The translations under genes were made by a program, and so were the position numbers. The notes under the pieces were generated by a model. The model was not told the origin of the DNA and ran no database searches. It saw nothing but the letters and a program-made list of their open reading frames with translations. Below, in pieces: positions 1 to 64,000 of a stretch of DNA of 64,000 bases; position 1 is the stretch's first letter; the number at the start of each line of letters is the position of its first letter. The stretch is taken from assembly GCA_000018565.1 (NCBI GenBank), contig CP000875.1, forward strand, positions 4,727,199 through 4,791,198, written 5' to 3'. Source of the DNA: Herpetosiphon aurantiacus DSM 785 (lineage in GTDB: Bacteria; Chloroflexota; Chloroflexia; Chloroflexales; Herpetosiphonaceae).

Positions 1-675
1 GCCCAGCCGACTAAATGTATCGGTCGCGCTGTAGGTTGCCACAATAAATGCCAAAATCAGCACTGTGGCTACTGGCCCGATGCGTTGCGCTAATTTCAAC
101 GAACGCTCGCGCAGCTCGTCGGTGGTTTTCAAATTGAGAAATAAGGCTCCATGCAGCAAAAACATGCTCAGCGTGGTCAAGCCCACCAGCAAGGCATACG
201 GATTCAGCAAATCAAAGAAATTGCCCACAAATTGCTTATCGGCATCAATTGGCACGCCGCGCAACAAATTGCCCAAGGCCACGCCCCAGAGCAAGGCCGG
301 CACAGCGCTGCCGAAGAAAATCACCCAATCCCAGGTTGTGCGCCAACGTGGGTCGGCGACTTTGCTACGATATTCAAAGGCCACCGCCCGTACAATCAAG
401 GCACAGAGCATCAAAAACAAGGCCAAATAGAAACCACTAAACAAGGTGGCATACCATTCAGGAAAGGCCGCGAAAATCGCCCCACCTGCGGTCAGCACCC
501 AAACCTCGTTGCCATCCCAAAATGGCCCAATTGTGTTGATAACCACGCGGCGCTCTTGATCGTCGCGGCCAAGCCATGGCAAGAGCATGCCCACGCCATA
601 ATCGAAGCCTTCGAGGATGAAAAAGCCAATAAACAGCACCGCTACCAGCACAAACCAGATACTATTCAGATCCAT
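1..675 (-). CDS. cydB: Cytochrome bd ubiquinol oxidase subunit II (3' end cut by window)
   Basis: Membrane subunit that pairs with CydA in the cytochrome bd quinol oxidase, which reduces oxygen to water in the cytoplasmic membrane. I translated it from the ATG at 673-675; 225 codons are visible and the C-terminus lies outside the window. The N-terminus carries the family signature EGFDYGVG (about residues 22-29) followed by GPFWDGNEVW (about 50-59), and several hydrophobic segments follow. It begins 19 bases after the cydA stop on the same strand, the usual cydAB order. Family assignment is firm; only the length is unknown. Confidence 0.95.
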   Translation of the reverse strand, partial: MDLNSIWFVLVAVLFIGFFILEGFDYGVGMLLPWLGRDDQERRVVINTIGPFWDGNEVWVLTAGGAIFAAFPEWYATLFSGFYLALFLMLCALIVRAVAFEYRSKVADPRWRTTWDWVIFFGSAVPALLWGVALGNLLRGVPIDADKQFVGNFFDLLNPYALLVGLTTLSMFLLHGALFLNLKTTDELRERSLKLAQRIGPVATVLILAFIVATYSATDTFSRLG

Positions 676-694
676 GGCAGACCATCCTTTCAGC

Positions 695-2071
695 TTAGAG
701 CGCTAAATCAGCTTCGACCGTCGCAGGGCTAGCATCGGGAATATGATTGGCTTCGCGCACGATCAAAAAGACCATCACGCCAATCAAGACCAGATAGATC
801 AAACTAAACCCAATTAACGAGGTCAGCACGCTGCCGCCAGAAACTGCCGTCGAAACCCCATCGCTGGTGCGCAGCAAGCCATAGACGATCCATGGTTGGC
901 GGCCCATTTCGGTGAAAATCCAGCCGCTGGCGTTGGCGATATAGGGCAAACTAAGCGCCAAAGTCATGAACCACAAATACCAATTAGGGAAGTTCAAGCG
1001 CTTGCGCAACACGAAAAACAGGCCAATGATCGCCAAACCAAACATCGCCATGCCTGAGCCAACCATAATCCGAAACATCCAGTAGGTCATAAAGACATCG
1101 GGGGTGTAATTGCCCGGGCCGTAGGTTTGTTCAAATTCAGCTTGGAGATCTTTGATGCCTTTGACTTCGCCATCAAAGCGGTTGTAGGCCAAAAAGCTCA
1201 GCAAACCTGGAACTTTGACCACGAAGCGATCGCGTTGTTCGGGCACATCGGCCACCGTAAACAACGACATCGGCGCGGGATCAGCGGTTTCCCACAATGC
1301 TTCGGCGGCGGCCATTTTCATTGGTTGCACTTTGATCATGTATTGAGCTTGATTATGCCCGACCACCATCACCAAAATTGTTGAAACCAAGGCATAGCCC
1401 AAGGCCAATTTGAATGAGCGCTGAAAAATCAGGCGATCGGCAGGCTTGGGTTGTTTGCGCAATTGCCATGCGCTAATGCCCAAAACGAAAAATGCCGCCG
1501 TGACCATGGCTGCGGTGACGGTATGCGGCCATTGCACCCACACGTGGCCGTTGGTCAGCAAGGCCCAAAAATCAGCCATTTCGGCACGCCCATTGCGTAA
1601 CACATAGCCAACTGGCTGGTGCATAAACGAATTGGCGATCAAAATCCACAAACTGGAGAGCATCGTGGCAATCGCTACCAGCCAAATCGAAGCCAAGTGA
1701 GCGAGCTTGGGTATGCGATCCCAGCCGAAGATCCAAATTCCTAAGAAGGTCGATTCAATAAAGAAGGCCATCAAGGCTTCAATTGCTAACGGAGCGCCGA
1801 AAATATCGCCGACAAAGCGCGAATATTCCGACCAGTTCATGCCAAACTGAAACTCTTGGACAATCCCGGTGGCCACGCCAATCGCAAAATTGATCAAAAA
1901 CAGATGGCCCCAAAATTTGGTCATACGTTTATAGGTGATATCGCCAGTGCGATAGTAGATGGTTTGTAGCAAAGCCACAAAAAACGAAAGCCCGATTGTT
2001 AGCGGTACAAACAAAAAGTGATAAACCGTTGTAACGGCAAATTGCCAACGAGCAAGAATCAATGCATCCAT
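695..2071 (-). CDS. cydA: Cytochrome bd ubiquinol oxidase subunit I
   Basis: Haem-carrying subunit of cytochrome bd oxidase; it oxidises quinol at the outer membrane face. The 458-residue protein has the expected ligands by comparison with E. coli CydA: His18 (haem b595 ligand), His183 and Met336 (haem b558), the Glu98/Glu106 pair in the proton path, and the GRQPW motif at 390-394. The length is below the 522 residues of E. coli, consistent with the short Q-loop class. The ATG at 2071 has AAGGAG eight bases upstream. It heads a cydAB operon. The enzyme suggests growth at low oxygen or resistance to respiratory inhibitors. Confidence 0.97.
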   Translation of the reverse strand: MDALILARWQFAVTTVYHFLFVPLTIGLSFFVALLQTIYYRTGDITYKRMTKFWGHLFLINFAIGVATGIVQEFQFGMNWSEYSRFVGDIFGAPLAIEALMAFFIESTFLGIWIFGWDRIPKLAHLASIWLVAIATMLSSLWILIANSFMHQPVGYVLRNGRAEMADFWALLTNGHVWVQWPHTVTAAMVTAAFFVLGISAWQLRKQPKPADRLIFQRSFKLALGYALVSTILVMVVGHNQAQYMIKVQPMKMAAAEALWETADPAPMSLFTVADVPEQRDRFVVKVPGLLSFLAYNRFDGEVKGIKDLQAEFEQTYGPGNYTPDVFMTYWMFRIMVGSGMAMFGLAIIGLFFVLRKRLNFPNWYLWFMTLALSLPYIANASGWIFTEMGRQPWIVYGLLRTSDGVSTAVSGGSVLTSLIGFSLIYLVLIGVMVFLIVREANHIPDASPATVEADLAL

Positions 2072-2425
2072 ACGACGTACTCCTTGAGCATGGATTTTAG
2101 GAATGTCTGCCGCAGATGCTTGCTGGCTAGGTGGTCGTAGTCAACATGCACTCGTTAAATGGTATCCAATTGCGGAGCTGGCATGGTGGCTAAATCGGCA
2201 TAATAGCGTGAAGATCCCGCTACCTTAGTGTTAATTTCGTTAAGCAGGTGGTCAGGCGGCCAACGATACTTAACGCATCAAAGCCAAAAATAGGAGCATT
2301 GGTGCTTGCTAAATTTCCCTAATAGTACGATTATGTGTAGAATAGAACCCGCCCCCAAGCTGTGGGTTGACCAGAGAACTGAAGGTTTCGCCCAATCACC
2401 AACGATTTTGCCTGTGGGGGTTGCC
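2072..2425. other. Intergenic region between divergent cydA and M28-like gene
   Basis: This 354-base gap must hold the cydA promoter (minus strand) and the promoter of the plus-strand gene. I see the cydA ribosome site near 2079-2086 but no convincing FNR-type or Rex-type operator and no repeat element. An open reading frame extends upstream of the chosen start at 2426 as far as 2306, but it lacks a ribosome site. Confidence 0.5.
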
Positions 2426-3628
2426 ATGGCAACTCAGAAAAAATTGCTCGCTTCACGGCCTCAGATAGCCTTAGTTAAAATGAGCGAACAATCTGTGCAA
2501 CAACGAATAACCGGCGCTTTAGCCGATGAAATAGGTGCGCGTCCGGCAACCTCGACCGCCGAGGCTCGTGCCGCCGCCGTGATCGCCGCTCAGATGCGTC
2601 AAGTTGGCCTCGAAGTTGGCGTGCAAACTTTCTCCGCCGCTGCTGCGCCAACCGCAGGCTTGGGCTTATTGGCAGCGATCGGCTTGTTGGCGCTCGGCTT
2701 AGGCTGGTGGTTTCCCTATCCTTCAGTCGCCTTGATTGCGCTATTATTGCTGTTGGCAGGCCGCGAATTGCATGGCCCGCCCGTTTTGGCTGGCTTGTTG
2801 CGCCAACGCCCAAGCCAAAATGTGATTGGCACACGGGCGGCAACCCGTATTCCTCGTGCTCGCATCGTTTTATTATGTCACCTTGATTCGCCGCGCATGC
2901 TCTCGCCACGCCGTGCCAGTTGGCTGCGGGTTTGGTTACTAACGATTCCATTTGGATTTAGTTTGAGCCTGATTGCGCTTGGGGTAGCGATTTTTCTACC
3001 TGCTTGGCATAGTGTGCTGTTAATTCCAGCATTCTTTTTGTTGCTCAGTTTGCTGGTGGTGATTCGGCGTGAGTGGAAGGCCGATTGGACGGTTGGCGCG
3101 GTCGATGCTGCTGCCGTTGGCACGGCAATCGCGTTGGCAGCCGATTGGCCGCAACGTGAAGATGTAGAACTATGGGTCGTGGCGCTGGGCGCAGGGGCCG
3201 CCGCTGGTTCGGGTATTCAAGCCTTATTGAATACCTATCCCTTCCCCAAAGCCGAAACGTGGTTTGTTAACCTGCCGTGGCTGGGCCGTGGCAACCTCAC
3301 AATTGTGGCTGGAGAAGGATTGTGGCGCGAACGAAAGCCCGATCCTCAACTTACCAAAATGTTCCACGAACTACAATCCGCCAGCGCCCCACTGATTCGC
3401 TCGGCCTATCGGGGCGAACGCTTGGATAGCGCTCGGCTTTTGGCTATGGGCTATCACGCGGTCAGCGTGGTTGGCTTGAAATCCGATGGCACGGCAGCGG
3501 GCTTCCGTCAACCAGACGATGAAACCCGCTTACTTTCCGTGCCACAGATGGAATTGGCCTTACGGGTGTTGCGGCGGGTGCTCGACCGCTTTGCTCGCAG
3601 TCATAGCAACGAGCCGCAATTACCCTAA
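2426..3628 (+). CDS. Membrane protein with a degenerate M28 (aminopeptidase-like) domain
   Basis: About 400 residues starting at ATG 2426, which has GGGGG five bases upstream; ATG 2306 and 2480 are alternatives. The fold resembles M28 zinc peptidases: a QNVIGTR strand is followed by VLLCHLDSPR (His152, Asp154), which fits the first metal-ligand segment. The chain is interrupted by hydrophobic helices at roughly 75-110 and 165-215. The later M28 landmarks are altered: the usual Asn-Asp-Asn-Ala region reads GAVDAAAVG, the catalytic Glu-Glu region reads ALGAGAAAGSG, and the last His region reads FRQPDDE. I infer a non-catalytic relative or a strongly diverged enzyme. The 3' end overlaps the convergent PepSY gene by four bases. 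Confidence 0.6.
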   Translation: MATQKKLLASRPQIALVKMSEQSVQQRITGALADEIGARPATSTAEARAAAVIAAQMRQVGLEVGVQTFSAAAAPTAGLGLLAAIGLLALGLGWWFPYPSVALIALLLLLAGRELHGPPVLAGLLRQRPSQNVIGTRAATRIPRARIVLLCHLDSPRMLSPRRASWLRVWLLTIPFGFSLSLIALGVAIFLPAWHSVLLIPAFFLLLSLLVVIRREWKADWTVGAVDAAAVGTAIALAADWPQREDVELWVVALGAGAAAGSGIQALLNTYPFPKAETWFVNLPWLGRGNLTIVAGEGLWRERKPDPQLTKMFHELQSASAPLIRSAYRGERLDSARLLAMGYHAVSVVGLKSDGTAAGFRQPDDETRLLSVPQMELALRVLRRVLDRFARSHSNEPQLP

Positions 3629-5079
3629 GCAAGGCGTTGCTTGAGGCTTGGCGCAAACCGAAACACCGTCAGGTCCAACACCAGCATAAACAACAACGAA
3701 GCGCCAACCAAGGGGAAGGCCAAGCTCGCCAGCACCACCATCAGCAACACAGGCTTCCAGTGGGGGAAGTTGGCTGGCAAATTGGGCGCACCCAAGCGGC
3801 CCTCAGGGCGGCGTTTCCACCACAACACCACGCCCGAAACCGATAGCAACAGCACCGTCATGGCCCCAAACAAGGCTAAAAGTTGGTTAGCCAGCCCGAA
3901 ATATTTACCTTCGTGCAGCGAAATACCCATGCTAACAGCTTTGGGAACCATGGCATAATCACGCCAGCGAATGTCGGCCAAAATCGCTCCGCTATATTGA
4001 TCAACGTGAATTGTGGCTTCATCAGCAGGATCATTCGCCACCGCAGCGATGGTGTACACGCCTTTTTCTCCATCAGGTGGCGTAACCGTAAAGCTGGCAA
4101 TCACGCCACGGGCTTTGGCGACTTCAATCACCGAATCAAGCGTGACGGGCGTTGCGGCTTGTGGGCCTTCGGTAGCGCTGCTTGGCACCGGCGCACTCGC
4201 TCCATCACCACGATGCTCAGCATGATCAGGGTCAGATTGAGGCAATGGCGCTTGTTCAACTGCCCACGGCACAACTTTGTCGGTTGTGGTGTTGAGGCTG
4301 CCAGTCAATACTGTAGATTCAGGAATATTGCTCCAAAGTTGATTGGGGTAACCGCTCCAAACATTAGCAAATTTATCACCCCAATAGCCAGTCCACGGCA
4401 AGCCCGAAATCAGCAAAAACAGCACAATCAACGAGGCATACATGCCAGGCACGGCATGCAAATCGCGCCAGAAAATCCGTTTGTTTTTGCTGCGCAAGCG
4501 TGGCAGCCACGTGCCCCAGATGCCACTTTTCGAGCGTGGCCACCAGAGATACAACCCCGAAAGAGTCAGCAAAATCGCCCAGCAAGCGGCTAATTCAATA
4601 ATCCGATCGCCCGTTGTGCCAATCAGCAACTCGCCGTGTAATTTCAAGGCAATCGTTTGTAAATTCCAATCTTCATCGCGCTCGCCGAGCACTTGATTGG
4701 TATAGGGATTGACGAAAACCGTCAGATTACGGCCATCGCTGGTGCTCATACTAATTTCAGTGCTACGATCGTGGGCATCGCTTGGGCGAATTTTGCCAAC
4801 GCTGGCAGCGGGATAAGCAGCTTGGGCAGCGGCCAATTGGCTAGTGTAGCTTTGCGCCGAGCCACTGGTGTGTTGGACATGCATCAAATCGCCGTACATC
4901 AAACGGTCAAGTTGGGGCTTGAATAGATAAATGCTGCCAGTTACGGCTAGGACAATCATCAGCGGCACAACAAACAAACCGGCATAGAAATGCCAACGCC
5001 AGATTGCGCGATAGAAAACAGATTGTGAACGGCGTTCGTCGGTGATTGCTCCGTCGTTGGTGGTTGTGGTAGTCGTCAT
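3625..5079 (-). CDS. PepSY-associated transmembrane protein
   Basis: A 484-residue membrane protein of the PepSY_TM family (PiuB-like), often linked to iron or copper handling or to reduction of metal-siderophores at the membrane. Visible features: a first membrane helix at about 31-54 after a WRWHFYAG segment, a periplasmic PepSY-like stretch, LKLHGELLIG before a second helix pair at 160-180, then RDLHAVPG before a helix at about 208-230, and two or three C-terminal helices ending in hydrophobic residues. Histidines next to the helices may bind haem or metal. It is last in a minus-strand group with a thioredoxin-like protein and a cytochrome c, which supports an extracytoplasmic redox or metal role. 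The substrate is not shown. Confidence 0.8.
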   Translation of the reverse strand: MTTTTTTNDGAITDERRSQSVFYRAIWRWHFYAGLFVVPLMIVLAVTGSIYLFKPQLDRLMYGDLMHVQHTSGSAQSYTSQLAAAQAAYPAASVGKIRPSDAHDRSTEISMSTSDGRNLTVFVNPYTNQVLGERDEDWNLQTIALKLHGELLIGTTGDRIIELAACWAILLTLSGLYLWWPRSKSGIWGTWLPRLRSKNKRIFWRDLHAVPGMYASLIVLFLLISGLPWTGYWGDKFANVWSGYPNQLWSNIPESTVLTGSLNTTTDKVVPWAVEQAPLPQSDPDHAEHRGDGASAPVPSSATEGPQAATPVTLDSVIEVAKARGVIASFTVTPPDGEKGVYTIAAVANDPADEATIHVDQYSGAILADIRWRDYAMVPKAVSMGISLHEGKYFGLANQLLALFGAMTVLLLSVSGVVLWWKRRPEGRLGAPNLPANFPHWKPVLLMVVLASLAFPLVGASLLFMLVLDLTVFRFAPSLKQRLA

Positions 5080-5143
5080 TCAAAAAACCTCGTTGTGGTG
5101 CTGGTTGGAGCCACAGGCAGCTAACCACCTGTGGCGATCGACA

Positions 5144-5920
5144 TTAATACTGTTGGTGCAGACTGCCACCTGGATCACGCCGTTGTGGGGTTGCAGGCTC
5201 TGGTAACCATTGTTGAATTGCCGTGACGAGATCGTCGATTGGGTTGCTGCGCCAAACCACCGCATGCCCATTGACATAGGCAGTAGGTGCGCCAGCTAAG
5301 CCATTGGCAACTTGCCAACGACTAAACGCTACGATTTCACGGCCAAAATCGGGGCGTTGAAAACAAGCCTCAAACGCTTGGCGATCGAGGGTGGTTGCTT
5401 GCAGCACTTGAATTTGGGCTTGCTGACGCGGATTGGGGGCGGTCAGCCACGTCGCATCACGCATCAACGCATCGTAGGCTGGCCAAAATTGACCTTGGCT
5501 GCCAGCACACACGCTCATCACCGTGACATCGACCGACCAAGGCGAAACCTCGGGCATCGCCATCATATGAATACGCAAGTAGACATCGCCTGAATCGATA
5601 AATTGGCTGAGAAAGCCCTTCGATTCCATGGCCAAATGCAGGTCACGGCAATGGCTACAAGTTAAATCGGTATACAAATCGAGCACAATTGGTGCGGTTG
5701 GCTTGCCAAGGCTCCAATCGGTGGTCGATTCCCGGGTAAATTGAGGGATTGGCGCTGCGGCAACCGCAGTTGGTTGGCTCGTTGGCAGCGTTGTTGGTGC
5801 AGTTTGCTCGGGCATTTGCCAAACACTCAGACCCAACACCAGCAAACTAATCGCGATGCTAGCCAAACCACCAACTAAAAAACGGCGTTGGCTAGGCACG
5901 ATGACACGGCTTGTAAGCAT
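5144..5920 (-). CDS. DsbA-like thioredoxin-fold protein, membrane-anchored
   Basis: A 258-residue secreted thiol-disulfide protein. An uncleaved signal anchor sits at about 16-34, followed by a Thr/Pro/Ala-rich linker to about 60. The thioredoxin domain has the redox motif CSHC at 88-91 (in DLTCSHCRDLH) and a cis-proline segment GAPTAYVNG late in the chain, as in DsbA and the DSBA-like/thioredoxin_4 family. It probably oxidises or reduces cysteines of exported proteins such as the cytochrome c encoded ten bases upstream. Same strand and tight spacing suggest one transcript with the cytochrome and perhaps the PepSY gene. Direction of the redox reaction cannot be read from sequence. Confidence 0.85.
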   Translation of the reverse strand: MLTSRVIVPSQRRFLVGGLASIAISLLVLGLSVWQMPEQTAPTTLPTSQPTAVAAAPIPQFTRESTTDWSLGKPTAPIVLDLYTDLTCSHCRDLHLAMESKGFLSQFIDSGDVYLRIHMMAMPEVSPWSVDVTVMSVCAGSQGQFWPAYDALMRDATWLTAPNPRQQAQIQVLQATTLDRQAFEACFQRPDFGREIVAFSRWQVANGLAGAPTAYVNGHAVVWRSNPIDDLVTAIQQWLPEPATPQRRDPGGSLHQQY

Positions 5921-5930
5921 GGTGTCCGCC

Positions 5931-6398
5931 TTACTTCAAGCTTAATAAATAGGCCACCACATCATCGACCTGTTGTGGAGTTAAAGCATCGCCATAGCCT
6001 GCAAACATCAAGCCTTGGGCAAAACCATCGACCACAAAACCGTTGGGGTCAACAATTGAGCTATGCAAATATTGGCTAGCATCCTGACCCGCCACCCGAG
6101 TAGCGGCGCGATCGGCAATTCCAGCCAAGTTTGGGCCTACGGTTTGCGGCTTGCCAGCCTCGACCACATGGCAGCTCAGGCAGGGCGGCCCACCAACAAT
6201 CGCCGTTGTACCATCAAAAATCGCTTTGCCAGCAACAGCATCGCCAGTGCTTGAACCGCCAGTACTAGCCACAGGCGCAGCCGTTGGAACCCCAGTAAAT
6301 ACGCCTACTTCCGAATCTTTCGCTGCCGAACCACAGGCAACCAAACCTAGTAAAGCCAAGCCTACTAAGGCATAGCGCACACGCAAATGAATTGTCAT
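5931..6398 (-). CDS. Lipoprotein c-type cytochrome
   Basis: Mono-haem cytochrome c attached to the outer face of the membrane. From the ATG at 6398 (155 residues) the chain opens with a hydrophobic segment ending in a lipobox LVAC (Cys22). A low-complexity linker leads to the haem motif CLSCH (Cys73, Cys76, His77), and Met121 in GLMFAGYG is the likely sixth ligand. The C-terminal helix LTPQQVDDVVAYLLSL is typical of cytochrome c class I. A longer reading frame to 6443 adds 15 residues that would spoil the signal peptide, so I prefer 6398. It likely passes electrons among surface redox proteins or to an oxidase. Confidence 0.9.
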   Translation of the reverse strand: MTIHLRVRYALVGLALLGLVACGSAAKDSEVGVFTGVPTAAPVASTGGSSTGDAVAGKAIFDGTTAIVGGPPCLSCHVVEAGKPQTVGPNLAGIADRAATRVAGQDASQYLHSSIVDPNGFVVDGFAQGLMFAGYGDALTPQQVDDVVAYLLSLK

Positions 6399-6483
6399 GC
6401 TCGGAACACTCCCAAACTCAAAAACCCTCACCATGCAGCGCACAATGAGATCACAAAACCATTAATTGTGGGTTGAGTTGGGT

Positions 6484-6873
6484 TTAGCGCGGAGGGGGCG
6501 TGGTCAATTGAAGTTGAAACGAATCAAAGGGGCGTTGAATCAGCCAATTCAAACGGCGCAAGCTACGCAAAGCGATGACAGCAATTGGCCAAAAAGCAAC
6601 CATCGCAAACATTGCCACCAAGCTCGTGCCCATACCGGTTTGGGCCAGGCCGCTTGGCGTGCCACTTGGAGTTGAATTGTGCTGAGTTGAGAGTTCGCAG
6701 ACAAACATGCTGGCTTGATGCGCCGCTGGCATCGTTGACATTGGTTGGTGTTGCAGCAGACAGTGAATCACACATCCCAATGGGCACACCAAAGCAAGCT
6801 GGACAATCATTGCCCAACCTAAAAGCGTGCGCCACGATAGCATTATGCGTTTTTTCTGGTACCACCCACGCAT
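6484..6873 (-). CDS. Small membrane protein, function unknown
   Basis: A 129-residue open frame with two hydrophobic segments (about 13-38, containing CPLGCVIHC, and about 82-105) and a histidine/methionine-rich middle stretch (HQPMSTMPAAH). Cysteine, histidine and methionine near membrane helices hint at metal binding, which would suit the neighbouring PepSY, thioredoxin and cytochrome genes, but I do not recognise a family. The start could also be ATG 6843; neither start has a strong ribosome site. An overlapping frame (6563-6865) on the same strand looks like a shadow. Confidence 0.5.
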   Translation of the reverse strand: MRGWYQKKRIMLSWRTLLGWAMIVQLALVCPLGCVIHCLLQHQPMSTMPAAHQASMFVCELSTQHNSTPSGTPSGLAQTGMGTSLVAMFAMVAFWPIAVIALRSLRRLNWLIQRPFDSFQLQLTTPPPR

Positions 6874-6950
6874 ACAGGTTTGCTTCCGCCTGATGTTGCC
6901 GCCGAATTGAGCGCTATCTTAACACAGTTTAAGCCGTTTGCGATCAGGTG

Positions 6951-6980
6951 TTAACTTGATTTCGGAAGTTGAGATATACT
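6951..6980 (+). promoter_or_regulatory. Candidate sigma-70-type promoter
   Basis: TTAACT (6951-6956) and TATACT (6975-6980) are separated by 18 bases, about 80 bases upstream of the methyltransferase start at 7059. This is a sequence match only. Confidence 0.4.
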
Positions 6981-7058
6981 CGCCATTGGGTGTTGCATGG
7001 TGCTGATTCAGGGCTAAACTACATCCAAGTCGTGACTCACCACATCAAGGAGATTGCA

Positions 7059-7487
7059 ATGCGCTCAACAATCTATGTGGTCATCCAGTTCATGTGTTTA
7101 GGCCTATTGGCAATCAGCACGCCGTTGAACACGCTGCCGAACCTTTGGTTGCTTGGGTTTGGGCTAGGAGTAGGCTTGGGCGTTTGGGCCATCATCAGCA
7201 TGCGGATCAAAAATCTCTCGATTATGCCTGAGCCACTTAATAATGCCCAATTAACCGTCAATGGTCCCTACCGCTGGATACGCCACCCAATGTACACTGC
7301 ATTGGTAATCTGTAGCTTGGCGTTGGTCATGCTTGAGCCACAAGTTTGGCGTTGGCTGGTAATAGTGCTCTTAATGATTAATTTGTGGTTCAAAGCGCAT
7401 TACGAAGAGCAATTGCTTAGTCAACGCTTTGCCAATTATGCCAGCTATCAACAACGCAGCAAACGCTTTATTCCGTGGCTGCTTTAG
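7059..7487 (+). CDS. Isoprenylcysteine carboxyl methyltransferase-like membrane protein
   Basis: A 143-residue integral membrane protein of the PEMT/ICMT-type methyltransferase family. Start ATG 7059 is set by AAGGAG at 7047-7052; an in-frame upstream ATG at 6969 lacks a site. Membrane helices lie at about 2-22 and 28-46, and a pair near 77-115. The S-adenosylmethionine-binding signature is present as GPYRWIRHPMY (Arg-His-Pro-x-Tyr) followed by the acidic HYEEQLL segment and a C-terminal YQQRSKRFIPWL. Bacterial members methylate lipids, isoprenoids or small molecules; the substrate here is unknown. The last 20 bases overlap the convergent gene. Confidence 0.8.
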   Translation: MRSTIYVVIQFMCLGLLAISTPLNTLPNLWLLGFGLGVGLGVWAIISMRIKNLSIMPEPLNNAQLTVNGPYRWIRHPMYTALVICSLALVMLEPQVWRWLVIVLLMINLWFKAHYEEQLLSQRFANYASYQQRSKRFIPWLL

Positions 7488-7956
7488 CCAACACAACAAT
7501 CTTAGGATCACGAGGGTGAATCCGTAAGCTCAAATATTGATTTCGCCGAGGAATCTGATTGTTGGGAAAATAACCATACACAGTTGCTTGGCTACGAGGC
7601 TGATCAGGCTGGTTAAGCTCAACAGTCACCCGATATTCACGCTCGCTAATTCCTGTGGCAAAGCCGCGTGATTGTTTGTGTTTCCAGCCAGTGGCGACAC
7701 AATCGATCACCTGCGCTTGAACGAGTAGGCCAATGCGCTCGGTTTCGCGATAGCGTCGTGGTTTGAGTGCCCAGCGTGCAGCCAGGTAAATCCCTAGCCC
7801 AAAGCCTACAACACCAAACACCGTCACGACAATAAACAATGTTGGGTATGTGCGCGGATCAATCAAAAAAATCGAGCCAATATTATAGATCAGATACAAA
7901 ATAATCGAACCAAGCGTTACGATCAGCAAACGTCCAGAAATGTGCGCAGAACTCAT
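7468..7956 (-). CDS. Two-helix membrane protein of unknown function
   Basis: A 162-residue protein with two hydrophobic helices at about 9-32 and 38-63 followed by a soluble beta-rich domain (about 70-160) containing a VQAQVIDCV strand and an RIHPRDPKIV tail. The layout resembles DUF3592-type proteins but I cannot assign it with certainty. ATG 7956 has AAAGGAG upstream. It is transcribed divergently from the MBL-fold gene and overlaps the preceding methyltransferase by 20 bases at the 3' end. Confidence 0.65.
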   Translation of the reverse strand: MSSAHISGRLLIVTLGSIILYLIYNIGSIFLIDPRTYPTLFIVVTVFGVVGFGLGIYLAARWALKPRRYRETERIGLLVQAQVIDCVATGWKHKQSRGFATGISEREYRVTVELNQPDQPRSQATVYGYFPNNQIPRRNQYLSLRIHPRDPKIVVLAKAATE

Positions 7957-7987
7957 CGTAGACTCCTTTGTTAGAGCAGGAATTGTA

Positions 7988-8872
7988 ATGCATGCCCTTG
8001 ATCAACTCCATCGTTTGACCGAACGAATTTTTTGGATGCCCGCCGATAGCCGCACCGATCGCCCGATGTTGGGCTTGGTCGTTGGCGATCACGAATGTTT
8101 GGTGATTGATGCTGGTAACTCACCTGCCCATGTTGACTTGTTGCGTAATGCGATTGAAGCCCAAGCCTTGGCTCAACCAACATGCCTAGCCCTAACCCAT
8201 TGGCATTGGGATCATGTGTTTGGGGCTGCGACCCTGAATCTACCAAGCTACGCCTCACAAGAAACCAATCGCATTTTGCAGGTGTTGGCGACCCTCGATT
8301 GGAGCGACGCAGCGCTTGATCAACGAGTCGCTGATGGTTTAGAAATTGGCTTTTGTCGCGATATGATCAAGGCTGAGTTGGCAGATCGGAGCCAATTGCA
8401 GATTGTGCCAGCAACGACCAGCATCGAACAGCAATTCATGCTTGATTTAGGCAATTGTGTTGCCGAATTAATCGTTGTTGGCGGCGATCATGCCCACGAT
8501 TCAACAATCGTTTATGTACCAAGTCAAGCCGTAGTCTTTTTGGGCGATTGTATTTACGACGACCTCTATCATGGAGCAAGACGCTTAACTACCAGCCAAA
8601 TTTTCCCATTGTTAGAGCGTTTATTAGCGTTGCCTGCTGATTTTTATTGTGCCAGCCATCATGAGCAACCGTTGACGCGGGCTGAATTCGAGGCTGAAGC
8701 CCAGTTATTACGCCACATTGGCACGATCGTCAACCAAATAGGTGCTGATCCTGATACGATTCTGGCTCAAATTAGTCAACAACTAGCCATACCGCTAACC
8801 GAAGATCACCATGACATCATGCAGGCATTTTTGGCCGGTTTGGCGCTCCCCGAGGTTCAATCAATGTATTAA
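7988..8872 (+). CDS. MBL-fold metallo-hydrolase
   Basis: A 294-residue metallo-beta-lactamase-fold hydrolase. The metal motif HWHWDH lies at 71-76, preceded by the conserved VIDAGNS strand at about 39-45. A later GGDHAHDSTIVY segment supplies another ligand His, FLGDCIYDDLY the bridging Asp, and CASHHEQP the last His. Substrates in this superfamily range from thioesters and lactones to nucleic acids, so the reaction stays open. Start ATG 7988 is preferred over 7940 because AGGA lies just upstream. The ankyrin gene follows 54 bases downstream on the same strand. Confidence 0.85.
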   Translation: MHALDQLHRLTERIFWMPADSRTDRPMLGLVVGDHECLVIDAGNSPAHVDLLRNAIEAQALAQPTCLALTHWHWDHVFGAATLNLPSYASQETNRILQVLATLDWSDAALDQRVADGLEIGFCRDMIKAELADRSQLQIVPATTSIEQQFMLDLGNCVAELIVVGGDHAHDSTIVYVPSQAVVFLGDCIYDDLYHGARRLTTSQIFPLLERLLALPADFYCASHHEQPLTRAEFEAEAQLLRHIGTIVNQIGADPDTILAQISQQLAIPLTEDHHDIMQAFLAGLALPEVQSMY

Positions 8873-8926
8873 GCTGTAATCAGCCCAAACTTCATAATCG
8901 AGCAGTTGATTAGGAAAGGAATCGCA

Positions 8927-10504
8927 ATGAATAGTATAACGATCGATGAGCGGCTTTTTGAGGCACTTCGTTCTGGGCAAAGCTTAATTGCTACTGAGAT
9001 TCTTGCTGCACACCCTGAGCTAGCAACCACCCGCTTCGATCCCATCGATCAATCGCTGAGTGTTACGTCTTTCGTATGCCATCCAGAGCAATACGGCAAT
9101 GCTCGGATCGGTCAATCCCCACTCCATTTGGCAGCATGGAACGGTGAACAGCGCTTGGTTAAGCAGCTACTTGAACTTGGTGCTGACCCCAATGCCCGCG
9201 ATCGGCAGGGTGGCACGCCGCTGCATGCGATGGTACGCTGGGTTACCCGACCTGATATTGTCGGCATGGTATTGGAACGAGGCGCAGATATTAATGCCGT
9301 TGATTATGCTGGGCAAACACCATTACATTTAGCGGCTAGTTGCATTCGTCGCCCGGGTCATCAATGGGGCAATCACACCGACCTGTGCAACTTTTTGTTA
9401 GCACATGGTGCAATTGCCGATATTTTCGCGGCAGTCATGCTTAATTTAACCGATCAGGCGGCGATGCTGCTCAAGCAAAATCCTGAACTAGTGCACGCCC
9501 GCACAACTGGCAATCAGACCCATCCAGAAAGCGCGACACCATTGCATATTGCCGTAGATCGTGGCAAGCAGGCCATGGCGGAAATGCTGCTGGACTATGG
9601 TGCTGATCCCAATAGCCTCGATGCCCGTGGTCGCCCAGCCTTGTATCTGGCAGCGCATATAGCCGGAACGCGCAAACTAGAGCCAACCCCTGAACTGGTA
9701 GATCTGTTGTTACAACATAGTACAGCTACACCGATCTTCAATGCCAGCCTGATCGGCCAGTGTGCTGAACTTCGTGAGTTGCTTATCCACGATCCTGCAC
9801 AAATTCAGGCGCTTGATCAAGCTGGATATACTGCCCTGCATTTGGCGGCATGGAATGGTCAAGTTGCAGCGGTTGCCGAATTATTGGCGCATGATGCCGA
9901 TATTGCTGCCCGAACCAAACGCAACGAAACCGCCCTGCAACTCGCAATAACCTATGGTCACCATGCAACTGCCGAACTGCTGCTGAACCATGGCGCAACT
10001 CCCGATATATTTAGTGCTGTTATCCTTGGTCGGATTGATCTGCTGGAACAATTGCTGGATCATCAATCCGAACTCGCCAGTACCACCAATCGCTATGGAC
10101 GCACGCCGTTGCGGCTGGCAATTGAACGTGAGCAAACAGCAGTTATCGATTATTTGATTGGTCGAGAAGTTAAACCCGACCTATGGATGGCGGCAGGTAT
10201 GGGCGATTTTGCCAGGGTCGAAGCCTTAGTCGAAACTGATCGTCACGCTTTACATCAGCGCGATCAATGGGGCTATACTGCGTTACATTGGGCCAGTAAA
10301 TCTGGGCAACTTGCGGTGATCGAATATCTGCTTGAGCAGGGTGCTGGCTTGGAGCCGCGCGGCTCTGATGGTGGCACGCCGCTTACCTTGGCCTTGTGGC
10401 ATGAACAATCGGCAGCAGCCCGCCTGTTGGTTGCTAGCGGCGCTGATATTGATGCTCTAGACAATTGGGGTGGTTCACCACGTAATCAAGTAGCAACGCT
10501 CTAG
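8927..10504 (+). CDS. Ankyrin-repeat protein
   Basis: A 525-residue cytoplasmic protein made almost wholly of ankyrin repeats, a fold for protein-protein contacts. Repeats of about 33 residues with the core TPLHLAAWNG...LLELGADPNARD recur along the chain, including TPLHAMVRW, TPLHLAASC, TPLHIAVDRG, TALHLAAWNG, TALQLAITYG, TPLRLAIERE, TALHWASKSG and TPLTLALWHE. Between some of these lie half-repeats in which one helix is replaced by D(L)IFxAxxLG. The start ATG 8927 has AAAGGAA upstream. No catalytic domain or signal peptide is visible. Binding partners are unknown. Confidence 0.9.
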   Translation: MNSITIDERLFEALRSGQSLIATEILAAHPELATTRFDPIDQSLSVTSFVCHPEQYGNARIGQSPLHLAAWNGEQRLVKQLLELGADPNARDRQGGTPLHAMVRWVTRPDIVGMVLERGADINAVDYAGQTPLHLAASCIRRPGHQWGNHTDLCNFLLAHGAIADIFAAVMLNLTDQAAMLLKQNPELVHARTTGNQTHPESATPLHIAVDRGKQAMAEMLLDYGADPNSLDARGRPALYLAAHIAGTRKLEPTPELVDLLLQHSTATPIFNASLIGQCAELRELLIHDPAQIQALDQAGYTALHLAAWNGQVAAVAELLAHDADIAARTKRNETALQLAITYGHHATAELLLNHGATPDIFSAVILGRIDLLEQLLDHQSELASTTNRYGRTPLRLAIEREQTAVIDYLIGREVKPDLWMAAGMGDFARVEALVETDRHALHQRDQWGYTALHWASKSGQLAVIEYLLEQGAGLEPRGSDGGTPLTLALWHEQSAAARLLVASGADIDALDNWGGSPRNQVATL

Positions 10505-10524
10505 CACGTTGATTGAAATTGAAC

Positions 10525-10555
10525 ATGGCGCAACAGATTTTTGCTGTTGCGCCAT
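10525..10555. terminator. Bidirectional terminator-like hairpin
   Basis: A perfect 12-base-pair stem (10525-10536 with 10544-10555) with a seven-base, T-rich loop lies between the convergent ankyrin gene and purQ. There is no long T-run on either side, so it may act on both strands with modest efficiency. Confidence 0.7.
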
Positions 10556-10560
10556 TGGGC

Positions 10561-11331
10561 TTAAACTAAGGCCATTGCTCGCACGCCGTTGCGGAAAATC
10601 GCCATGCCTGGTCCTTCGAGGTCAAGGCCGCGTCGCCGCCATTGTGGATGATGTTGCGGCAAGAAGGCTCGATCAGGGTGCGGCATCAAGCCAAACACAT
10701 TGCCCGCTGGGTTACAAATACCCGCGATTGCATTTAAAGCTCCGTTAGGATTAGCCGGATAGTCCATGGTTGGTTGGTCGGCTTGATCAAGATATTGCAC
10801 CACAATTTGGTTATTGGCTTGGAGCTTTTCGAGCGTAGCTTGATCGGTTAGGAAACGGCCTTCGCCATGGCCAACCGGCAAATCGAGCGTGCCACTCAAG
10901 CCTTGGGTAAAGAGACATGGGCTAGCACTGTTGAGGCCCAATTTGATCCAGCGACACTCGTAATGGCCGCTAGCGTTATCGATCAAGGTGGCTTGGCCTA
11001 CTTTATCGCTGGGCAAAAGCCCAGTTTTGACCAAAACCTGAAAACCATTGCAAATGCCCAGCACAGGCCGACCATCAGCCACAAAGCGGCTCAGATCCTC
11101 GCGCAAACGATAGATCAAATCGACTGCCAACATGCGGCCTGCACCAAGATGGTCGCCATAAGCAAAGCCGCCTGGAATCAGCAGCATGCCATAATCGGCC
11201 AATTGAACGCTGCCTTCGGCCAAACGGTTAACGTGAACCCGCTCAGCCTTGGCTCCCGCTAATTCGAGGGCTTCGGCGGCCTCGGCATCACAGTTAATCC
11301 CCGGTGCGCGAAGCACCAATACCTTTGTCAT
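10561..11331 (-). CDS. purQ: Phosphoribosylformylglycinamidine synthase glutaminase subunit
   Basis: Class I glutamine amidotransferase that supplies ammonia to PurL in step four of purine synthesis. The 256-residue chain has the nucleophile Cys94 in GICNGFQVL, an oxyanion segment IPGGFAYGDHLGAG at about 52-65, and the catalytic His218 in MPHPDRA. In most PurQ proteins the last triad residue is Glu (HPER); here it is Asp220, a conservative change. I start at ATG 11331 (AAGGAA upstream); a TTG two codons earlier is possible. purL lies on the same strand beyond two unrelated genes. Confidence 0.95.
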   Translation of the reverse strand: MTKVLVLRAPGINCDAEAAEALELAGAKAERVHVNRLAEGSVQLADYGMLLIPGGFAYGDHLGAGRMLAVDLIYRLREDLSRFVADGRPVLGICNGFQVLVKTGLLPSDKVGQATLIDNASGHYECRWIKLGLNSASPCLFTQGLSGTLDLPVGHGEGRFLTDQATLEKLQANNQIVVQYLDQADQPTMDYPANPNGALNAIAGICNPAGNVFGLMPHPDRAFLPQHHPQWRRRGLDLEGPGMAIFRNGVRAMALV

Positions 11332-11395
11332 AATCAAAGTTCCTTATCGTGAAGGTCGATTATTCAAATGTTTATGTTCTATGCTCTATGTTCTG

Positions 11396-12112
11396 TCATC
11401 GTTCAATCACATGTTGCTGGCGCGAAGCATGAATCCCCGCGCTGGCCAAATGCACAACCCACAGCACCAGCCCTGCAATCACCAGTAACGCAGGCTTGGT
11501 AAAATTGCCGCTGCTGCCGATTAAGCGTGGTAGCCAGAACGGCGCTCCCAGCAAGCCAAAGCAGATCAACGGCGATCCGATGCTGGCGGCAACCAGAGTT
11601 GGCACAGCAATTTCGGCGGCATAATAGCGGCTGGCAACCATAGCATAGAACAAGAGCAATGAGCTTAGCCCAGCAAAAACCGCCATCAAGAGATAGAAAT
11701 TAATCCCCCAAGCCCCAACATTTTGGCTATAACGCCATAACCCGGTGCGGGCGGCTAACCCTTGAATGATAATGTGATAGAGCACAAGCGCCACATACGC
11801 TACCACTCCTGTCAGATAATGGCGTGTCCACCAATGTTGCTGTTGACCGAAATACATCAACAACACTGGTAACGAGCCAATCCAACTAGCCGCCAGCAAC
11901 GCATAGATCGGCACAGGATTGCCAAGGATGCCTATTGCTGCCACATTATCGGGGTAGGTTAGGCTATACAAACGTTGCAAAATCGGCTCGGCTACGATGG
12001 TGCAATGGCCTGCAATCAACACCAGCAAATAGCGGTATGAGCGAAAGCGCAGCCATAATAAAATTGCTACGGCATAACAAATGACCGTAATTCCAATGAA
12101 TATTGCTGCCAT
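11396..12112 (-). CDS. Seven-helix-type membrane protein, function unknown
   Basis: A 238-residue protein with about seven hydrophobic segments (roughly 2-20, 27-46, 68-86, 98-118, 130-152, 168-192, 206-226) and few charged residues. No motif that identifies a family was recognised. It follows the UPF0354 gene by 15 bases on the same strand, with a GAGG ribosome site, so the two are probably cotranscribed, possibly with purL upstream. Confidence 0.7.
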   Translation of the reverse strand: MAAIFIGITVICYAVAILLWLRFRSYRYLLVLIAGHCTIVAEPILQRLYSLTYPDNVAAIGILGNPVPIYALLAASWIGSLPVLLMYFGQQQHWWTRHYLTGVVAYVALVLYHIIIQGLAARTGLWRYSQNVGAWGINFYLLMAVFAGLSSLLLFYAMVASRYYAAEIAVPTLVAASIGSPLICFGLLGAPFWLPRLIGSSGNFTKPALLVIAGLVLWVVHLASAGIHASRQQHVIER

Positions 12113-12127
12113 GCACCAAACCTCGCG

Positions 12128-12961
12128 CTAATTTTTACGTTCGCTTGATGACCAATCGTACTCGTAAATCAAAATTTGGCCTTGTTTGATCGTCCAAAGT
12201 TGATCGCTCAGGCCATAATCGAGTTTGTAGGCATCTTGGGCAATTTGCATGGCAATTCGTTGCAGAATTTCAGGGTTGGCATCGCTGAAGCCAATCAAGA
12301 AATCGCGGTTGGGAATCCCCAGCACCAAGTTTCCAGGCAATAAATCGGCCCATTCGCTCAAAACATCGGTTAATAAAATTCGTGCTGCATCATAGCCATC
12401 GCTGGTCGAGTAGATAAAGAGCATCTGATTGCCCTCGCCCATTACTTGAGCCATGCCAGGTTTGAGGGTTTTGATGCGCAGGTTATCCACGGCTTTGGTG
12501 TAAATCGTGGTTTCGAGTACACCCCAGGTTTTGAGATGTTCCTCGTTGATGTAGGCCACGCTCTCTGGTTCATCGATCACATAGCAAACGATCAAATCGG
12601 CCAGAAATGGTCGATAGACCAATTGGGGCAAATTGCGCTCAGCGACTTCGAGCAGCATCGAAGCTGGCTTGATCATCGGATAAACTCGATCTTCCAGTTC
12701 ATCCCACAGCTCTTGGCCGCGATCAGGTGCAAATGAGCGAACTGCTGCCTCTAACGATTGTAAAATTGATTCAAGTTGCTCTGGCGAGCGGCGATAGGCA
12801 TTGTAAAAATGCTCGAGTTCGGAGACGACCGCCCGTCCATGCCAGCGAAAGCGAATCTCCATGCCATCGCGGCTCAGTTCTTCGATGCCGCCAAGTTGCT
12901 CTAAACGCTCCTCGACAACATCGCCAAATTCATCATCATCTAAAAGTGGCCGATCTTCCAT
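12128..12961 (-). CDS. UPF0354 / DUF1444 family protein
   Basis: A 277-residue soluble protein resembling the DUF1444 (YtpQ, UPF0354) family of unknown function. Family-like features are a central FLADLIVCYVIDEPESVAYI segment, followed by GVLETTIYTKAVDNL, a SDGYDAARILL stretch, and PNRDFLIGFSD near residue 225. The N-terminus (1-70) is acidic and probably helical. ATG 12961 has AAGGA upstream. It lies between purL and purQ on their strand, but nothing known ties the family to purine synthesis. No catalytic residues can be named. Confidence 0.75.
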   Translation of the reverse strand: MEDRPLLDDDEFGDVVEERLEQLGGIEELSRDGMEIRFRWHGRAVVSELEHFYNAYRRSPEQLESILQSLEAAVRSFAPDRGQELWDELEDRVYPMIKPASMLLEVAERNLPQLVYRPFLADLIVCYVIDEPESVAYINEEHLKTWGVLETTIYTKAVDNLRIKTLKPGMAQVMGEGNQMLFIYSTSDGYDAARILLTDVLSEWADLLPGNLVLGIPNRDFLIGFSDANPEILQRIAMQIAQDAYKLDYGLSDQLWTIKQGQILIYEYDWSSSERKN

Positions 12962-13045
12962 AACCCTTGTCCTTATTGTAGGTTAAAAGCCAAAGGCCTA
13001 GCGGGTTGAGCGCAATGGTTTATGACATGAACACCAGCCAATGTT

Positions 13046-13136
13046 CCCTCACCCCTGGCCCCCTATCCCGCCCAGCAGGCGAGGGGGAAACCACTCCCCT
13101 CGCCCATCGCAATGGGAGAGGGGTTGGAGGTGAGGG
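13046..13136. repeat. Repeat family A, copy 1 (fold-back GC-rich element)
   Basis: About 91 bases whose ends are inverted repeats (CCCTCACCCC... and ...GGTGAGGG) with an inner pair CAGCAGGCGAGGGGG / CCCCTCGCCCATCGC. It lies downstream of purL in a 234-base gap. The same element recurs at least seven more times in the window. Confidence 0.85.
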
Positions 13137-13195
13137 GTTCAGATTGTTGCCAATGCGATGAACCTTTACAGTTTGAGCGCTAAGCCTTTGTACAT

Positions 13196-16075
13196 TTAAG
13201 CTTGCCATGCAGCCTTGAGGCTTGCCAAATCGCTGTCGATAATCGGCTGGCCAGCCAAATCGTTGATGATCAGGCGTGGTTCAGCCAGCACTTGGCCAAT
13301 TTTGGCGTAGGCGATGTTGCTCAACTGAGCTTCGAAATTGGCGGCTTGCTCTGGGGCAACCTCGACCAAGAAACGGGTGGTCGATTCGCTCCACAACAAG
13401 GCATCAGCGCTCAAACTGCCAGATGTTGGCATAGCGCTCAATTCCAAGCTCAAGCCAAACCCGCCAGCAAAGGCCATTTCGGCAGCGGCGACCGCCAAGC
13501 CACCTTCACTCAAATCGTGGCAGGCTCGCACGCTATTGGCGCGAATTGCCGCATGTAGCGCTTTATGCACGCTTGGCGCGGTTGCCAGATTAACCTTGGG
13601 CAGATTGCCATTATCGATGCCACCAACCAAAGCACTGACTGCCCCGCCGCGTTCGTTGTGAGTCAAACCAACCAAGTAGATCGCATTGCCAGCGGCTTTC
13701 GCGTCCATCGAGATTGTTTGCAACACATCGGGTACTAAGGCCATGGCCGAAATCAGCAAGGTTGGTGGAATCGCCACGCGCTTGCCTTCTGCATCGCGAT
13801 ATTCGTTGTTGAGCGAATCTTTGCCCGAAATAAAGGGCGTGCGATACGCCAAGGCGGCATCGTGACAACCAGCCGAAGCTCGCACCAAGCCTGCCAAGCG
13901 GTCAGGCAATTTGGGGTCGCCCCAACAGAAGTTATCCAAAATCCAGGTTTGTTCGGGGTCGCCGCCAGCTGCGACGATGTTGCGCAAGGCTTCATCAACC
14001 GCTGCTAAGGCCATCCAATACGGATCGATTTTGCCATACAACGGATTCAGGCCACAGCCAAGCACCACGCCACGGTTTGAATCGACCCGTGGTTGTAATA
14101 CCCCAGCATCGCCTGGGCCATCTTCGTTCACGCCAACCAAGGGCTTGAGCACGGTGGCCGCCTGCACTTCATGGTCGTAGGTGCGCACAATATTTTCGTT
14201 GCTGGCGACGATTGGCTGTCCCAACGTTGCCTTGAGTAGCGCCGTGTGATCGATAGTGGCTGGTTGGCTGGCTGGTGCTGGGCTTGGCTGCCAATCAGCA
14301 TTCAGCTTAAATTGCACCCCGCCGCTATGCAAAAAGGCCATATCCAGCTCAACCACGGTTAATTGGTTGTGCTTGACTGTCAGCACACCATCAGCAGTGA
14401 AGTGACCAATCACGGTTGCCTCAACATCTTCGCCACGGCAAAGATCAAGCAAGGTTTGGACATTTTGCGGCGGCACGGAAACGACCATGCGCTCTTGGGC
14501 TTCGGAGATCCAAATTTCCCATGGTTGCAAGCCAGCATATTTGAGCGGCACATCGCGTAATTCAACAACTGCGCCAGTTTCTTCGCCCATCTCGCCAACC
14601 GCCGAGGAAAGCCCGCCCGCGCCACAATCGGTAATTGCGCTGTACAAACCTAAATCGCGGGCTTGCAACAACACGTCGATCACGGTTTTTTCGGTGACGG
14701 GATCGCCGATTTGCACCGCCGCCCCAACCGTTTCAGCAGTGTCGTGAGTTAATTCAACCGACGAGAAGGTTGCACCGTGAATGCCATCGCGGCCAGTGCG
14801 TCCGCCGATTACGACAATTGCGTCGCCTGCTTGAACGCCGCGTGGGTGGCTGCCGCGTGGTGCAATGCCCAGCGTGCCACAGAATACCAATGGATTGGCG
14901 GTGTAGCCATGGTCATACCAAACCGCCCCGTTGACATTGGGAATTCCTAGTTTGTTGCCATAATCGCGTACCCCAGCCACGACACCTTCGCGAATCCGCC
15001 GTGGGTGCAGCACACCTTGCGAAAGCTCGCTTTCTGGCAAATCAGGGTAGCCAAAACACAACACATCGGTCACGGCGATTGGCTTAGCTGAAACCCCCAA
15101 CACGTCGCGCACAACCCCACCAACCCCAGTATTTGCACCGCCAAATGGCTCTAGTGCTGAAGGGTGATTGTGGGTTTCGACCTTGAAGGAAATTTCATAC
15201 TGCTCATCGAAGGCCACAATCCCAGCATTATCGACAAATGCCGAGAGCAAGGCCTCGTTGCTAACAGCGTTGGTAGCGCTACGCAAATAGTGATTGAGCA
15301 AACCATTGATCGTTGCCCCGTTGGCGGCATTGAGTTCAGCCAAGGCTGGGTGCAACGCCGCATCAATTCCCTGATCTGCGGCAACTTGTTGATAGCTGAT
15401 CGTGGCGCGGAAGGTTTTATGGCGGCAATGTTCCGACCATGTTTGAGCAAGGGTTTCCAGCTCACCATCGGTTGGGTCGCGGCCTAAATCCTCAAAATAA
15501 TCGCGAACTGCCTGCATTTCAGCCAAACTCAAGGCCAAAATGCCTTCACGGCTAATCCGTTCGAGTTCGCTATCGCTGACTCCGCGCAAAGCCACGCGGG
15601 TGATCGTGGGCGTGTGAGGAGCTGGAAGTTGTAATAAGTGTTGATAAAACTGCAAACGTTCAGCGCTACGAGCCTCAAGGGTAGAATAAGCAGTTTCAAT
15701 CAAATCGTTTAAAAGATGTTCACCAGCAAATTGACGCAAAACAGCTTCGTCTTGCACATCGGACACATAGACGCGACGCAGGGTTTTGGCCTGTTTCAAG
15801 CCGTTAATCCCAATATGGCGTGCGCCAACTAAAATCGTCTCAGCTTCGTTATCGGTCACGCCTGGACGAAAGGCAATCTCCACCAATGCTCCAGCTTTGG
15901 GCGTGGCTAGCTCAGCGTCAAGCGCTTGCCAGGTAGCAGTATGGGCAACGGGATCATGCAGTAATTCGAGGGTCAGGCGTTGGACATCTTCTGAGGAAAG
16001 ATCGCCGGCGAGAAGGTACAGCCGTTCGTGGTTGTCGGCCTCGCGTGGGCAAACAGTGACCAAATATGCGGACAC
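13196..16075 (-). CDS. purL: Phosphoribosylformylglycinamidine synthase, PurS-PurL fusion
   Basis: Catalyses ATP-dependent conversion of FGAR to FGAM in purine synthesis, using ammonia from PurQ. At 959 residues it is longer than small PurL (about 740) but lacks the glutaminase domain of the 1300-residue E. coli enzyme. Residues 1 to about 130 look PurS-like (EIAFRPGVTDNEAETI, then RRVYVSDV), so the chain reads as PurS-linker-PurL. The synthetase core carries TWSEHCRHKTF, KVETHNHPSALEPFGGANTG and ITDCGAGGLSSAVGEMGEE. The start is GTG at 16075 with AGGAG six bases upstream. A perfect palindrome sits just before the ribosome site. Confidence 0.95.
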   Translation of the reverse strand: MSAYLVTVCPREADNHERLYLLAGDLSSEDVQRLTLELLHDPVAHTATWQALDAELATPKAGALVEIAFRPGVTDNEAETILVGARHIGINGLKQAKTLRRVYVSDVQDEAVLRQFAGEHLLNDLIETAYSTLEARSAERLQFYQHLLQLPAPHTPTITRVALRGVSDSELERISREGILALSLAEMQAVRDYFEDLGRDPTDGELETLAQTWSEHCRHKTFRATISYQQVAADQGIDAALHPALAELNAANGATINGLLNHYLRSATNAVSNEALLSAFVDNAGIVAFDEQYEISFKVETHNHPSALEPFGGANTGVGGVVRDVLGVSAKPIAVTDVLCFGYPDLPESELSQGVLHPRRIREGVVAGVRDYGNKLGIPNVNGAVWYDHGYTANPLVFCGTLGIAPRGSHPRGVQAGDAIVVIGGRTGRDGIHGATFSSVELTHDTAETVGAAVQIGDPVTEKTVIDVLLQARDLGLYSAITDCGAGGLSSAVGEMGEETGAVVELRDVPLKYAGLQPWEIWISEAQERMVVSVPPQNVQTLLDLCRGEDVEATVIGHFTADGVLTVKHNQLTVVELDMAFLHSGGVQFKLNADWQPSPAPASQPATIDHTALLKATLGQPIVASNENIVRTYDHEVQAATVLKPLVGVNEDGPGDAGVLQPRVDSNRGVVLGCGLNPLYGKIDPYWMALAAVDEALRNIVAAGGDPEQTWILDNFCWGDPKLPDRLAGLVRASAGCHDAALAYRTPFISGKDSLNNEYRDAEGKRVAIPPTLLISAMALVPDVLQTISMDAKAAGNAIYLVGLTHNERGGAVSALVGGIDNGNLPKVNLATAPSVHKALHAAIRANSVRACHDLSEGGLAVAAAEMAFAGGFGLSLELSAMPTSGSLSADALLWSESTTRFLVEVAPEQAANFEAQLSNIAYAKIGQVLAEPRLIINDLAGQPIIDSDLASLKAAWQA

Positions 16076-16089
16076 AATTGACTCCTGTT

Positions 16090-16101
16090 CGAGTTAACTC
16101 G
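16090..16101. promoter_or_regulatory. Perfect 12-bp palindrome upstream of purL
   Basis: CGAGTTAACTCG lies immediately upstream of the purL ribosome-binding site (16082-16086). It could be an operator or a small translational hairpin. Chance occurrence is possible at this length. Confidence 0.35.
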
Positions 16102-16182
16102 TAGGCTATCGCGATTCTACCCGTCTCACGGATGAATGTCAAAAAGGCATAGTCAGGGGCTAGGGGTCAGAGGTTAGCAATT

Positions 16183-16217
16183 TGGAAACCGCGAAGGTCG
16201 CGAAGAGCGCGAAGATG
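16183..16217. repeat. Repeat family C fragment (CGCGAAG modules)
   Basis: A run of loosely periodic GCGAAG units resembling the ACCACGAAGGACACGAAG modules at 30.98, 40.85, 42.46, 51.79 and 61.85 kb. It lies in the 345-base gap upstream of purL, which otherwise holds repeat A copy 2 and no gene. Confidence 0.5.
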
Positions 16218-16289
16218 AGGCTATAGGATTTTGGCTATCGGAACAACTGGTGATAGTTCCAACCAATCTCTGATAGCTAAAAGCCATGA

Positions 16290-16408
16290 TGGTTCATTGA
16301 AATTTCCTCACCCCCGCTCCCGCCCAGCAGGCGAGGGGGAACCGCTCTAGGAATGCTCCCCTCGCCCGCCGCCGTGGGAGAGGGGTTGGGGGTGAGGGAA
16401 TGAACCAT
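16290..16408. repeat. Repeat family A, copy 2, with extended arms
   Basis: Core element at 16306-16398. In this copy the flanks are also inverted: TGGTTCATT at 16290-16298 pairs with AATGAACCA at 16399-16407, giving a longer fold-back structure. It lies between rlmB (whose 3' end is at 16421) and the region upstream of purL. Confidence 0.8.
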
Positions 16409-16420
16409 TACATCTATGCT

Positions 16421-17161
16421 CTACTTTTCGCGTACTCGCCAAGCATGATACAAAATGATCGAGCCAGCAGTGGCGGCGTTGAGCGAGGCAACGTTACCGC
16501 GCATCGGCAAACGCACCAATAAATCGCAGCGTTCGCGGGTTAAGCGGGCCAAGCCTGGGCCTTCGGCTCCAATCACCAAAGCCAAGGCTCCGCGCAAATT
16601 GGCCTTATCAAAATCGACCGCCCGCTCATCATCTTCAACTCCCGCCACCCAAATATTGTACTCTTGCAGGTGCTTGATGGTTTGGGCAATGTTGGTAATT
16701 TGGGCCACATACAAATGCTCAACTGCGCCAGCTGAAGCATTAATCACTGCTGGTGTGATGCTGGCCGAGCGCCGATCGGGGAAAATAATGCCATGTGCGC
16801 CGACAATTTCGGCGGTGCGCATCAGCGTGCCAATATTTTGTGGGTCTTGCAAATGGTCGAAAATCAAGATCAGCGGCTGTTCGCCACGCTCACGGGCTAG
16901 CTCAATAATATCGTCAACTTCGACATAGGGATAGGCACCGCATTCGAGGGCAATGCCTTGATGGTTTGCCCCAGCCGTGCGTTTATCAAGCTCACTACGC
17001 TGCACTTTAGCAACTTGCATTCGGCGTTCGCGGGCAATTGTATTGATCGCCTGCATCGATTCGCCCTCTTTAATACCATCGGCAATCAGCAAGCGACCCA
17101 ATTTACGCCGATTAGCACGTAACGCCTCTAAAACAGCATTGCGTCCATATAATAATTCCAA
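16421..17161 (-). CDS. rlmB: 23S rRNA (guanosine-2'-O)-methyltransferase RlmB, TrmH/SpoU family
   Basis: A 246-residue SPOUT-class methyltransferase expected to methylate a ribose in 23S rRNA. The N-terminal substrate-binding domain opens with YGRNAVLEAL (5-14). The catalytic domain has the three SpoU motifs: DPQNIGTLMRTAEIVGA (motif 1, about 106-122), LVIGAEGPGL (motif 2, about 195-204) and LPMRGNVASLNAATAGSIIL (motif 3, about 217-236). The start is TTG at 17161 with AGGA upstream. Specificity (RlmB versus another TrmH-type target) is inferred from overall resemblance. Confidence 0.88.
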   Translation of the reverse strand: MELLYGRNAVLEALRANRRKLGRLLIADGIKEGESMQAINTIARERRMQVAKVQRSELDKRTAGANHQGIALECGAYPYVEVDDIIELARERGEQPLILIFDHLQDPQNIGTLMRTAEIVGAHGIIFPDRRSASITPAVINASAGAVEHLYVAQITNIAQTIKHLQEYNIWVAGVEDDERAVDFDKANLRGALALVIGAEGPGLARLTRERCDLLVRLPMRGNVASLNAATAGSIILYHAWRVREK

Positions 17162-17238
17162 AGTATCAATCCTATTCGGTGCTAAGTTATTGGTCAGTTT
17201 GCGCTATTATAGCGTCAAGCTGTCAATGGAGGAATGAC

Positions 17239-17646
17239 ATGGATCAGCAACCGAAGGAGCAAAAGCGCGTGATTACACTAAGCGTTGGCATGATTATCAA
17301 TCTTCTTCTGATTGGGTTGGTCGCTGGAGTGGCGGGCGGCATGTTCGGAATTGGTGGCGGGGCGATTATGGTGCCAGCCATGGTTTTGTTGCTGGCGCTT
17401 GATCAGAAATTTGCCACTGGCACATCGATTGGCGCACAGATCTTGCCAGTTGGCTTGCTCGGCGCTTTTGTTTACTATAAAGAGGGTAATTTGGATTGGC
17501 GAGCTTCGATCATTATTGCGCTTGGCTTGCTAGTTGGAACCTATTTTGGAGCCAAAATTGCTGCACCAATTTCTTCGGCGACCATGAAAAAGTTCTATGG
17601 CGCATTTCTGTTCATCATTGGTGCTCGCTATTTGTTTATGAAATAA
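17239..17646 (+). CDS. Half-size sulfite exporter TauE/SafE family protein
   Basis: A 135-residue membrane protein matching one repeat of the TauE/SafE family (PF01925), whose full-length members have two such halves in about 250 residues. Visible are the glycine-rich GMFGIGGGAIMVPAM motif, a central GTSIGAQI, and four hydrophobic helices. Half-size members probably act as dimers, exporting sulfoacetate, sulfite or other organic anions; the substrate here is unknown. ATG 17239 has GGAGGAA upstream; the frame extends back to 17179 without a site. The gene is divergent from rlmB with 77 bases between. Confidence 0.85.
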   Translation: MDQQPKEQKRVITLSVGMIINLLLIGLVAGVAGGMFGIGGGAIMVPAMVLLLALDQKFATGTSIGAQILPVGLLGAFVYYKEGNLDWRASIIIALGLLVGTYFGAKIAAPISSATMKKFYGAFLFIIGARYLFMK

Positions 17647-17752
17647 CTGCTGTTAGATAATTGGCAAGCATCCGCCATTAACCAACATAACGATTAGTTG
17701 ATTGAGCCATCATTGCAAAACTATGCTAAAACTGATCAACCATGATCAAGGC

Positions 17753-17781
17753 TTGACGCTGTTGCATGGCTAGGGTAGATT
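17753..17781 (+). promoter_or_regulatory. Candidate sigma-70-type promoter of the histidine kinase
   Basis: TTGACG (17753-17758) and TAGATT (17776-17781) are 17 bases apart, shortly upstream of the kinase start at 17809. The leader would be about 20 bases. Confidence 0.45.
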
Positions 17782-17808
17782 GAGTTGATACTGCAAGGAG
17801 GCTCGGTA

Positions 17809-19455
17809 ATGCCATCAATAACTCTCGATGCTCAACGCTGGCAAACATTCAGTCAGTTGCTCACGGCAACCGCCTACCAAAACCCACAGGATCTGCTTGA
17901 TTCGTTTTTGCAACGTTTAATCGAGTTTTGGCCGGCCCAAGCAGGGGCATTGCTCTATATTGATCCATTAAATGTGCCGTTTTCGCTGGAGCATGGCGAA
18001 TTGCCTGCCGATGGTCACGAAATGATCGAGCAAGCTCGTTCGGTATTCGAGCGCACAACTGGCGGCGAGCAAGATTTAGGGGTCTATGGGATTAACGATG
18101 AGCTAGCCTTGGTGGAATTAACTCTGCGTTCTGGTGATGATGAAGTTGGCCTGTTGCACCTGATTGTTTCTGCCGACCGCGTATCACCTGAGAATGAGGG
18201 CGAATTGGCCTTGCTTTTGGTGGGCGTGGCTGGTGGAGCCGCCGATCGAGTGGCCTTGCTCAACACGACGCGCAGCGAACTTGATGAGATGAATTTGCTC
18301 TATCAAGTCAGCCAATCGATTGCCAGTGATATTGATTTGCGCAGCCTTTTGCGCACGATTATTGAAAAAGTTACCCAAATTGTCGATAGCGAAAGCGCTT
18401 CGTTGCTGTTGGTCGATGAAGTGCATAAAGAGCTGTATTTTGAAACGCCTTCGAACAATAGCCAAGAATTGCGCTCTTATCGCATGCCAATGGATCAAGG
18501 CTTCGCTGGCTGGGTTGTCACCCATGGCCAAGGCTTGATTGTTGATGATCCACAAAATGATGCGCGGTTCTATCGCCAAGTTGATAGCGATATTTCGCAT
18601 CAAACCCGCAATATTCTGACCGTGCCAGTGCGTTCACGCGAACGGACAGTTGGGGTAATTCAGGCAGTCAATAAGCGTAATGGCCCGTTTACCGAGCACG
18701 ATTTGCGCACGCTCTCGATGCTCGCCAACCAAGCGGCGATCTCGATTGAAAATGCCAATCTTTACACCAAACTCAAAGAAGAACGCGATCGTTTGATTCG
18801 CAAAGAAGAAGAAGTGCGTCACCAAATCAATCGCGATCTGCACGATGGGCCAACCCAATCGGTCGCAGCGATTGCCATGAACATCGAGTTCATCAAAAAA
18901 TTGATGCAGGCCATGCCTGAGCGCGTCGAAGATGAGCTTAATTCATTAGCGGCCTTGGTCAAAAAAACCTACCAAGAATTGCGGACGTTGCTATTTGAGT
19001 TACGCCCGTTGGGTCTCGAAACCCAAGGCTTGGTGGCAACTCTACACGAATACGCCAACAAATTCCGCGATCCATCGGGGATGCAAGTGCGCTTTACGCC
19101 TGGCAACTTTATTGGTCGTTTGGCCCCACAAACTGCCGCCGCCACCTTTATGATTATCCAAGAGGCGGTCAATAATGCCCGCAAACATGCCAAAGCCTCG
19201 ATGGTCTGGATTGAGCTTTTTCAAGATAGTGAACGCCAAATGCTGACTGCGGTTGTGCGTGATAGTGGGATTGGCTTTGATCTTAAGAGCATCACCACGT
19301 CGTATGAGGAGCGTGGCTCGTTTGGGTTGTTGAATATGGGCGAACGGGCAACCCTCGCGGGTGGCGCTTGCGAAATTCGCTCGTCGGCAGGCGAAGGAAC
19401 CCAAATTATCATTCGAGTGCCGACCTTGGTCGAAGAAGCCGAAGATTTTGCGTAA
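17809..19455 (+). CDS. GAF-domain sensor histidine kinase (NarL/DegS type)
   Basis: A 548-residue soluble kinase of two-component signalling. An N-terminal domain (about 1-145) of unclear type is followed by a GAF domain (about 160-325), a short coiled stretch (KLKEERDRLIRKEEEVRHQ), a HisKA_3 dimerisation domain with the phosphorylated His in RDLHDGPTQ, and an HATPase_c domain. The ATPase boxes are IIQEAVNNARKHAKAS (N box), VRDSGIGFD (G1) and GSFGLLNMGERA (G2). Such kinases usually signal to a LuxR-type regulator, but none is adjacent. ATG 17809 is fixed by AAGGAG at 17795-17800. No membrane helix is seen, so it senses a cytoplasmic cue. Confidence 0.93.
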   Translation: MPSITLDAQRWQTFSQLLTATAYQNPQDLLDSFLQRLIEFWPAQAGALLYIDPLNVPFSLEHGELPADGHEMIEQARSVFERTTGGEQDLGVYGINDELALVELTLRSGDDEVGLLHLIVSADRVSPENEGELALLLVGVAGGAADRVALLNTTRSELDEMNLLYQVSQSIASDIDLRSLLRTIIEKVTQIVDSESASLLLVDEVHKELYFETPSNNSQELRSYRMPMDQGFAGWVVTHGQGLIVDDPQNDARFYRQVDSDISHQTRNILTVPVRSRERTVGVIQAVNKRNGPFTEHDLRTLSMLANQAAISIENANLYTKLKEERDRLIRKEEEVRHQINRDLHDGPTQSVAAIAMNIEFIKKLMQAMPERVEDELNSLAALVKKTYQELRTLLFELRPLGLETQGLVATLHEYANKFRDPSGMQVRFTPGNFIGRLAPQTAAATFMIIQEAVNNARKHAKASMVWIELFQDSERQMLTAVVRDSGIGFDLKSITTSYEERGSFGLLNMGERATLAGGACEIRSSAGEGTQIIIRVPTLVEEAEDFA

Positions 19456-19478
19456 CGTGCCAATCAAGGCCTGAACAT

Positions 19479-19525
19479 AGAGCACCCTTTTGTCTGGTGG
19501 CAAGGACAAGAGGGTGCTCTTTAAT
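19479..19525 (+). terminator. Intrinsic terminator after the histidine kinase
   Basis: A stem of about 16 base pairs with one mismatch (19479-19494 with 19505-19520) encloses a ten-base loop and is followed by TTTAAT. Confidence 0.85.
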
Positions 19526-19595
19526 GCCTATTGCGCCTGAGGAAAGCCATGTATTCTATAATTGGGCTTGATCTGGCATTAGAAGGAGCATTGCC

Positions 19596-20423
19596 ATGGC
19601 GCAGGTTGTTGATCTCACGATTTACCCGATTAAATCGACCGCTGGAATTCCACTTGATCAGGCATGGTTGGAGTTACGCGGCTTTGCTAATGACCGCCGT
19701 TGGGCAATCGTTGCCAGCGAAAATCGCCGGATTTTGACGGCGCGTGAATATGGCACCATGTTGGCAATTCAGAGCCAAGTTGGGCCTGATGGCTTGTTGG
19801 TGCATTTGCCCAATCGAGCTGAGCCAATCGCCTTGCCTTATTTATTGCAGCCAATTGAGCGGGTCAATTTATGGGCCGAGGAACAGCACCCAGCCATGGT
19901 CTACAACCAAGCAATTAATCAAGCATTTAGCGAATATCTTGGAATTGACTGCTTGGTAGTTTATATGGGCGAGGGTTGCGAACGCCCATTGCCAACTGAT
20001 ATGCCATCGGGCTATACGGGCCGCATCACCGACCGCGTAAGTTACGCCGACGATTATCCGATTTTGCTAGCTTCACAGGCTTCGTTGGCCGATCTGAACC
20101 AACGCCTCGAACAGCCAGCTGAGATGCGCCAATTCCGCCCAAATATTGTGATCGATGGTGAACGGGCCTACCAAGAAGATCAATGGCAATGGTTGCAAAT
20201 TGGCGAATGTTTGTTTGAAGTAGCCCAAGCCTGCCCGCGCTGTGTGCTGATTACCGCCGACCCAACCACGGGCCAAAAGCATGCGCAGCAAGAGCCATTG
20301 CGCACCCTAGCCCGTTATCGTAAAACGGCGGGTGGCGTGCCATTTGGCATTCAGCTCGTGCCACGTAAGTTGGGCACAATTCGCCAAGGTGATCAGGTTG
20401 TGGTGCTCAAACAGCCTGTATAA
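19596..20423 (+). CDS. MOSC-domain molybdenum-cofactor sulfurase-like protein
   Basis: A 275-residue protein with an N-terminal MOSC_N beta-barrel (about 1-115, starting VVDLTIYPIKSTAG) and a MOSC domain (about 120-270). The conserved cysteine is in CPRCVLITADPTTG, and GVPFGIQLVPRKLGTIRQGD forms the final strands. Bacterial proteins of this layout (YcbX/mARC-like) use molybdenum cofactor to reduce N-hydroxylated compounds or handle sulfur transfer. ATG 19596 has AGAAGGAG upstream, and a TATAAT box lies at about 19556. It precedes the ywbE gene by 30 bases on the same strand. Confidence 0.9.
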   Translation: MAQVVDLTIYPIKSTAGIPLDQAWLELRGFANDRRWAIVASENRRILTAREYGTMLAIQSQVGPDGLLVHLPNRAEPIALPYLLQPIERVNLWAEEQHPAMVYNQAINQAFSEYLGIDCLVVYMGEGCERPLPTDMPSGYTGRITDRVSYADDYPILLASQASLADLNQRLEQPAEMRQFRPNIVIDGERAYQEDQWQWLQIGECLFEVAQACPRCVLITADPTTGQKHAQQEPLRTLARYRKTAGGVPFGIQLVPRKLGTIRQGDQVVVLKQPV

Positions 20424-20452
20424 TCAATTGATTACATTTTTTAGGAGCGAGC

Positions 20453-20659
20453 ATGAACGGCCAACAACGCAGCGCCATCAAGCCTGGCATTCAAGTAGCG
20501 ATTGTGCTTAAGCAGGATCAAGCGACGGGCAAGACCACCACTGGTATTGTCAAAGATATTCTGACCAAATCGCCGAACCACCCGCATGGCATTAAAGTGC
20601 GTTTGGTAACGGGTGAAGTTGGGCGGGTCAAACAAATTTTGGGTTCGCCGAATGGCTAA
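20453..20659 (+). CDS. ywbE: YwbE family protein
   Basis: A 68-residue protein matching the YwbE (DUF2196) family of unknown function. The family core is IKPGIQVAIVLKQDQATGK, followed by TTGIVKDILTKSPNHPHGIKV and LVTGEVGRV. The small beta-rich fold suggests an RNA-binding or ribosome-associated role, but this is not established. ATG 20453 has TAGGAG upstream, and the stop overlaps the start of the next gene by eight bases. Confidence 0.9.
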   Translation: MNGQQRSAIKPGIQVAIVLKQDQATGKTTTGIVKDILTKSPNHPHGIKVRLVTGEVGRVKQILGSPNG

Positions 20660-21275
20660 AATCGCCCTTGTCAGTCATCCCGAATCGCTGCACCATATCG
20701 AACACAAAGTTGGTGGTTGGTACGATACAGGCTTAACAGAACGTGGTCAGCGCCAAGCCAAGGCGATTGCAACCGCATTGGCCGAAGCGGGGATTCATGC
20801 TTGTTCGATCTATAGCTCAGATTTGCAGCGGACTGCCCAAACTGCTGAGATAATTGCCCAAACGTTGGCTAGTCCAGTTATACTTGATCAACGCCTGCGA
20901 GAGATGAGTTATGGGGCGGCAGAAGGCCGTGATCAAGCATGGTTTGATCAGCAGATTGTCTATCCACCTAACGGCGTTGGTAGGCTTGATCATCGGATTT
21001 ATCCAAGCAGCGAGAATCGACGCGAGGTGGCAACGCGAGTGTATGCCGCCATGGAAATGATTACTGCTACTGCTGAACAACAGCTCGTGATTGTGACCCA
21101 TGGCTTTGCGGCAACCTTTGTGATTGCCGCTTGGCTCGGGATGCCGCTTGAGTCAGTTGGTTTAGTGGCCTTTCGGGTTACTTCGGGCAGCATTTCGTGG
21201 CTAACCCAAACTGCACCATTCCACAACCGTATGCTTGATCGATTAAATGATACGCAGCACCTAACCAACCTTTGA
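20652..21275 (+). CDS. Histidine phosphatase superfamily protein with altered RHG motif
   Basis: A 207-residue phosphoglycerate-mutase-like protein. The usual catalytic RHG motif near the N-terminus reads SHP (LVSHPES), so the nucleophilic His is kept but the phosphate-binding Arg and the Gly are changed. Other family landmarks remain: GWYDTGLTERGQRQA, SSDLQRTAQTAEIIA, the acidic MSYGAAEGRDQAW and the second His in VIVTHGFAATFV. The protein may have reduced or altered activity. Start ATG 20652 overlaps ywbE; an earlier in-frame ATG (20613) lies inside ywbE and is unlikely. Confidence 0.85.
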   Translation: MAKIALVSHPESLHHIEHKVGGWYDTGLTERGQRQAKAIATALAEAGIHACSIYSSDLQRTAQTAEIIAQTLASPVILDQRLREMSYGAAEGRDQAWFDQQIVYPPNGVGRLDHRIYPSSENRREVATRVYAAMEMITATAEQQLVIVTHGFAATFVIAAWLGMPLESVGLVAFRVTSGSISWLTQTAPFHNRMLDRLNDTQHLTNL

Positions 21276-21282
21276 GGAGTGG

Positions 21283-21660
21283 ATGATGACTACTGCGCTC
21301 AAGGCGGCGTTCGGCCAATTTTTCGATTGCCAAGATGTAAACTTTCTCGATGAGCTTTTGGCACAACCTGGCCGTGGCACAATGCCATGGCAGTATGTTA
21401 CGCCATGGGAAATTCGCTATCTGGTTGAGCTTGATGCCCAAGGTTGTAGCCTTGAAGTCTATGCCGTCAATCGCTTTACTAACGATCAGCATCTTAAAAT
21501 TGATAGTGCTGGTGTGATTAGCCATTTTGCTAGCCCCGTTGGTTACTACGCCTACGACCCTGCACTTGAGGGCGACCGCGAGGCTCAACAACAGGCCATG
21601 TATACATATAATCAGGCAATTTACGCTGAGCTACGAACCAAAGGCCTGATTGAACCTTGA
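21283..21660 (+). CDS. Hypothetical protein
   Basis: A 125-residue soluble protein that I do not recognise. It has an acidic, aromatic-rich middle (QYVTPWEIRYLVELDAQG, then LEVYAVNRFTNDQHLKI) and no membrane helix or signal peptide. GAGGAG precedes tandem ATG codons at 21283 and 21286. It follows the phosphatase-like gene by seven bases and is probably part of the same transcript. It ends six bases before the convergent zinc-ribbon gene. Confidence 0.7.
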   Translation: MMTTALKAAFGQFFDCQDVNFLDELLAQPGRGTMPWQYVTPWEIRYLVELDAQGCSLEVYAVNRFTNDQHLKIDSAGVISHFASPVGYYAYDPALEGDREAQQQAMYTYNQAIYAELRTKGLIEP

Positions 21661-21666
21661 GCATGG

Positions 21667-22665
21667 TCAGACATAATCTAAACGTTTAATGGCGATAAAT
21701 GCAGTGGCCAAACAGGTCATAACGGCGTAATAACCCCAAAGTAATTCTAGAATTGGGTGAAACATAATTAACAACCCTAAACCAACTAAGACAAATACCG
21801 TAATAATAACCAATACTTGCGTTCGTTCGGGTTTTTCAGGGTAAACTCCAGTTGTGGCTAGCTGATTCGCCATCGACATACCAGTGATGAAGAGTGTTGC
21901 AGCAGTGACTGGGATGAGCAATAATGATAACCACATGATGGAACCTTCATCATCATCATTGCGCGATGATGAATAATACGAATAGGTCTGACTGCGATTA
22001 TTGGCTGTTTCAGCGACGCTTGCCGCCGTAATTTCGCTGGCCGACATATCGATTGGCCCACACGCAACAAACGGTGAGAAAAAGAGGAAAAACAAGATAA
22101 ACCCAATGATCATCAGCGCTCTACTTGAAAGCTCAACCTCTAAAAATCGTTGGGTTTTGGACTGAGAAGTACTGGAAGATGCAGGTTTGCTGCCACTCAA
22201 CCATTCATTACAAAAACGACATTTTTTGGCATCAGCCAAAATGTGTTCAGCACAATACGGGCAAGGTCTGGTTGCTGAGGCACTCACAAACTGCGGCGTT
22301 GGTTGTTGGCTTGGTGGCTGATTTGCTGGCGGTGTTGGTGTTGGTGTTGGATAGCTGGGCGCTGGATTAGGCTGATAAACGATTGGTTGGGCTGTGCCGA
22401 GATATTTTTGGAGCGCCAATTTCCAAGCAGAGCTACGGTTAATAATCGAACTATGCGGCTCCTTTTGCAAAACCTCAAGTATTTTCGCATGTGCATCGGC
22501 TGGGGTTTGGGGTGCTTCAAGCAGCTCTAGCAGGGCCACAACAATCCGCGAATGTGATTCACTGAGGCTAGCAACATTTCGTACATGATCAAGGATCGCC
22601 GAACCTTGAGCCGATTTGAGATCATTGACGATTTGATTGACTTTTGAAAACGCGATAGTACTCAT
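21667..22665 (-). CDS. Zinc-ribbon membrane protein, function unknown
   Basis: A 332-residue protein with three parts: an N-terminal helical domain (1 to about 100), a Pro/Gln-rich linker, and a double-cysteine zinc ribbon CPYCAEHILADAKKCRFCNEW at about 134-154. These are followed by hydrophobic helices at about 185-205, 243-262, 280-300 and 305-325. The ribbon resembles those in proteins that bind nucleic acid or partner proteins at the membrane. The linker between helices one and two is Ser/Asp-rich (SYYSSSRNDDDEG). ATG 22665 has GGAG upstream. No known neighbour suggests a role. Confidence 0.75.
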   Translation of the reverse strand: MSTIAFSKVNQIVNDLKSAQGSAILDHVRNVASLSESHSRIVVALLELLEAPQTPADAHAKILEVLQKEPHSSIINRSSAWKLALQKYLGTAQPIVYQPNPAPSYPTPTPTPPANQPPSQQPTPQFVSASATRPCPYCAEHILADAKKCRFCNEWLSGSKPASSSTSQSKTQRFLEVELSSRALMIIGFILFFLFFSPFVACGPIDMSASEITAASVAETANNRSQTYSYYSSSRNDDDEGSIMWLSLLLIPVTAATLFITGMSMANQLATTGVYPEKPERTQVLVIITVFVLVGLGLLIMFHPILELLWGYYAVMTCLATAFIAIKRLDYV

Positions 22666-22829
22666 CCTTATTCCGCTCCTATTTTAGGCAGATTGATCGA
22701 GACAAACCGTTGCTTGTATACAAGATTAAGATGCTATTTTTCGATTATTTTCCTGTATCCAAGCAGCAAATCCGCTATTGTGGGTGATTAAGCGCTTATT
22801 TGAGATCGGGTGAATATTTCTCAAGCCGC

Positions 22830-22877
22830 TTGACAGTGATTCATTTGACTCTTTAAAATAGCAAAGCTGTGCTATTT
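22830..22877 (+). promoter_or_regulatory. Strong promoter with overlapping inverted repeat
   Basis: TTGACA (22830-22835) and TAAAAT (22854-22859) are 18 bases apart. An inverted repeat AAATAGCA (22856-22863) / TGCTATTT (22870-22877) starts within the -10 box and covers the likely start of transcription, as expected for a repressor operator. It drives the TPR gene at 22902. Confidence 0.55.
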
Positions 22878-22901
22878 GAATTGGAATGGAGCAATTGAAG
22901 T

Positions 22902-23753
22902 ATGGATATTGATGCGCTGTGGGAATATGCTGACCCTGCTGTGAGCGAGAGCCGTTTTGTGCAGGCCTTGAACGAAACCAGCGGTGACGATCAGCTTGAA
23001 CTTCTCAGCCAAATTGCCCGCACATTTTCGCTGCGTGGGCGGTTTGCCGAAGCGCATGAACGGCTCGATCAACTCGAAGCCCAATTGCCTGTAGCAGGTG
23101 AGCGACCCAAAGTGCGTTATTACTTAGAGCGAGGCCGCACCCACAATTCGGCTGGCGAGCTCGAAATGGCGCGTTATTTCTTTAGCCAAGCTTGGAAACT
23201 GGCTAGCCAAGCGGGTTTTGTGGGCTTAGCAGTTGATGCAGCGCATATGTTGGCAATTAGTTATGGTAGCGATCAACAAGCGCTGAGCTGGAACCAACAG
23301 GGCTTGGAGCTAGCCCGCAGCTCTGATGACCCCAAAGCCCAAGCATTAATTCCTGCGATGCTCAATAATGCCGCTTGGGATCTGCATGAACGCGGTGAGT
23401 TTGCTGAGGCTCTAGCATTATTCAAAGAGGCTGAACAGGCATGGCTGCAACGTGAACGCCCGCGCCAAATTCAAATTGCCCGGTGGTCGGTGGCCCGCTG
23501 TTTACGGTCATTGGGCGACTATCAATCGGCGCTAGCATTGCAACAAGCGCTGGCCGACGAACTGCAAGCCGCAGGCATCACCGATGGCTATGTTTTCGAG
23601 GAAATTGGCGAGAATCTAGCCGCTTTAGGCGAGCATGAGGCGGCTAAGCCCTACTTTGAGCAAGCCTATCACGCTTTAGCCCAAGATCAATGGTTTGTAC
23701 AAAACGAGGCCGCGCGATTACTCAACCTCAACATTCGAGCAGGCAAAGCCTAA
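22902..23753 (+). CDS. Tetratricopeptide-repeat protein
   Basis: A 283-residue soluble protein of TPR-type helical pairs used for protein contacts. Repeated signatures include FAEAHERLDQLEAQL, YLERGRTHNSAGELEMARYFFSQAW, NNAAWDLHERGEFAEALALFKEAE, SVARCLRSLGDYQSALALQQ and IGENLAALGEHEAAKPYFEQAY, covering about 40-275. No catalytic or DNA-binding domain was seen. It is a single-gene unit with a near-consensus promoter and a putative operator upstream and an inverted repeat downstream. Confidence 0.85.
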   Translation: MDIDALWEYADPAVSESRFVQALNETSGDDQLELLSQIARTFSLRGRFAEAHERLDQLEAQLPVAGERPKVRYYLERGRTHNSAGELEMARYFFSQAWKLASQAGFVGLAVDAAHMLAISYGSDQQALSWNQQGLELARSSDDPKAQALIPAMLNNAAWDLHERGEFAEALALFKEAEQAWLQRERPRQIQIARWSVARCLRSLGDYQSALALQQALADELQAAGITDGYVFEEIGENLAALGEHEAAKPYFEQAYHALAQDQWFVQNEAARLLNLNIRAGKA

Positions 23754-23762
23754 ATTATGGCG

Positions 23763-23811
23763 AATCAATGCCTGCCAACTAGCTAAAATTGCTGATTAGA
23801 AGGCATTGATT
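23763..23811. terminator. Inverted repeat after the TPR gene
   Basis: Perfect 11-base arms AATCAATGCCT (23763-23773) and AGGCATTGATT (23801-23811) with a 27-base loop, just after the TPR stop codon. The long loop and lack of a T-run make it a weak terminator candidate. Confidence 0.4.
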
Positions 23812-23839
23812 TGCGTTCGACACTCCCCTTAAACTGCGC

Positions 23840-23901
23840 TATAATCCAAACAAGTTTCTAGAGTTGCTGATTCGCGAGCCTCTGATCAGAAATTTCTGAT
23901 C
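23840..23901 (+). promoter_or_regulatory. -10 box and perfect 18-bp palindrome before the aminotransferase/sdh-like operon
   Basis: A TATAAT box at 23840-23845 has no good -35 partner. Forty bases on, GATCAGAAATTTCTGATC (23884-23901) is a perfect palindrome in the leader, 26 bases before the start codon at 23928. Position and symmetry suggest a repressor operator or a leader hairpin controlling the operon. Confidence 0.55.
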
Positions 23902-23927
23902 GGCAGGTGATATTTGTGTTTACAACC

Positions 23928-25070
23928 ATGAGCACTGCACCGCGTGATTGGTTGGCTAGTCGGGCTGAGTTCCCGATTTTGAGCCGCAAAACCTATCTGA
24001 ATACATGTTCGCTTGGCGCATTGAGCAGCCGCGTGCGTGCGGCAGTTAATCAGCATTTGGATTTATGGGAAGAGTACGGGGCATCGGCGTGGTATAAGAT
24101 TTGGCTCGGTGAGTGCGCTGCTTTACGCACGACCACCGAACGCTTATTTAATGCTCCGGCTGGCTCGGTGGCTTTGGCTCCTAGCGTTGGCGTGGCCCTT
24201 TCGGTAATCGCCAGTGCCTTGGATTATCGCCAACGGCCCAAGGTGATTTCAAGCGTCCTCGATTTTCCAACAATTCCGTATCAATGGTTGGCGCATCCTG
24301 AGGTTGAGGTGGTGCTTTTGCCATCGCCCGATGGCGTGCATGTGCCATTGGAAGCCTACGAGGCTGCAATCGATGAGCGCACGGCCTTGGTGGCAACCTC
24401 GCATGTCTTTTTTGCCAGTGGCACAATTCAGCCAATTGCTGAAATTGCCAAATTAGCCCATGCCAAAGGCGCATTATGCCTGATCGATGGCTATCAGGCG
24501 GCGGGGCAAGTGCCAGTCGATGTCGTCGCCAGCGATCTGGATTTCTACATGACTGGGGGCTTGAAGTGGCTGCTTGGTGGAACGGGCATTGTTGAATGCT
24601 ATGTCCGCCCCAGCCTGATTCAGCAGCTTAAGCCGACGGTTGCTGGCTGGTTTGGTCATGCCAACCAATTTGCCTTCGACCCCAACAACTTTGAGTTTGC
24701 CCCCGATGCGCGGCGCTTTGAAGTTGGCACGCCTGCTTTATCGGCGGTCTATGCTGGCCATGCTGGCATGCAGATCATCCTTGACCATGGCGTGGCGGCA
24801 ATTCAACAACGCACCAGCGAACTGGTGGCCTATTTGGTGGCCAAGTTACGCGATGCAGGCTATCAACTAACTATTTCTGGCGACCCACAGCAGCATGCAG
24901 GGATCGTGATGATCCAAAGTGCCGAGCATGCCAAGTTGGTGGCTGCCTTGGCTGAGCAGGGGATAATCGTTGATCATCGGCCTGGCCATGTGCGGGTATC
25001 GCCATTTTTCTATACCTTAGAGACAGAGCTTGATCTTTTTGTGGAACGCTTGCAGGCTCTTAGCCAGTAA
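23928..25070 (+). CDS. Class V aminotransferase (PLP-dependent)
   Basis: A 380-residue pyridoxal-phosphate enzyme of the class V family (cysteine desulfurase, kynureninase and isopenicillin-epimerase relatives). Key segments are ASGTIQPIAEIA, the PLP-Asp region CLIDGYQAAGQVPVDV, and the Schiff-base lysine in FYMTGGLKWLLGGTG. The C-terminal small domain ends in RVSPFFYTLETELD. The reaction cannot be fixed by sequence alone. The start is ATG 23928; a GTG seven codons earlier (23907) is possible. It lies 30 bases upstream of the sdhC-like gene and may be cotranscribed with it. Confidence 0.88.
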   Translation: MSTAPRDWLASRAEFPILSRKTYLNTCSLGALSSRVRAAVNQHLDLWEEYGASAWYKIWLGECAALRTTTERLFNAPAGSVALAPSVGVALSVIASALDYRQRPKVISSVLDFPTIPYQWLAHPEVEVVLLPSPDGVHVPLEAYEAAIDERTALVATSHVFFASGTIQPIAEIAKLAHAKGALCLIDGYQAAGQVPVDVVASDLDFYMTGGLKWLLGGTGIVECYVRPSLIQQLKPTVAGWFGHANQFAFDPNNFEFAPDARRFEVGTPALSAVYAGHAGMQIILDHGVAAIQQRTSELVAYLVAKLRDAGYQLTISGDPQQHAGIVMIQSAEHAKLVAALAEQGIIVDHRPGHVRVSPFFYTLETELDLFVERLQALSQ

Positions 25071-25100
25071 TTTGGAATTCAGCATCAATAAGGAGGTTAC

Positions 25101-25496
25101 GTGTCCACTCGCACGATTTTGGACCGTTATCAAACGAGTGCCTCGTATCTAGCGCGCATTTTACTCCGTTTTTCGGGCTTGTTGCTCACGGTGTATATGC
25201 TGACGTACATTTGGGAATTGAGCACGGTAATTCGCACCAGCGATGAGCCGGCTGGCACCGCTGCGGCGGCCTTCAACACGGCGATGGCTGCGTACAACAC
25301 GACCTTCTGGCATATTACCCATGCGGTGGTTGTGGCGCTGGTGGTGTTGCATGCCCTAACTGGCTTGCGGGTTTTGACCCTTGAGGCAGGGTTTGGCGCT
25401 CGCTTCCAACGAGCCTCTTTCTGGCTTTCGTTGGTCTTGACGGTGGCGCTGTTTGTGCTGCTCTTTATTAAGATTATCGCCAATCTGGCGGCGTAA
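25101..25496 (+). CDS. SdhC-like membrane anchor (cytochrome b556-type)
   Basis: A 131-residue protein with three hydrophobic helices (about 22-42, 72-92, 103-126), the size and layout of the large membrane anchor of succinate dehydrogenase. The second helix holds His in VVLHALTGLRVL, aligned with the haem-binding His of E. coli SdhC (YHVVVGIRH); the following RH is RV here. The start is GTG 25101 with an excellent AAGGAGG upstream. It is first of four genes in SDH order (C-D-A-B). The anchor looks intact even though the partner catalytic subunits do not. Confidence 0.8.
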   Translation: MSTRTILDRYQTSASYLARILLRFSGLLLTVYMLTYIWELSTVIRTSDEPAGTAAAAFNTAMAAYNTTFWHITHAVVVALVVLHALTGLRVLTLEAGFGARFQRASFWLSLVLTVALFVLLFIKIIANLAA

Positions 25497-25518
25497 CGGC
25501 TGGAAAGGAATCGCTTCA

Positions 25519-25920
25519 ATGGTGCACCGAGATGTTATCAGCGTTACAAGCCGCGCTCAAAAGGTTAAAGTAGAACCTGGTGCGGGCACGCTGTTGTGGA
25601 TTCTGCAACGCCTTTCTTCGTATGGTTTGTTGCTGTTTTTGCCAATCCACCTGTATTTTACCTATTTCACCAAGCTTGATACACCAGCACTGACCTATAA
25701 CGGTATGCGCGAAACCTTCAGCGCATTTCCACTGTGGTATGTGCTGAACGAAGGGCTTTTGTTAATTTGTGCGCTGTTTCATGGCCTCAACGGCTTTCGC
25801 AATGTCATCTACGACTGGACAACCAATAGCGCTGTGCGCCATACGGTCAACTTTTTGTTGATTGTCTTGGGTATCGCCGGGGCAATTTTGGGCTTCTGGA
25901 CGTTGTGGGCTTTGGCATAA
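25519..25920 (+). CDS. SdhD-like membrane anchor
   Basis: A 134-residue second anchor subunit. The N-terminal 30 residues are polar; three hydrophobic segments follow at about 28-48, 73-93 and 108-130. LFHGLNGFRNVIYDW matches the family pattern HGxxGxRNVxxD, which supplies a haem and quinone site residue. ATG 25519 has AAAGGAA upstream; the frame is open back to 25453 without a start signal. It lies 22 bases after the SdhC-like gene and 12 bases before the SdhA-like gene. Confidence 0.82.
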   Translation: MVHRDVISVTSRAQKVKVEPGAGTLLWILQRLSSYGLLLFLPIHLYFTYFTKLDTPALTYNGMRETFSAFPLWYVLNEGLLLICALFHGLNGFRNVIYDWTTNSAVRHTVNFLLIVLGIAGAILGFWTLWALA

Positions 25921-25932
25921 GGAGTGTCGTCT

Positions 25933-27432
25933 GTGATTCAGCATGATGTAATTGTGGTTGGCAGTGGCATCGCTGGGATGCGCTGCGCCCTTGAGATTAA
26001 ACGTAACGCGCCCAAAGCCGATGTGGCGATTGTGACCAAACAATATCCAGTTCGGGCGGCTTCGGTCGTCGAACGCACAGGCATTGCCGCCGCCTTAGGG
26101 AATAGCAGCAGTGATAGCGTTGAAGCGCATATCAGCGATACCTTGGCCTATGGCAAAAGCAATAATGCCGCTGCGGTCAAGGCGCTGTGCGAGCAAGCTC
26201 CTGCCGCTGTGTATGAGCTAGAGCACATGGGCTTGCCATTTAGCCGCTTGAAGAGTGGCCGGATCGCCCAACAAGTTGGCTATGGCCATAGTCAACCACG
26301 CTTGGCTAACGCTGGCGACCAAACTGGCCACGCAATTGTCACGACCTTGTATGGCGAAGTCGTGCGCTTTGGTATCAAAGTGTATCCTGAGTGGTTTATG
26401 TTGGGTTTGGTGGTTGAAGGCAAAAACGTGCGTGGTGTGAGTGTGCTCGATATTCGCAGCAGCGAAATCGAAGTTATCAATGCCAAAGTAACGGTGCTGG
26501 CAACTGGCAGCTATGGTCAACTCTATGCCACTTCCAGCGATTCATATGCCTCAACTGGCGATGGCCATGCCGCTGCTTTGCGAGCTGGCATCAACCTAAT
26601 CGGCATGGATTTGGTCAATTTCCACCCCTTGGGTGTGGCCAATACTGGCTTGATTATCAACGAACAAGTGCTAGCCGATGGCGCACACCTGCTTAACGCC
26701 AGCGAAAAACGCTTTACCAACGAACAAGCTAGCTTGGCTGAGGTAACTGCTGCGGTTAACGCTGAAATTGCTGCTGGCAGAGGCGTTGATGGTCATGTTT
26801 GGCTCGATGTGCGGCATCTGCCAACCAGCCAAATTCGTGAGCGCTACCCACACCTATTGGATTATGCCGAAGATTTTGCTGGTGTTAATCCCAACCATGA
26901 TTTTATTCCAGTCAAGCCGACCCAACAATCGAGCCTTGGTGGTTTGCCAACCGACCTCAATGGTAGCGTGGCAGGCTTTGAAGGTTTGTATGCAGTTGGC
27001 GCTTGCGCCAATAACGGCGTGCACGGCGAGCAAGCCTTGCCTGGCAACGAATTGGCGGCTGCCGTAGTGTTTGCCAAACTGGCAGGCGCGGCAATTGCCG
27101 ACAAACTGGGCGCGGCTAGCTATGGCAACGTGCCAAGCTACGCTACCAGCAACGCCAGCGACGAAATCGAAGGCTTGTTCGGCCAAAAAGGTAGCCACAA
27201 ATTGGGTCTTGTGCGCAAAAACCTGCGTCAAGCCTTCAATAGCCAAGCCCATACTGCGGCCAGCGATGAACAACACGTTGGTTTAGTACATAGCTTGCGC
27301 GAACAATTTGGCCAAATTGCCCTGCACGATAAAAATCGGCGCTTTAATACTGAATTGCTCGAAGCCCTAGAGCTTGATCGGCTACTGGATGTGGCAGATG
27401 CTGTGGCAAAAGCAAGCGTGGCTGCGCTCTAA
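25933..27432 (+). CDS. SdhA/FrdA-like flavoprotein lacking catalytic residues
   Basis: A 499-residue relative of the succinate dehydrogenase flavoprotein, starting at GTG 25933 (AAGGAG eight bases upstream). The FAD Rossmann motif VGSGIAG and the body align well with E. coli SdhA (ELEHMGLPFSRL, STGDGHAAALRAG). The key residues differ: covalent-FAD His45 is Ala43, Thr254 is Asn243, catalytic Arg286 is Ala273, His354 is Gln332 and Arg399 is Ala368. Only His242 (His231) and Glu255 (Glu244) remain. The C-terminal RTESRGAH region is absent, so the chain is about 75 residues short. The frame is intact, so this is probably a repurposed protein rather than a pseudogene. Succinate oxidation seems unlikely. 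Confidence 0.8.
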   Translation: MIQHDVIVVGSGIAGMRCALEIKRNAPKADVAIVTKQYPVRAASVVERTGIAAALGNSSSDSVEAHISDTLAYGKSNNAAAVKALCEQAPAAVYELEHMGLPFSRLKSGRIAQQVGYGHSQPRLANAGDQTGHAIVTTLYGEVVRFGIKVYPEWFMLGLVVEGKNVRGVSVLDIRSSEIEVINAKVTVLATGSYGQLYATSSDSYASTGDGHAAALRAGINLIGMDLVNFHPLGVANTGLIINEQVLADGAHLLNASEKRFTNEQASLAEVTAAVNAEIAAGRGVDGHVWLDVRHLPTSQIRERYPHLLDYAEDFAGVNPNHDFIPVKPTQQSSLGGLPTDLNGSVAGFEGLYAVGACANNGVHGEQALPGNELAAAVVFAKLAGAAIADKLGAASYGNVPSYATSNASDEIEGLFGQKGSHKLGLVRKNLRQAFNSQAHTAASDEQHVGLVHSLREQFGQIALHDKNRRFNTELLEALELDRLLDVADAVAKASVAAL

Positions 27433-27720
27433 GCGGATTGGTATGCCCTCATCCCCTAACCTTCCAAAGGGTTGGCTTCCGCTGCGAACTACCTGATGTT
27501 GTGGGATGTGTGATGTTCCCTGATTGCCCTTGAGGGGGTGCAGGGGGATTAAAGCCCCCTGCGTCTCCCGCCTAGAGGCGGGACGGAAGGGTGGTGATCA
27601 CAAACGCTGATTAACAAGCTAGGCTTGAAAAAAGGAAGAATCAGGGATGCGAGCACATCGGCAATTCTGAATGGCGTGAACCAATTCATTTAAGCGCTAG
27701 AACCTAGTGGAGTAGTTTCA
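27433..27720. other. Intergenic spacer inside the sdh-like operon
   Basis: 288 bases separate the A and B subunit genes, unusual for an operon of this kind. The middle is repeat B copy 1 (27528-27600). I looked for leftover coding sequence for the missing SdhA C-terminus and saw none. Confidence 0.6.
27528..27600 (-). repeat. Repeat family B, copy 1 (reverse orientation)
   Basis: 73 bases containing two hairpins, CAGGGGG/CCCCCTG around TTAAAG and CCCGCCT/AGGCGGG, bordered by CCTTGAGGGGG and GGGTGGTGATCA. Copies 2 and 3 at 36383 and 48615 are nearly identical in the opposite orientation. Confidence 0.9.
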
Positions 27721-28473
27721 ATGAAAGTAACATTTCGTGTGCCACGCTTCGATGCTGCCACCGATTTTACCGCCAAATATCAGGTCTATCATGTTGAGGT
27801 AAATCAATTTACCACGATTCTTGATGCCTTGAATATCATCAAAGACGAGCAAGATAGCAGCTTGACCTTTCGGCGTGGCTCGCAATCGGGCATCGATGGC
27901 TCGTGTGGCATGATGATTAATGGCCGCAATCGCTTGGCCTCGACCACCCGTGTGCTGTCCTTAAATAGCACTGAAATTGCCGTGGGACCATTACCAGGTT
28001 TCCCAGTCATTCGCGATTTAGTGGTTGATTTCGATTCGTTCTTTGCCAAAGATGCAGTGATGTTGCCCTATTTGGTCACCGACATCGCCAAGCCTGCTGA
28101 TGGCAAGGAGCGCTTGCAAAGCCCCAAAGATGCTAACCGCATCGCCTTGGCTGCTAGCTGTAATCAATGTGGTTGCTGTACCTCGGCCTGCCCAGTTCAC
28201 TGGAGCAACGGCGAATATTATGGCCCATCAGCATTAACTCGCGCCTATCGCTTTGTCGAAGATTCACGCGATACCGCGATTAAGGCTCGCTTGGATATTG
28301 TTGGCTCAGAAACCGGCGTTTGGCGCTGCCATACCGTGTTCAACTGCTCAGAATGCCCTAAGTCGATTCCCAATGGCGAAAATATTCAAGCCCTCAAGCG
28401 CAAAATTATGCTCAACAAAATTGGCCTTGGGCGGATTGAAGTTAAAGTTGCTCGAACCGAAGCAACTGTCTAA
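27721..28473 (+). CDS. SdhB/FrdB-like iron-sulfur protein with altered cluster ligands
   Basis: A 250-residue relative of the iron-sulfur subunit of succinate dehydrogenase. The N-terminal ferredoxin-like domain keeps the family frame (LTFRRG...GIDGSCGMMINGRNRLAS), but the four [2Fe-2S] ligand positions read Ser54, Asp59, Cys62 and Ser74, so a normal cluster is unlikely. The [4Fe-4S] motif is intact: Cys147, Cys150, Cys153 and Cys157-Pro. The third motif is CHTVFNCSECP (Cys203, Cys209, Cys212), one residue shorter than the usual C-x5-C-x3-C-P. ATG 27721 has GGAG upstream. scpB starts five bases after the stop. Electron transfer through the usual three-cluster chain appears broken. Confidence 0.8.
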   Translation: MKVTFRVPRFDAATDFTAKYQVYHVEVNQFTTILDALNIIKDEQDSSLTFRRGSQSGIDGSCGMMINGRNRLASTTRVLSLNSTEIAVGPLPGFPVIRDLVVDFDSFFAKDAVMLPYLVTDIAKPADGKERLQSPKDANRIALAASCNQCGCCTSACPVHWSNGEYYGPSALTRAYRFVEDSRDTAIKARLDIVGSETGVWRCHTVFNCSECPKSIPNGENIQALKRKIMLNKIGLGRIEVKVARTEATV

Positions 28474-28478
28474 ATTCC

Positions 28479-29303
28479 ATGACTGGGCAATCATCAATTC
28501 AAACATTGCTGCGCCATTGGCTCAAGCTGTTTGCCTTGGCGATTGCCCAGTTGGTTCAATATTTCGTCAAGCCACCAAACCAGCTAGCAATGAATGTAGA
28601 TCAAGCACCACCTATGCCTATTACCCCAACTGACCAACCAGAAATTGAAGCCGAATCGTGCTCAATTGAGGTAGTTGCAAACCCTGAGTTTGAGCCTGCT
28701 GTTTTGATTGAGCCAGTTGAATCGCCATCGCCAATGCCAACCCTGACCGAGCATTTACACCCTGATTTATTGCTGCGAGCCGAGGCTGTGCTGTTTGTCG
28801 CCGGTGATCCGGTTGAATATGCGACCTTGGCCAATGCCCTCGAATTGCGTGAGCAGGACATTCCGCTGTTAATTGCGGATTTACGCCAGCGCTTCGCTGG
28901 GCGCGGCATTCGGTTGCAAGATCAAGCTGGCACCTTGCAATTAGTTAGTGCGCCCGAAGCCACCAGCGCCCTCGAACGCTTTCTAGGGGTCAGCCAACCG
29001 CAAAAACTCTCACCAGCAGCACTTGAGGTTTTGGCAATTATTGCCTATCGTCAGCCAGTAACGCGGGCTGGGCTTGAGGCAATTCGTGGGGTCGATTCGA
29101 GTGGCGTTGTACGTTCGCTCTTGGCGCGTGAATTAATTTATGAGGTTGGGCGGGCTGAAACGATTGGCCGCCCAGTGCTTTATGGCACAACCAGCCAATT
29201 TTTGCATATTTTTGGGATTACCAGTTTAGCTGAATTGCCAGCCTTTAATTTTGAACGCCAAGCCCCAACCGACCCCGATGCAGCTCAAGAACGACTGTTT
29301 TAA
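28479..29303 (+). CDS. scpB: Segregation and condensation protein B
   Basis: Part of the SMC-ScpA-ScpB condensin that organises and segregates the chromosome. The conserved core (about 87-260) has two winged-helix domains, with LLLRAEAVLFVAGDPVEYATLA at the start, and KLSPAALEVLAIIAYRQPVTR, EAIRGVDSSGVVRSLLARELI and GRPVLYGTT in the typical order. An extra N-terminal stretch of about 85 residues (a hydrophobic helix, then Pro/Glu-rich) makes it longer than usual. ATG 28479 lacks a clear ribosome site, and ATG 28590 is an alternative start. scpA is not adjacent. Confidence 0.9.
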   Translation: MTGQSSIQTLLRHWLKLFALAIAQLVQYFVKPPNQLAMNVDQAPPMPITPTDQPEIEAESCSIEVVANPEFEPAVLIEPVESPSPMPTLTEHLHPDLLLRAEAVLFVAGDPVEYATLANALELREQDIPLLIADLRQRFAGRGIRLQDQAGTLQLVSAPEATSALERFLGVSQPQKLSPAALEVLAIIAYRQPVTRAGLEAIRGVDSSGVVRSLLARELIYEVGRAETIGRPVLYGTTSQFLHIFGITSLAELPAFNFERQAPTDPDAAQERLF

Positions 29304-29385
29304 GCGATTTTGTTGGATTACCCCTGCTCGTACTCTGTGATATGTGACACCTTGCGTCATAAACCTGCTTAGGGTATGATCAAGT

Positions 29386-29391
29386 TATAAT
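29386..29391 (+). promoter_or_regulatory. TATAAT -10 box upstream of the aldehyde dehydrogenase
   Basis: A consensus -10 hexamer 30 bases before the start codon at 29422. No good -35 match was found at 16-18 bases. Confidence 0.35.
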
Positions 29392-29421
29392 GACTGTGCG
29401 CCTTCAACGGAGAACGCCAAC

Positions 29422-30954
29422 ATGACGCAATCAGATAGCCTTCGCTCGTTTGGTCTGTATATTGACGGAGCTTGGGTCGCGGCCAGCGATGCTGCTAGCG
29501 AAACCCTGTACAACCCCGCGACGGGCGAGCCAGTTGCCCAAGTAGCGCGGGCCACCATTCACGACATTGATCGAGCGGTTGGAGCTGCGCGGAAGAGTTT
29601 CGATATTGGTTCGTGGGCGCAAATGCGGCCTGTTGATCGCGCTAAAACGATCGAGGCGATTGCCGATTTGCTCGAAGAAAACACCGACGAATTGGCCGAG
29701 CTTGAGACGCTCAATGGTGGCGCAACTCTGCGTAAAAGTTCATGGCTCGATATTCCGGTAGGTATCGAGCATTTGCGCTATTTTGCCGATTTGGCGCGGC
29801 AACACCCCATGCAAACCTTGCCCTATATCGATTTTCCGTCGCCGAGTGCTAATGCGGTTTGGCGCGAGCCGATTGGGGTTTGTGGCCAAATTATCCCTTG
29901 GAACTACCCATTTTTGATGGCAATTTGGAAGATTGGCCCAGCCTTGGCCGCTGGCAATAGCCTGGTGCTCAAGCCAGCCTCGTTGACTCCAGTTACCGCT
30001 TTGCGTATGGCCGAATTGATTCATGAAGCCGATTTGTTGCCGCATGGCGTTTTCAATGTGGTAACTGGGCCTGGCGGTTTGGTGGGCGAACGCCTGACCA
30101 GCCATCCTGCGGTCGATAAAATTGCTTTTACTGGCTCGACCGAGGTTGGCCGCCGCATTGCCGAAGTCGCTGGGCGTAATCTCAAGCGCGTTACCTTGGA
30201 GCTTGGTGGCAAATCGCCAGTGGTTGTTTTGCCCAATGCTGATCTTGATTTGGCGGTTGATGGGGCGATTTGGGCGGCCTTTATGCATTCAGGCCAAAGC
30301 TGCGAGGCTGGCACACGCTTGCTCTTGCCCGATTCGCTGCACGATCAATTTGTTGAGCGGATGGTCGCACGAGTTGAACAATTAGTGTTGGGTGATCCGC
30401 TTGATCTGACAACTGATTTAGGGCCGTTGGTTTCAGCTGCTCAAAAACGTGCAGTCGAGGCCTATATCGAGCTGGGGATTCAAGAAGGCGCTACCTTGCG
30501 CTGCGGTGGAGTGGGCATCGATGATCCCAATCTGGCCAATGGCCATTTTGTGCGACCCACGATCTTTACCAATGTGCATAACCAGATGCGGATTGCTCAA
30601 GAAGAAATTTTTGGGCCAGTCCTTTCGGTAATTCGCTATCATACAGTTGGTGAGGCGATTACGCTTGCCAATGATACCAACTATGGCTTGGCAGCCAGCG
30701 TGTGGAGCCGCGATTTACAAGATGCCCAAGAGGTGGCGAGGGCAATTCGGGCTGGCACGGTTTGGATCAATGATCATCACCTGATCAATGCCAAAGCGCC
30801 ATTTGGGGGCTACAAAGATAGCGGAATTGGCCGCGAGTTGGGGCCGAATGCGCTTGATGCCTATAGCGAAATCAAGCATATTCATACCGACTTGACCCAA
30901 GAACGCACCCGCCGCATTTGGGTCGATATCGTTACGCCACGGCTTGATGATTAA
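29422..30954 (+). CDS. NAD(P)-dependent aldehyde dehydrogenase
   Basis: A 510-residue member of the ALDH superfamily that oxidises an aldehyde to its acid. Landmarks in order: PIGVCGQIIPWNYPFLMAIWKI (cofactor and anion site), LVLKPASLTPVTAL, FTGSTEVGRRIAE (nucleotide binding), LELGGKSPVVV with the general-base Glu, SGQSCEAGTRLLL with the catalytic Cys, and EEIFGPVLSVI. The substrate cannot be told; the closest feel is of betaine-aldehyde or semialdehyde-type enzymes. ATG 29422 has GGAG upstream. It stands alone, with scpB ahead and a repeat-rich gap behind. Confidence 0.93.
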   Translation: MTQSDSLRSFGLYIDGAWVAASDAASETLYNPATGEPVAQVARATIHDIDRAVGAARKSFDIGSWAQMRPVDRAKTIEAIADLLEENTDELAELETLNGGATLRKSSWLDIPVGIEHLRYFADLARQHPMQTLPYIDFPSPSANAVWREPIGVCGQIIPWNYPFLMAIWKIGPALAAGNSLVLKPASLTPVTALRMAELIHEADLLPHGVFNVVTGPGGLVGERLTSHPAVDKIAFTGSTEVGRRIAEVAGRNLKRVTLELGGKSPVVVLPNADLDLAVDGAIWAAFMHSGQSCEAGTRLLLPDSLHDQFVERMVARVEQLVLGDPLDLTTDLGPLVSAAQKRAVEAYIELGIQEGATLRCGGVGIDDPNLANGHFVRPTIFTNVHNQMRIAQEEIFGPVLSVIRYHTVGEAITLANDTNYGLAASVWSRDLQDAQEVARAIRAGTVWINDHHLINAKAPFGGYKDSGIGRELGPNALDAYSEIKHIHTDLTQERTRRIWVDIVTPRLDD

Positions 30955-30980
30955 TAGACTAGAGACGTAGGAGAAGGTTT

Positions 30981-31028
30981 TCTAACCACGAAGGACACGA
31001 AGAGCTTGAAACTGCGAAGATACGAAGT
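30981..31028. repeat. Repeat family C, copy 2
   Basis: AACCACGAAGGACACGAAGAGC followed by further CGAAG units. It is part of a 444-base gene-free gap (30955-31398) filled by repeats C, D and A. Confidence 0.7.
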
Positions 31029-31102
31029 GTATGTTTAGCCACAGATTGGCACAGATCTACACTGATGTTCATCTTTCCTCCCTCATCCTTCATCCTTATC
31101 AA

Positions 31103-31140
31103 GCCTCTGCGTTTATAATAGATCGTATGTTCTATATTCT
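31103..31140. repeat. Repeat family D, copy 1 of a near-identical pair
   Basis: 38 bases beginning GCCTCTGCGTTTATAATAG, repeated with one mismatch at 31344-31381. A CATCCTTCATCC-type stretch precedes it. The pair flanks repeat A copy 3. Confidence 0.75.
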
Positions 31141-31178
31141 ATGTGTAATGGTTTATAGCGTTAACAACGGCCAGCATG

Positions 31179-31280
31179 CCCTGACCCCCTGACCCCCTCG
31201 CCCGCCCGCGAGGCGAGGGGGAACCGCTTCAACAGTGCTCCCCTCGCCCGCCGCAGTGGGAGAGGGGCTGGGGGTGAGGG
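31179..31280. repeat. Repeat family A, copy 3
   Basis: A 102-base fold-back element with the standard CCCCCTCGCCCGCC and GTGGGAGAGGGG parts and a GGGGGTGAGGG end. The left end is slightly diverged (CCCTGACCCC). Confidence 0.85.
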
Positions 31281-31343
31281 AACGAGAACTGGTTCTCAAT
31301 CCAATCAACCATTACCGATAGCCCATAGCCTGATCTCTTCTGC

Positions 31344-31381
31344 GCCTCTGCGTTTATAATAGATCTTATGTTCTATATTCT
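31344..31381. repeat. Repeat family D, copy 2 of a near-identical pair
   Basis: The second copy of the 38-base unit seen at 31103-31140 (one mismatch). It ends 17 bases before the DUF1697 start codon, so it supplies the TATAATAG-containing region upstream of that gene. Confidence 0.75.
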
Positions 31382-31398
31382 CTCGACGCGAGGTAACG

Positions 31399-31941
31399 AT
31401 GAGCACTATTGCCTTTTTACGCGCAATCAACATTACCAACCACTTTGTAAAGATGGAAGAGTTACGCGATGTCTTAGTGGCCCATGGTTTTAGCAATGTT
31501 CAGACCTATATTCAATCGGGCAATGTGGTTTTTGATGATCCAACCCAAAGCTATGCTGAGGCCGAGCACTTGATTGCAACCCAACTTGAGGACTGTTTTG
31601 GCTTTGCAGTCGCAACATTTCTACGTTCTGCCGCCGAATTGGTCGAGCTTGAACAAGCCTGCCCATTTACGCCAAGCGAGATCGATCCGCAAGCGGCTTT
31701 GTATGTGACGTTTGTGCAGCACGAACCAGATGCTGAAGCCCAAGCCCGTTTAGCCCAATATCAAAATGAGTTGGATACATTTCGGATCACAGGGCGGCAT
31801 GTGTGGTGGTTGCGGCATAAACAGCGCGGGGAAAGTAAGTTTAGCGGGGCAAAATTGGAGCGAGCGATCAAACAGGCCGGAACCGCCCGTAATATCACCA
31901 CAATTCGCGCGATGATCGCCAAATATGGGTTTACCAAATAG
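31399..31941 (+). CDS. DUF1697 family protein
   Basis: A 180-residue protein of the DUF1697 family, whose function is unknown. The family pattern is clear: an N-terminal FLRAINITNH strand-turn, MEELRDVLVAHGFSNVQTYIQSGNVVF (about 19-45), a central PSEIDPQAALYVTF and a C-terminal ITTIRAMIAKY. The expected GVNVGG-type loop reads AINITNH. ATG 31399 has GAGG upstream. The preceding gap consists of repeats, so its promoter may lie inside repeat D copy 2. Confidence 0.9.
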   Translation: MSTIAFLRAINITNHFVKMEELRDVLVAHGFSNVQTYIQSGNVVFDDPTQSYAEAEHLIATQLEDCFGFAVATFLRSAAELVELEQACPFTPSEIDPQAALYVTFVQHEPDAEAQARLAQYQNELDTFRITGRHVWWLRHKQRGESKFSGAKLERAIKQAGTARNITTIRAMIAKYGFTK

Positions 31942-31968
31942 CTGGCTTCCAGCATTTGAAAGCCAGCT
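31940..31968. terminator. Terminator-like hairpin between convergent genes
   Basis: A perfect nine-base stem AGCTGGCTT (31940-31948) / AAGCCAGCT (31960-31968), overlapping the DUF1697 stop codon and facing the minus-strand gene that ends at 31975. It has no T-run. Confidence 0.6.
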
Positions 31969-31974
31969 CGTGGA

Positions 31975-32898
31975 TTATTCAGCAATCAGGCCGCGCCGTT
32001 TGAAGTCGGCAGTTACTCGCGCCGTCAGATCGTAGAGATTTTCGCCAAGGAACAAGCTTGGGCGTAGTTCATCGCGATCGCGGCGTTTTTCCACGGCGAG
32101 CCAGGTTGGGCCATATTGATAGACATTTAAGCTGACATCACCAAGCACAATCGGCTCGTTGACCGCCGTTAAATCTTTTTTCCAAATTTCCCATGGCTCG
32201 GCAAACATGCGATCAACCCGTAGATCGTGTTCGTGGAACAGCCGTTTATCTTTGATCAAGGCTTTGGCGACCAAGGCATGCAAGCCCATCAAGGCGTTTG
32301 GCTCGCTCAATGCCACAGCATGGCGCTTGCTCGCTGCAAAGGTATACAATTCTTGCTCGTTGGCAAACACAGGTGCCCAGAAATCGGTTTGACCAGTAAT
32401 CCGCTTTTTGAAATAGCAAGTCGGGCGAATCAAGCCCAGCGTTTTGGCATCAACACCGCGCACATGTAGCTTATCGCTGGCTCCAGGTCGGCCAAGCACG
32501 CCTGTCAAATGCAGATATTCATTCAAATATTCACGCACTTTGGCAAGCTCAACATGGCGAAAAACGGGGCCACCAGGGGTTGTCGCCAGCACATCATCAC
32601 CAATGCTATAAATTGGATAGACTTGGCGCGAACGGCGGGCAATAAACACATAGGTTGGTAGGCGAGCCAAGTTGACCAAGGCTTTGAGCACAGGCACTGC
32701 TTGGCGTAAAGCTGTTTCAGGATCAGCATCCTCAACCCGAAAGCCTGCAATCTCCAATTCATAGAGTTTTTGCTCGGGTGAGTGATAGATGGGCAATTCT
32801 AGGGTTTGTTGCTTAATTAATGTGCCAGGAGCATAATCGGCGCTCACCACATAGGGTTGGAGCGGAGTTTCAGGTTTGGCGCTCACTGCAAGTTGCAT
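31975..32898 (-). CDS. Conserved-looking hypothetical protein
   Basis: A 307-residue soluble protein that I do not recognise. It has alternating alpha/beta character with no membrane helix or signal peptide. Distinctive segments are KLYELEIAGFRVEDADPETALRQ (about 43-65), TYVFIARRSRQVYPIY, GRPGASDKLHVRGVDAKTLGL and a basic C-terminal region. The coding quality is good and ATG 32898 has AAGGAG, so it is a real gene. It lies 66 bases downstream of amt on the same strand, with a hairpin between. Confidence 0.75.
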   Translation of the reverse strand: MQLAVSAKPETPLQPYVVSADYAPGTLIKQQTLELPIYHSPEQKLYELEIAGFRVEDADPETALRQAVPVLKALVNLARLPTYVFIARRSRQVYPIYSIGDDVLATTPGGPVFRHVELAKVREYLNEYLHLTGVLGRPGASDKLHVRGVDAKTLGLIRPTCYFKKRITGQTDFWAPVFANEQELYTFAASKRHAVALSEPNALMGLHALVAKALIKDKRLFHEHDLRVDRMFAEPWEIWKKDLTAVNEPIVLGDVSLNVYQYGPTWLAVEKRRDRDELRPSLFLGENLYDLTARVTADFKRRGLIAE

Positions 32899-32919
32899 AA
32901 TTGCTCCTTGATGCTAACG

Positions 32920-32952
32920 ATGCGCTGACTGAGATTAGCTCAATCAGCGCAT
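32920..32952 (-). terminator. Hairpin after amt
   Basis: A stem of about 14 base pairs with one mismatch (ATGCGCTGACTGAG with CTCAATCAGCGCAT) around a five-base loop, just after the amt stop. No T-run follows on the minus strand, so it may only partly separate amt from the next gene. Confidence 0.5.
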
Positions 32953-32964
32953 GCTTGAATTGGT

Positions 32965-34371
32965 TTATTTGGTTGACGAAAGCTCTGGCATCATTGAGCG
33001 AGCACCTGCCACACCAGCAACCGGCGTGCCAAACTCGGGGTATGAAACCGTGTCGTGCTCAGAAATATCCAAGCCTTCGATTTCTTCTTGCTCCGATACC
33101 CGAATGCCCAACGTCTTTTTCAGCACATAGAAGACGATGAACATGGTTGTGAAGGCCCAAGCGCCAACTGCCAAAACCCCAATCGCTTGGGTGCCGAGTA
33201 GGCCCAAACCACCGCCATAGAACAAGCCAGCAGCATCGCCCATGCCAGTCAAGCCGCCAACAGCCGGGCTAGCAAACAAGCCAACTGCCAAGGTGCCGAA
33301 AATCCCATTGAAACAGTGAACTGGAATTGCCCCAACTGGATCATCAAGTTTCAAGACTTTTTCGAGGAAGATCGAACCATAGACGAAGATGATCCCGCCG
33401 AGCAAGCCGATGAACAATGCGCCAACTGGCGTAACATTGGCACAGCCTGCAGTAATTGCGACCAAACCAGCGAGTGCGCCGTTGGAAGCTACGGCAGTAT
33501 CGGGGTGACCAGTGATCAACCAGTTGGTGATCAGGGCTGAGAGTGCGCCAACCGCAGCGGCCATGTTGGTGGTGACGGCAATATAGCCAATGCTTTCGTT
33601 CATGCCCGAGAGGGTGCTACCTGGGTTGAAGCCAAACCAGCCAACCCACAGAATAAAGACCCCAAGCACGCCAAGGGTCAAGCTGTGGCCTGGAATAACG
33701 TTGCTTGAGCCATCTTTGTTGAATTTGCCCAAGCGTGGCCCAAGCAAAATCGTGCCAGCAACTGCGGCCCAGCCACCAACGCTATGCACAATCGTCGAGC
33801 CAGCAAAGTCGATAAAGCCCAGTTGGAATAGCCAACCGCCGCCCCATTGCCAGTGTCCCGAAATGGGGTAGACAATGCCACAAATCACGGCGCTATAAAT
33901 CAGGTAGGAGATAAATTTGAAGCGTTCGGCGACTGCGCCCGACACAATTGTGGCGGCGGTGGCGGCAAACACCAATTGGAAGAAGAAACCAACCCAATCT
34001 TTGCCGCTGCCAGTTGCTGGGCTAAAGTCGCTGAGGAAGAAGTTGTCGGTACCGATGAAGCCACCAGCTGATGCACCATACATCAAGCCGAAGCCAATTG
34101 CAAAGAACAACACCGTGCCAACACAAAAATCCATCAAGTTTTTCATCAAGATGTTGGCGGCGTTTTTGGAACGAGTAAAGCCACTTTCGACCAAGGCAAA
34201 GCCAGCCTGCATAAAAAAGACCAAAACCGCGGCAATCAACAACCAAATAATATCAATTTGGGTGGTGATTGTTTCGGTTGCTACCGGGGCGGCTTCTTGG
34301 GCAAAAGTTGCAGTGGGTATTGCTAGCGAAGCAACTGCTGCGGGTACAATCCAGCGTCGTCGTCGAAACAT
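32965..34371 (-). CDS. amt: Ammonium transporter (Amt family) with cleavable signal sequence
   Basis: A 468-residue channel for ammonium in the cytoplasmic membrane. A basic start and hydrophobic segment ending SLAIPTATFAQ (about 8-25) looks like a signal peptide. About eleven hydrophobic helices follow. Family marks include DFCVGTVLFFAIGFGLMYG, the first pore-His region STIVHSVGGWAA and the second in GAIPVHCFNGIFG. The C-terminal tail (QEEIEGLDISEHD) has the Amt cytoplasmic signature. Start ATG 34371 has GGGAGG; the longer frame to 34428 lacks a site. No GlnK gene is adjacent. Confidence 0.95.
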   Translation of the reverse strand: MFRRRRWIVPAAVASLAIPTATFAQEAAPVATETITTQIDIIWLLIAAVLVFFMQAGFALVESGFTRSKNAANILMKNLMDFCVGTVLFFAIGFGLMYGASAGGFIGTDNFFLSDFSPATGSGKDWVGFFFQLVFAATAATIVSGAVAERFKFISYLIYSAVICGIVYPISGHWQWGGGWLFQLGFIDFAGSTIVHSVGGWAAVAGTILLGPRLGKFNKDGSSNVIPGHSLTLGVLGVFILWVGWFGFNPGSTLSGMNESIGYIAVTTNMAAAVGALSALITNWLITGHPDTAVASNGALAGLVAITAGCANVTPVGALFIGLLGGIIFVYGSIFLEKVLKLDDPVGAIPVHCFNGIFGTLAVGLFASPAVGGLTGMGDAAGLFYGGGLGLLGTQAIGVLAVGAWAFTTMFIVFYVLKKTLGIRVSEQEEIEGLDISEHDTVSYPEFGTPVAGVAGARSMMPELSSTK

Positions 34372-34829
34372 TAGAACCTCCCTTGATGACAGGTAATGAT
34401 TGGCTACGATGCGATACACGCCGATCAAGCAATAGGTTGGAATCTATTGAGTTGATCAAGCTAACAAATGCTTCGCCTTTGAAGATTTAACCTGGAGCGG
34501 ATTCAGAATACCGATGCGAGGAAATCAAACGCTACCTAGCACTATACCCATCTATTGTTGTGCAATAGTGCTAAAATTGAAGCAAGCTTGATTGGGTAAT
34601 TGGGTTTATTTACGGCTGTAGGTTTATCTTACTCAATGATTGTCACTTGATTCATCGCCATGTTGCCTAAAATATTGAAGTTATATTTTGTGCAATTTGT
34701 ATATTTTGCTATAATTTCTACTTGTTAGTACGCCTAGAATTTTAAATTACTATCAGGCTGCACTGTTAATACTATCAATAATGCCCAAGCGATTGGGCAG
34801 TTTAGCTAATTTCGGCTAAGGTGTGCACA
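34372..34829. other. AT-rich intergenic region between amt and msrA
   Basis: 458 gene-free bases, richer in A+T than the surroundings. Two structures are visible: inverted arms TAGCACTAT (34537-34545) / ATAGTGCTA (34565-34573) about 165 bases upstream of amt, and a seven-base-pair hairpin TGCCCAA-GCGA-TTGGGCA at 34782-34799 upstream of msrA. The region must hold both divergent promoters. I found no repeat element, sigma-54 site or known riboswitch. Confidence 0.5.
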
Positions 34830-35285
34830 ATGATCGAACGAATTATTGTTGGTGCTGGGTGTTTTTGGGGAGTCGAAGCGGCTTTTGGGGCGCTTGCCGG
34901 TATTGTCCAAACCCAAGCTGGCTACGCTGGTGGTTGGACTGAGCAGCCAAGCTATGAGGATGTTTGTGCAGGATCGACAGGTCATGCCGAGGTCGTCGAA
35001 TTACATGTTGATCTAACGATCATCAGTTTAAACGAGCTGTTGGGTTATTTTTGGGCTATGCTAGAACCGCCAGCCGACCCCGACCCACAATATCGCGCAA
35101 TGATTATTTGTAGCAATGCTGCTCAGTTGGAGCTAGCTCTGGCCAGTAAGCTAGCTCAACCACAGCTCGTTGATTATTCTGTTGAAATAAAACTTGATCT
35201 GCCGTTTTACCCCGCCGAGGAATATCATCAACAATGTTATCGCAAATGGCGTGATCGCTTTGAACGGCGGGCTAAAGTTGTTTGA
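34830..35285 (+). CDS. msrA: Peptide methionine-S-oxide reductase A
   Basis: Reduces methionine-S-sulfoxide in proteins and free methionine, part of oxidative damage repair. The 151-residue chain has the catalytic GCFWGVEAAF at about 10-19, YAGGWTEQPSYEDVCAGSTGHAEVVEL (about 34-60), and a shortened DPDPQYRAMI where the family has a D-x-GTQYRS loop. The ATG at 34830 is likely; a GTG three codons earlier (34821) is possible. The 3' end overlaps the convergent flavoprotein gene by 14 bases. A resolving cysteine may be Cys131 in EYHQQCY, near the C-terminus. Confidence 0.93.
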   Translation: MIERIIVGAGCFWGVEAAFGALAGIVQTQAGYAGGWTEQPSYEDVCAGSTGHAEVVELHVDLTIISLNELLGYFWAMLEPPADPDPQYRAMIICSNAAQLELALASKLAQPQLVDYSVEIKLDLPFYPAEEYHQQCYRKWRDRFERRAKVV

Positions 35286-36189
35286 GCATATCTTGAATCA
35301 GTTCATGGTTGATGCCTGCGCCTGCCATCGCGCCACCAGCGGCGGCATTGATTGCTTGCTGCATGCCTGCGGTCGCATCGCCAGCAGCATACACGCCTGG
35401 CACGCTGGTTTGCCCCAACATTTGCACCTTGATCAAGCCTGGCATATGGGGATTATCGGAAACTTCACAGCCTAGTTGGGCTGGTAGTTGGCTACGTTGG
35501 CGTTGGGGCACGCCGATCAACAAACCGCTGCGGGCCAATGGCTCACCTTGATCAAAAATCAAATGGGTCAATTGTCCATTGGCTTGTTCGATACCAACCA
35601 AACGATCTTCGCGAATTGGCAAGTTGAGTTTTGCTAAGATTTGGCGTTGCTCAGGGCTAAGTTGAGCCTCGCCATTGGTACAAACTACTAAATCGCTGCT
35701 CCAGTTGTGCAACAAGGTAGCAACGTGAAACAAACGCTCAGCATCGGGCACTAACACCGCCAACGGCTGATCGCGCACTTCCCAGCCATGGCAGTAGGGG
35801 CAGTGAAATACGCTTGATCCCCACAATTCGGCTAGGCCTTCGATTGGCGGCAATTCGTCGATCACGCCCGAAGCTAGCAACAATTTGTGACTGCTAATTT
35901 CGCTGCCATCATCAAGCTTTACCACAAAACCACCATCGATTGCTTGGGCATGCTCAGCAGTCGCGAAACGTACCTGCACACTTGGGTAGGGCTTGAGTTG
36001 CTCGCGGCCAATTTGACGCAATTCAGCAGGCAAAATGCCATCACGCGAGAGAAAATTATGCACACCAGGCGATTGCGCATTGCGCGGCTGCTGACTATCG
36101 AGCACTAACACACTGCGTCGTGCTCGCCCCAACACCAAGGCTGCACTCAAACCCGCCACGCTACCACCAACAATAATCACATCAAACAT
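35272..36189 (-). CDS. Thioredoxin reductase-like FAD/NAD(P) oxidoreductase
   Basis: A 305-residue two-domain flavoprotein of the TrxB-like group. The FAD motif is VGGSVAGLSAALVLGRA (8-24), followed by the redox pair HCPYCHGWE (Cys130, Cys133) and a C-terminal VYAAGDATAGMQQAINAAAGG FAD-ribose segment. The NADPH-binding GxGxxA motif in the middle domain is poorly conserved (LAVLVPDAERLFH), as in ferredoxin-linked or atypical reductases. True trxB is at 62071, so this is a paralogue with another partner. ATG 36189 has AAGGAG. It overlaps msrA at the 3' end. Confidence 0.88.
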   Translation of the reverse strand: MFDVIIVGGSVAGLSAALVLGRARRSVLVLDSQQPRNAQSPGVHNFLSRDGILPAELRQIGREQLKPYPSVQVRFATAEHAQAIDGGFVVKLDDGSEISSHKLLLASGVIDELPPIEGLAELWGSSVFHCPYCHGWEVRDQPLAVLVPDAERLFHVATLLHNWSSDLVVCTNGEAQLSPEQRQILAKLNLPIREDRLVGIEQANGQLTHLIFDQGEPLARSGLLIGVPQRQRSQLPAQLGCEVSDNPHMPGLIKVQMLGQTSVPGVYAAGDATAGMQQAINAAAGGAMAGAGINHELIQDMLKQL

Positions 36190-36285
36190 TGCGAAAACTC
36201 CTTATTGATACTTGATATCAATATATAAGCTTTTGCTAAAATGTCAAATTTGTAGTGATCGTTACGATAAAATCTAAGGATAATT

Positions 36286-36320
36286 ACAAAAAAGCCCGAC
36301 TCCACTTAAGGAATCGAGCT
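36286..36320 (-). terminator. Intrinsic terminator (minus strand)
   Basis: Read on the minus strand: stem AGCTCGATTCC / GGAGTCGGGCT (36320-36310 with 36303-36293, two G-U-type mismatches), then a run of six T. It ends transcripts coming from the ALDH16-type gene, 240 bases downstream of that gene's stop and just upstream of the TrxR-like gene. Confidence 0.75.
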
Positions 36321-36382
36321 AAATCTACTTTACAAAGGTAGATCTTAATCAATCAATTGGGCTGTGGTATTTACTTGGCATT

Positions 36383-36451
36383 CACCACCCTTCCGTCCCG
36401 CCTCAAGGCGGGAGACGCAGGGGGCTTTAATCCCCCTGCACCCCCTCAAGG
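36383..36451 (+). repeat. Repeat family B, copy 2
   Basis: 69 bases from CACCACCCTTCCGTCCCG to CCCCTCAAGG, with the CCCGCCTC/AGGCGGG and CAGGGGG/CCCCCTG hairpins. It lies in the 370-base gap 36190-36559, which also holds the terminator above. Confidence 0.9.
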
Positions 36452-36559
36452 ACAATTAGAGAAATCACTCGTCCACCGATGAACTATGAAATCGATGGTT
36501 TGCAATGAAAAGTGATTAAGGCCTACTCTTGCAATCCTAAAACGACTAGGAAACCCTGA

Positions 36560-38941
36560 TTATGCGCCGTAGGGAACCCAAATATTTTTGATTTGGCTAG
36601 CGTGGCGTAGAAATTCTTCGCCCTCGCCAACTCGTCGATCAAGCCAATCGCGAGTTTCGCCGTAGTTGACCCAGGTTTGTTTGAGGTTGCCGATTGAACT
36701 GCGCTCGACCATGGCGCTACCCTCAGCACTGCCCCAATACCACAAACCATCAACGTCGTTGTGCTCGGCCAGCACTTTGGCTAGGCTATCGCGGTCGCCG
36801 GTGATAATGTTGACCACGCCTGCCGGCACATCGCTGGTATCGAGCACTTGATACAAATCGGTGGCTGAAAGTGGATGCTCTGGCGATGGAATGATAATCG
36901 CACTATTGCCCAAGGCGATGGCTGGTGCTAGCAATGAAATCGTGCCCAACAAGGGATATTCGCTGGGACAAACCAAACCAAGCACACCGAGCGATTCGAC
37001 CATGGCGAGGGTGGCGTTGCGTACAGGCGTGGCATGCACCGAGCCATCATATTTATCGGCCCACGCGGCGTAGGTAAATAAGCGCTCGATTGATGTTTCA
37101 ACTTCGAGGTCGGCATCGTTGCGGCCTGTTTGTTGGCGAATGCGTTGGGCAAATTCGGCGGCACGTGCGCCTAAATTTTCAGCCAAGAAATAGAGCACTT
37201 GCGCCCGATTATAGGCGGTTGCTGCCGACCAACTGTTAGCAGCACTGCGTGCAACTTCGACCGCGTTGCGAATATCTTTGCGGCTGCCATCGCCAACTTC
37301 GCCAAGCTGCTCGCCATTGCTGCCAACCACAATTCGGCTGTAGCCCGAATCGGGGCGGGCTTGCTTGCCGCCAATATAGATTTTGGGCGTGCGATCAAGC
37401 GCTGGTAGGCCGTTGCTGGCTGTGGTTGCCACAGGCGCGGGCGCTGGGCTGGCCTTGGTTTTAAGCTTTTTAACCTCAGATTTTTTGAGATATTCGTATA
37501 AGCCTTCTTTGCCACCTTCGCGACCGTAGCCACTTTCACGATAGCCGCCGAAGCCAGCTGCTGCATCAAACAAGTTGGTGCTGTTGATCCAAACTACGCC
37601 TGCTTTGACGCGGGCTGCGGCATGCAGCGCCACGTTAATATCTTCGCTCCAAATGCTGGCGGCCAAACCAAAACGGGTATTGTTGGCAATCGCAATCGCT
37701 TCATCAGGGGTGCGGAAGGTCATCGTGACCAAGACTGGCCCGAAAATTTCAACTTGGGCCAAGGTTGAAGCGGGAGCCACGTTGGTAAACAAGGTTGGCG
37801 GATAGAAGTAGCCATCAGTTGGGCAAGCCCACGATGGTTGCCATTTGATTGAACCTTCGTTTTCGCCTTCGGCCACCAGTTGCTCGATTTTTTGTAATTG
37901 GGCTGGAGCAACAATCGCGCCAATATCGATCGCTTTATCTAAAGGATCGCCGATGCGCAATTGCTCCATACGAGTGCGCAACTTGCCAATCAGCTTATCG
38001 GCAATGTTTTCTTGCACCAACAAACGTGAGCCAGCGCAACAAACTTGGCCTTGATTAAACCAAATCGCATCAACCACGCCTTCGACCACGCTATCGAGAT
38101 CAGCGTTATCAAACACGATAAAGGGCGATTTGCCGCCAAGCTCCAAGGAGAGTTTTTTGCCGCTGCCAGCGGTGGCGCTCCGAATAATTTTGCCAACTTC
38201 GGTTGAACCAGTAAAGGCAATTTTGGCAATATCGGGGTGCTTGACGATTTGCTCGCCAACTTTACCATCGCCAGTTACGATGTTGACCACGCCCTTGGGC
38301 AAACCAATTTCGTGGCAAATTTCGGCAAATGCCAAGGCGGTTAATGAAGTCCATTCGGCAGGCTTCAGCACCACCGTGTTGCCCATCGCCAAGGCTGGGG
38401 CAATCTTCCAAGCCAACATCAACAGCGGAAAGTTCCACGGAATAATTTGGCCGACCACGCCCAGCGGCTCGTAGCCTGCCAAATCGCTTTCTTGCAATTG
38501 TGCCCAACCAGCGTGATAGTAGAAATGCCGCGCGACTAATGGAATATCAATGTCGCGGGTTTCGCGGATGGGCTTGCCATTATCGAGGGTTTCGAGCACC
38601 GCGAAACGGCGCGAATGTTTTTGAATTTGGCGTGCCAAGGCATACAAATAGCGAGCACGCACATGGCCGCTGGTTTGCGACCAAGCTGGAAAGGCCGCCT
38701 TGGCAGCAGCCACCGCAGCGTTTACTTCATCGCTGCTCGCTTGGGTCACTTGGGCCAACACGCTGCGATTGGCTGGATTGATCGAATCGAACAAGCGCTC
38801 GTTGGCGACTTCTGTCCATGTACCATTAATATAGAGCCCAAAACGACGGCTATGGGCATCTAGCCACTCGTGGGCTGGAGCAGCAGCTTCGGGTGCTGGG
38901 CCATAGCTCATTGTTTTGTAAATCTCCAGCAATGTGCTCAT
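36560..38941 (-). CDS. ALDH16-type double-domain aldehyde dehydrogenase
   Basis: A 793-residue protein with two aldehyde dehydrogenase domains, matching the ALDH16 layout in which the first domain is catalytic and the second is degenerate. Domain one (about 30-500) has VVGQIIPWNFPLLMLAWK, FTGSTEVGKII, LELGGKSPFIV (Glu) and FNQGQVCCAGSRLLV (Cys). An Ala/Pro linker at about 505-525 leads to domain two, which has PKIYIGGKQARPDSG, LGLVCPSEYPLLG and SAEGSAMVERSS but no catalytic Cys segment. The start ATG 38941 is chosen because the first 40 residues of the longer frame (to 39061) are not ALDH-like. The substrate is unknown. Confidence 0.88.
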   Translation of the reverse strand: MSTLLEIYKTMSYGPAPEAAAPAHEWLDAHSRRFGLYINGTWTEVANERLFDSINPANRSVLAQVTQASSDEVNAAVAAAKAAFPAWSQTSGHVRARYLYALARQIQKHSRRFAVLETLDNGKPIRETRDIDIPLVARHFYYHAGWAQLQESDLAGYEPLGVVGQIIPWNFPLLMLAWKIAPALAMGNTVVLKPAEWTSLTALAFAEICHEIGLPKGVVNIVTGDGKVGEQIVKHPDIAKIAFTGSTEVGKIIRSATAGSGKKLSLELGGKSPFIVFDNADLDSVVEGVVDAIWFNQGQVCCAGSRLLVQENIADKLIGKLRTRMEQLRIGDPLDKAIDIGAIVAPAQLQKIEQLVAEGENEGSIKWQPSWACPTDGYFYPPTLFTNVAPASTLAQVEIFGPVLVTMTFRTPDEAIAIANNTRFGLAASIWSEDINVALHAAARVKAGVVWINSTNLFDAAAGFGGYRESGYGREGGKEGLYEYLKKSEVKKLKTKASPAPAPVATTASNGLPALDRTPKIYIGGKQARPDSGYSRIVVGSNGEQLGEVGDGSRKDIRNAVEVARSAANSWSAATAYNRAQVLYFLAENLGARAAEFAQRIRQQTGRNDADLEVETSIERLFTYAAWADKYDGSVHATPVRNATLAMVESLGVLGLVCPSEYPLLGTISLLAPAIALGNSAIIIPSPEHPLSATDLYQVLDTSDVPAGVVNIITGDRDSLAKVLAEHNDVDGLWYWGSAEGSAMVERSSIGNLKQTWVNYGETRDWLDRRVGEGEEFLRHASQIKNIWVPYGA

Positions 38942-39152
38942 CGTCGAGTCCTCGTTATGTGTATTTAAGTCGTTTTGTGCCATCCTAACAGGCTTGGGCA
39001 ATTCACGCAAAGGCTCTTGGCTATGGGCTGTATAGATCATCGAGCCAAGCTCATGCAGCAAATACGGCTGGCTAAGCCCTTGTTTTTCGGCGCTAGATAG
39101 CCTAAACTACCCACATTAGCAGAGGTCTTCATAGCGAAGGAGTTCGCAGCCT

Positions 39153-39647
39153 ATGATTAATCCAACCATTGAAGCCGCGATTAACGATCAAATCAAGCAC
39201 GAATTTGAGTCGGCCTACCTGTATCTCTCAATGTCGGCCTACTTCGAGTCGGTTAATTTGAGTGGCTTTGCTCATTGGATGCGCTTGCAGTACGAAGAAG
39301 AAACCGTGCACGCCATGAAGCTGTTCGATTATCTGCATGATCGGGGTGGCCGCGCTGTTTTGCAAGCCATGGCCCAGCCGCAATCAAGCTTCAATTCATC
39401 ACTTGAAGTGTTTGAAATGGCCTTGCATCACGAACAACGCGTTACCGCGTTGATCAACTCGCTCTACGATTTGGCGATCAAAGAGAATGATCATGCTACC
39501 CAAATTCATTTGCAATGGTTTATTACCGAGCAAGTCGAGGAAGAAAAAAGCGCCTCGGATGTGGTCGAAAAGCTCAAAATGGCTGGCGATCATCCAGGTG
39601 CGCTGTTCTTGCTCAATGAACAATTAGGCAGCCGCGCCGCTGAATAG
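39153..39647 (+). CDS. ftnA: Non-haem ferritin (FtnA type)
   Basis: A 164-residue four-helix-bundle iron-storage protein that forms a 24-subunit shell. Ferroxidase-centre residues are present by alignment with E. coli FtnA: Glu17, Glu50 and His53 (in YEEETVHAMK), Glu94 (HHEQRVT) and Gln127 (in HLQWFITEQVEEE). ATG 39153 has GAAGGAG upstream at a slightly long spacing. It is a single-gene unit followed by a good terminator. No Fur box was recognised upstream. Confidence 0.95.
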   Translation: MINPTIEAAINDQIKHEFESAYLYLSMSAYFESVNLSGFAHWMRLQYEEETVHAMKLFDYLHDRGGRAVLQAMAQPQSSFNSSLEVFEMALHHEQRVTALINSLYDLAIKENDHATQIHLQWFITEQVEEEKSASDVVEKLKMAGDHPGALFLLNEQLGSRAAE

Positions 39648-39663
39648 ACTTTCCTGCTAGCAC

Positions 39664-39694
39664 AAGGCCTGCAATCAATCTGCGGGCCTTATTC
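39664..39694. terminator. Terminator after ferritin
   Basis: A nine-base stem AAGGCCTGC / GCGGGCCTT with one mismatch (39664-39672 with 39682-39690), followed by ATTCATTT. It probably also serves the convergent membrane protein gene ending at 39697. Confidence 0.75.
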
Positions 39695-39696
39695 AT

Positions 39697-40254
39697 TTAA
39701 CGTGATTTTGATTGAGCTTGCCGCCAGCGCCACAGGAATATCAGCACGATTGCCCCAATATTTAAACCAACAGCGAGATTTTTGAGCGTAAAACACCAAG
39801 TCCAGAGCATAGCCACAGTTGGCAATTGGGTAGGATATTGCAATAACATCAGGGCTTCGCAGCTATTCTCAGCATAATCGGCGAAGAAATAGAGGCTCGC
39901 CAAGGCTGGTAGCCACTGTTGCCAACCGTGAACATCACGCGTCAGCCGCAGCAACGCTAGCCCAAAAAAGAGCCAAACTCCAATCGGTAACAGCATGTCG
40001 GGCACAATCAGCCACACATGACTGCTGCGATATTCGCCATAATTGCTGATTAATTGATAGGCTAAATCAGCTGTAACGCTGGATTTGGCCGAAAATGCAT
40101 TTGCACCACCGCCCAAATCCAACAAGCCATAGCCCCTAGTCCACGAATGAAATAAGCTTGCCAACAGATTACTAATCACTAATTGGGTCATGGCTACACC
40201 AAAGGCTAGCCAAATCAGGCGTGGTTGGCCAAATTTGTGCAAAAATTTAGGCAT
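39697..40254 (-). CDS. Four-helix membrane protein, function unknown
   Basis: A 185-residue protein with hydrophobic helices at about 14-34, 80-100, 115-135 and 150-175, and a polar loop between helices one and two (GYGLLDLGGGANAFSAKSS). It ends in a basic tail (WRWRQAQSKSR). I do not recognise a family. The ribosome site before ATG 40254 is weak. The gene lies between ferritin (convergent) and the MaoC gene, beyond that gene's terminator. Confidence 0.65.
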   Translation of the reverse strand: MPKFLHKFGQPRLIWLAFGVAMTQLVISNLLASLFHSWTRGYGLLDLGGGANAFSAKSSVTADLAYQLISNYGEYRSSHVWLIVPDMLLPIGVWLFFGLALLRLTRDVHGWQQWLPALASLYFFADYAENSCEALMLLQYPTQLPTVAMLWTWCFTLKNLAVGLNIGAIVLIFLWRWRQAQSKSR

Positions 40255-40321
40255 TGGTTGCTCACGATCAGATTAAATTCAGCCAAAGCATAGCGATGAT
40301 CGAAACTAGCTGTCAAGCATG

Positions 40322-40345
40322 AAAAAACCGCCCCAATTTGAGCGG
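40322..40345 (-). terminator. Intrinsic terminator of the maoC/liv operon
   Basis: On the minus strand CCGCTC-AAATTG-GGGCGG (one G-U pair) is followed directly by six T. It lies 26 bases past the MaoC stop codon, marking the end of the long minus-strand operon. Confidence 0.75.
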
Positions 40346-40370
40346 CTGTCGGCTTGGGTTGTGCTTGATT

Positions 40371-40769
40371 TTAGCTTGGCAGCAGCACAATCGCCTCGCC
40401 CTCGATCAAGATTTTGGCTTCTTCGTTCAGCAATTGGGTGATTAATGTAGCGATTGGTTTATCATCGCGCAGGCTTTTAATTTCGGCATAGGCCGTGACC
40501 GTATCACCAATGTAAATCGGGCTGCGAAAAGCCAAGGTTTGGTTGAGGTAAATTGTGCCTGGGCCAGGCAAATGCATGCCAATCACTGCTGAAATCAGGC
40601 CAGCGCCCAGCATACCATGGGCGATCCGCCGCCCAAAACGCGATTCACGTGCAGCAATTTCGTCGATATGCACAGGGTTGGCATCGCCCGAAATTCCCGC
40701 AAACAAAATAATATCGGCTTCGGTGATGGTTTTGCGCAAACGAGCGCTTTGGCCAATTGTATAGCTCAT
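40371..40769 (-). CDS. MaoC-like (R)-specific enoyl-CoA hydratase
   Basis: A 132-residue hot-dog-fold hydratase, the size of PhaJ. The hydratase-2 motif is clear: FAGISGDANPVHID (about 23-36), with catalytic Asp29 and His34. Then follow RIAHGMLGAGLISAVIG and the LNQTLAFRSPIYIGDTVTA segment. It would hydrate trans-2-enoyl-CoA to (R)-3-hydroxyacyl-CoA. It is the last gene of the minus-strand group with an acyl-CoA ligase and a KASIII-like enzyme, which supports acyl-CoA metabolism. ATG 40769 has AAAGGA upstream. Confidence 0.9.
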   Translation of the reverse strand: MSYTIGQSARLRKTITEADIILFAGISGDANPVHIDEIAARESRFGRRIAHGMLGAGLISAVIGMHLPGPGTIYLNQTLAFRSPIYIGDTVTAYAEIKSLRDDKPIATLITQLLNEEAKILIEGEAIVLLPS

Positions 40770-40773
40770 GGTT

Positions 40774-40925
40774 GAAATCCTTTGAATAGTGGGGATCGGT
40801 TGTTGGGGGCTGGGGATCGGGAATACGGATGAAGGATGAAATTCTACAAATCTGTCCTTCGTGCTCTTCGTGTCCTTCGTGGATCAAACCTGACCCCTTG
40901 CCCCTGATTCCTGACCCCCTATGTT
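40774..40925. repeat. Repeat-rich spacer with family C copy 3
   Basis: The 156-base gap between the MaoC and ligase genes holds a GGATGAAGGATGAAATTC stretch (family D type) and, at about 40855-40887, the reverse complement of the ACCACGAAGGACACGAAG module, followed by CCCCTGA-type tracts. Confidence 0.6.
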
Positions 40926-42425
40926 CTAATAGCCAAACAATTTGCGTAGCTCAGGCTTGACGACCTTGCCACTGGCGTTATGCGGCAACTCAGGCAAGAA
41001 ATAAATCGATTTTGGGGTTTTGTAGCTAGCCAGGCGTTCGCGACAAAAAGCGATCAGGGTTGGCTCATCAAGCTGCGTGCTTGGCCGCAACACCACTAAA
41101 GCCCGCCCAACCTCGCCCCAGCGACTATCGGGTATGCCAATCACGGCGCATTCTTGTACCGCAGGGTGCTGATAGAGCACGTTTTCAACCTCAGCAGGGT
41201 AAACATTCTCGCCGCCAGAAATATACATATCCTTCTTGCGATCAACGATGTAGAAATAACCTTCAGCATCGACCCGTGCTAGATCGCCAGTGTAGAACCA
41301 ACCTTTTTGCAGGGCTTGGGCGGTTGCGACCGGATTGCGCCAGTAGCCATTGCACACCGTCGGCCCATATAAAATCAATTCGCCAATGCTGTTGGTCGGC
41401 ACATCGCGGCCCGCCTCATCGACAATGCGGGCATCAAGGTGAAAAATCGGCTTGCCCACCGATCCAGCCTTACGAATTGCATCCTCTGGGTTGAGCGTGA
41501 AGCAATTAACCGAAACTTCGGTCAGGCCATAGCCTTGGCGAAACGGAATATTGCGCTGCTGATAGGCTTCGATCAAGGGAATTGGGCAGGGCGAGCCGCC
41601 AGCGATGCAAAAACGCAGACTGCTGAGGTTGGTTTGGACAAAATTGGGCGCTTGCAGCAGCATCTCAAACATGGTTGGCACGGCAAAAAAGATCGTCACA
41701 TGCTCTTGCTCAATCAATTGCAAACAGCGCTCGGGATTCCATTCTTGCATCAAAACCATTGTGCCACCAGCATGCAAAATCGGCAGGGTTAGCACATTCA
41801 GGCCGCCAGTATGAAATAGTGGCGTATGAATAATGCTCACGTCATCGGCGTGTAAATCCCAGCCAACATTGGTATTGAGCGAATTCCACACCAGCACCCG
41901 ATGCGAAAGTACTGCGCCTTTGGGTGCGCCAGTTGTGCCTGAGGTATACAAAATCAAGTGCGGATCATCAAGATCAACTGATTCGCTGATCGGCAAATCG
42001 CTAGCTTGGGTCAGCAGTTGATCGTATTCAGGCCCAAACTGGACACACTGCTTGATTGGGGTTTGACTGCGCAAGGTTGGCAGCAGCGGCGCAAATTGGC
42101 TATCGTAGAGCAATATGCTCGATGCACTATCTTTGAGCATATAAATTAATTCATGCTCGGTTAAGCGCCAATTGAGTGGCACTAAAATCGCCCCAAGCTT
42201 GCCAGTGGCAAATAAGGCATCGAGGTAGCCAATTTGATTTTTGGCCAAAATTGCTACTCGATCGCCTTTGCCTACACCAAAACGTTGGCGCAAACTCGCA
42301 GCCAAACGATTGGCACGGCTATTCAATTGGCGGTAGCTATAGCGCTCGCCATCACGGTCGTCAACCAGCGCTAGTCGCTCTGGCGTAAGCAACTCGCGCT
42401 TGCCAAGCCAGTCACCAATGTACAT
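40926..42425 (-). CDS. Acyl-CoA synthetase (AMP-binding, long-chain fatty-acid ligase-like)
   Basis: A 499-residue adenylate-forming enzyme of the ANL superfamily that activates a carboxylic acid to its CoA thioester. Motifs in order: LILYTSGTTGAPKGAVLSH (P-loop, about 158-176), GYGLTEVSV (A5, about 298-306), FYTGDLARVDAEGYFYIVDRKKDMYISGGENVYP (A7-A8 hinge), and the C-terminal lysine motif NASGKVVKPELRK. The substrate is not predictable; fatty, aromatic and cyclohexane acids are all possible. ATG 42425 has AAAGGAG. Same strand and setting as the KASIII-like and MaoC genes. Confidence 0.93.
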   Translation of the reverse strand: MYIGDWLGKRELLTPERLALVDDRDGERYSYRQLNSRANRLAASLRQRFGVGKGDRVAILAKNQIGYLDALFATGKLGAILVPLNWRLTEHELIYMLKDSASSILLYDSQFAPLLPTLRSQTPIKQCVQFGPEYDQLLTQASDLPISESVDLDDPHLILYTSGTTGAPKGAVLSHRVLVWNSLNTNVGWDLHADDVSIIHTPLFHTGGLNVLTLPILHAGGTMVLMQEWNPERCLQLIEQEHVTIFFAVPTMFEMLLQAPNFVQTNLSSLRFCIAGGSPCPIPLIEAYQQRNIPFRQGYGLTEVSVNCFTLNPEDAIRKAGSVGKPIFHLDARIVDEAGRDVPTNSIGELILYGPTVCNGYWRNPVATAQALQKGWFYTGDLARVDAEGYFYIVDRKKDMYISGGENVYPAEVENVLYQHPAVQECAVIGIPDSRWGEVGRALVVLRPSTQLDEPTLIAFCRERLASYKTPKSIYFLPELPHNASGKVVKPELRKLFGY

Positions 42426-42460
42426 TGCAATGCTCCTTTAATCAGAGGTCAGGGGCTAGG

Positions 42461-42657
42461 ATTTTGATCCACGAAGGACACGAAGTGGCACGAAGGTTCG
42501 AACCACGAAGAATGCAAAGGATGCTAAGAGCTTCAACATCGATCCATTTCATCCTTCATCCCTCATAATTCATCCTTAGGAATCTCTGCGTTAAACCTAT
42601 CCCCTAGATTCTGATACCTGCCCCTTTTTGACTTTTGCCCTTTGACTTTTGCCTTGG
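42461..42657. repeat. Repeat mosaic (families C, D and E) inside the operon
   Basis: Within the 233-base spacer: CCACGAAGGACACGAAGTGGCACGAAGG (about 42466-42515, family C), CATCCTTCATCCCTCATAATTCATCC (about 42548-42575, family D), and CTTTTTGACTTTTGCCCTTTGACTTTTGCC (about 42624-42654, family E). No gene was seen. Confidence 0.65.
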
Positions 42658-42658
42658 T

Positions 42659-43678
42659 TTACCCCCAACGCACGGCGCTTGCGGCCCAAGTATAGCCAGT
42701 GCCAGCACCTGCCAACACCACCAAATCGCCAGCTTTGAGCAAGCCACGTTGTTGGGCCAAATCAAGCGCCAATTGTTGATCAACCGATTGAATATGCCCA
42801 TAATCATCAAGGTAGATCGCTTGATCGGGGCGTAAGCCCAAATCGTGCAATAAGCCATTGTGAAATGAAGGCTTCATATGGGTAATCGCCAAAAAATCAA
42901 TATCCGAACGCCGATAGCCCGAACGGGTAACTGCTTGATCGATCACTTGCACAAAATTAGGTTGCGAAACCAAGCCCAAGCGATCACGCATATCTTCAAG
43001 CTGCAACACATCAAGTTGATGGTAGCCTGCATCGACCGTGGCTTGGCTGGTTGGGAAGCGAGCGCCACCACCGCGCATCACGACATTTTCGCTAAACGAG
43101 CCATCAACCAGCACCGCCGATTCGAGCACTTGGTTGGTTGCATAATCGCGGCGTAGCAGCATGGCCGAAGCACCCGCGCCAAAGTTGAACATAAATCGCG
43201 CTTGTTGGTTGTCATAGCGCACTAGCTCATTTTCGCGGGCTGCTGAAACCAACAGAACATTACGCAACATTGGGTCGGCTCGCATTTGATCGCGGGCGGT
43301 TTTGATGGCAACTGGTGAGCCAGCACACAAGGCATAAATTTCATAGGCATACGCCCGTTTAGCCCCGATCAGATGTTGAATTTTGGCCGCCGCCGACCAA
43401 ACCACATAATCTTTGTATTCACTGCCATGATAAATAATCAGATCAACATCCAGCGGGTCGAGTTCGGCGATTGCCAAGGCTTTACGAGCAGCCTCAGCCG
43501 CCATGGCCGATGGTGTATCGTGGGCTTCGGCCAAGTGTTTTTGGCGAATACCCAGCTTTTCGATCACCACGGCTTCGGGGATATTGGCGGCTAAGGCGAT
43601 TTGACTAGCAGTCTCGACGGCTGCTGGCAGATAGGTCGCGATTGCAGCAATGCCAATTGGCGGAAATTCGTAGGTCAT
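42659..43678 (-). CDS. 3-oxoacyl-ACP synthase III-like condensing enzyme
   Basis: A 339-residue thiolase-fold enzyme of the FabH/KASIII superfamily. The nucleophile Cys118 is in YEIYALCAGSPVAIK, and the first His is in ITHMKPSFHNGLLHDLGL. At the place of the usual catalytic Asn (YGNTSSAS in FabH) the sequence reads YGHIQSVD, giving a Cys-His-His set. The C-terminus LAGAGTGYTWAASAVRWG is typical. It could condense acyl-CoA units or act as a specialised acyltransferase. It overlaps livM by four bases (ATGA), which ties it to the transporter operon. Confidence 0.88.
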   Translation of the reverse strand: MTYEFPPIGIAAIATYLPAAVETASQIALAANIPEAVVIEKLGIRQKHLAEAHDTPSAMAAEAARKALAIAELDPLDVDLIIYHGSEYKDYVVWSAAAKIQHLIGAKRAYAYEIYALCAGSPVAIKTARDQMRADPMLRNVLLVSAARENELVRYDNQQARFMFNFGAGASAMLLRRDYATNQVLESAVLVDGSFSENVVMRGGGARFPTSQATVDAGYHQLDVLQLEDMRDRLGLVSQPNFVQVIDQAVTRSGYRRSDIDFLAITHMKPSFHNGLLHDLGLRPDQAIYLDDYGHIQSVDQQLALDLAQQRGLLKAGDLVVLAGAGTGYTWAASAVRWG

Positions 43679-44706
43679 GATTCAGCCTTTGGTTTCATGG
43701 CTTGGCGTAGGCGTTCGACTGAGCTACGGCTGGTTTTGCCGCGCAACTTGCGAATTGCTCCCATCAAACCAGCCGGGAAGAATAACACCAGCACCACATA
43801 CACGATGCCAAATACTAAGTCGGGGCGCAACCACGCTGGCAAAAGTGCCTGCATAAATTCGCCTTTGAGGCCATGATCAAGCAAGCGGATGGTAGCAGCA
43901 CCGAGCATTGGCCCGATTAGCGTGCCAATCCCGCCGATGATCGTCATCAACAAGGCTTGAATGGTGAGATTAACGCTGAGCATTTCGAAGCTGGCACTTT
44001 TTTCATACAGCACCATCAACATCCCTGCCAAGGCCGCAATCGTTGATGAAATTGCAGTTGCCAATAATTTGAAATGCAGCGTGTTATAGCCCAAGGCCGT
44101 GGCGCGTGGCTCGTTCTCGCGAATTGCCACAAATACCCGCCCTGTTGGCGAGTTGATCAAACGCCGCGCCGCGTAATACAAGCCAACCATACACGCCAAG
44201 GTCAAAAAGTAAAAGCGCAGTCGATAGGTCGTGGCATCGATCGCTGCGGGCACGACAATCCCTTGCAAGCCAATTTCGCCGCCCGTAATTGGCTTGAGCT
44301 TGGGATCATCGGCTTTGAACAGGATGAAGGCAATTTCGGCCAGCGCGAGGGTAATCATCGAAAAATAGACCCCGCTGACCCGTAGCGACAATGCGCCCAC
44401 TGCTGCCCCGATAGTTGCGCCAACCACAATCACCGCTGCAATCACAATTAGCATCGAGGGCGGCTCGGCTTGGCGCAGCAAAATGGCGGCGGTATAGCCA
44501 CCAGCGCCAAAAAACAGCGCATGGCCAAACGAAATCATGCCGGTGTAGCCCATCAGCAAATCGTAGCTCAGGGCATAAATCGCCAGAATAAAAATCTGAA
44601 TGAAAACCCCTTGCCAAAAGCGGGTGGTATCGGCGGCAAAGGCAAATGGCAAGCTTGCAAGGCCGCCAATCGCCACAAGTGGCAGTAGTGGGCGCAAACG
44701 CTGCAT
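43675..44706 (-). CDS. Branched-chain amino acid-type ABC permease (LivM family)
   Basis: A 343-residue inner-membrane permease with eight to ten hydrophobic helices. The LivM family signature is seen as YDLLMGYTGMISFGHALFFGAGGYTAA (about 49-75), and the ATPase-contact loop as IRENEPRATALGYNTLHFKLLATAIS (about 196-221). It forms the import channel with the LivH-type protein and two ATPases encoded upstream. The C-terminus is basic. GAGG precedes ATG 44706. Substrates of this transporter class include branched amino acids, urea, short amides and aromatic or hydrophobic acids. Confidence 0.93.
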   Translation of the reverse strand: MQRLRPLLPLVAIGGLASLPFAFAADTTRFWQGVFIQIFILAIYALSYDLLMGYTGMISFGHALFFGAGGYTAAILLRQAEPPSMLIVIAAVIVVGATIGAAVGALSLRVSGVYFSMITLALAEIAFILFKADDPKLKPITGGEIGLQGIVVPAAIDATTYRLRFYFLTLACMVGLYYAARRLINSPTGRVFVAIRENEPRATALGYNTLHFKLLATAISSTIAALAGMLMVLYEKSASFEMLSVNLTIQALLMTIIGGIGTLIGPMLGAATIRLLDHGLKGEFMQALLPAWLRPDLVFGIVYVVLVLFFPAGLMGAIRKLRGKTSRSSVERLRQAMKPKAES

Positions 44707-44718
44707 AGCAAACCTCGC

Positions 44719-45774
44719 CTAAACTTGGGTCAGAAAATCGAGTAGAGCCGTATTGAACAAACTGGGCTGTTCGATCTGTGGCGAGTGGCCACAATTTGCC
44801 AGCACCGTTTCTTGATATTGGCCACCGTGGGCGGCATAGTTTTCAAGCACTGCCCGCATTTGGCCAACCATCGGCTGAGCCGGATGAGTTTCCGCGCCAG
44901 GCCAGCCTGGAACTAAGCCCAATTGCCCAAGCATACACAAATCAAACATCGAAGCATCAGAGACAATTTGGTCAGCATCGCCGCGAATCCAGAGCACTGG
45001 CGGTTGGGGCTGAATGCTGGCAAAACTGCTTTGGTTCAGATATTTGGGCGAGAGCGCATTGTTTACGCCGCCTGTACCTGGGGCAACCATCGGCCAATTG
45101 GCTGAAGCCACCAAATCACCAGGGTAATTTTGGGGCGAGCAATAGGTCTGAAGCATTTCATCAACAAACACATCTTCGCGGCTTGAGCGGAACGGCGGTT
45201 TGAAGTAGAAGCTATTCATAATGGTGCGTGGCGAAACTGGGCCATCACCGCGATCTTCATTTTTCAAGGCTTCGACAAAGGCTGCATTGGCCGTACCACC
45301 GCCGCTCCCAGCATAGTCATGGCTGTTGGGTTGGCCGTCGAGGCCTTGCGTGCCGCCGTAGCCATAGGGCGAACCTGGGGCAACAAGCGTCAGCGAACGC
45401 ACATTCGTGGCATAATCGAGGGCATATTGCAGCACCACATTACCACCCAACGACCAGCCAACCAAGTGCGGTCGGCGAATATTGAGGGTTTGCAACAGGC
45501 TATCGAGATCGTCGCTGAAGTCACGCACACCACGGGTTGCATCAAGCGGCAAGCGCTCCGAGCGACCATAACTACGCAGATCAGGGGCAATCACATAATA
45601 ATCATCGGGCAAGGCCAGCATCAATTCTTCCCAAAAACGGGCGGCTGAAACATTGCCATGAACGAGCACAATTGGCTGCTTGCTTGGGTCGCCACGCTCA
45701 ATCACATGCATCGCCAAGCGCGGCATTTGAACAACACGGGCGGTTAATCCAGCTAACAATGGTGGATTGAGCAT
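44719..45774 (-). CDS. Alpha/beta hydrolase
   Basis: A 351-residue hydrolase with the nucleophile Ser108 in GWSLGG (106-111), the oxyanion region VLVHGNVSAARFW (about 36-48) and the final His in ANCGHSPQIEQP at about 329. An acidic partner is probably in WIRGDADQIVSD. The cap region (about 135-235) is large and Gly/Asn/Pro-rich. There is no signal peptide, so it acts in the cytoplasm. It sits between the two Liv permease genes, 12 bases upstream of livM, which suggests it hydrolyses an ester or amide brought in by the transporter. Confidence 0.9.
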   Translation of the reverse strand: MLNPPLLAGLTARVVQMPRLAMHVIERGDPSKQPIVLVHGNVSAARFWEELMLALPDDYYVIAPDLRSYGRSERLPLDATRGVRDFSDDLDSLLQTLNIRRPHLVGWSLGGNVVLQYALDYATNVRSLTLVAPGSPYGYGGTQGLDGQPNSHDYAGSGGGTANAAFVEALKNEDRGDGPVSPRTIMNSFYFKPPFRSSREDVFVDEMLQTYCSPQNYPGDLVASANWPMVAPGTGGVNNALSPKYLNQSSFASIQPQPPVLWIRGDADQIVSDASMFDLCMLGQLGLVPGWPGAETHPAQPMVGQMRAVLENYAAHGGQYQETVLANCGHSPQIEQPSLFNTALLDFLTQV

Positions 45775-45807
45775 GGGTTTTTCTCCGTAATAATTAAGTT
45801 GTTTCTT

Positions 45808-45918
45808 CCCTCACCCCCTAGCCCCCTCTCCCGCCCAGCAGGCGAGGGGGAGCCATCATATCATGACTATTGGATCTCCCCTCGCCCGCTACAGTGGGAG
45901 AGGGGTCGGGGGTGAGGG
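45808..45918. repeat. Repeat family A, copy 4
   Basis: A 111-base fold-back element, one of the most regular copies, filling the 158-base gap between livH and the hydrolase gene inside the operon. Confidence 0.88.
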
Positions 45919-45932
45919 AATATGTCCAACAT

Positions 45933-46985
45933 CTAATTCTTATTAAAAATTCCGCCAGGCTTGAGCAATAGCACGACCGCCATTACCAGCACGGTTGAGG
46001 CCGAGGCGATTGCGGTTGGTAGGCCTGTTTCCAGCACCAAATGGTCACTGAAGGTTCGCGCTAGCCCAATCAACAATGCGCCTGCTGCTGCTCCGCTATA
46101 GCTGCCCAAACCGCCAATTACCACCACGATAAAGGCAAAAAGCTGGTATTCCAAGCCCATTTCGGGGTAAACCCCAATAAACGAGGCTGCTACCGCGCCG
46201 CCCAAAGCCGCCAAGCCACTACCAAAGCCAAACACTCCGGTAAAAACCCGCCGCACGTTGATGCCCATCGCCTCAACCATGGCGCTATCCTGCACGCCAG
46301 CCCGAATTGTTAGGCCAATCCGTGAACGGCGCAGCACCAAAGCGATTAGCACCGCCAACGAAACGCTGAGACAGATCAAAAACAGGCTATAGCTTGGAAA
46401 ACGGCGACCGAGCAGGCTCAGGCTTTCGGTCAACATCGGCGGCTTGATGGGGGCACGACTGAGCGAACCCCAAGCCGGAATCGTGCGCACCAAGGCATCA
46501 AACACAAACACTAAGCCCAATGTCAGCAACACTTGGTAAATTGGCCGTTTGTAGAGTGGGCGAATGAGGCTGATTTCGATTAAGCTGCCGACCGCTGCAC
46601 CCACCAATGTACCAACAATCAAGCCGATGATAAAGCGCAGATTGCCGCTGGCGATGGTGATTGGCCAATGGCCTGCATAATTTGGATCAAGCCAGACATT
46701 GCAGGTCCAAGCGCAATAGCCACCGAGCATAAACAGCGAGCCATGGGCAAAATTCAGCACATCCATCAGGCCGAAAATCAACGATAAACCCGCTGAGATC
46801 ATAAAGTAGATCGCAGCCAAGGTCAGGCCTGGCAACAAAATACCCGTAATCAGCTTGGGCCAACTCGCTGGAGCAACCATCAGCACTGTAGCAAAAATCA
46901 ATACAAACACTGTTGGAATAACCAACGGGGCTAAGCGTTCACGCAAGGGTTTGGTTTGAATTGTCGGGGGAGCAGCAACAGCCAT
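45933..46985 (-). CDS. Branched-chain amino acid-type ABC permease (LivH family)
   Basis: A 350-residue permease with about eight to ten hydrophobic helices. The LivH signature GLSLIFGLMDVLNFAHGSLFMLGGY is at about 65-89, and the ATPase-contact loop is RAGVQDSAMVEAMGINVRRVFTGVFGFGSGLAALGG. The frame opens at GTG 46994, but ATG 46985 is better spaced from AAAAGG. It follows livF closely and is the partner of the LivM-type protein at 43675, beyond repeat A copy 4 and the hydrolase gene. Confidence 0.93.
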   Translation of the reverse strand: MAVAAPPTIQTKPLRERLAPLVIPTVFVLIFATVLMVAPASWPKLITGILLPGLTLAAIYFMISAGLSLIFGLMDVLNFAHGSLFMLGGYCAWTCNVWLDPNYAGHWPITIASGNLRFIIGLIVGTLVGAAVGSLIEISLIRPLYKRPIYQVLLTLGLVFVFDALVRTIPAWGSLSRAPIKPPMLTESLSLLGRRFPSYSLFLICLSVSLAVLIALVLRRSRIGLTIRAGVQDSAMVEAMGINVRRVFTGVFGFGSGLAALGGAVAASFIGVYPEMGLEYQLFAFIVVVIGGLGSYSGAAAGALLIGLARTFSDHLVLETGLPTAIASASTVLVMAVVLLLKPGGIFNKN

Positions 46986-46997
46986 ACTCAACACCTT

Positions 46998-47702
46998 TTA
47001 GGCAGCACCAAGATAGCGCTGAATTAATTGGGGATTGCCCCGCAGCGCCGTCATCGTGCCATGATCAACAGTTCGGCCATCATCGAGCATATAGTAGGCT
47101 TGGCTGATCGCGCTGGCCATTCGGAAATTTTGCTCAACCAACACCACGGTGGTATGTTCGCTCAGCGCAGTAATTGCTCGCATCATCTGTTCGATAATCA
47201 CTGGAGCAAGGCCTTCGCTCGGCTCATCGATCAACAGCAATTGGGTTTCGGGAACCAAGGCCCGCGCAATCGCCAGCATTTGTTGCTGGCCGCCCGAAAG
47301 TTGGCTGCCCAGCAACCGCTCAAGCCGCTGCAAATCGGGAAACAGGCTAAAGATCAAATCGCCACGTCGGCGTAAATCGCCGCGTTTGCGTTCAGCCAAA
47401 ATCAAATGCTCAGTTACCGTCAAATCGCGAAAAATTGCGCGATGCTCTGGTACATAGCCAATGCCTAATTGGGCAATACTGAAGGTGCGCAAGCTGTTGA
47501 GGCGTTGGCCTGCAAAGCGAATTGAGCCTGCTTGCGGCGGCGTTAAGCCCATAATTGATTTGAGCGTGGTGGTTTTGCCAGCGCCGTTGCGCCCAAGAAT
47601 GGCGGTAATCGAGCCTTGTTCGGCCTGCAACGAGACATCGTGCAAAATATGATATTGACCGATGAAGGTCTGAAGTTGCTCAACTTCAAGAATTGGTGTC
47701 AT
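46998..47702 (-). CDS. ABC transporter ATPase (LivF family)
   Basis: A 234-residue ATPase that powers the Liv-type importer. Walker A is GRNGAGKTT (about 37-45), the ABC signature is LSGGQQQM (about 135-142) and Walker B is LLLIDEPSEGLAP (about 155-167), with the switch His replaced by the usual EQNFRMA region (VVLVEQNF). Its start overlaps the livG 3' end by 17 bases, so the two are translated together. Confidence 0.95.
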   Translation of the reverse strand: MTPILEVEQLQTFIGQYHILHDVSLQAEQGSITAILGRNGAGKTTTLKSIMGLTPPQAGSIRFAGQRLNSLRTFSIAQLGIGYVPEHRAIFRDLTVTEHLILAERKRGDLRRRGDLIFSLFPDLQRLERLLGSQLSGGQQQMLAIARALVPETQLLLIDEPSEGLAPVIIEQMMRAITALSEHTTVVLVEQNFRMASAISQAYYMLDDGRTVDHGTMTALRGNPQLIQRYLGAA

Positions 47703-48489
47703 GGGCGACCTCGTGAGGCTGGGTTAGCACATCATCATACAATTCACCGAGGTAGGCTTGTTGCACCCGTGGATCGGCGGCAATCGCTTGGGGCGTGCCT
47801 TCGGCCAGCACACTGCCACCATGCATCACCGTAATTTGATCGGAAATGCTCATCACCACGTCCATGCGATGCTCAACCAGAATAATCGTATGTTGGCCGC
47901 TTTGGCGAAGTTGCTGAATAATCTCGATCAATTCAGGCACTTGGTTGGCAGCCATGCCAGCGGTTGGCTCATCGAGCAATAATAGCCGTGGCTCACTAGC
48001 GAGCAGCAGGGCTAATTCAAGTTTGCGTTTATCGCCGTGTGGCAAGGCGCTGGCGAGTACCTGCTCAACCCCGCGCAACCCTACCAACTTGAGCGCAGCC
48101 TGCGCTCGTTCGTGATAACGCTCGAACCGATCGCTATGCTGCCAAAATTTGAAGGTATCGCGGCCTCGGGCTTGAGCGGCCAAACGCACATTTTCGGCCA
48201 CGCTCAGCGAGGGAAACAAACTGGTAATTTGGTAGGCGCGGCCAATGCCAAGGTGAATCATACGGTGCAAGGGCAGACCAGTAATCTCGTTACCAGCAAA
48301 AAATACCTTGCCGCTGCTGGGCTTAATCGCGCCACTAATCATGTTGAAGAAGGTCGTTTTACCCGCCCCATTTGGCCCAATAACCGAGTGAAACGAACCT
48401 TCTTCAACTGCGATGCTTACATCACGCACCGCCTGCAAACCACCAAACGAGCGTGAAAGATGTTCAGTTTTCAACAAAACGTTTGGCAT
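47686..48489 (-). CDS. ABC transporter ATPase (LivG family)
   Basis: A 267-residue ATPase, the partner of the LivF-type subunit. Walker A is GPNGAGKTTF (about 38-47), the LivG-type signature region is LPHGDKRKLELALLLASEP in place of LSGGQ, and Walker B is LLLLDEPTAGMA, followed by ILVEHRMDVVMSISD. A long insertion (about 90-130) between Walker A and the signature is typical of LivG. ATG 48489 has GAGGAA upstream. The gap to livJ upstream carries repeats B and A. Confidence 0.94.
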   Translation of the reverse strand: MPNVLLKTEHLSRSFGGLQAVRDVSIAVEEGSFHSVIGPNGAGKTTFFNMISGAIKPSSGKVFFAGNEITGLPLHRMIHLGIGRAYQITSLFPSLSVAENVRLAAQARGRDTFKFWQHSDRFERYHERAQAALKLVGLRGVEQVLASALPHGDKRKLELALLLASEPRLLLLDEPTAGMAANQVPELIEIIQQLRQSGQHTIILVEHRMDVVMSISDQITVMHGGSVLAEGTPQAIAADPRVQQAYLGELYDDVLTQPHEVAHDTNS

Positions 48490-48614
48490 TGGAAATTCCT
48501 CAAGAGTGGCTGAAGGTATAGGCTATAGACTATCGGGCTACTGATTTATTAGATTGATAATGGATTGCGTTCCCTGCCCCCTGCTTACAAGAGTTGGTTC
48601 TTGACAATCATGGG

Positions 48615-48686
48615 TGATCACCACCCTTCCGTCCCACCTCAAGGCGGGAGACGCAGGGGGCTTTAATCCCCCTGCACCCCCTCAAG
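48615..48686 (+). repeat. Repeat family B, copy 3
   Basis: 72 bases from TGATCACCACCCTTCCGTCC to CCCCTCAAG, nearly identical to copies 1 and 2. It lies within the 396-base gap 48490-48885 between livJ and livG. Confidence 0.9.
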
Positions 48687-48795
48687 CACAATCATTGGCT
48701 GTTATCCATTGACTGATGAACCAAAGGATTATTGGTGCGAGCCAGACCAAGATTCAAACCACCTTGGTAAGCTGGCCGCTCCCGCGCGCTTATCG

Positions 48796-48840
48796 TGCTC
48801 CCCTCGCCCGCCGCAGTGGGCGAGGGGTCGGGGGTGAGGG
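48796..48840. repeat. Repeat family A, copy 5 (right half only)
   Basis: Only the CTCCCCTCGCCCGCCGCAGTGGG...GGGGGTGAGGG half is present, so this is a truncated element. It lies 45 bases downstream of the livJ stop. Confidence 0.75.
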
Positions 48841-48885
48841 AACAACTTAACCCGATCCCCGACCCCCATCAACCGATCCCCAACG

Positions 48886-50238
48886 TTACTCCGTCACCAT
48901 CACAGGTGGGGCAGTTTGTTCAGCGCTGCGTTCTTGCAGCAACTCAAAGAACTTAGCGTCAGGGTCGGTAATGCTGATCAACTTGACCATGTACATCGGC
49001 TGGAGCGCTTGATGATCTTCTTTGCGGAAGGTGTAGATGCCTTTTGGCCCTTCAAAGCTCATACCTTCGAGCGCTGCGATCAAGGCATCGGCGTTGGTAT
49101 CGCCCTTGGTTGCTTCCAAACCGCGCACGGTTGCGATGCCTGAGGCCATCCCGCCAGCGGTGAAGAGATCGGGGTATGAGCCATATTTAGCTTTGTGCTG
49201 CTCAACCAACCAATCGTTGACTTCGTTCTTGGGCAGGGTGTAGTGGTAGGCAATCATGCCAACCGAGCCAACCGCATCGGCATAAACCATCGGCATGGTC
49301 ACGTTATCGCCAAAGCCAGTCGCCAAGGTCAATTTATCGAGCACGCCTTGCTCTTGCATTTGCTGGAACAAGCGTGGAAAGTTGGCTCCGGCCCAAGTGA
49401 CCATCAACACTTTGGCCTGTTTTTCGTCGGCAGCATCGAGCAATTTTTGCAAATAGGGGGTAAAGTCGGTTGTATCGGCGGGAATAAACACATCATCCGA
49501 GACGAAGGTGCCACCGTTGGCCTCGATGATCGAGCGCCACGAAGCGGCTGAGCCTTTGCCAAAATCGGTATCGGGAGCCAATTGTACAAACTCTTTGCCA
49601 ACGTTCTCGACCATATACGGGCCGGCGGTCAAGGCATCTTGCAAGGTATTGCGGCCAGTGCGGAAGACGAAGCGATTGAAATTCGAGCCAGTAATTTGTG
49701 GCCCAGCCGCTGGATCAATCATCGCAATGATATTGTTTTCTTTGGCAATTTCAATCACGGTCAAGGCGCTTGAGGTTGAGGCACAGCATTGCAGCAATTC
49801 CACGCCATCTTTTTCGATCAACTCACGCGCTAATTGACGAGCGCGTTCGGGGTTGTTTTCGTCGTCTTTGACAATCACTTCAATTGGGCGGCCAGCAACT
49901 TGCATTGTGCCGTTGGTGGCATACTCCAAACCCAACATAAAGCCATTGATTTCTTGGGTTCCATACAACGACAAGGCCTTGGATTGATCGGTGATCAGGC
50001 CAATTTTGATCGGTTTGCCAGTCGCGGCAGCGCTATCGCTGGTTGGCGCGGCGGTTGGTTCGGTGCTTTCTGTCGTTGCGGCAGGCGCGGTCGTCGCGGG
50101 AGGAGCTTCGGTGGCTTGGGCTGAATCGCTGGTTGGATTGGTGGCGGCAGTTGGTTCAACTCCAGTGCCACTGCTACAGGCAGCCAACAGCTGAATTGCA
50201 GTAACCAGAATTACCAACATCGAAATCAAACGCTTCAT
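48886..50238 (-). CDS. Branched-chain amino acid-type ABC substrate-binding lipoprotein
   Basis: A 450-residue lipoprotein (lipobox LLAACSSG, Cys21) with an Ala/Thr/Pro/Glu linker to about residue 70 and a periplasmic-binding type I domain (Peripla_BP_6). Domain marks are IKIGLITDQSKALSLYG at about 76-92, VIVKDDENNPERARQLARELIEKDGVELLQCCASTSSAL, and FVQLAPDTDFGKGSAASW. It delivers the ligand to the LivH/LivM channel. The pocket motif differs from leucine-binding proteins, so the ligand may be another hydrophobic acid or amide. ATG 50238 has AAAGGAGG. The BTAD regulator gene ends 75 bases upstream. Confidence 0.93.
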   Translation of the reverse strand: MKRLISMLVILVTAIQLLAACSSGTGVEPTAATNPTSDSAQATEAPPATTAPAATTESTEPTAAPTSDSAAATGKPIKIGLITDQSKALSLYGTQEINGFMLGLEYATNGTMQVAGRPIEVIVKDDENNPERARQLARELIEKDGVELLQCCASTSSALTVIEIAKENNIIAMIDPAAGPQITGSNFNRFVFRTGRNTLQDALTAGPYMVENVGKEFVQLAPDTDFGKGSAASWRSIIEANGGTFVSDDVFIPADTTDFTPYLQKLLDAADEKQAKVLMVTWAGANFPRLFQQMQEQGVLDKLTLATGFGDNVTMPMVYADAVGSVGMIAYHYTLPKNEVNDWLVEQHKAKYGSYPDLFTAGGMASGIATVRGLEATKGDTNADALIAALEGMSFEGPKGIYTFRKEDHQALQPMYMVKLISITDPDAKFFELLQERSAEQTAPPVMVTE

Positions 50239-50313
50239 TACGTGCGTCCTCCTTTGGACTATGCAATTGAAGTAGCTCTCACTTCAGCATAGCAAAGGCC
50301 AGTTACACTTGAG

Positions 50314-51585
50314 TTACAGTTGATGCAGCGTTTGTTCGGCTCGTTGGTAGGCGGCTTTGGTGGTGGGCATTGGAGCTAAGCCCAAATCGTGCTCAAGCAC
50401 TTGTTGGCAACGTTGATAGCTGCGTTGCAATTGCACCCGATTGCCAAGTTGGGCATAGGCCATAAAGCTAGCTTGATAGGCGTTTTCTTGATAGGGATCA
50501 GCTTGTAAAGCGGCTTCGGCCCACTCCAAGGCTTCGGTTGGTTGCTGTTCAGCCAACAATAATTGGGCTAATTCGCAGGCAGCTTGCACAAAATGATGGC
50601 GCAATTGCTCACGCACAGCATTCGCCCAATCGCTATACAAACAATCGCCCAAAAAATCGCCAGCATACAAATTGAGTGCTTGGCGATAGTAATTAATGGC
50701 TTCTAGTGGATTGCTAGCGTGGTTGGCACGTTGCAGCAATTGCTCAAAGCGTAGCACATCCAGCTGAATTGGCGCAGTATCAAACGCCAAACGATAGGCA
50801 GTATTACGGCGTTGAATATAGCTTGAGGCTTGGCGCGTCGGGCGTTCTGGCTCCAACACAGCGGTTAGCGCATTCAGGGCAACTTTAAAGTGGGCTTCGG
50901 CTTGATTTGGGGCTAAATCAGGCCAGAACAGATCGCAAATTTGCTCACGCTGAATCCATTGGCCGCGTTGGGTAATTAAAATCCCAAGCAAGGCGATTGC
51001 CGATTTACGACCCCAATTGAGCACTTCGCTTGAGCCACGCCAGGCCCGCATTTGGCCAAAGGCTTGCAAATGCAACACTTGTGGGGTTTGCCAGCGGCTA
51101 GGTGGCAAAATCAAATTGGGCTGTTCGTGGATGATAATCCCGCTGCTGGCTGGCTCGCTTCCTAGCTGCCCAAGTTGTTGCAAGGCATTAATTCGTGCCT
51201 CGGTCATTACCAACATGCCCAGCGAAATAATCGTGTGGGTACGTTCGAGCCACCAGGCCAAGGCTTCTGGCTCACGATCCAAGGCTTGCTTCAAAAATTG
51301 GGTCATCACATTGGTTGAAAGATGGGTAACGAGCATGCTGTGAACTGGTGAAATGCCTTGTTGGGCACGTTGCACCGCCACCTCACGCCAATAATCGGCA
51401 TAGGTTGAGGTTGTGCCTTGGGCTAAATCGATCTCGATTGAATGAATGGCATTGTAGAGCGCCATTTTGACATGCTGCTGCGGCAAGCTGGCATACACAG
51501 GCACATGGTTAGCAACAATTTGCTCGGACACATGATCAACAAAATCGGGCAAGAGTTGATGAAAAACACGTACTACCTGTTGCAT
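50314..51585 (-). CDS. BTAD/SARP-type transcriptional regulator with N-terminal sensor-like domain
   Basis: A 423-residue regulator. The C-terminal two thirds show the SARP layout: an OmpR-type winged helix (about 165-265, LHLQAFGQMRAW...LLGILITQRGQWIQREQICDLFWPD), then a BTAD helical-repeat domain (about 270-420, EALEWAEAALQADPYQENAY). The N-terminal 140 residues are helical and resemble an RsbR-type N-terminal domain, which may sense a ligand or stress. It is first in the same-strand series leading into the Liv importer and acyl-CoA genes and is therefore a likely local regulator. ATG 51585 has GAGGAG upstream. Confidence 0.85.
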   Translation of the reverse strand: MQQVVRVFHQLLPDFVDHVSEQIVANHVPVYASLPQQHVKMALYNAIHSIEIDLAQGTTSTYADYWREVAVQRAQQGISPVHSMLVTHLSTNVMTQFLKQALDREPEALAWWLERTHTIISLGMLVMTEARINALQQLGQLGSEPASSGIIIHEQPNLILPPSRWQTPQVLHLQAFGQMRAWRGSSEVLNWGRKSAIALLGILITQRGQWIQREQICDLFWPDLAPNQAEAHFKVALNALTAVLEPERPTRQASSYIQRRNTAYRLAFDTAPIQLDVLRFEQLLQRANHASNPLEAINYYRQALNLYAGDFLGDCLYSDWANAVREQLRHHFVQAACELAQLLLAEQQPTEALEWAEAALQADPYQENAYQASFMAYAQLGNRVQLQRSYQRCQQVLEHDLGLAPMPTTKAAYQRAEQTLHQL

Positions 51586-51666
51586 ACGCTACTCCTCAGC
51601 GGTGAGGTAATGATTGGTCGATGCAGGTGGGGTGGGCTAAGCCTTGAACCAATATTATAGCAGAGC

Positions 51667-51855
51667 CATGAAAATCAAAAGGCAGAAGACAAAATCAAAA
51701 AACCTATTTCCGCCAGAGCCGAATGTTACCGCAGAGTCGCAACGTGTTGATAAGGATGAGGGATGAAGAACATCGAGAGATGGAATTGGAACCACGAAGA
51801 ACGCGAAAAACGCGAGGTAATTTACCTTCGTGTTCTTCGTGTTCTTCGTGGTTAA
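51667..51855. repeat. Repeat mosaic E-D-C with a 13-bp fold-back
   Basis: In the 343-base gap 51586-51928: AAAATCAAAAGGCAGAAGACAAAATC (family E, about 51667-51700), GATAAGGATGAGGGATGAAG (family D, reverse) and a family C unit. The C unit has perfect arms AACCACGAAGAAC (51790-51802) / GTTCTTCGTGGTT (51841-51853). No gene was seen. Confidence 0.7.
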
Positions 51856-51928
51856 AAAAGCTCTGCGCCTCTGCGTTAAAAAAATAGCCCACGAGCGACT
51901 GATTAGACTTGAAGTTGAAGGTACTTGC

Positions 51929-52501
51929 CTACAAGCCTAAAAACAATTCATGGAAACGGGCATCGCCAGTTAATTCGGGGTGAAAAGCGGTTGCCAAGAG
52001 TTTACCCTGACGAGCCGCCACAATCCGCCCATCATCTAAACTGGCTAAAGTTTCGACGGCCTCACCCACCTTATCGATCTGCGGGGCACGGATAAAAACT
52101 GCATGAAATGGTGCTTCGCCAAGCACTGGCACCTGCAAGTTGGTTTCAAAACTATCAACTTGGCGACCAAAAGCGTTGCGTCGCGCAGTAATATCCATCA
52201 AACCAAGCGCTGGCTGGCCTTCAACTCGACCTTCGGCAATTTCCTTGGCCAGCAAAATCATGCCAGCGCATGTGCCCCAAATTGGCATGCCTTCGGCGGC
52301 TCGTTGCTGAATTGGCTCCAGCAAATCGAAGCGCACCAACAATTTACCAATCGTCGTGCTCTCGCCACCAGGAATAATCAAACGCTCAACTTGGACTAAT
52401 TGTTCAGGCAAGCGCACCTGCAAGGTTGCCACGCCCAAGCCTTGGAGCATTGTTTCATGCTCAATAAACGCGCCTTGCAGCGCCAAAACTCCAACCGTCA
52501 T
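51929..52501 (-). CDS. pdxT: Pyridoxal 5'-phosphate synthase glutaminase subunit
   Basis: Class I amidotransferase that supplies ammonia to PdxS for one-step synthesis of PLP. The 190-residue chain has [13 protein letters not shown] at the start, [13 protein letters not shown] (about 45-57), the nucleophile Cys in [13 protein letters not shown] (about 70-82) and the His-Glu pair in AFHPELTGD near the C-terminus. ATG 52501 with AAGGAA is preferred over the longer frame to 52537. It follows pdxS by 92 bases, a spacer that contains family E sequence. Confidence 0.96.
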
Positions 52502-52555
52502 TGCTTTATTCCTTTTTGAATATAAAAAAGAAGGCAATCGGCTAGCATCGTTGCT

Positions 52556-52590
52556 GCTTTGCCTTTTGCCTTCTGCCTTTTGACTTTATA
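52556..52590. repeat. Repeat family E in the pdxS-pdxT spacer
   Basis: GCTTTGCCTTTTGCCTTCTGCC and onward to GACTTTATAA. The reverse complement matches the AAAAGGCAGAAGGCAAAA unit near 61800. Confidence 0.6.
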
Positions 52591-52593
52591 ACA

Positions 52594-53475
52594 TTACCAA
52601 CCGCGTTTGGCGAGCAACTCGTTCTCTGGGATGGTATCGATGTTGATGCCGACCATGGCTTCGCCCAAGTTGCGGCTAATTTCGGCCAAAAGCTTGGCAT
52701 CGCGGAAGTGGGTGGTTGCTTCAACAATTGCTTTAGCGCGTTTGGCAGGATTGCCCGATTTGAAAATCCCTGAGCCAACGAACACGCCATCAACACCCAA
52801 TTGCATCATCAAAGCAGCATCGGCTGGAGTTGCAATCCCGCCAGCAGCGAAATTGACAACTGGTAAGCGGCCTAATTCAGCAATTTGCTTGACCAATTCA
52901 TAGGGAGCTTGCAAGTTTTTGGCAGCCACAAACAACTCATCGGGATCGAGGGTTTGCAAACGGCGAATTTCGGCGAACATCGTGCGAGCGTGGCGCACAG
53001 CTTCAACCACATTGCCCGTGCCAGCTTCGCCCTTAGTGCGAATCATGGCTGCGCCTTCGGTGATGCGGCGCAAGGCTTCGCCCAAATTACGAGCGCCACA
53101 GACGAATGGCACTTTGAAATTGTGCTTGTTGGTATGATGTTCTTCATCAGCAGGCGTGAGCACTTCGCTCTCGTCAATATAATCAACCCCAATCGCTTCG
53201 AGGATTTGCGCTTCAACAAAGTGACCAATCCGTGATTTAGCCATCACAGGAATGGTGACTGCTTCAATGATGCCTTGGATCATTTCGGGGTCGCTCATAC
53301 GAGCCACGCCGCCATCCTTACGAATATCGGCTGGAACCCGTTCGAGCGCCATCACGGCGACTGCGCCAGCTTCTTCAGCAATTTTAGCTTGGTCTGGCGT
53401 AACCACATCCATAATCACGCCGCCCTTGAGCATTTGGGCCAAGCCGACTTTGGTGGTAAATGTTGAAGTTTCCAT
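52594..53475 (-). CDS. pdxS: Pyridoxal 5'-phosphate synthase lyase subunit
   Basis: A 293-residue TIM-barrel enzyme that makes PLP from ribose 5-phosphate, glyceraldehyde 3-phosphate and ammonia. It is highly conserved: [26 protein letters not shown] near the start, [57 protein letters not shown], and [20 protein letters not shown] 53475 has AGAGGAA. A 13-base palindrome lies 70 bases upstream. With pdxT it forms the DXP-independent vitamin B6 pathway. Confidence 0.98.
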
Positions 53476-53544
53476 TGCAATTCCTCTGGTGGATTGATGA
53501 TTTTGAGTGTCGTTTGATTAGACAGGCGCTATTGTACCATGGCT

Positions 53545-53557
53545 GATTGTGACAATC
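53545..53557. promoter_or_regulatory. Short palindrome upstream of pdxS
   Basis: GATTGT-G-ACAATC, six-base arms with one central base, 70 bases from the pdxS start and near a TACAAT box on the minus strand. It may be an operator; the length does not exclude chance. Confidence 0.3.
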
Positions 53558-53608
53558 GATAAACATTGCGGGGGGACAAAGGGGGACAATCGTGCATGAT
53601 CGGCAATT

Positions 53609-53638
53609 TTGACGGCGCAAGGTAGCCTATGGTACGAT
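53609..53638 (+). promoter_or_regulatory. Candidate promoter of the B12-riboswitch operon
   Basis: TTGACG (53609-53614) and TACGAT (53633-53638) are 18 bases apart. Transcription would start near 53645, just before the riboswitch P1 helix at 53661. Confidence 0.55.
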
Positions 53639-53660
53639 CAGCCCAATCAATCATAAATTG

Positions 53661-53762
53661 CTATTCAAATGTTGTGCAAACAGTTGGGGGAAATCCGGTG
53701 CAAATCCGGTGCAGTCCACGCTACGGTAAGCCTTTGGCCAAGCCCGAATACCCATTGAATAG
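53661..53762 (+). ncRNA. Cobalamin (AdoCbl) riboswitch aptamer
   Basis: The region shows the conserved B12-element core: GGGGGAAATCCGGTGCAAATCC, then GGTGCAGTCCACGCTACGGTAAG (the B12 box region) and AAGCCCGAATACC. A P1 helix closes it: CTATTCAA (53661-53668) pairs perfectly with TTGAATAG (53755-53762). Known riboswitches of this class bind coenzyme B12 and turn off uptake or synthesis genes when the vitamin is plentiful. It lies 100 bases upstream of the alpha-barrel gene at 53863. Confidence 0.92.
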
Positions 53763-53773
53763 TTGATTTCTGG

Positions 53774-53846
53774 GTTGGCTTGCGTTGGCACAAGCACAAC
53801 CAACGCGTTGTTATCTGTTCCTTAGCCAACTGGCTAAGGTTTTTTT
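53774..53846 (+). terminator. Riboswitch expression platform: antiterminator and terminator
   Basis: A terminator CCTTAGCC-AACT-GGCTAAGG (53820-53839) is followed by seven T. GTTGGCT at 53774-53780 can pair with AGCCAAC at 53824-53830 inside the terminator, so it is a candidate antiterminator. A separate hairpin GCGTTGG/CCAACGC (53782-53788 with 53800-53806) lies between. The design implies B12-induced transcription termination before the first gene, whose ribosome site AGGAGG follows at once. Confidence 0.85.
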
Positions 53847-53862
53847 GATTTAGGAGGCACGC

Positions 53863-54963
53863 ATGCTCCGACGAGCAGCCATCCATCGCTGGTTATTGGT
53901 TTTAGTCGCGCTATTTGTGGCCATGCCAGTTGCGGCGCAAGCCCCGACCGAAGGCGCAAAAGCTGGCGCGTGGATTGTCACTCAGGCTCAGGCCGATGGC
54001 AGTTTTCCTGGCTTTGGGTTGGGCGAAACCGCCGATGCCGTCTATGCCTTGAAGGCAACTGGCTTGAAAGTTGATCTCAACGTTCAAAGCTTTATCGAAA
54101 AAAATGCTAGTGCAATCGCCGCTAAGCCTGGGGTTGCCGCCAAGTTTGTGTTGGCCGAATTGTTGCTGGGCTACAATCCTCGCGCCGTTGCCGGAACCGA
54201 TTTGGTCGCGGCTGTAACTGGCAGCTACAAAGCCGATAGTGGTATGTATGGTGGCGATGTCACGACCCATGCCTTGGCTTTGTTGGCCTTGAATGCTGCT
54301 GGCGCACCAGTCGAAAACAAAGCGATCAACACCTTGAACTCGGTCCAAATCGCCGATGGATCATGGTCGTTCAGCGGCGATACAACTGCTGGCGCTGGCG
54401 ATACCAATACCACCGCTTTGGTAGTACAAGCCTTGGTTGCGATTGGTCAAGGTAAGAGCGAAGCTGTTACCAAGGCGCTGAGCTACTTGCAAAGCCAACA
54501 AAATAGTGATGGTGGTTTTCCCTATTCGAAGGCTTCGAGCTATGGCAGCGCCACCGATGCCAACTCAACCGGCTTGGTAATTCAAGCGATTGTGGCAACT
54601 GGCGGTAATCCAACCGCTGCACCTTGGGCGACGGCGACTGGCAATCCATTGAGTGCCTTGTTGAGCTTGCAAAATGCCAGCGGTGCGTTCCGCTACGATG
54701 CAGCAACGCCCGATGATAATGCGTTTGCGACATATCAAGCTACGCCTGCTTTGTTCTATGTGACCTATCCTTTGACCGCCTTGGTGACAGCACCCCAACC
54801 AACTGCTGTGCCAAGCACACCTGTGGCAACCGCTACCCCCAAACCAAACACCCCAATTACCTTGCCCGACACTGGCGCACCTGCATTGCCATTATGGCCA
54901 GTGGTGATTGTGTTTGGCTTGGCTTGTATTGTGGCTGGTTTACGTTTGCGCCGCGTCGCTTAA
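53863..54963 (+). CDS. Secreted alpha-barrel protein with prenyltransferase/squalene-oxidase repeats and LPDTG anchor; likely B12-binding
   Basis: A 366-residue exported protein. A signal peptide (1-26, ending VAAQA) leads to an all-helical domain (about 30-305) with repeats of the terpenoid-cyclase/prenyltransferase type, such as QADGSFPGFG, IADGSWSF, QNSDGGFPYS and LQNASGAFRY. The alpha domain of animal intrinsic factor and transcobalamin has the same alpha6-alpha6 barrel fold. A Thr/Pro linker precedes LPDTG (334-338), a hydrophobic segment and RLRRVA, a cell-wall sorting-type tail. A cobalamin riboswitch precedes it, so I infer a cobalamin-capture role, not terpene chemistry. ATG 53863 has AGGAGG. 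Confidence 0.82.
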   Translation: MLRRAAIHRWLLVLVALFVAMPVAAQAPTEGAKAGAWIVTQAQADGSFPGFGLGETADAVYALKATGLKVDLNVQSFIEKNASAIAAKPGVAAKFVLAELLLGYNPRAVAGTDLVAAVTGSYKADSGMYGGDVTTHALALLALNAAGAPVENKAINTLNSVQIADGSWSFSGDTTAGAGDTNTTALVVQALVAIGQGKSEAVTKALSYLQSQQNSDGGFPYSKASSYGSATDANSTGLVIQAIVATGGNPTAAPWATATGNPLSALLSLQNASGAFRYDAATPDDNAFATYQATPALFYVTYPLTALVTAPQPTAVPSTPVATATPKPNTPITLPDTGAPALPLWPVVIVFGLACIVAGLRLRRVA

Positions 54964-54973
54964 TCTATATATT

Positions 54974-55379
54974 CCCTCACCCCCTCACCCCATCTCCCGC
55001 CCAGCAGGCGAGGGGGGAGCCGCGAAAAGCCCCTCGCCCGCCGCAGTGGGAGAGGGGTTGGGGTGAGGGCATTCTTTACCGAAAATGATTGGCTAGGATT
55101 CGCCATCGATGTTCATGCCCTCGCCCTCTCGCCCACCCAGCGAGGCGAGGGGAACCAGCCCAATTAAGTGCCCATCTCCCTGCGAGGCGAGGGGAGCCGC
55201 GAAAAGCCCCTCGCTCGCCGCAGTGGGAGAGGGGTTGGGGTGAGGGCATTCTTTACCGAAAATGATTGGCTAGGATTCGCCATCGATGTTCATGCCCTCA
55301 CCCCCTCGCCCAGCGAGGCGAGGGGGGAGCCGCGAAAAGCCCCTCGCCCGCCGCAGTGGGAGAGGGGTTGGGGTGAGGG
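54974..55379. repeat. Three tandem repeat family A elements (copies 6-8)
   Basis: Copies at 54974-55069, 55118-55246 and 55295-55379. The 48 bases between copies (CATTCTTTACCGAAAATGATT and onward to ATGTTCATG) are duplicated exactly at 55070-55117 and 55247-55294, so a unit of about 177 bases has been tandemly duplicated. The array fills the 445-base gap between the alpha-barrel and beta-domain genes. It is not a CRISPR: there are too few units and the spacers are identical. Confidence 0.88.
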
Positions 55380-55408
55380 CATTCTTTACTGAATAGGAAT
55401 AACATTTC

Positions 55409-56293
55409 ATGGGTCGTTTGTTGGTTGTGGTAGTTACGCTGGTTTTGTTGCTGCTTGGCAATTTGGCTCAATCGATTGCTGCTCAAGGTGATGGGCATCA
55501 ATATCATGCGGCGGTGGTCGTGCAATATGCTTCCGGCGCGGTCGATGCTCGTTGTGTTGGCTTCGATCAAGAATCAATTAGTGGCTATGATGCTTTGCTG
55601 GCAGCAGGCTTCAATGTGGTGGCTGAAGGCTCATCGATGGGAGCAATGGTTTGCTCAATTGATAGTGTGGGCTGCGATTATCCCAATGAATCGTGTGCCT
55701 GCAAATGCCAAGGCGGCGATTGTACCTACTGGGCCTATAGCCATTTGCTCGATGGTGTTTGGCAATATTCCAAGCTTGGCGCTGGCTCATACAAGGTCCG
55801 TGATGGCGCAGTTGAAGGCTGGGCTTGGGGTGGTGGCAGTGTCGAGCGTGGCTCAACGCCGCCAGTGATCAGTTGGGGTGAGGTTTGCGCGGCGCAAGCA
55901 GCACCGGTGGCAACCGAAATTCCGGCAACCGCCACTAGCGAACCAACCGCCATTCCCGCAACCAATACTTTAGTTCCGGCAACAATCGCTAGCCAGCCAA
56001 GCAGCACCGCTAACCCAACCAGCGAGGCTATTGCAACTGAAACCCAATTTGAACCAAGTGCAACCACAAAAGTCGCCAGCCCAACTATTGCGGCGAGCGC
56101 AACAACTGCTCCGACCGAGCAGGCAACTGCCAGCCCCAGCATTACGCCCACTGCGACGCTGACGATCGTGAGCACGCCAACCGTTGAGGCCAGCAGTAGC
56201 GGCTCAGCAATTCCGATCAATTACTTGATTTTTGGCTTGATTTTGCTGGCCTTGGCTGGCGGCGGCATTTGGAAGCGCCAGAGCAAGCGATGA
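55409..56293 (+). CDS. Membrane-anchored DUF4430-like beta-domain protein; likely cobalamin-binding
   Basis: A 294-residue surface protein: signal peptide (1-25), a cysteine-rich domain (about 29-162), a Thr/Pro/Ser/Ala-rich stalk (about 165-262), one membrane helix (about 265-286) and a basic tail KRQSKR. The folded domain has GYDALLAAGFNV and the WQYSKLGAGSYKVRDGAVEGWAWG pattern of DUF4430, the family that includes the C-terminal beta domain of transcobalamin and intrinsic factor. Eight cysteines (49, 82, 89, 96, 98, 100, 105, 160) probably form disulfides. It follows the alpha-barrel gene and overlaps the EcfT gene by four bases, so it should be the second half of a B12 capture device. Confidence 0.8.
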   Translation: MGRLLVVVVTLVLLLLGNLAQSIAAQGDGHQYHAAVVVQYASGAVDARCVGFDQESISGYDALLAAGFNVVAEGSSMGAMVCSIDSVGCDYPNESCACKCQGGDCTYWAYSHLLDGVWQYSKLGAGSYKVRDGAVEGWAWGGGSVERGSTPPVISWGEVCAAQAAPVATEIPATATSEPTAIPATNTLVPATIASQPSSTANPTSEAIATETQFEPSATTKVASPTIAASATTAPTEQATASPSITPTATLTIVSTPTVEASSSGSAIPINYLIFGLILLALAGGGIWKRQSKR

Positions 56294-57480
56294 GTGCCGA
56301 AATCTATCAACCAACTGCTGGACGTGCCCGCGAGGCTTTGACCAAAACTGCTCCGCCAACGGCCAACAAGGAATGGTTCAGTCCAGTTAGCCAACGTCAG
56401 CGCCGCATCGCCCGCCCATGGGAAGGCGGCCATAGTTTGGCGTGGGTTGCTTGGCTGGTCGCAGCCTTGGCATGTATCGGCCAAACCGATCAACCGCTCT
56501 ATTTGATTTTGATTGGGGCGGTGACGTTGTTGGTTTGGCAGAGTTGCGCCTTGGATAGCCCGTTTCAGGCGGTGGTACGGGTTATGTTGCAACTTGGGGC
56601 GGTGTTGTTTGGCTTTAATTTGCTGTTTAGCGTGATTACCGCCAGTGTGCTGCGCGGCCAAACGGTGCTGTTTGAGTTGCCAAGTTGGCGCTTGCCGCAA
56701 CTGCTTGGTGGCATTCAACTGGGCGGAATTATTACCGCTGAGCAATTAGCAAGTGGTGCAGTGCGTGGGCTACGTTTGTGGACATTGTTGCTGGTGGTTG
56801 GTACATTCAACGCCTGTGTCAATCATTATCGCTTGTTACGGCGCACGCCCCAAGGCTTTTTTCAATTGGGCTTGGTGCTAACCATTGGCTTGGCGTTTGT
56901 GCCCCAAACCTTGCTACGCTTACGGGCAATTCGTGATGCCCAACGCTTGCGCGGCCATCGCTTTCGTTCGTGGCGTGATGCATTGCCCTTGTTTGTGCCC
57001 TTGCTCAGCGGCGGCCTAGAGCAATCGCTGACCCTAGCCGAAGCCATGGAAGCCCGTGGGTTTGGTCGCGCTCAACGTGGTCAAATCGCCGCCTACTGGA
57101 CATGGCTGGGTTTGGCGGGCGTGTTGCTGGTCTGTGCTGGCATTTGGATGCTGTTTTTCTATGCTAGAGCCAGCTTGGGCGCAATGGTCGCTTGGGTATT
57201 ATTGGCACTTGGCTTGATTGCCATGCTCAGTTATTGGTGGCAAGCCAATCGGCTGATTGTGCGCACCAGTTATCGCCGCGAACGCTGGACATTCCGCGCT
57301 ACGGTCATAACGCTTTTGGCGCTGGCTGCGCCGCTAGGGTTTTGGCTAGCACAGCGCTCAGGCAGTGCCATGGTTTATCGCATTTACCCCAAATTAGCTT
57401 GGCCACCATTTGAGCCATTGCTGACCCTGGCAATTTTGGCCTTGCTTGCGCCATTATTGTTTAAGTCTAGCGCTCGCTAA
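56290..57480 (+). CDS. ECF transporter transmembrane subunit (EcfT/CbiQ family), enlarged
   Basis: A 396-residue membrane protein, longer than usual EcfT (about 260). After a polar N-terminus of about 50 residues come the EcfT helices. The two coupling-helix motifs that grip the ATPases are present: AQRLRG (217-222) and EARGFG (254-259). About 135 further residues with three or four extra helices follow, ending at KSSAR. The start ATG 56290 lies in an ATGA overlap with the beta-domain gene. EcfT couples ATP use to a vitamin-specific S component; the riboswitch upstream points to cobalamin. No EcfA or S-component gene is in this window. The end overlaps the convergent peptidase gene by 14 bases. 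Confidence 0.88.
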   Translation: MSAEIYQPTAGRAREALTKTAPPTANKEWFSPVSQRQRRIARPWEGGHSLAWVAWLVAALACIGQTDQPLYLILIGAVTLLVWQSCALDSPFQAVVRVMLQLGAVLFGFNLLFSVITASVLRGQTVLFELPSWRLPQLLGGIQLGGIITAEQLASGAVRGLRLWTLLLVVGTFNACVNHYRLLRRTPQGFFQLGLVLTIGLAFVPQTLLRLRAIRDAQRLRGHRFRSWRDALPLFVPLLSGGLEQSLTLAEAMEARGFGRAQRGQIAAYWTWLGLAGVLLVCAGIWMLFFYARASLGAMVAWVLLALGLIAMLSYWWQANRLIVRTSYRRERWTFRATVITLLALAAPLGFWLAQRSGSAMVYRIYPKLAWPPFEPLLTLAILALLAPLLFKSSAR

Positions 57481-58801
57481 ATGAAACAATCGCCTGCAAT
57501 ACCGCCGGATCATTCGGAATCGTGTATTGGGTCCAATCGTCTTCGACCACAATATTTGGCTGCACACCTTTGGTTTCAAAATTACTGCCATCAGGCAATT
57601 TAAAGCCCTCTTGGGCCACCCACAAGCGTGAGCCATCCTCAAAATTATATTGAAAAATCGTTTCGGTATTGCCTTGGCTGGCTTGGCCCAGCACCAAAGC
57701 CCCATTAAATTGCAGCGTTCCAGCCAAAACCTCAGCATACGAAGCACTATCTTTGTCGATGAGCACCGCTAGCGGCACTTGCTTCAGCTGCTCGTACAAC
57801 AGGCCAGGTTTAACAGTTAATGGATACAATTTTTCCTGACTATAGAAATTGCCAACCTCGCCGCTGACAAATTGACCCAAAATGCCTTCAAGCACGCTAC
57901 GCCAGCCACCGCCGTTGGATCGCAGATCCAAAATCAAACCATCAAGCGGCTGAGGATCGGCGACCAATTTGCTGAGTTCGCTGACAACTTGGGTATGCAT
58001 ATCGTCGGCCCACAAGCTGGGAATCAGCAAATAGCCAACGGTTGGAGCATTGGGCAAGCGGCGGCCTGATGGCGTAATTTTGCCCACTACTGCCCGCCGC
58101 GTTATCAGCAACTCGCGTGGGTCAGCTTGCGGTGTTTGAATGGTCAGCCGCACTTGGCTGCCTTCGGGGCCACGAATTTGGTCGGCATTGGTAAACGGCT
58201 GGCCTTCAACGGCGGTAATGCGATCGCCGCGCATCAAGCCCGCCGCTTGGGCTGGGCTATCAGGGAAAACCAAGGTAATAAAAGCGGCATTTTCTTCGTG
58301 AATTGTCAAAACACCGATGCCAACATAGCTATCGGTTCCGCTGGCAACGGCATCTTCATAAACTGCTTCGACTGGTCGGGCAAAGCGCGAATGTTGATCA
58401 TCGAGTTTGGCGACCATGCCTTCGAGAATTGTGTAGAGCGTTTCATCATCGGGCGCAGCCTGCACTTGCGGCTCGATTTCAGCACGCACGGCGGCCCAAT
58501 CCACGCCATTAAAATCAGGATACAGATAATGTTCATTGACCGTTTGCCAAACATCATTGAATAAAGCTAGCCGTTCGGCGGGACTCATTGGGGTTGTCGC
58601 GGTTGGCGTAGCTTGCGCTAGCTCAACGGTTGGGGTAGGCTCAAGGCTTGGCTGCGCGGTTGGGCTGGGCAAAAAGGTTGGAGTTGCCAAGGCGAGGGGA
58701 GCCGTGGTTGGTGGCACAGTTGGTGTGGCCGCCCAAGGCAATTGTGCAGTACAGCTAGCGAGCAATCCAATTCCTAGCAAAAGCAACCAACGATAACGCA
58801 T
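57467..58801 (-). CDS. S41-family (C-terminal processing peptidase-like) lipoprotein
   Basis: A 444-residue lipoprotein (lipobox LLASC, Cys17) with a Pro/Thr linker, a helical N-domain (about 75-145), a PDZ domain (about 150-235; YVGIGVLTIHEENAAFI, GDRITAVEGQPF) and the S41 protease core (about 245-440; LILDLRSNGGGW, IDKDSASYAEVLAG). The Ser is in place, but the family's catalytic Lys (GxxTxGKG) reads GQASQGNTE, with Asn at the Lys position. It may use another base or be inactive. It ends the same-strand group PBP - M20 peptidase - S41. GGGG precedes ATG 58801. Confidence 0.88.
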   Translation of the reverse strand: MRYRWLLLLGIGLLASCTAQLPWAATPTVPPTTAPLALATPTFLPSPTAQPSLEPTPTVELAQATPTATTPMSPAERLALFNDVWQTVNEHYLYPDFNGVDWAAVRAEIEPQVQAAPDDETLYTILEGMVAKLDDQHSRFARPVEAVYEDAVASGTDSYVGIGVLTIHEENAAFITLVFPDSPAQAAGLMRGDRITAVEGQPFTNADQIRGPEGSQVRLTIQTPQADPRELLITRRAVVGKITPSGRRLPNAPTVGYLLIPSLWADDMHTQVVSELSKLVADPQPLDGLILDLRSNGGGWRSVLEGILGQFVSGEVGNFYSQEKLYPLTVKPGLLYEQLKQVPLAVLIDKDSASYAEVLAGTLQFNGALVLGQASQGNTETIFQYNFEDGSRLWVAQEGFKLPDGSNFETKGVQPNIVVEDDWTQYTIPNDPAVLQAIVSFSER

Positions 58802-58876
58802 AACTACCCCAAATTAAGCATAAGCCGCTGTAAACTGCCCACAAGCAGCCCAGCGGCTTACGGTAGAACGATCGAT

Positions 58877-59959
58877 TTAAACCATCAAGAGCATTTGTTC
58901 GACGATTTGGGCAGCTCGTTGCAGTTGCACAATCGGAATAAACTCATCGACCGAGTGAATATTTTCGTAGCCAATCGCCAAGTTGGCAGTTTCGATGCCA
59001 TTATTGCTGATAATGCTGACATCGCTGCCGCCGCCCGTGACCACCAACGAAGGCTCAAGCCCAATCGCCCGAATCGCTTGATTGAGCAACTGCACAATTT
59101 CCGCATCGGGGGCTAGCACGCTGGGGCCATAATGTTGTTTGTGTTCAATTTCAACTGTCGCGCCAAATTTAGCGGCAGCTTGCTCAAAAGCATTGCGCAT
59201 AATGTGCCATTGGGCATCGAGTTTGGCTTGGTTGCGCGAACGAGCCTCGCCTTTGACCACAACTGAATCGGGCACAATATTGTTGGCCTTGCCACCATGG
59301 ATCGAGCCAATATTGGCGGTGGTTTCGTCATCGAGCCGCCCCAAAGGCATGGCAGCAATCGCATGCGCGGCAACTTCAATCGCGCTGATGCCTTTTTCGG
59401 GGGCAACTCCAGCGTGGGCCGAAACCCCAGTAATCGTCGCGGTGAACGAATCGTGGGCGGGTGAACCAATACAAATCGCCCCAACATCGCCATTTAAATC
59501 GAAAGCGAGGCCTTGTTTGGCTTGCAGCTTGCTATAATCGAGGGCACGAGCGCCATACAACCCTGTCTCTTCTTGCACCGTAAAAACCAATTCAATTGCC
59601 CGATGCGGCTGGCCTGATTCTAAAACTGCTTGAATGCCCTCGAGAAATGCCGTAACCCCCGCCAAATCATCAGCACCCAAAACGGTATCGCCAGCGCTGT
59701 AGATATTGCCATCGCGGATGACTGGCTGCTTGCCATGACATGGTGCAACGCTATCCATATGGGCATTCAGCAACAAGGGTGAACCTACGCCAGCCAAACG
59801 GGCAATCACATTGCCAATCGCATCCTGCTCGCATTCAAGGCCCAAAGCTTGGCAGCGCTCGATTAAGTGAGCAGCCATGGCTGCTTCTTCACCAGATGGA
59901 TTATCGATCCGAACCAAAGTACAAAACGTATCGAGCAGACGCTCTTGATTGATAGCCAT
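58877..59959 (-). CDS. M20-family peptidase (tripeptidase T-like)
   Basis: A 360-residue zinc metallopeptidase. Metal and catalytic residues are seen in LLNAHMDSVAP (first His and catalytic Asp), GADDLAGVTAFLEG (bridging Asp), VQEETGLYGARAL (Glu-Glu), AFDLNGDVG and a C-terminal NIHSVDEFI (last His). The dimerisation domain lies in the middle (about 175-285). The likely role is cleavage of short peptides in the cytoplasm. ATG 59959 has AAGGAT upstream; the longer frame to 60064 overlaps the pbp gene and is not favoured. It lies 22 bases after the pbp stop. Confidence 0.9.
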   Translation of the reverse strand: MAINQERLLDTFCTLVRIDNPSGEEAAMAAHLIERCQALGLECEQDAIGNVIARLAGVGSPLLLNAHMDSVAPCHGKQPVIRDGNIYSAGDTVLGADDLAGVTAFLEGIQAVLESGQPHRAIELVFTVQEETGLYGARALDYSKLQAKQGLAFDLNGDVGAICIGSPAHDSFTATITGVSAHAGVAPEKGISAIEVAAHAIAAMPLGRLDDETTANIGSIHGGKANNIVPDSVVVKGEARSRNQAKLDAQWHIMRNAFEQAAAKFGATVEIEHKQHYGPSVLAPDAEIVQLLNQAIRAIGLEPSLVVTGGGSDVSIISNNGIETANLAIGYENIHSVDEFIPIVQLQRAAQIVEQMLLMV

Positions 59960-59981
59960 GAAAAATCCTTCAAAAAAACGC

Positions 59982-61721
59982 TTATGGATTGATTTCCAAT
60001 GCTGCCGACATGACAATCCCTGCCAATGAGCCGCCAACACTGGTACCTTCGCCGCCATTCTCAACCATCACAGCCACTGCATATTTGGGATCGTCCAGCG
60101 GAGCCAACGAGATAAACCAAGCATGCGGCGCACCAAGGGGATTTTCAGCTGTGCCCGATTTGCCGCCAACGCTATAACCTGGCACGCCAGCCACCGTCGC
60201 CCCCGACCAACCCTGCTCAACCACCGCCTTCATCGAAATCCGAATGCGTTGCGAAACCTCGACACTCATCGGATCGCCGATTTTACGTGGGCGGGCTTGA
60301 TACAACTCACCGCCTTGCGGGGTGGTCACCCGTTCGACCAAGTAAGGCTTCATCATATCGCCATTATTGCCGATGGCTTGGGTGATCATCGCCATTTCGA
60401 GTGGGGTGACCAACAAGCGGCCTTGACCATAGGCAGTATCAGCAATCGCCACGGGCTGGCTCCACCATTCATCGCCATCTTCGCCGCCATAGAGTTGGCT
60501 GGGCGCTGAAGGCAAATCGGTCAAATCGCCAGTGTCGGGCAATTCATCGGCGGGGTAAATATGAAAACGCCGCGCTTGATCTTCGAGCAAATTACGCCCA
60601 TCGTCTTGCAAGCGAATGCCATATTGAGCAAAGGCTGTATTACAGGAAAAGGCATAAACCCCATCAAGCCCAAATTTTTCGCCAAATTTCTGTGCGATAT
60701 AGCCAGCTTCATCGTCAACTGCATTGACCACTGGCACGCTTACGCCCTCTTGGGGGAAAAGCTCGTTGGGGCAGGTAATGTCTTCAGGTTTGCCAACCTC
60801 AGGATTATTCAGCACCCCAATTGCGGTTACAGTTTTAAAAGTCGAGCCTGGGGGATATTGGCCTTGGGTCGAGCGAAATACGAGAGGCCGCGATTCATCG
60901 CTGATCAACGAGTTCCAATAATTGACCACCCGATCGCTTTCTGCCGAGTAATCTTCGGCATCAAGCCGCAAGGTTAATTGCGAAGGATCAAAGCTGGGCG
61001 TGCTGACCATCGCCCGAATTGCTCCGGTTTTGACATCGATCACCACGACCGAACCAACCCGCCCATCGAGCGCCTTGAAGGCGCGATCTTGTAGTTGCGC
61101 ATTGATCGTCAGTTGCACGTTATTGCCTTCGCGCGGGCGGCTAAACAGCTGATTTTGCAAATTTTGCCAGCTATTGCCCTTGCCACCAGCCAAATATTCG
61201 TTATAGCTACTTTCTAAGCCATACAAGCCATAGATGCTGCTGACATAGCCAAGGGTATGGCCAAAAGCCCGCATATCGTATTGATTGGCAATTGGGTAGG
61301 TGCGATACGAGCGATTATCCGAGACGATCACATTTTCGGCGAGCGTTACCCCTTGCGAATCGAAAATTGCGCCGCGCTTGATGCGATTGGTGCTACGAAC
61401 CAAGCGAATATTGCTAATAATGTTGCCATCATCCTCGGCAACCACCCGATTATAAATCTCATCGGCGCGAATCACTTGGGTACGCAGCAATTGCAGCGTC
61501 AACATGGTAAAACCGATGATCATAAATAAGGCTAAGTTTTGGGTTGCAGTATAAATCCCAGTGGCGCGTTGGGTGCGAATCGGCCAAATCGCAAAACCAC
61601 CTAAGATGGTCGCGATCCATAAACATGGCAACCAATGTTCTTCTTTCGACCACGGCACCATGCCATAGATAATTAAGCCAACCGCGATTAACCCTGCTAG
61701 TGATTTCAAGAAACGCTGCAT
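59982..61721 (-). CDS. Penicillin-binding protein (class B transpeptidase, FtsI/PbpA-like)
   Basis: A 579-residue peptidoglycan transpeptidase. Unusually for class B, the N-terminus has up to three hydrophobic segments (about 8-22, 31-47, 60-80), followed by a PBP dimerisation domain. The catalytic motifs are PPGSTFK (Ser293, Lys296), SCN (359-361) and KSGT near residue 519. It cross-links cell-wall peptides at the outer face of the membrane. Its family is often paired with an FtsW/RodA protein, but none is in view. Its presence fits a thin peptidoglycan wall. GGAG precedes ATG 61721. Confidence 0.93.
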   Translation of the reverse strand: MQRFLKSLAGLIAVGLIIYGMVPWSKEEHWLPCLWIATILGGFAIWPIRTQRATGIYTATQNLALFMIIGFTMLTLQLLRTQVIRADEIYNRVVAEDDGNIISNIRLVRSTNRIKRGAIFDSQGVTLAENVIVSDNRSYRTYPIANQYDMRAFGHTLGYVSSIYGLYGLESSYNEYLAGGKGNSWQNLQNQLFSRPREGNNVQLTINAQLQDRAFKALDGRVGSVVVIDVKTGAIRAMVSTPSFDPSQLTLRLDAEDYSAESDRVVNYWNSLISDESRPLVFRSTQGQYPPGSTFKTVTAIGVLNNPEVGKPEDITCPNELFPQEGVSVPVVNAVDDEAGYIAQKFGEKFGLDGVYAFSCNTAFAQYGIRLQDDGRNLLEDQARRFHIYPADELPDTGDLTDLPSAPSQLYGGEDGDEWWSQPVAIADTAYGQGRLLVTPLEMAMITQAIGNNGDMMKPYLVERVTTPQGGELYQARPRKIGDPMSVEVSQRIRISMKAVVEQGWSGATVAGVPGYSVGGKSGTAENPLGAPHAWFISLAPLDDPKYAVAVMVENGGEGTSVGGSLAGIVMSAALEINP

Positions 61722-61793
61722 GCGACCGCTCTCCTGTAACCAAAACGTAGTGTCATTATAAAGCTAAATGGGCGAGTCGCAATGAAAGGCTGA

Positions 61794-61890
61794 TGAAAGG
61801 CAAAAGGCAGAAGGCAAAAATCAAAAGCCCAAGATCCCTCAGAGCTTGATTTTTAACCACGAAGGACGCGAAGTAACACGAAGAGTACAA
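61794..61890. repeat. Repeat families E and C in the pbp-trxB gap
   Basis: AAAGGCAAAAGGCAGAAGGC (family E, about 61796-61820) and AACCACGAAGGACGCGAAG (family C, about 61856-61885) in the 349-base gap 61722-62070. No gene was seen. Confidence 0.65.
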
Positions 61891-61977
61891 AATGTTTAAT
61901 CTGATACATTATCAATCGCCCCAGCCATCATTCCACTCAGCAACAACCATCGTTAGCAAACATACGCCTTCATAGTT

Positions 61978-62017
61978 AAAAAATTAGGAGTCAGGATGAA
62001 TTGACATCCTGACCCCT
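61978..62017 (-). terminator. Intrinsic terminator of trxB
   Basis: On the minus strand: a stem of about 13 base pairs with one mismatch (core GTCAGGATG / CATCCTGAC, loop of six), then TAATTTTTT. It lies 54 bases after the trxB stop. Confidence 0.85.
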
Positions 62018-62070
62018 GACAACTGAACCCTAGTCTCTTAAACTTACAACTGCACCTTAGCCCCTCGTGA

Positions 62071-63021
62071 TTACCACTGAGCCAAGCTGGTTTGTTCGTG
62101 CTCGATTTGGTCTAAGAACCATGAGGCTTCCATAGCTGCCATACAACCACTGCCAGCAGCGGTGATCGCTTGACGATAGACATGATCTTCTACGTCGCCA
62201 GCCACGAAAACCCCTGGAACGTTGGTGCGAGCACGGCCTGGGCTAACAATATAGCCGTTTTCATCCAACTCAATTTGATCTTTGAATAACCAGGTGTTGG
62301 GAATATGCCCAATGTATGGGAACACCCCATCGGCGGCGAAAGTTGATTCCTCGCCAGTTTTGACATTGTGCAACGCTACGCCTTCAACTTTAACCGTGCC
62401 TTCAACCTTGGTTACTACCGTATCCCAAATAAATTTAATTTTTGGGTTATTTTGGGCACGTTCGATCAACACTGGGTCGGCGCGTAATTGGTCGCGGCGA
62501 TGGATGATATGCACTTCCTTGGCATAGCGAGTCAAGAACAAACTTTCATCCAAAGCACTATTACCACCGCCAACGACCACCAAGGTTTTATCGCGGAAGA
62601 AGAAGCCATCGCATACAGCACAATAGGAAACGCCACGATTAGCCAATTCTAATTCACCAGGCACGCCCAATTTGCGCGGCGAAGCCCCAGTCGCAATAAT
62701 CAAGGTTTCGGTTTCGACAATCGTGCCATTATCAATATGCAGCTTGAAAGGCCGTTCGCCCAACTCAACTTTTTCGACAATCCCATCTAAAAAGTGCGTG
62801 CCAAAACGGGCTGCTTGTTTTTCCATTTTATCGGCTAAATCAAAGCCATTGATCGCATCGGGGAAGCCAGGGTAATTTTCAACTTCGCTGGTCGTGGCAA
62901 TCAAGCCACCAGGCTGAATTCCACGAATTACCAACGGGGTTAAATTGGCGCGTGCCGCATACAGCGCCGCCGTCAAGCCAGCTGGCCCCGAACCAATCAC
63001 GGTTACTTTTTGCTTTTCCAT
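62071..63021 (-). CDS. trxB: Thioredoxin-disulfide reductase
   Basis: A 316-residue FAD- and NADPH-dependent enzyme that keeps thioredoxin reduced. FAD motif IGSGPAGLTAALYAARA (9-25), ATTSEVENYPGFP, redox pair CAVC (134-137; CATC in most), NADPH motif VVGGGNSALDESLFL and the terminal GVFVAGDVEDHVYRQAITAAGSG are all present. ATG 63021 has AAAGGAG; the longer frame to 63081 adds 20 residues with no family match. It is a single-gene unit with its own terminator. Confidence 0.96.
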   Translation of the reverse strand: MEKQKVTVIGSGPAGLTAALYAARANLTPLVIRGIQPGGLIATTSEVENYPGFPDAINGFDLADKMEKQAARFGTHFLDGIVEKVELGERPFKLHIDNGTIVETETLIIATGASPRKLGVPGELELANRGVSYCAVCDGFFFRDKTLVVVGGGNSALDESLFLTRYAKEVHIIHRRDQLRADPVLIERAQNNPKIKFIWDTVVTKVEGTVKVEGVALHNVKTGEESTFAADGVFPYIGHIPNTWLFKDQIELDENGYIVSPGRARTNVPGVFVAGDVEDHVYRQAITAAGSGCMAAMEASWFLDQIEHEQTSLAQW

Positions 63022-63181
63022 CTGAATAAGGCTCCTTTGTTGGCAGCATCCCTGCATTTCCAGTTGGCGTGGTCGCTGCATGTCGCATCAGTATAGCACG
63101 ACTTATTGCTAGTATACATCAATTTTGTAATAAACGCTACACTTTATTTTAGAAGCCTCTGTTTGGGTGTTAATCGAATGA

Positions 63182-63739
63182 TCAACGGGCACGCTGGTAG
63201 TGCATGGCGACCGTTCCGTTGCGCAGCGGGATTGCCGAGATCAACGTGAGTCGGCGTGCGTTGGACAGCCCACTTGCGTACAAAGTAGGGCCATGGCCAG
63301 CGATCCTCGGGTGGATGAGGAACTTGTACTCATTGATCAGATCTAGTCGGTCTAGCTCGGTCGCGAGCCTGCCGCTCCCGAGAAGCACACCATTTGGAGT
63401 TGTGTCCTTAAGCTGCTGGACAGCCGTGCGCAGATTGCCCGTGATCAGGTGGCTGTTCGTCCAAGGGAAATCCGTTCGCGTGGAGGACACCACGTACTTA
63501 GGCTTGGCCTCCAGCTTGATCGCCCACTCGCGCAGCGACTGCGCTGCCTCGGTGGTTCCGCGAGCGACCGCTGGCCAGGCGCTTTCCATCATCTCGTAGG
63601 TGATACGACCCCAGAGCATCGCCCCGCTCTCATCCATCAGTTGGGTGAAGAAGGCATGGGTCTCGTCGTCGGCGATGCCTGCCTGGTGATCGATGCACCC
63701 GTCGAGGGTGATGTTGAGACTAAAGGTCAAGTTTCCCAT
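63182..63739 (-). CDS. RibD C-terminal / dihydrofolate reductase-fold protein
   Basis: A 185-residue reductase-fold protein (RibD_C, DHFR-like). Landmarks: SLNITLDGCIDHQAG at the start, WGRITYEMMESAWP (about 54-67), KYVVSSTRTDF, GNLRTAVQQLKD, GVLLGSGRLATELDRLDLINEYKFLIHPRIAGHGPTLY. Such proteins bind NADPH; many are uncharacterised. ATG 63739 has GGAGGAC upstream. The coding sequence is more GC-rich, with C/G-ending codons unlike its neighbours, which suggests arrival by transfer, perhaps from an actinobacterium. An overlapping pair of inverted repeats sits upstream. Confidence 0.88.
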   Translation of the reverse strand: MGNLTFSLNITLDGCIDHQAGIADDETHAFFTQLMDESGAMLWGRITYEMMESAWPAVARGTTEAAQSLREWAIKLEAKPKYVVSSTRTDFPWTNSHLITGNLRTAVQQLKDTTPNGVLLGSGRLATELDRLDLINEYKFLIHPRIAGHGPTLYASGLSNARRLTLISAIPLRNGTVAMHYQRAR

Positions 63740-63785
63740 AGCGTCCTCCGTTTGCCCCAAGGCGAGCATACAATATACTCAGCCT

Positions 63786-63812
63786 CGTTAGTATAACGAA
63801 CATTTGTTCGTT
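63786..63812. promoter_or_regulatory. Overlapping palindromes upstream of the RibD-like gene
   Basis: AACGAACA-TT-TGTTCGTT (63795-63812) is an eight-base inverted repeat, and CGTTA-GTA-TAACG (63786-63798) overlaps it. The length and spacing are typical of a TetR-type operator, 47 bases or more before the start codon. Confidence 0.6.
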
Positions 63813-63924
63813 TTCCTACCCCCTCATAGATTAACCTAGGAGTATAGCAACGATTCGGCAGTCTGTAATGCTCAAAGAGCGGTTGCGCTGGTTGGCAATT
63901 TTCTTGAGCCAATCACGTTGACCA

Positions 63925-64000
63925 TTACGCTTTTTGGGTGTTAACCAGCCAAATTCCGCCAATCACCAAGCTACCGCCAATAATTTGAAAGATATTTAAT
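63925..64000 (-). CDS. C-terminal end of an EamA-type (DMT) transporter (5' part outside window)
   Basis: Reading the minus strand from the window edge gives 24 codons ending in TAA at 63925-63927: NIFQIIGGSLVIGGIWLVNT and a short QKA tail. A final hydrophobic helix of this form (IGGxLVIxGxxLVN) is typical of EamA drug/metabolite transporters. The assignment rests on one helix, so it is tentative. Confidence 0.5.
   Translation of the reverse strand, partial: LNIFQIIGGSLVIGGIWLVNTQKA

Follow-up and report, generated by a model that had tools for sequence, protein, structure and literature searches.

The closest described counterparts of the locus reported here are the animal B12 carriers and the transcobalamin-like proteins of prokaryotes. 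The separated domains of human transcobalamin can assemble into holo-transcobalamin, as stated in the accessible part of PMC5599065. Transcobalamin-like proteins encoded beside CbiO/CbiQ were proposed to serve B12 scavenging (Burroughs et al., 2007; PMC1796856), and the available sections of that article name their clade in low-GC Gram-positives, planctomycetes and euryarchaea; its main text contains neither the word chloroflex nor the word riboswitch, and neither a split pair nor an S-component fusion is described in those sections. As transcobalamin-like B12 scavenging was already proposed in 2007, the new elements here are the two chains, their separate anchors and the tie to an S-component, and no title or abstract describing a split system occurs among the matches listed in the open-access literature. 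Herpetosiphon aurantiacus was reported, in the portion of PMC3766115 at hand, to be without B12 biosynthetic genes and to have a riboswitch-regulated B12 transporter, and the regulon tables of that study may already include the operon described below.

This article describes a locus of H. aurantiacus contained in a window of 64,000 nucleotides (the whole stretch of DNA that was analyzed). In this Herpetosiphon bacterium and in numerous relatives, B12 appears to be captured on the cell surface by two proteins, each resembling one half of the human B12 carrier, and to be passed to an ECF importer. The locus is quite probably a riboswitch-repressed capture system for a corrinoid, most likely vitamin B12, with a two-protein clamp and hand-over to the importer; an earlier note on this DNA had arrived at this interpretation, which is supported overall. 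B12 capture by such bacteria is poorly known, and the locus supplies a two-gene marker that is often tagged by a riboswitch.

Organization of the Locus

The features of the locus, in window coordinates, are the following.

53609..53638, plus strand: sigma-70-like promoter match (TTGACG, spacing of 18, TACGAT, with TG ahead of the second hexamer)
53650..53772, plus strand: cobalamin riboswitch aptamer RF00174 (45.1 bits, E 4.1e-08, gathering score 31.5)
53820..53846, plus strand: terminator-like hairpin with a stem of 8 pairs followed by seven T
53863..54963, plus strand: P0001, predicted exported alpha/alpha-barrel protein of 366 aa (Pfam, NCBIfam)
54862..54876, plus strand: sortase-type motif LPDTG in the P0001 tail, ahead of a hydrophobic stretch and RLRR
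54964..55408, no strand: intergenic stretch of 445 bp between the P0001 and P0002 genes, mostly dispersed repeat copies
55409..56293, plus strand: P0002, predicted exported beta-grasp (transcobalamin beta-like) protein of 294 aa with a Thr/Pro stalk and a C-terminal membrane segment
55505..55891, plus strand: beta domain of P0002 (AlphaFold2 model of 55490-55897)
56290..57480, plus strand: P0003, EcfT of the CbiQ family, 396 aa (PF02361, 2.1e-10)

The cobalamin riboswitch that had been placed at the head of the operon is borne out by the RF00174 match, which exceeds the gathering score and is the sole above-threshold Rfam match in the window; folded alone, the region has an uninformative z of -0.65. 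Judged from its sequence, the terminator-like hairpin downstream is likely the expression platform of the riboswitch, a claim that rests on its position and 8-pair stem and not on the count of such sites, since the scan found 3 and shuffles average more (6.2). The promoter match is weak because shuffles already contain a mean of 2.7 promoter-like sites, against 5 observed in the region. Downstream of the hairpin, AGGAGG is followed by the ATG of P0001 at 53863. The dispersed repeat between the first two genes has at least 51 matches across the genome, 40 out of 396 candidates having been scored, and the repeat-derived spacer is probably secondary. The genes of P0002 and P0003 overlap by four bases (ATGA), and the EcfT subunit announced for this position was recovered as the CbiQ match.

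The Barrel Protein P0001

P0001 is proposed to be the barrel half of a B12 catcher. It matches Pfam SQHop_cyclase_C (1.2e-8), the barrel domain spans roughly 53959-54804, and the alpha6-alpha6 barrel predicted for the window protein rests on this match. The C-terminal tail is of the sortase type, and the genome contains five above-cut-off Pfam sortase matches. Export of both P0001 and P0002 was judged by N-terminal hydrophobicity rather than with a signal-peptide predictor, and on this basis the description of P0001 as an exported alpha-barrel protein with an LPDTG tail holds. P0001 also matches NCBIfam SCO2321_fam at 2.3e-27, under the curated cut-off. The earlier note had expected annotation pipelines to see only a terpene cyclase; this was overstated, as NCBIfam contains the SCO2321 and SCO2322 families, whose names give no function. 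For the SCO2321-SCO2324 tag, the sole paper among the matches listed concerns a transdermal peptide.

The closest sequence relatives of the barrel in the PDB are squalene-hopene cyclases (2.8e-41 in a profile search), and the 57 PDB sequences matched at E up to 0.1 include no cobalamin carrier. An intact terpene-cyclase site had been named as evidence against B12 capture; the catalytic DxDD motif of the cyclases is kept at the aligned DVDDTA position in none of the 29 rows, the window row reading DTNTTA, and one row (L132) has D.DD at another position. Nor does the window barrel contain a cysteine that could form a zinc site or a thioester. On the usual roles of these motifs in barrel enzymes, readings of P0001 as a terpene cyclase, a prenyltransferase or a thioester protein were rejected for motif loss and the lack of cysteine.

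The Beta Domain of P0002

P0002 had been described as a stalked, Cys-rich, DUF4430-like protein. Its 8 Cys, Thr/Pro-rich stalk and hydrophobic C-terminal segment agree with this description, and so does the fold predicted by AlphaFold2 (pLDDT 93.2, pTM 0.87), a beta-grasp with a beta-hairpin (strands 43-48 and 51-57) inserted after a helix (32-38). When the model was compared with PDB folds, 15 entries scored at Z 11.1-12.3 and the next row at 6.2; all 15 are transcobalamin, haptocorrin or intrinsic factor, except the bacterial protein 3u7z. The superposition on these carriers that had been suggested as a check was therefore obtained for the beta domain. Foldseek gave a best E of 7.4e-05.

The DUF4430 label itself did not stand: Pfam PF14478 has no match in P0002, in the whole genome or in 53 aligned beta domains including that of the window. 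A profile of the beta family gave weak matches to PDB sequences (best E 0.086), none of them a carrier. With the DUF4430 profile silent, the relation of P0002 to the carrier beta domains is visible only in the predicted fold. SCO2322_fam is matched at E up to 0.01 by 50 of the 53 beta domains, the window's included, although P0002 too falls under its NCBIfam curated cut-off.

Gene Set and Fusions in Relatives

Synteny was assessed in 46 loci from named relatives. A barrel gene lies at most 1.5 kb away on the same strand in 36 of them, and 35 have a cobalamin-class riboswitch upstream in the same orientation. Within 8 kb, EcfT occurs in 30/46 loci, an S-component in 20/46 and EcfAA' in 16/46, at least one of these three being present in 33. 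Among 20 short loci of further relatives, whose species overlap with those of the 46, nine have the riboswitch. The recurrence of the pair beside importer subunits and riboswitches that had been predicted for related genomes is thus observed; the 10 loci of the 46 in which no barrel was detected were counted against the capture-system reading. The beta domain is present in 61 of 251 genomes sampled from the phylum; outside it, a few records of other phyla carry the domain as well.

In the window, barrel and beta domain are encoded by two genes and not as one chain. Elsewhere, 7 ORFs encode both in a single open frame, with the beta domain first (the beta half of one, L101, is weak at 3.4e-04), and 2 ORFs join the beta domain in frame to an ECF S-component. 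One beta/barrel fusion, L098, was modelled (pLDDT 93.2, pTM 0.89); its beta half is 28% identical to P0002 and its barrel 34% to P0001. Its best fold matches are squalene-hopene cyclases (Z 24.9, compared with 20.1 for haptocorrin and 19.8 for intrinsic factor), in rows that cover residues 113-403, mainly the barrel, the domain order being the reverse of that in transcobalamin. An alpha6-alpha6 barrel partner is accordingly seen at the fold level, on the model of this homologous fusion. Of the two transcobalamin-like halves that had been claimed, the beta half superposes on the carriers, whereas for the barrel closeness to transcobalamin was overstated, cyclases being nearer.

Importer Subunits and B12 Genes in the Genome

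The remaining importer genes of H. aurantiacus are unlinked to the locus, and this position of EcfA and S-component genes outside the operon was counted against the capture-system reading. EcfAA' (C1:266407-267996) is 60% identical to the EcfAA' of a barrel/beta operon. The S-component (C1:3671239-3672048; PF12822) has relatives inside 7 barrel/beta loci (7e-68 to 1e-60) and no match below E 1 among PDB sequences. We infer that P0003 pairs with these unlinked subunits. CbiC, a marker of corrin synthesis, was not found in the genome, which has CobS and four B12-binding domains. Another riboswitch heads a gene run with a FecCD permease, so P0001-P0003 would be a second uptake system.

Proposed Mechanism and Alternative Explanations

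At low cellular B12, the cobalamin riboswitch would let transcription read through the terminator. P0001, with its alpha/alpha barrel and sortase-type tail, and P0002, with its beta domain on a membrane-anchored stalk, would both be exposed at the surface and would jointly enclose the corrinoid in the manner of the transcobalamin alpha and beta domains. From the stalked beta protein, the corrinoid would then go to an importer in which P0003 is joined by the unlinked ATPases EcfAA' and the unlinked S-component. In the general description of ECF importers the S-component alone binds the substrate, so a relay through extracellular binders would amount to a novel way of ECF uptake. Chances are roughly even that the present system is an ECF importer with dedicated extracellular binders of this form, in which a split clamp takes B12 at the surface and a beta domain, attached to the S-component through a stalk or by fusion, relays it into the transporter; the operons in the available sections of PMC1796856 hint at a similar relay in other bacteria, unnamed there. 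If true, it would parallel in bacteria the relay from carrier to receptor in humans. P0001 and P0002 offer a simple split system in which ligand-driven assembly of a transcobalamin-like clamp could be measured.

It is unlikely that B12 is bound and delivered to the importer by the beta protein without help from the barrel, which would then have another surface role outside any clamp. Five Anaerolineae/Caldilineae loci (L109, L111, L112, L115, L122) would fit, as they show a riboswitch and two beta genes (beta1 and beta2) with no barrel detected, and so would the 2 fusions of beta domain and S-component and a structure in which the human beta domain on its own is seen with cyanocobalamin (5np4; accessible part of PMC5599065). 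However, the five records end less than 500 bases past the second of these genes, which leaves room for a barrel further along, and elsewhere the barrel adjoins the beta gene in most loci or is fused in frame with it. Improbable, too, is the same system with a precursor or fragment (cobinamide, alpha-ribazole, dimethylbenzimidazole) as main ligand instead of complete cobalamin, an alternative that overlaps with the best explanation, so that the probabilities of the readings do not sum to one. Some operons carry CobS, CobT or a His-phosphatase (perhaps CobC), enzymes that complete salvaged precursors, and H. aurantiacus itself keeps CobS while lacking CbiC. Monocyano-cobinamide was found bound to the human beta domain (PMC5599065, same part). 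Against this, genes for such enzymes lie within 8 kb in just 8 of the 46 loci, and riboswitch control is compatible with any corrinoid source.

Two further readings are far less probable. P0001 is very unlikely to be an enzyme without any link to B12, whether similar to terpene cyclases or of another barrel type: squalene-hopene cyclases are its nearest relatives in sequence and fold, but the aligned DxDD is lost throughout, the window barrel has no cysteine, and the N-terminal hydrophobic segment, the riboswitch ahead and the linkage to an importer all speak against it. Equally remote is an EcfT belonging to a cobalt importer (CbiMNQO), with surface proteins binding cobalt or its complexes. 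The Pfam label of the EcfT family, CbiQ, cobalt transport protein, invites it, yet all four S-components scanned are PF12822 and none is CbiM, on which ground it was rejected, and the genome is without CbiC, here the marker of cobalt-requiring corrin synthesis.

Comparison With Known Systems

Read as a two-protein capture system, the locus can be set beside four described groups. Like ECF-CbrT of Lactobacillus delbrueckii, it would combine EcfT, two ATPases and an S-component; CbrT, in contrast, itself binds the substrate, and no surface binder is described in the available part of that report (PMC5997447). The SLBB proteins, in the sections of PMC1796856 at hand, are alike in their exported SLBB domain, an alpha/alpha toroid N- or C-terminal to that domain, operons with CbiQ and CbiO and, often, a second SLBB protein, but their toroid is fused to the SLBB domain, unlike the two-chain P0001/P0002. 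The families SCO2321 and SCO2322, named without function, are matched by P0001 and the beta domains respectively. With animal transcobalamin, intrinsic factor and haptocorrin the system shares the predicted beta fold with its hairpin insert and an alpha/alpha-barrel partner. It differs from them in having two separately anchored polypeptides and a barrel nearer to squalene-hopene cyclases, and the natural bacterial fusions, which bear on the origin of the animal B12 carriers, join the same two domains in the order opposite to that of transcobalamin.

Organization of the riboswitch-headed locus

The genome of Herpetosiphon aurantiacus (6.79 Mb, three contigs) carries, in the window, an operon headed by a cobalamin riboswitch, as the earlier note had proposed, and this element is the sole Rfam match above the gathering score in the 64 kb. 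The locus comprises the following features:

53650-53772, + strand: cobalamin riboswitch (Rfam, 45.1 bits)
53820-53846, + strand: terminator-like hairpin, 8-pair stem followed by seven T
between this hairpin and P0001, + strand: ribosome-binding site
53863-54963, + strand: P0001, barrel protein
55409-56293, + strand: P0002, stalked beta-domain protein
56290-57480, + strand: P0003, EcfT (CbiQ family)

Three terminator-like sites occur in the region and 6.2 in shuffled sequences, thus their number is no evidence by itself. The four-base overlap described for P0002 and P0003 is the ATGA common to the end of the former and the start of the latter. The gap between P0001 and P0002 consists mostly of dispersed-repeat copies, namely three copies (54964-55408) of a family of about 100 bases with at least 51 matches in the genome. 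Four further loci from the genus share this gene order, and a fifth (L034) ends before the barrel. The beta domain of P0002 and its counterparts in named Herpetosiphon species are 98-99% identical.

The beta domain of P0002

P0002 has no Pfam match at E <= 1. A domain model built on 53 aligned sequences (pLDDT 93.2) predicts a beta-grasp fold with two strands directly after the helix, sharing the two-strand hairpin which, in the part consulted of Burroughs et al. (2007; PMC1796856), is a feature of the transcobalamin-like clade. The top Foldseek match of the model was the beta domain of human transcobalamin (E 7.4e-05). In a second structure comparison, 15 entries scored Z 11.1-12.3, the bacterial 3u7z among them and every other one a haptocorrin, transcobalamin or intrinsic factor, and the following row scored 6.2; this match of a predicted domain to B12 carriers is the strongest single result, and bears out the expected superposition. 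The claim of a DUF4430-like domain holds for the predicted fold and fails for the DUF4430 profile, which matches 0/53 beta domains; SCO2322_fam is matched by 50 of the 53 at E <= 0.01, that of P0002 included. Searching PDB sequences with the beta profile found no carrier by sequence alone.

The barrel protein P0001

The match of P0001 to SQHop_cyclase_C (1.2e-8) marks it as an alpha/alpha-barrel protein; it also matches the SCO2321 family at 2.3e-27, under the cut-off of the model. Its LPDTG tail, already recognized in the earlier note, is followed by a hydrophobic stretch and RLRR. LPxTG occurs in 16/54 barrel ORFs (P0001 counted in, exact duplicates dropped), and with Pfam six sortase matches were obtained in the genome, five above cut-off. 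A tail like YLPLVLR, without membrane segment, ends several barrel and short beta proteins (L055, L056, L061, L093) and is a candidate signal for sorting or anchoring in Chloroflexota.

P0001 could instead, though improbably, be read as a cyclase-type barrel, since squalene-hopene cyclases top the search of PDB sequences with the barrel-family profile (2.8e-41) and none of the 57 sequences matching it at E <= 0.1 is a cobalamin carrier. At the sequence level this counts against a close tie between P0001 and transcobalamin, and the proximity to cyclases is a weak point of the B12-clamp reading. Against a cyclase, the intact active site that the earlier note had named as contrary evidence was not found, the DxDD motif being kept at the aligned position in 0/29 barrels; the L132 barrel has D.DD away from that position. 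The window barrel has no cysteine.

Distribution and gene neighbourhoods in relatives

P0002 matched 39/60 related genomes at E <= 0.001, five of them weakly and mainly through the low-complexity stalk (G018, G029, G033, G054 and G058; 3.9e-05 to 4.1e-04), leaving 34; across the phylum, the beta-domain profile matched 61/251 genomes at E <= 1e-8. Scanning named genomes yielded 46 loci. These come mostly from Chloroflexota, the other labels being Thermomicrobiaceae, Actinomycetota or Acidimicrobiales, Polyangium and Gracilibacteria. In these loci, some truncated by contig ends, the anticipated association of the gene pair with ECF genes and riboswitches recurs: a same-strand barrel lies within 1.5 kb in 36/46, and within 8 kb are found EcfT (30/46), the S-component (20/46), EcfAA' (16/46), at least one of these three (33/46), and CobS, CobT or a His-phosphatase (8/46). 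Two or more beta ORFs occur in 18 loci. Among further relatives, complete operons have the order barrel, beta, S-component, EcfT and EcfAA' (L054-L057) or barrel, beta, His-phosphatase, CobS and EcfT (e.g., L041), and the neighbours in L062, L063 and L065 resemble a BtuCDF-type importer as judged by eye. In L130:4375-9827 (Acidimicrobiales bin) the ECF genes diverge from the barrel/beta pair, with the riboswitch at the barrel-side start.

All 46 loci were scanned with Rfam, and 35 have a same-strand upstream cobalamin-class riboswitch (8/10, 7/8, 7/10, 8/12 and 5/6 by batch, the 7/10 including an AdoCbl-II in L091); riboswitch and ORF start, taken as the first start codon, overlap in L111 and L130. 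None was detected upstream in L088, L100, L102, L114, L119, L120, L121, L123, L129, L132 and L133; four of these (L088, L119, L123, L132) have their first detected gene beginning at most about 330 bases from the locus edge. The one other class above threshold was a glycine riboswitch on the opposite strand in L112. Among 20 short loci from further relatives, whose species overlap with the 46, RF00174 was found in nine.

No barrel was detected in ten loci (L088, L109, L111, L112, L114, L115, L119, L120, L121, L122). In five of these (L109, L111, L112, L115, L122) a cobalamin riboswitch precedes a pair of beta proteins, of which the leading one carries a PEP-CTERM-like tail; they are a weak point for the clamp, though their records stop within 500 bases past the second beta gene. 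So are, for the B12-clamp reading, the lone exported-looking beta-domain proteins of Polyangium (L120:9815-10387, L121:9839-10390), near which no barrel, ECF gene or riboswitch was detected.

Natural fusions

In seven ORFs (L095, L098, L101, L102, L117, L126, L128) a beta domain precedes one or two barrels in a single open frame; the L101 beta half is weak (3.4e-04), and a stricter count yields six. In two ORFs (L095, L128) a beta domain, a long stalk and an S-component are joined; internal starts are possible in the fusion ORFs. Both kinds of join match the prediction of a clamp plus relay. The model of the single-barrel fusion L098 (pLDDT 93.2, pTM 0.89) suggests, from these scores and without PAE, a defined packing of its domains. 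Structural matches of the L098 barrel are to squalene-hopene cyclase at Z 24.9, to haptocorrin at 20.1 and to intrinsic factor at 19.8. For P0001 with P0002 the fused model gives indirect guidance because identity is low (28% for the beta half to P0002, 34% for the barrel to P0001) and because, in a tree of 53 domains lying outside of which is the L098 beta half, P0002 groups with the stalked proteins of its own family (100/100) and outside both fused/short beta1 clusters, the deep forks being weak. Another single frame, L102:10479-14462, holds S-component, EcfT and EcfAA' and is possibly a single-chain ECF importer.

ECF and B12 genes elsewhere in the genome

EcfAA' stands alone at C1:266407-267996, 60% identical to that inside the L045 operon, and an S-component without ECF neighbours (C1:3671239-3672048) is related to those of seven barrel/beta loci (L050, L053-L058; E 7e-68 to 1e-60). 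A second set of EcfAA', EcfT and S-component lies amid genes that look thiamine-related by eye. RF00174 has three matches in the genome, that of the window included. Another precedes a run with btuF, btuC, btuD and cob genes (by eye; the FecCD permease was confirmed) and a 1435-residue ORF, and the remaining one precedes ribonucleotide reductase and metE (named by eye). CbiC, the one marker searched, is absent from the genome, CobS is found, and there are four B12-binding domains. The portion consulted of PMC3766115 describes H. aurantiacus as lacking B12 biosynthetic genes and its B12 transporter as riboswitch-regulated, and ties the latter to predation.

Proposed mechanism and comparison with known systems

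Scarce B12 would relieve the riboswitch terminator; the barrel and beta proteins would then be exported, each anchored by different means, and may jointly close around B12, which the beta protein would hand to the ECF importer. The NCBIfam families SCO2321_fam and SCO2322_fam, listed without function, would likely gain a role in B12 capture.

Burroughs et al. (2007; PMC1796856), in the part consulted, proposed the scavenging of B12 or its precursors as the role of bacterial SLBB proteins that commonly carry a fused toroid and whose genes generally accompany those for CbiO and CbiQ. To that part of their account are added the split, separately anchored form, the tie to cobalamin riboswitches and the PF12822 S-component, and the beta-S-component fusions. 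The likeness to transcobalamin lies in the proposed working mode and in the predicted beta-domain fold, and the Herpetosiphon system is placed outside the single-chain carriers.
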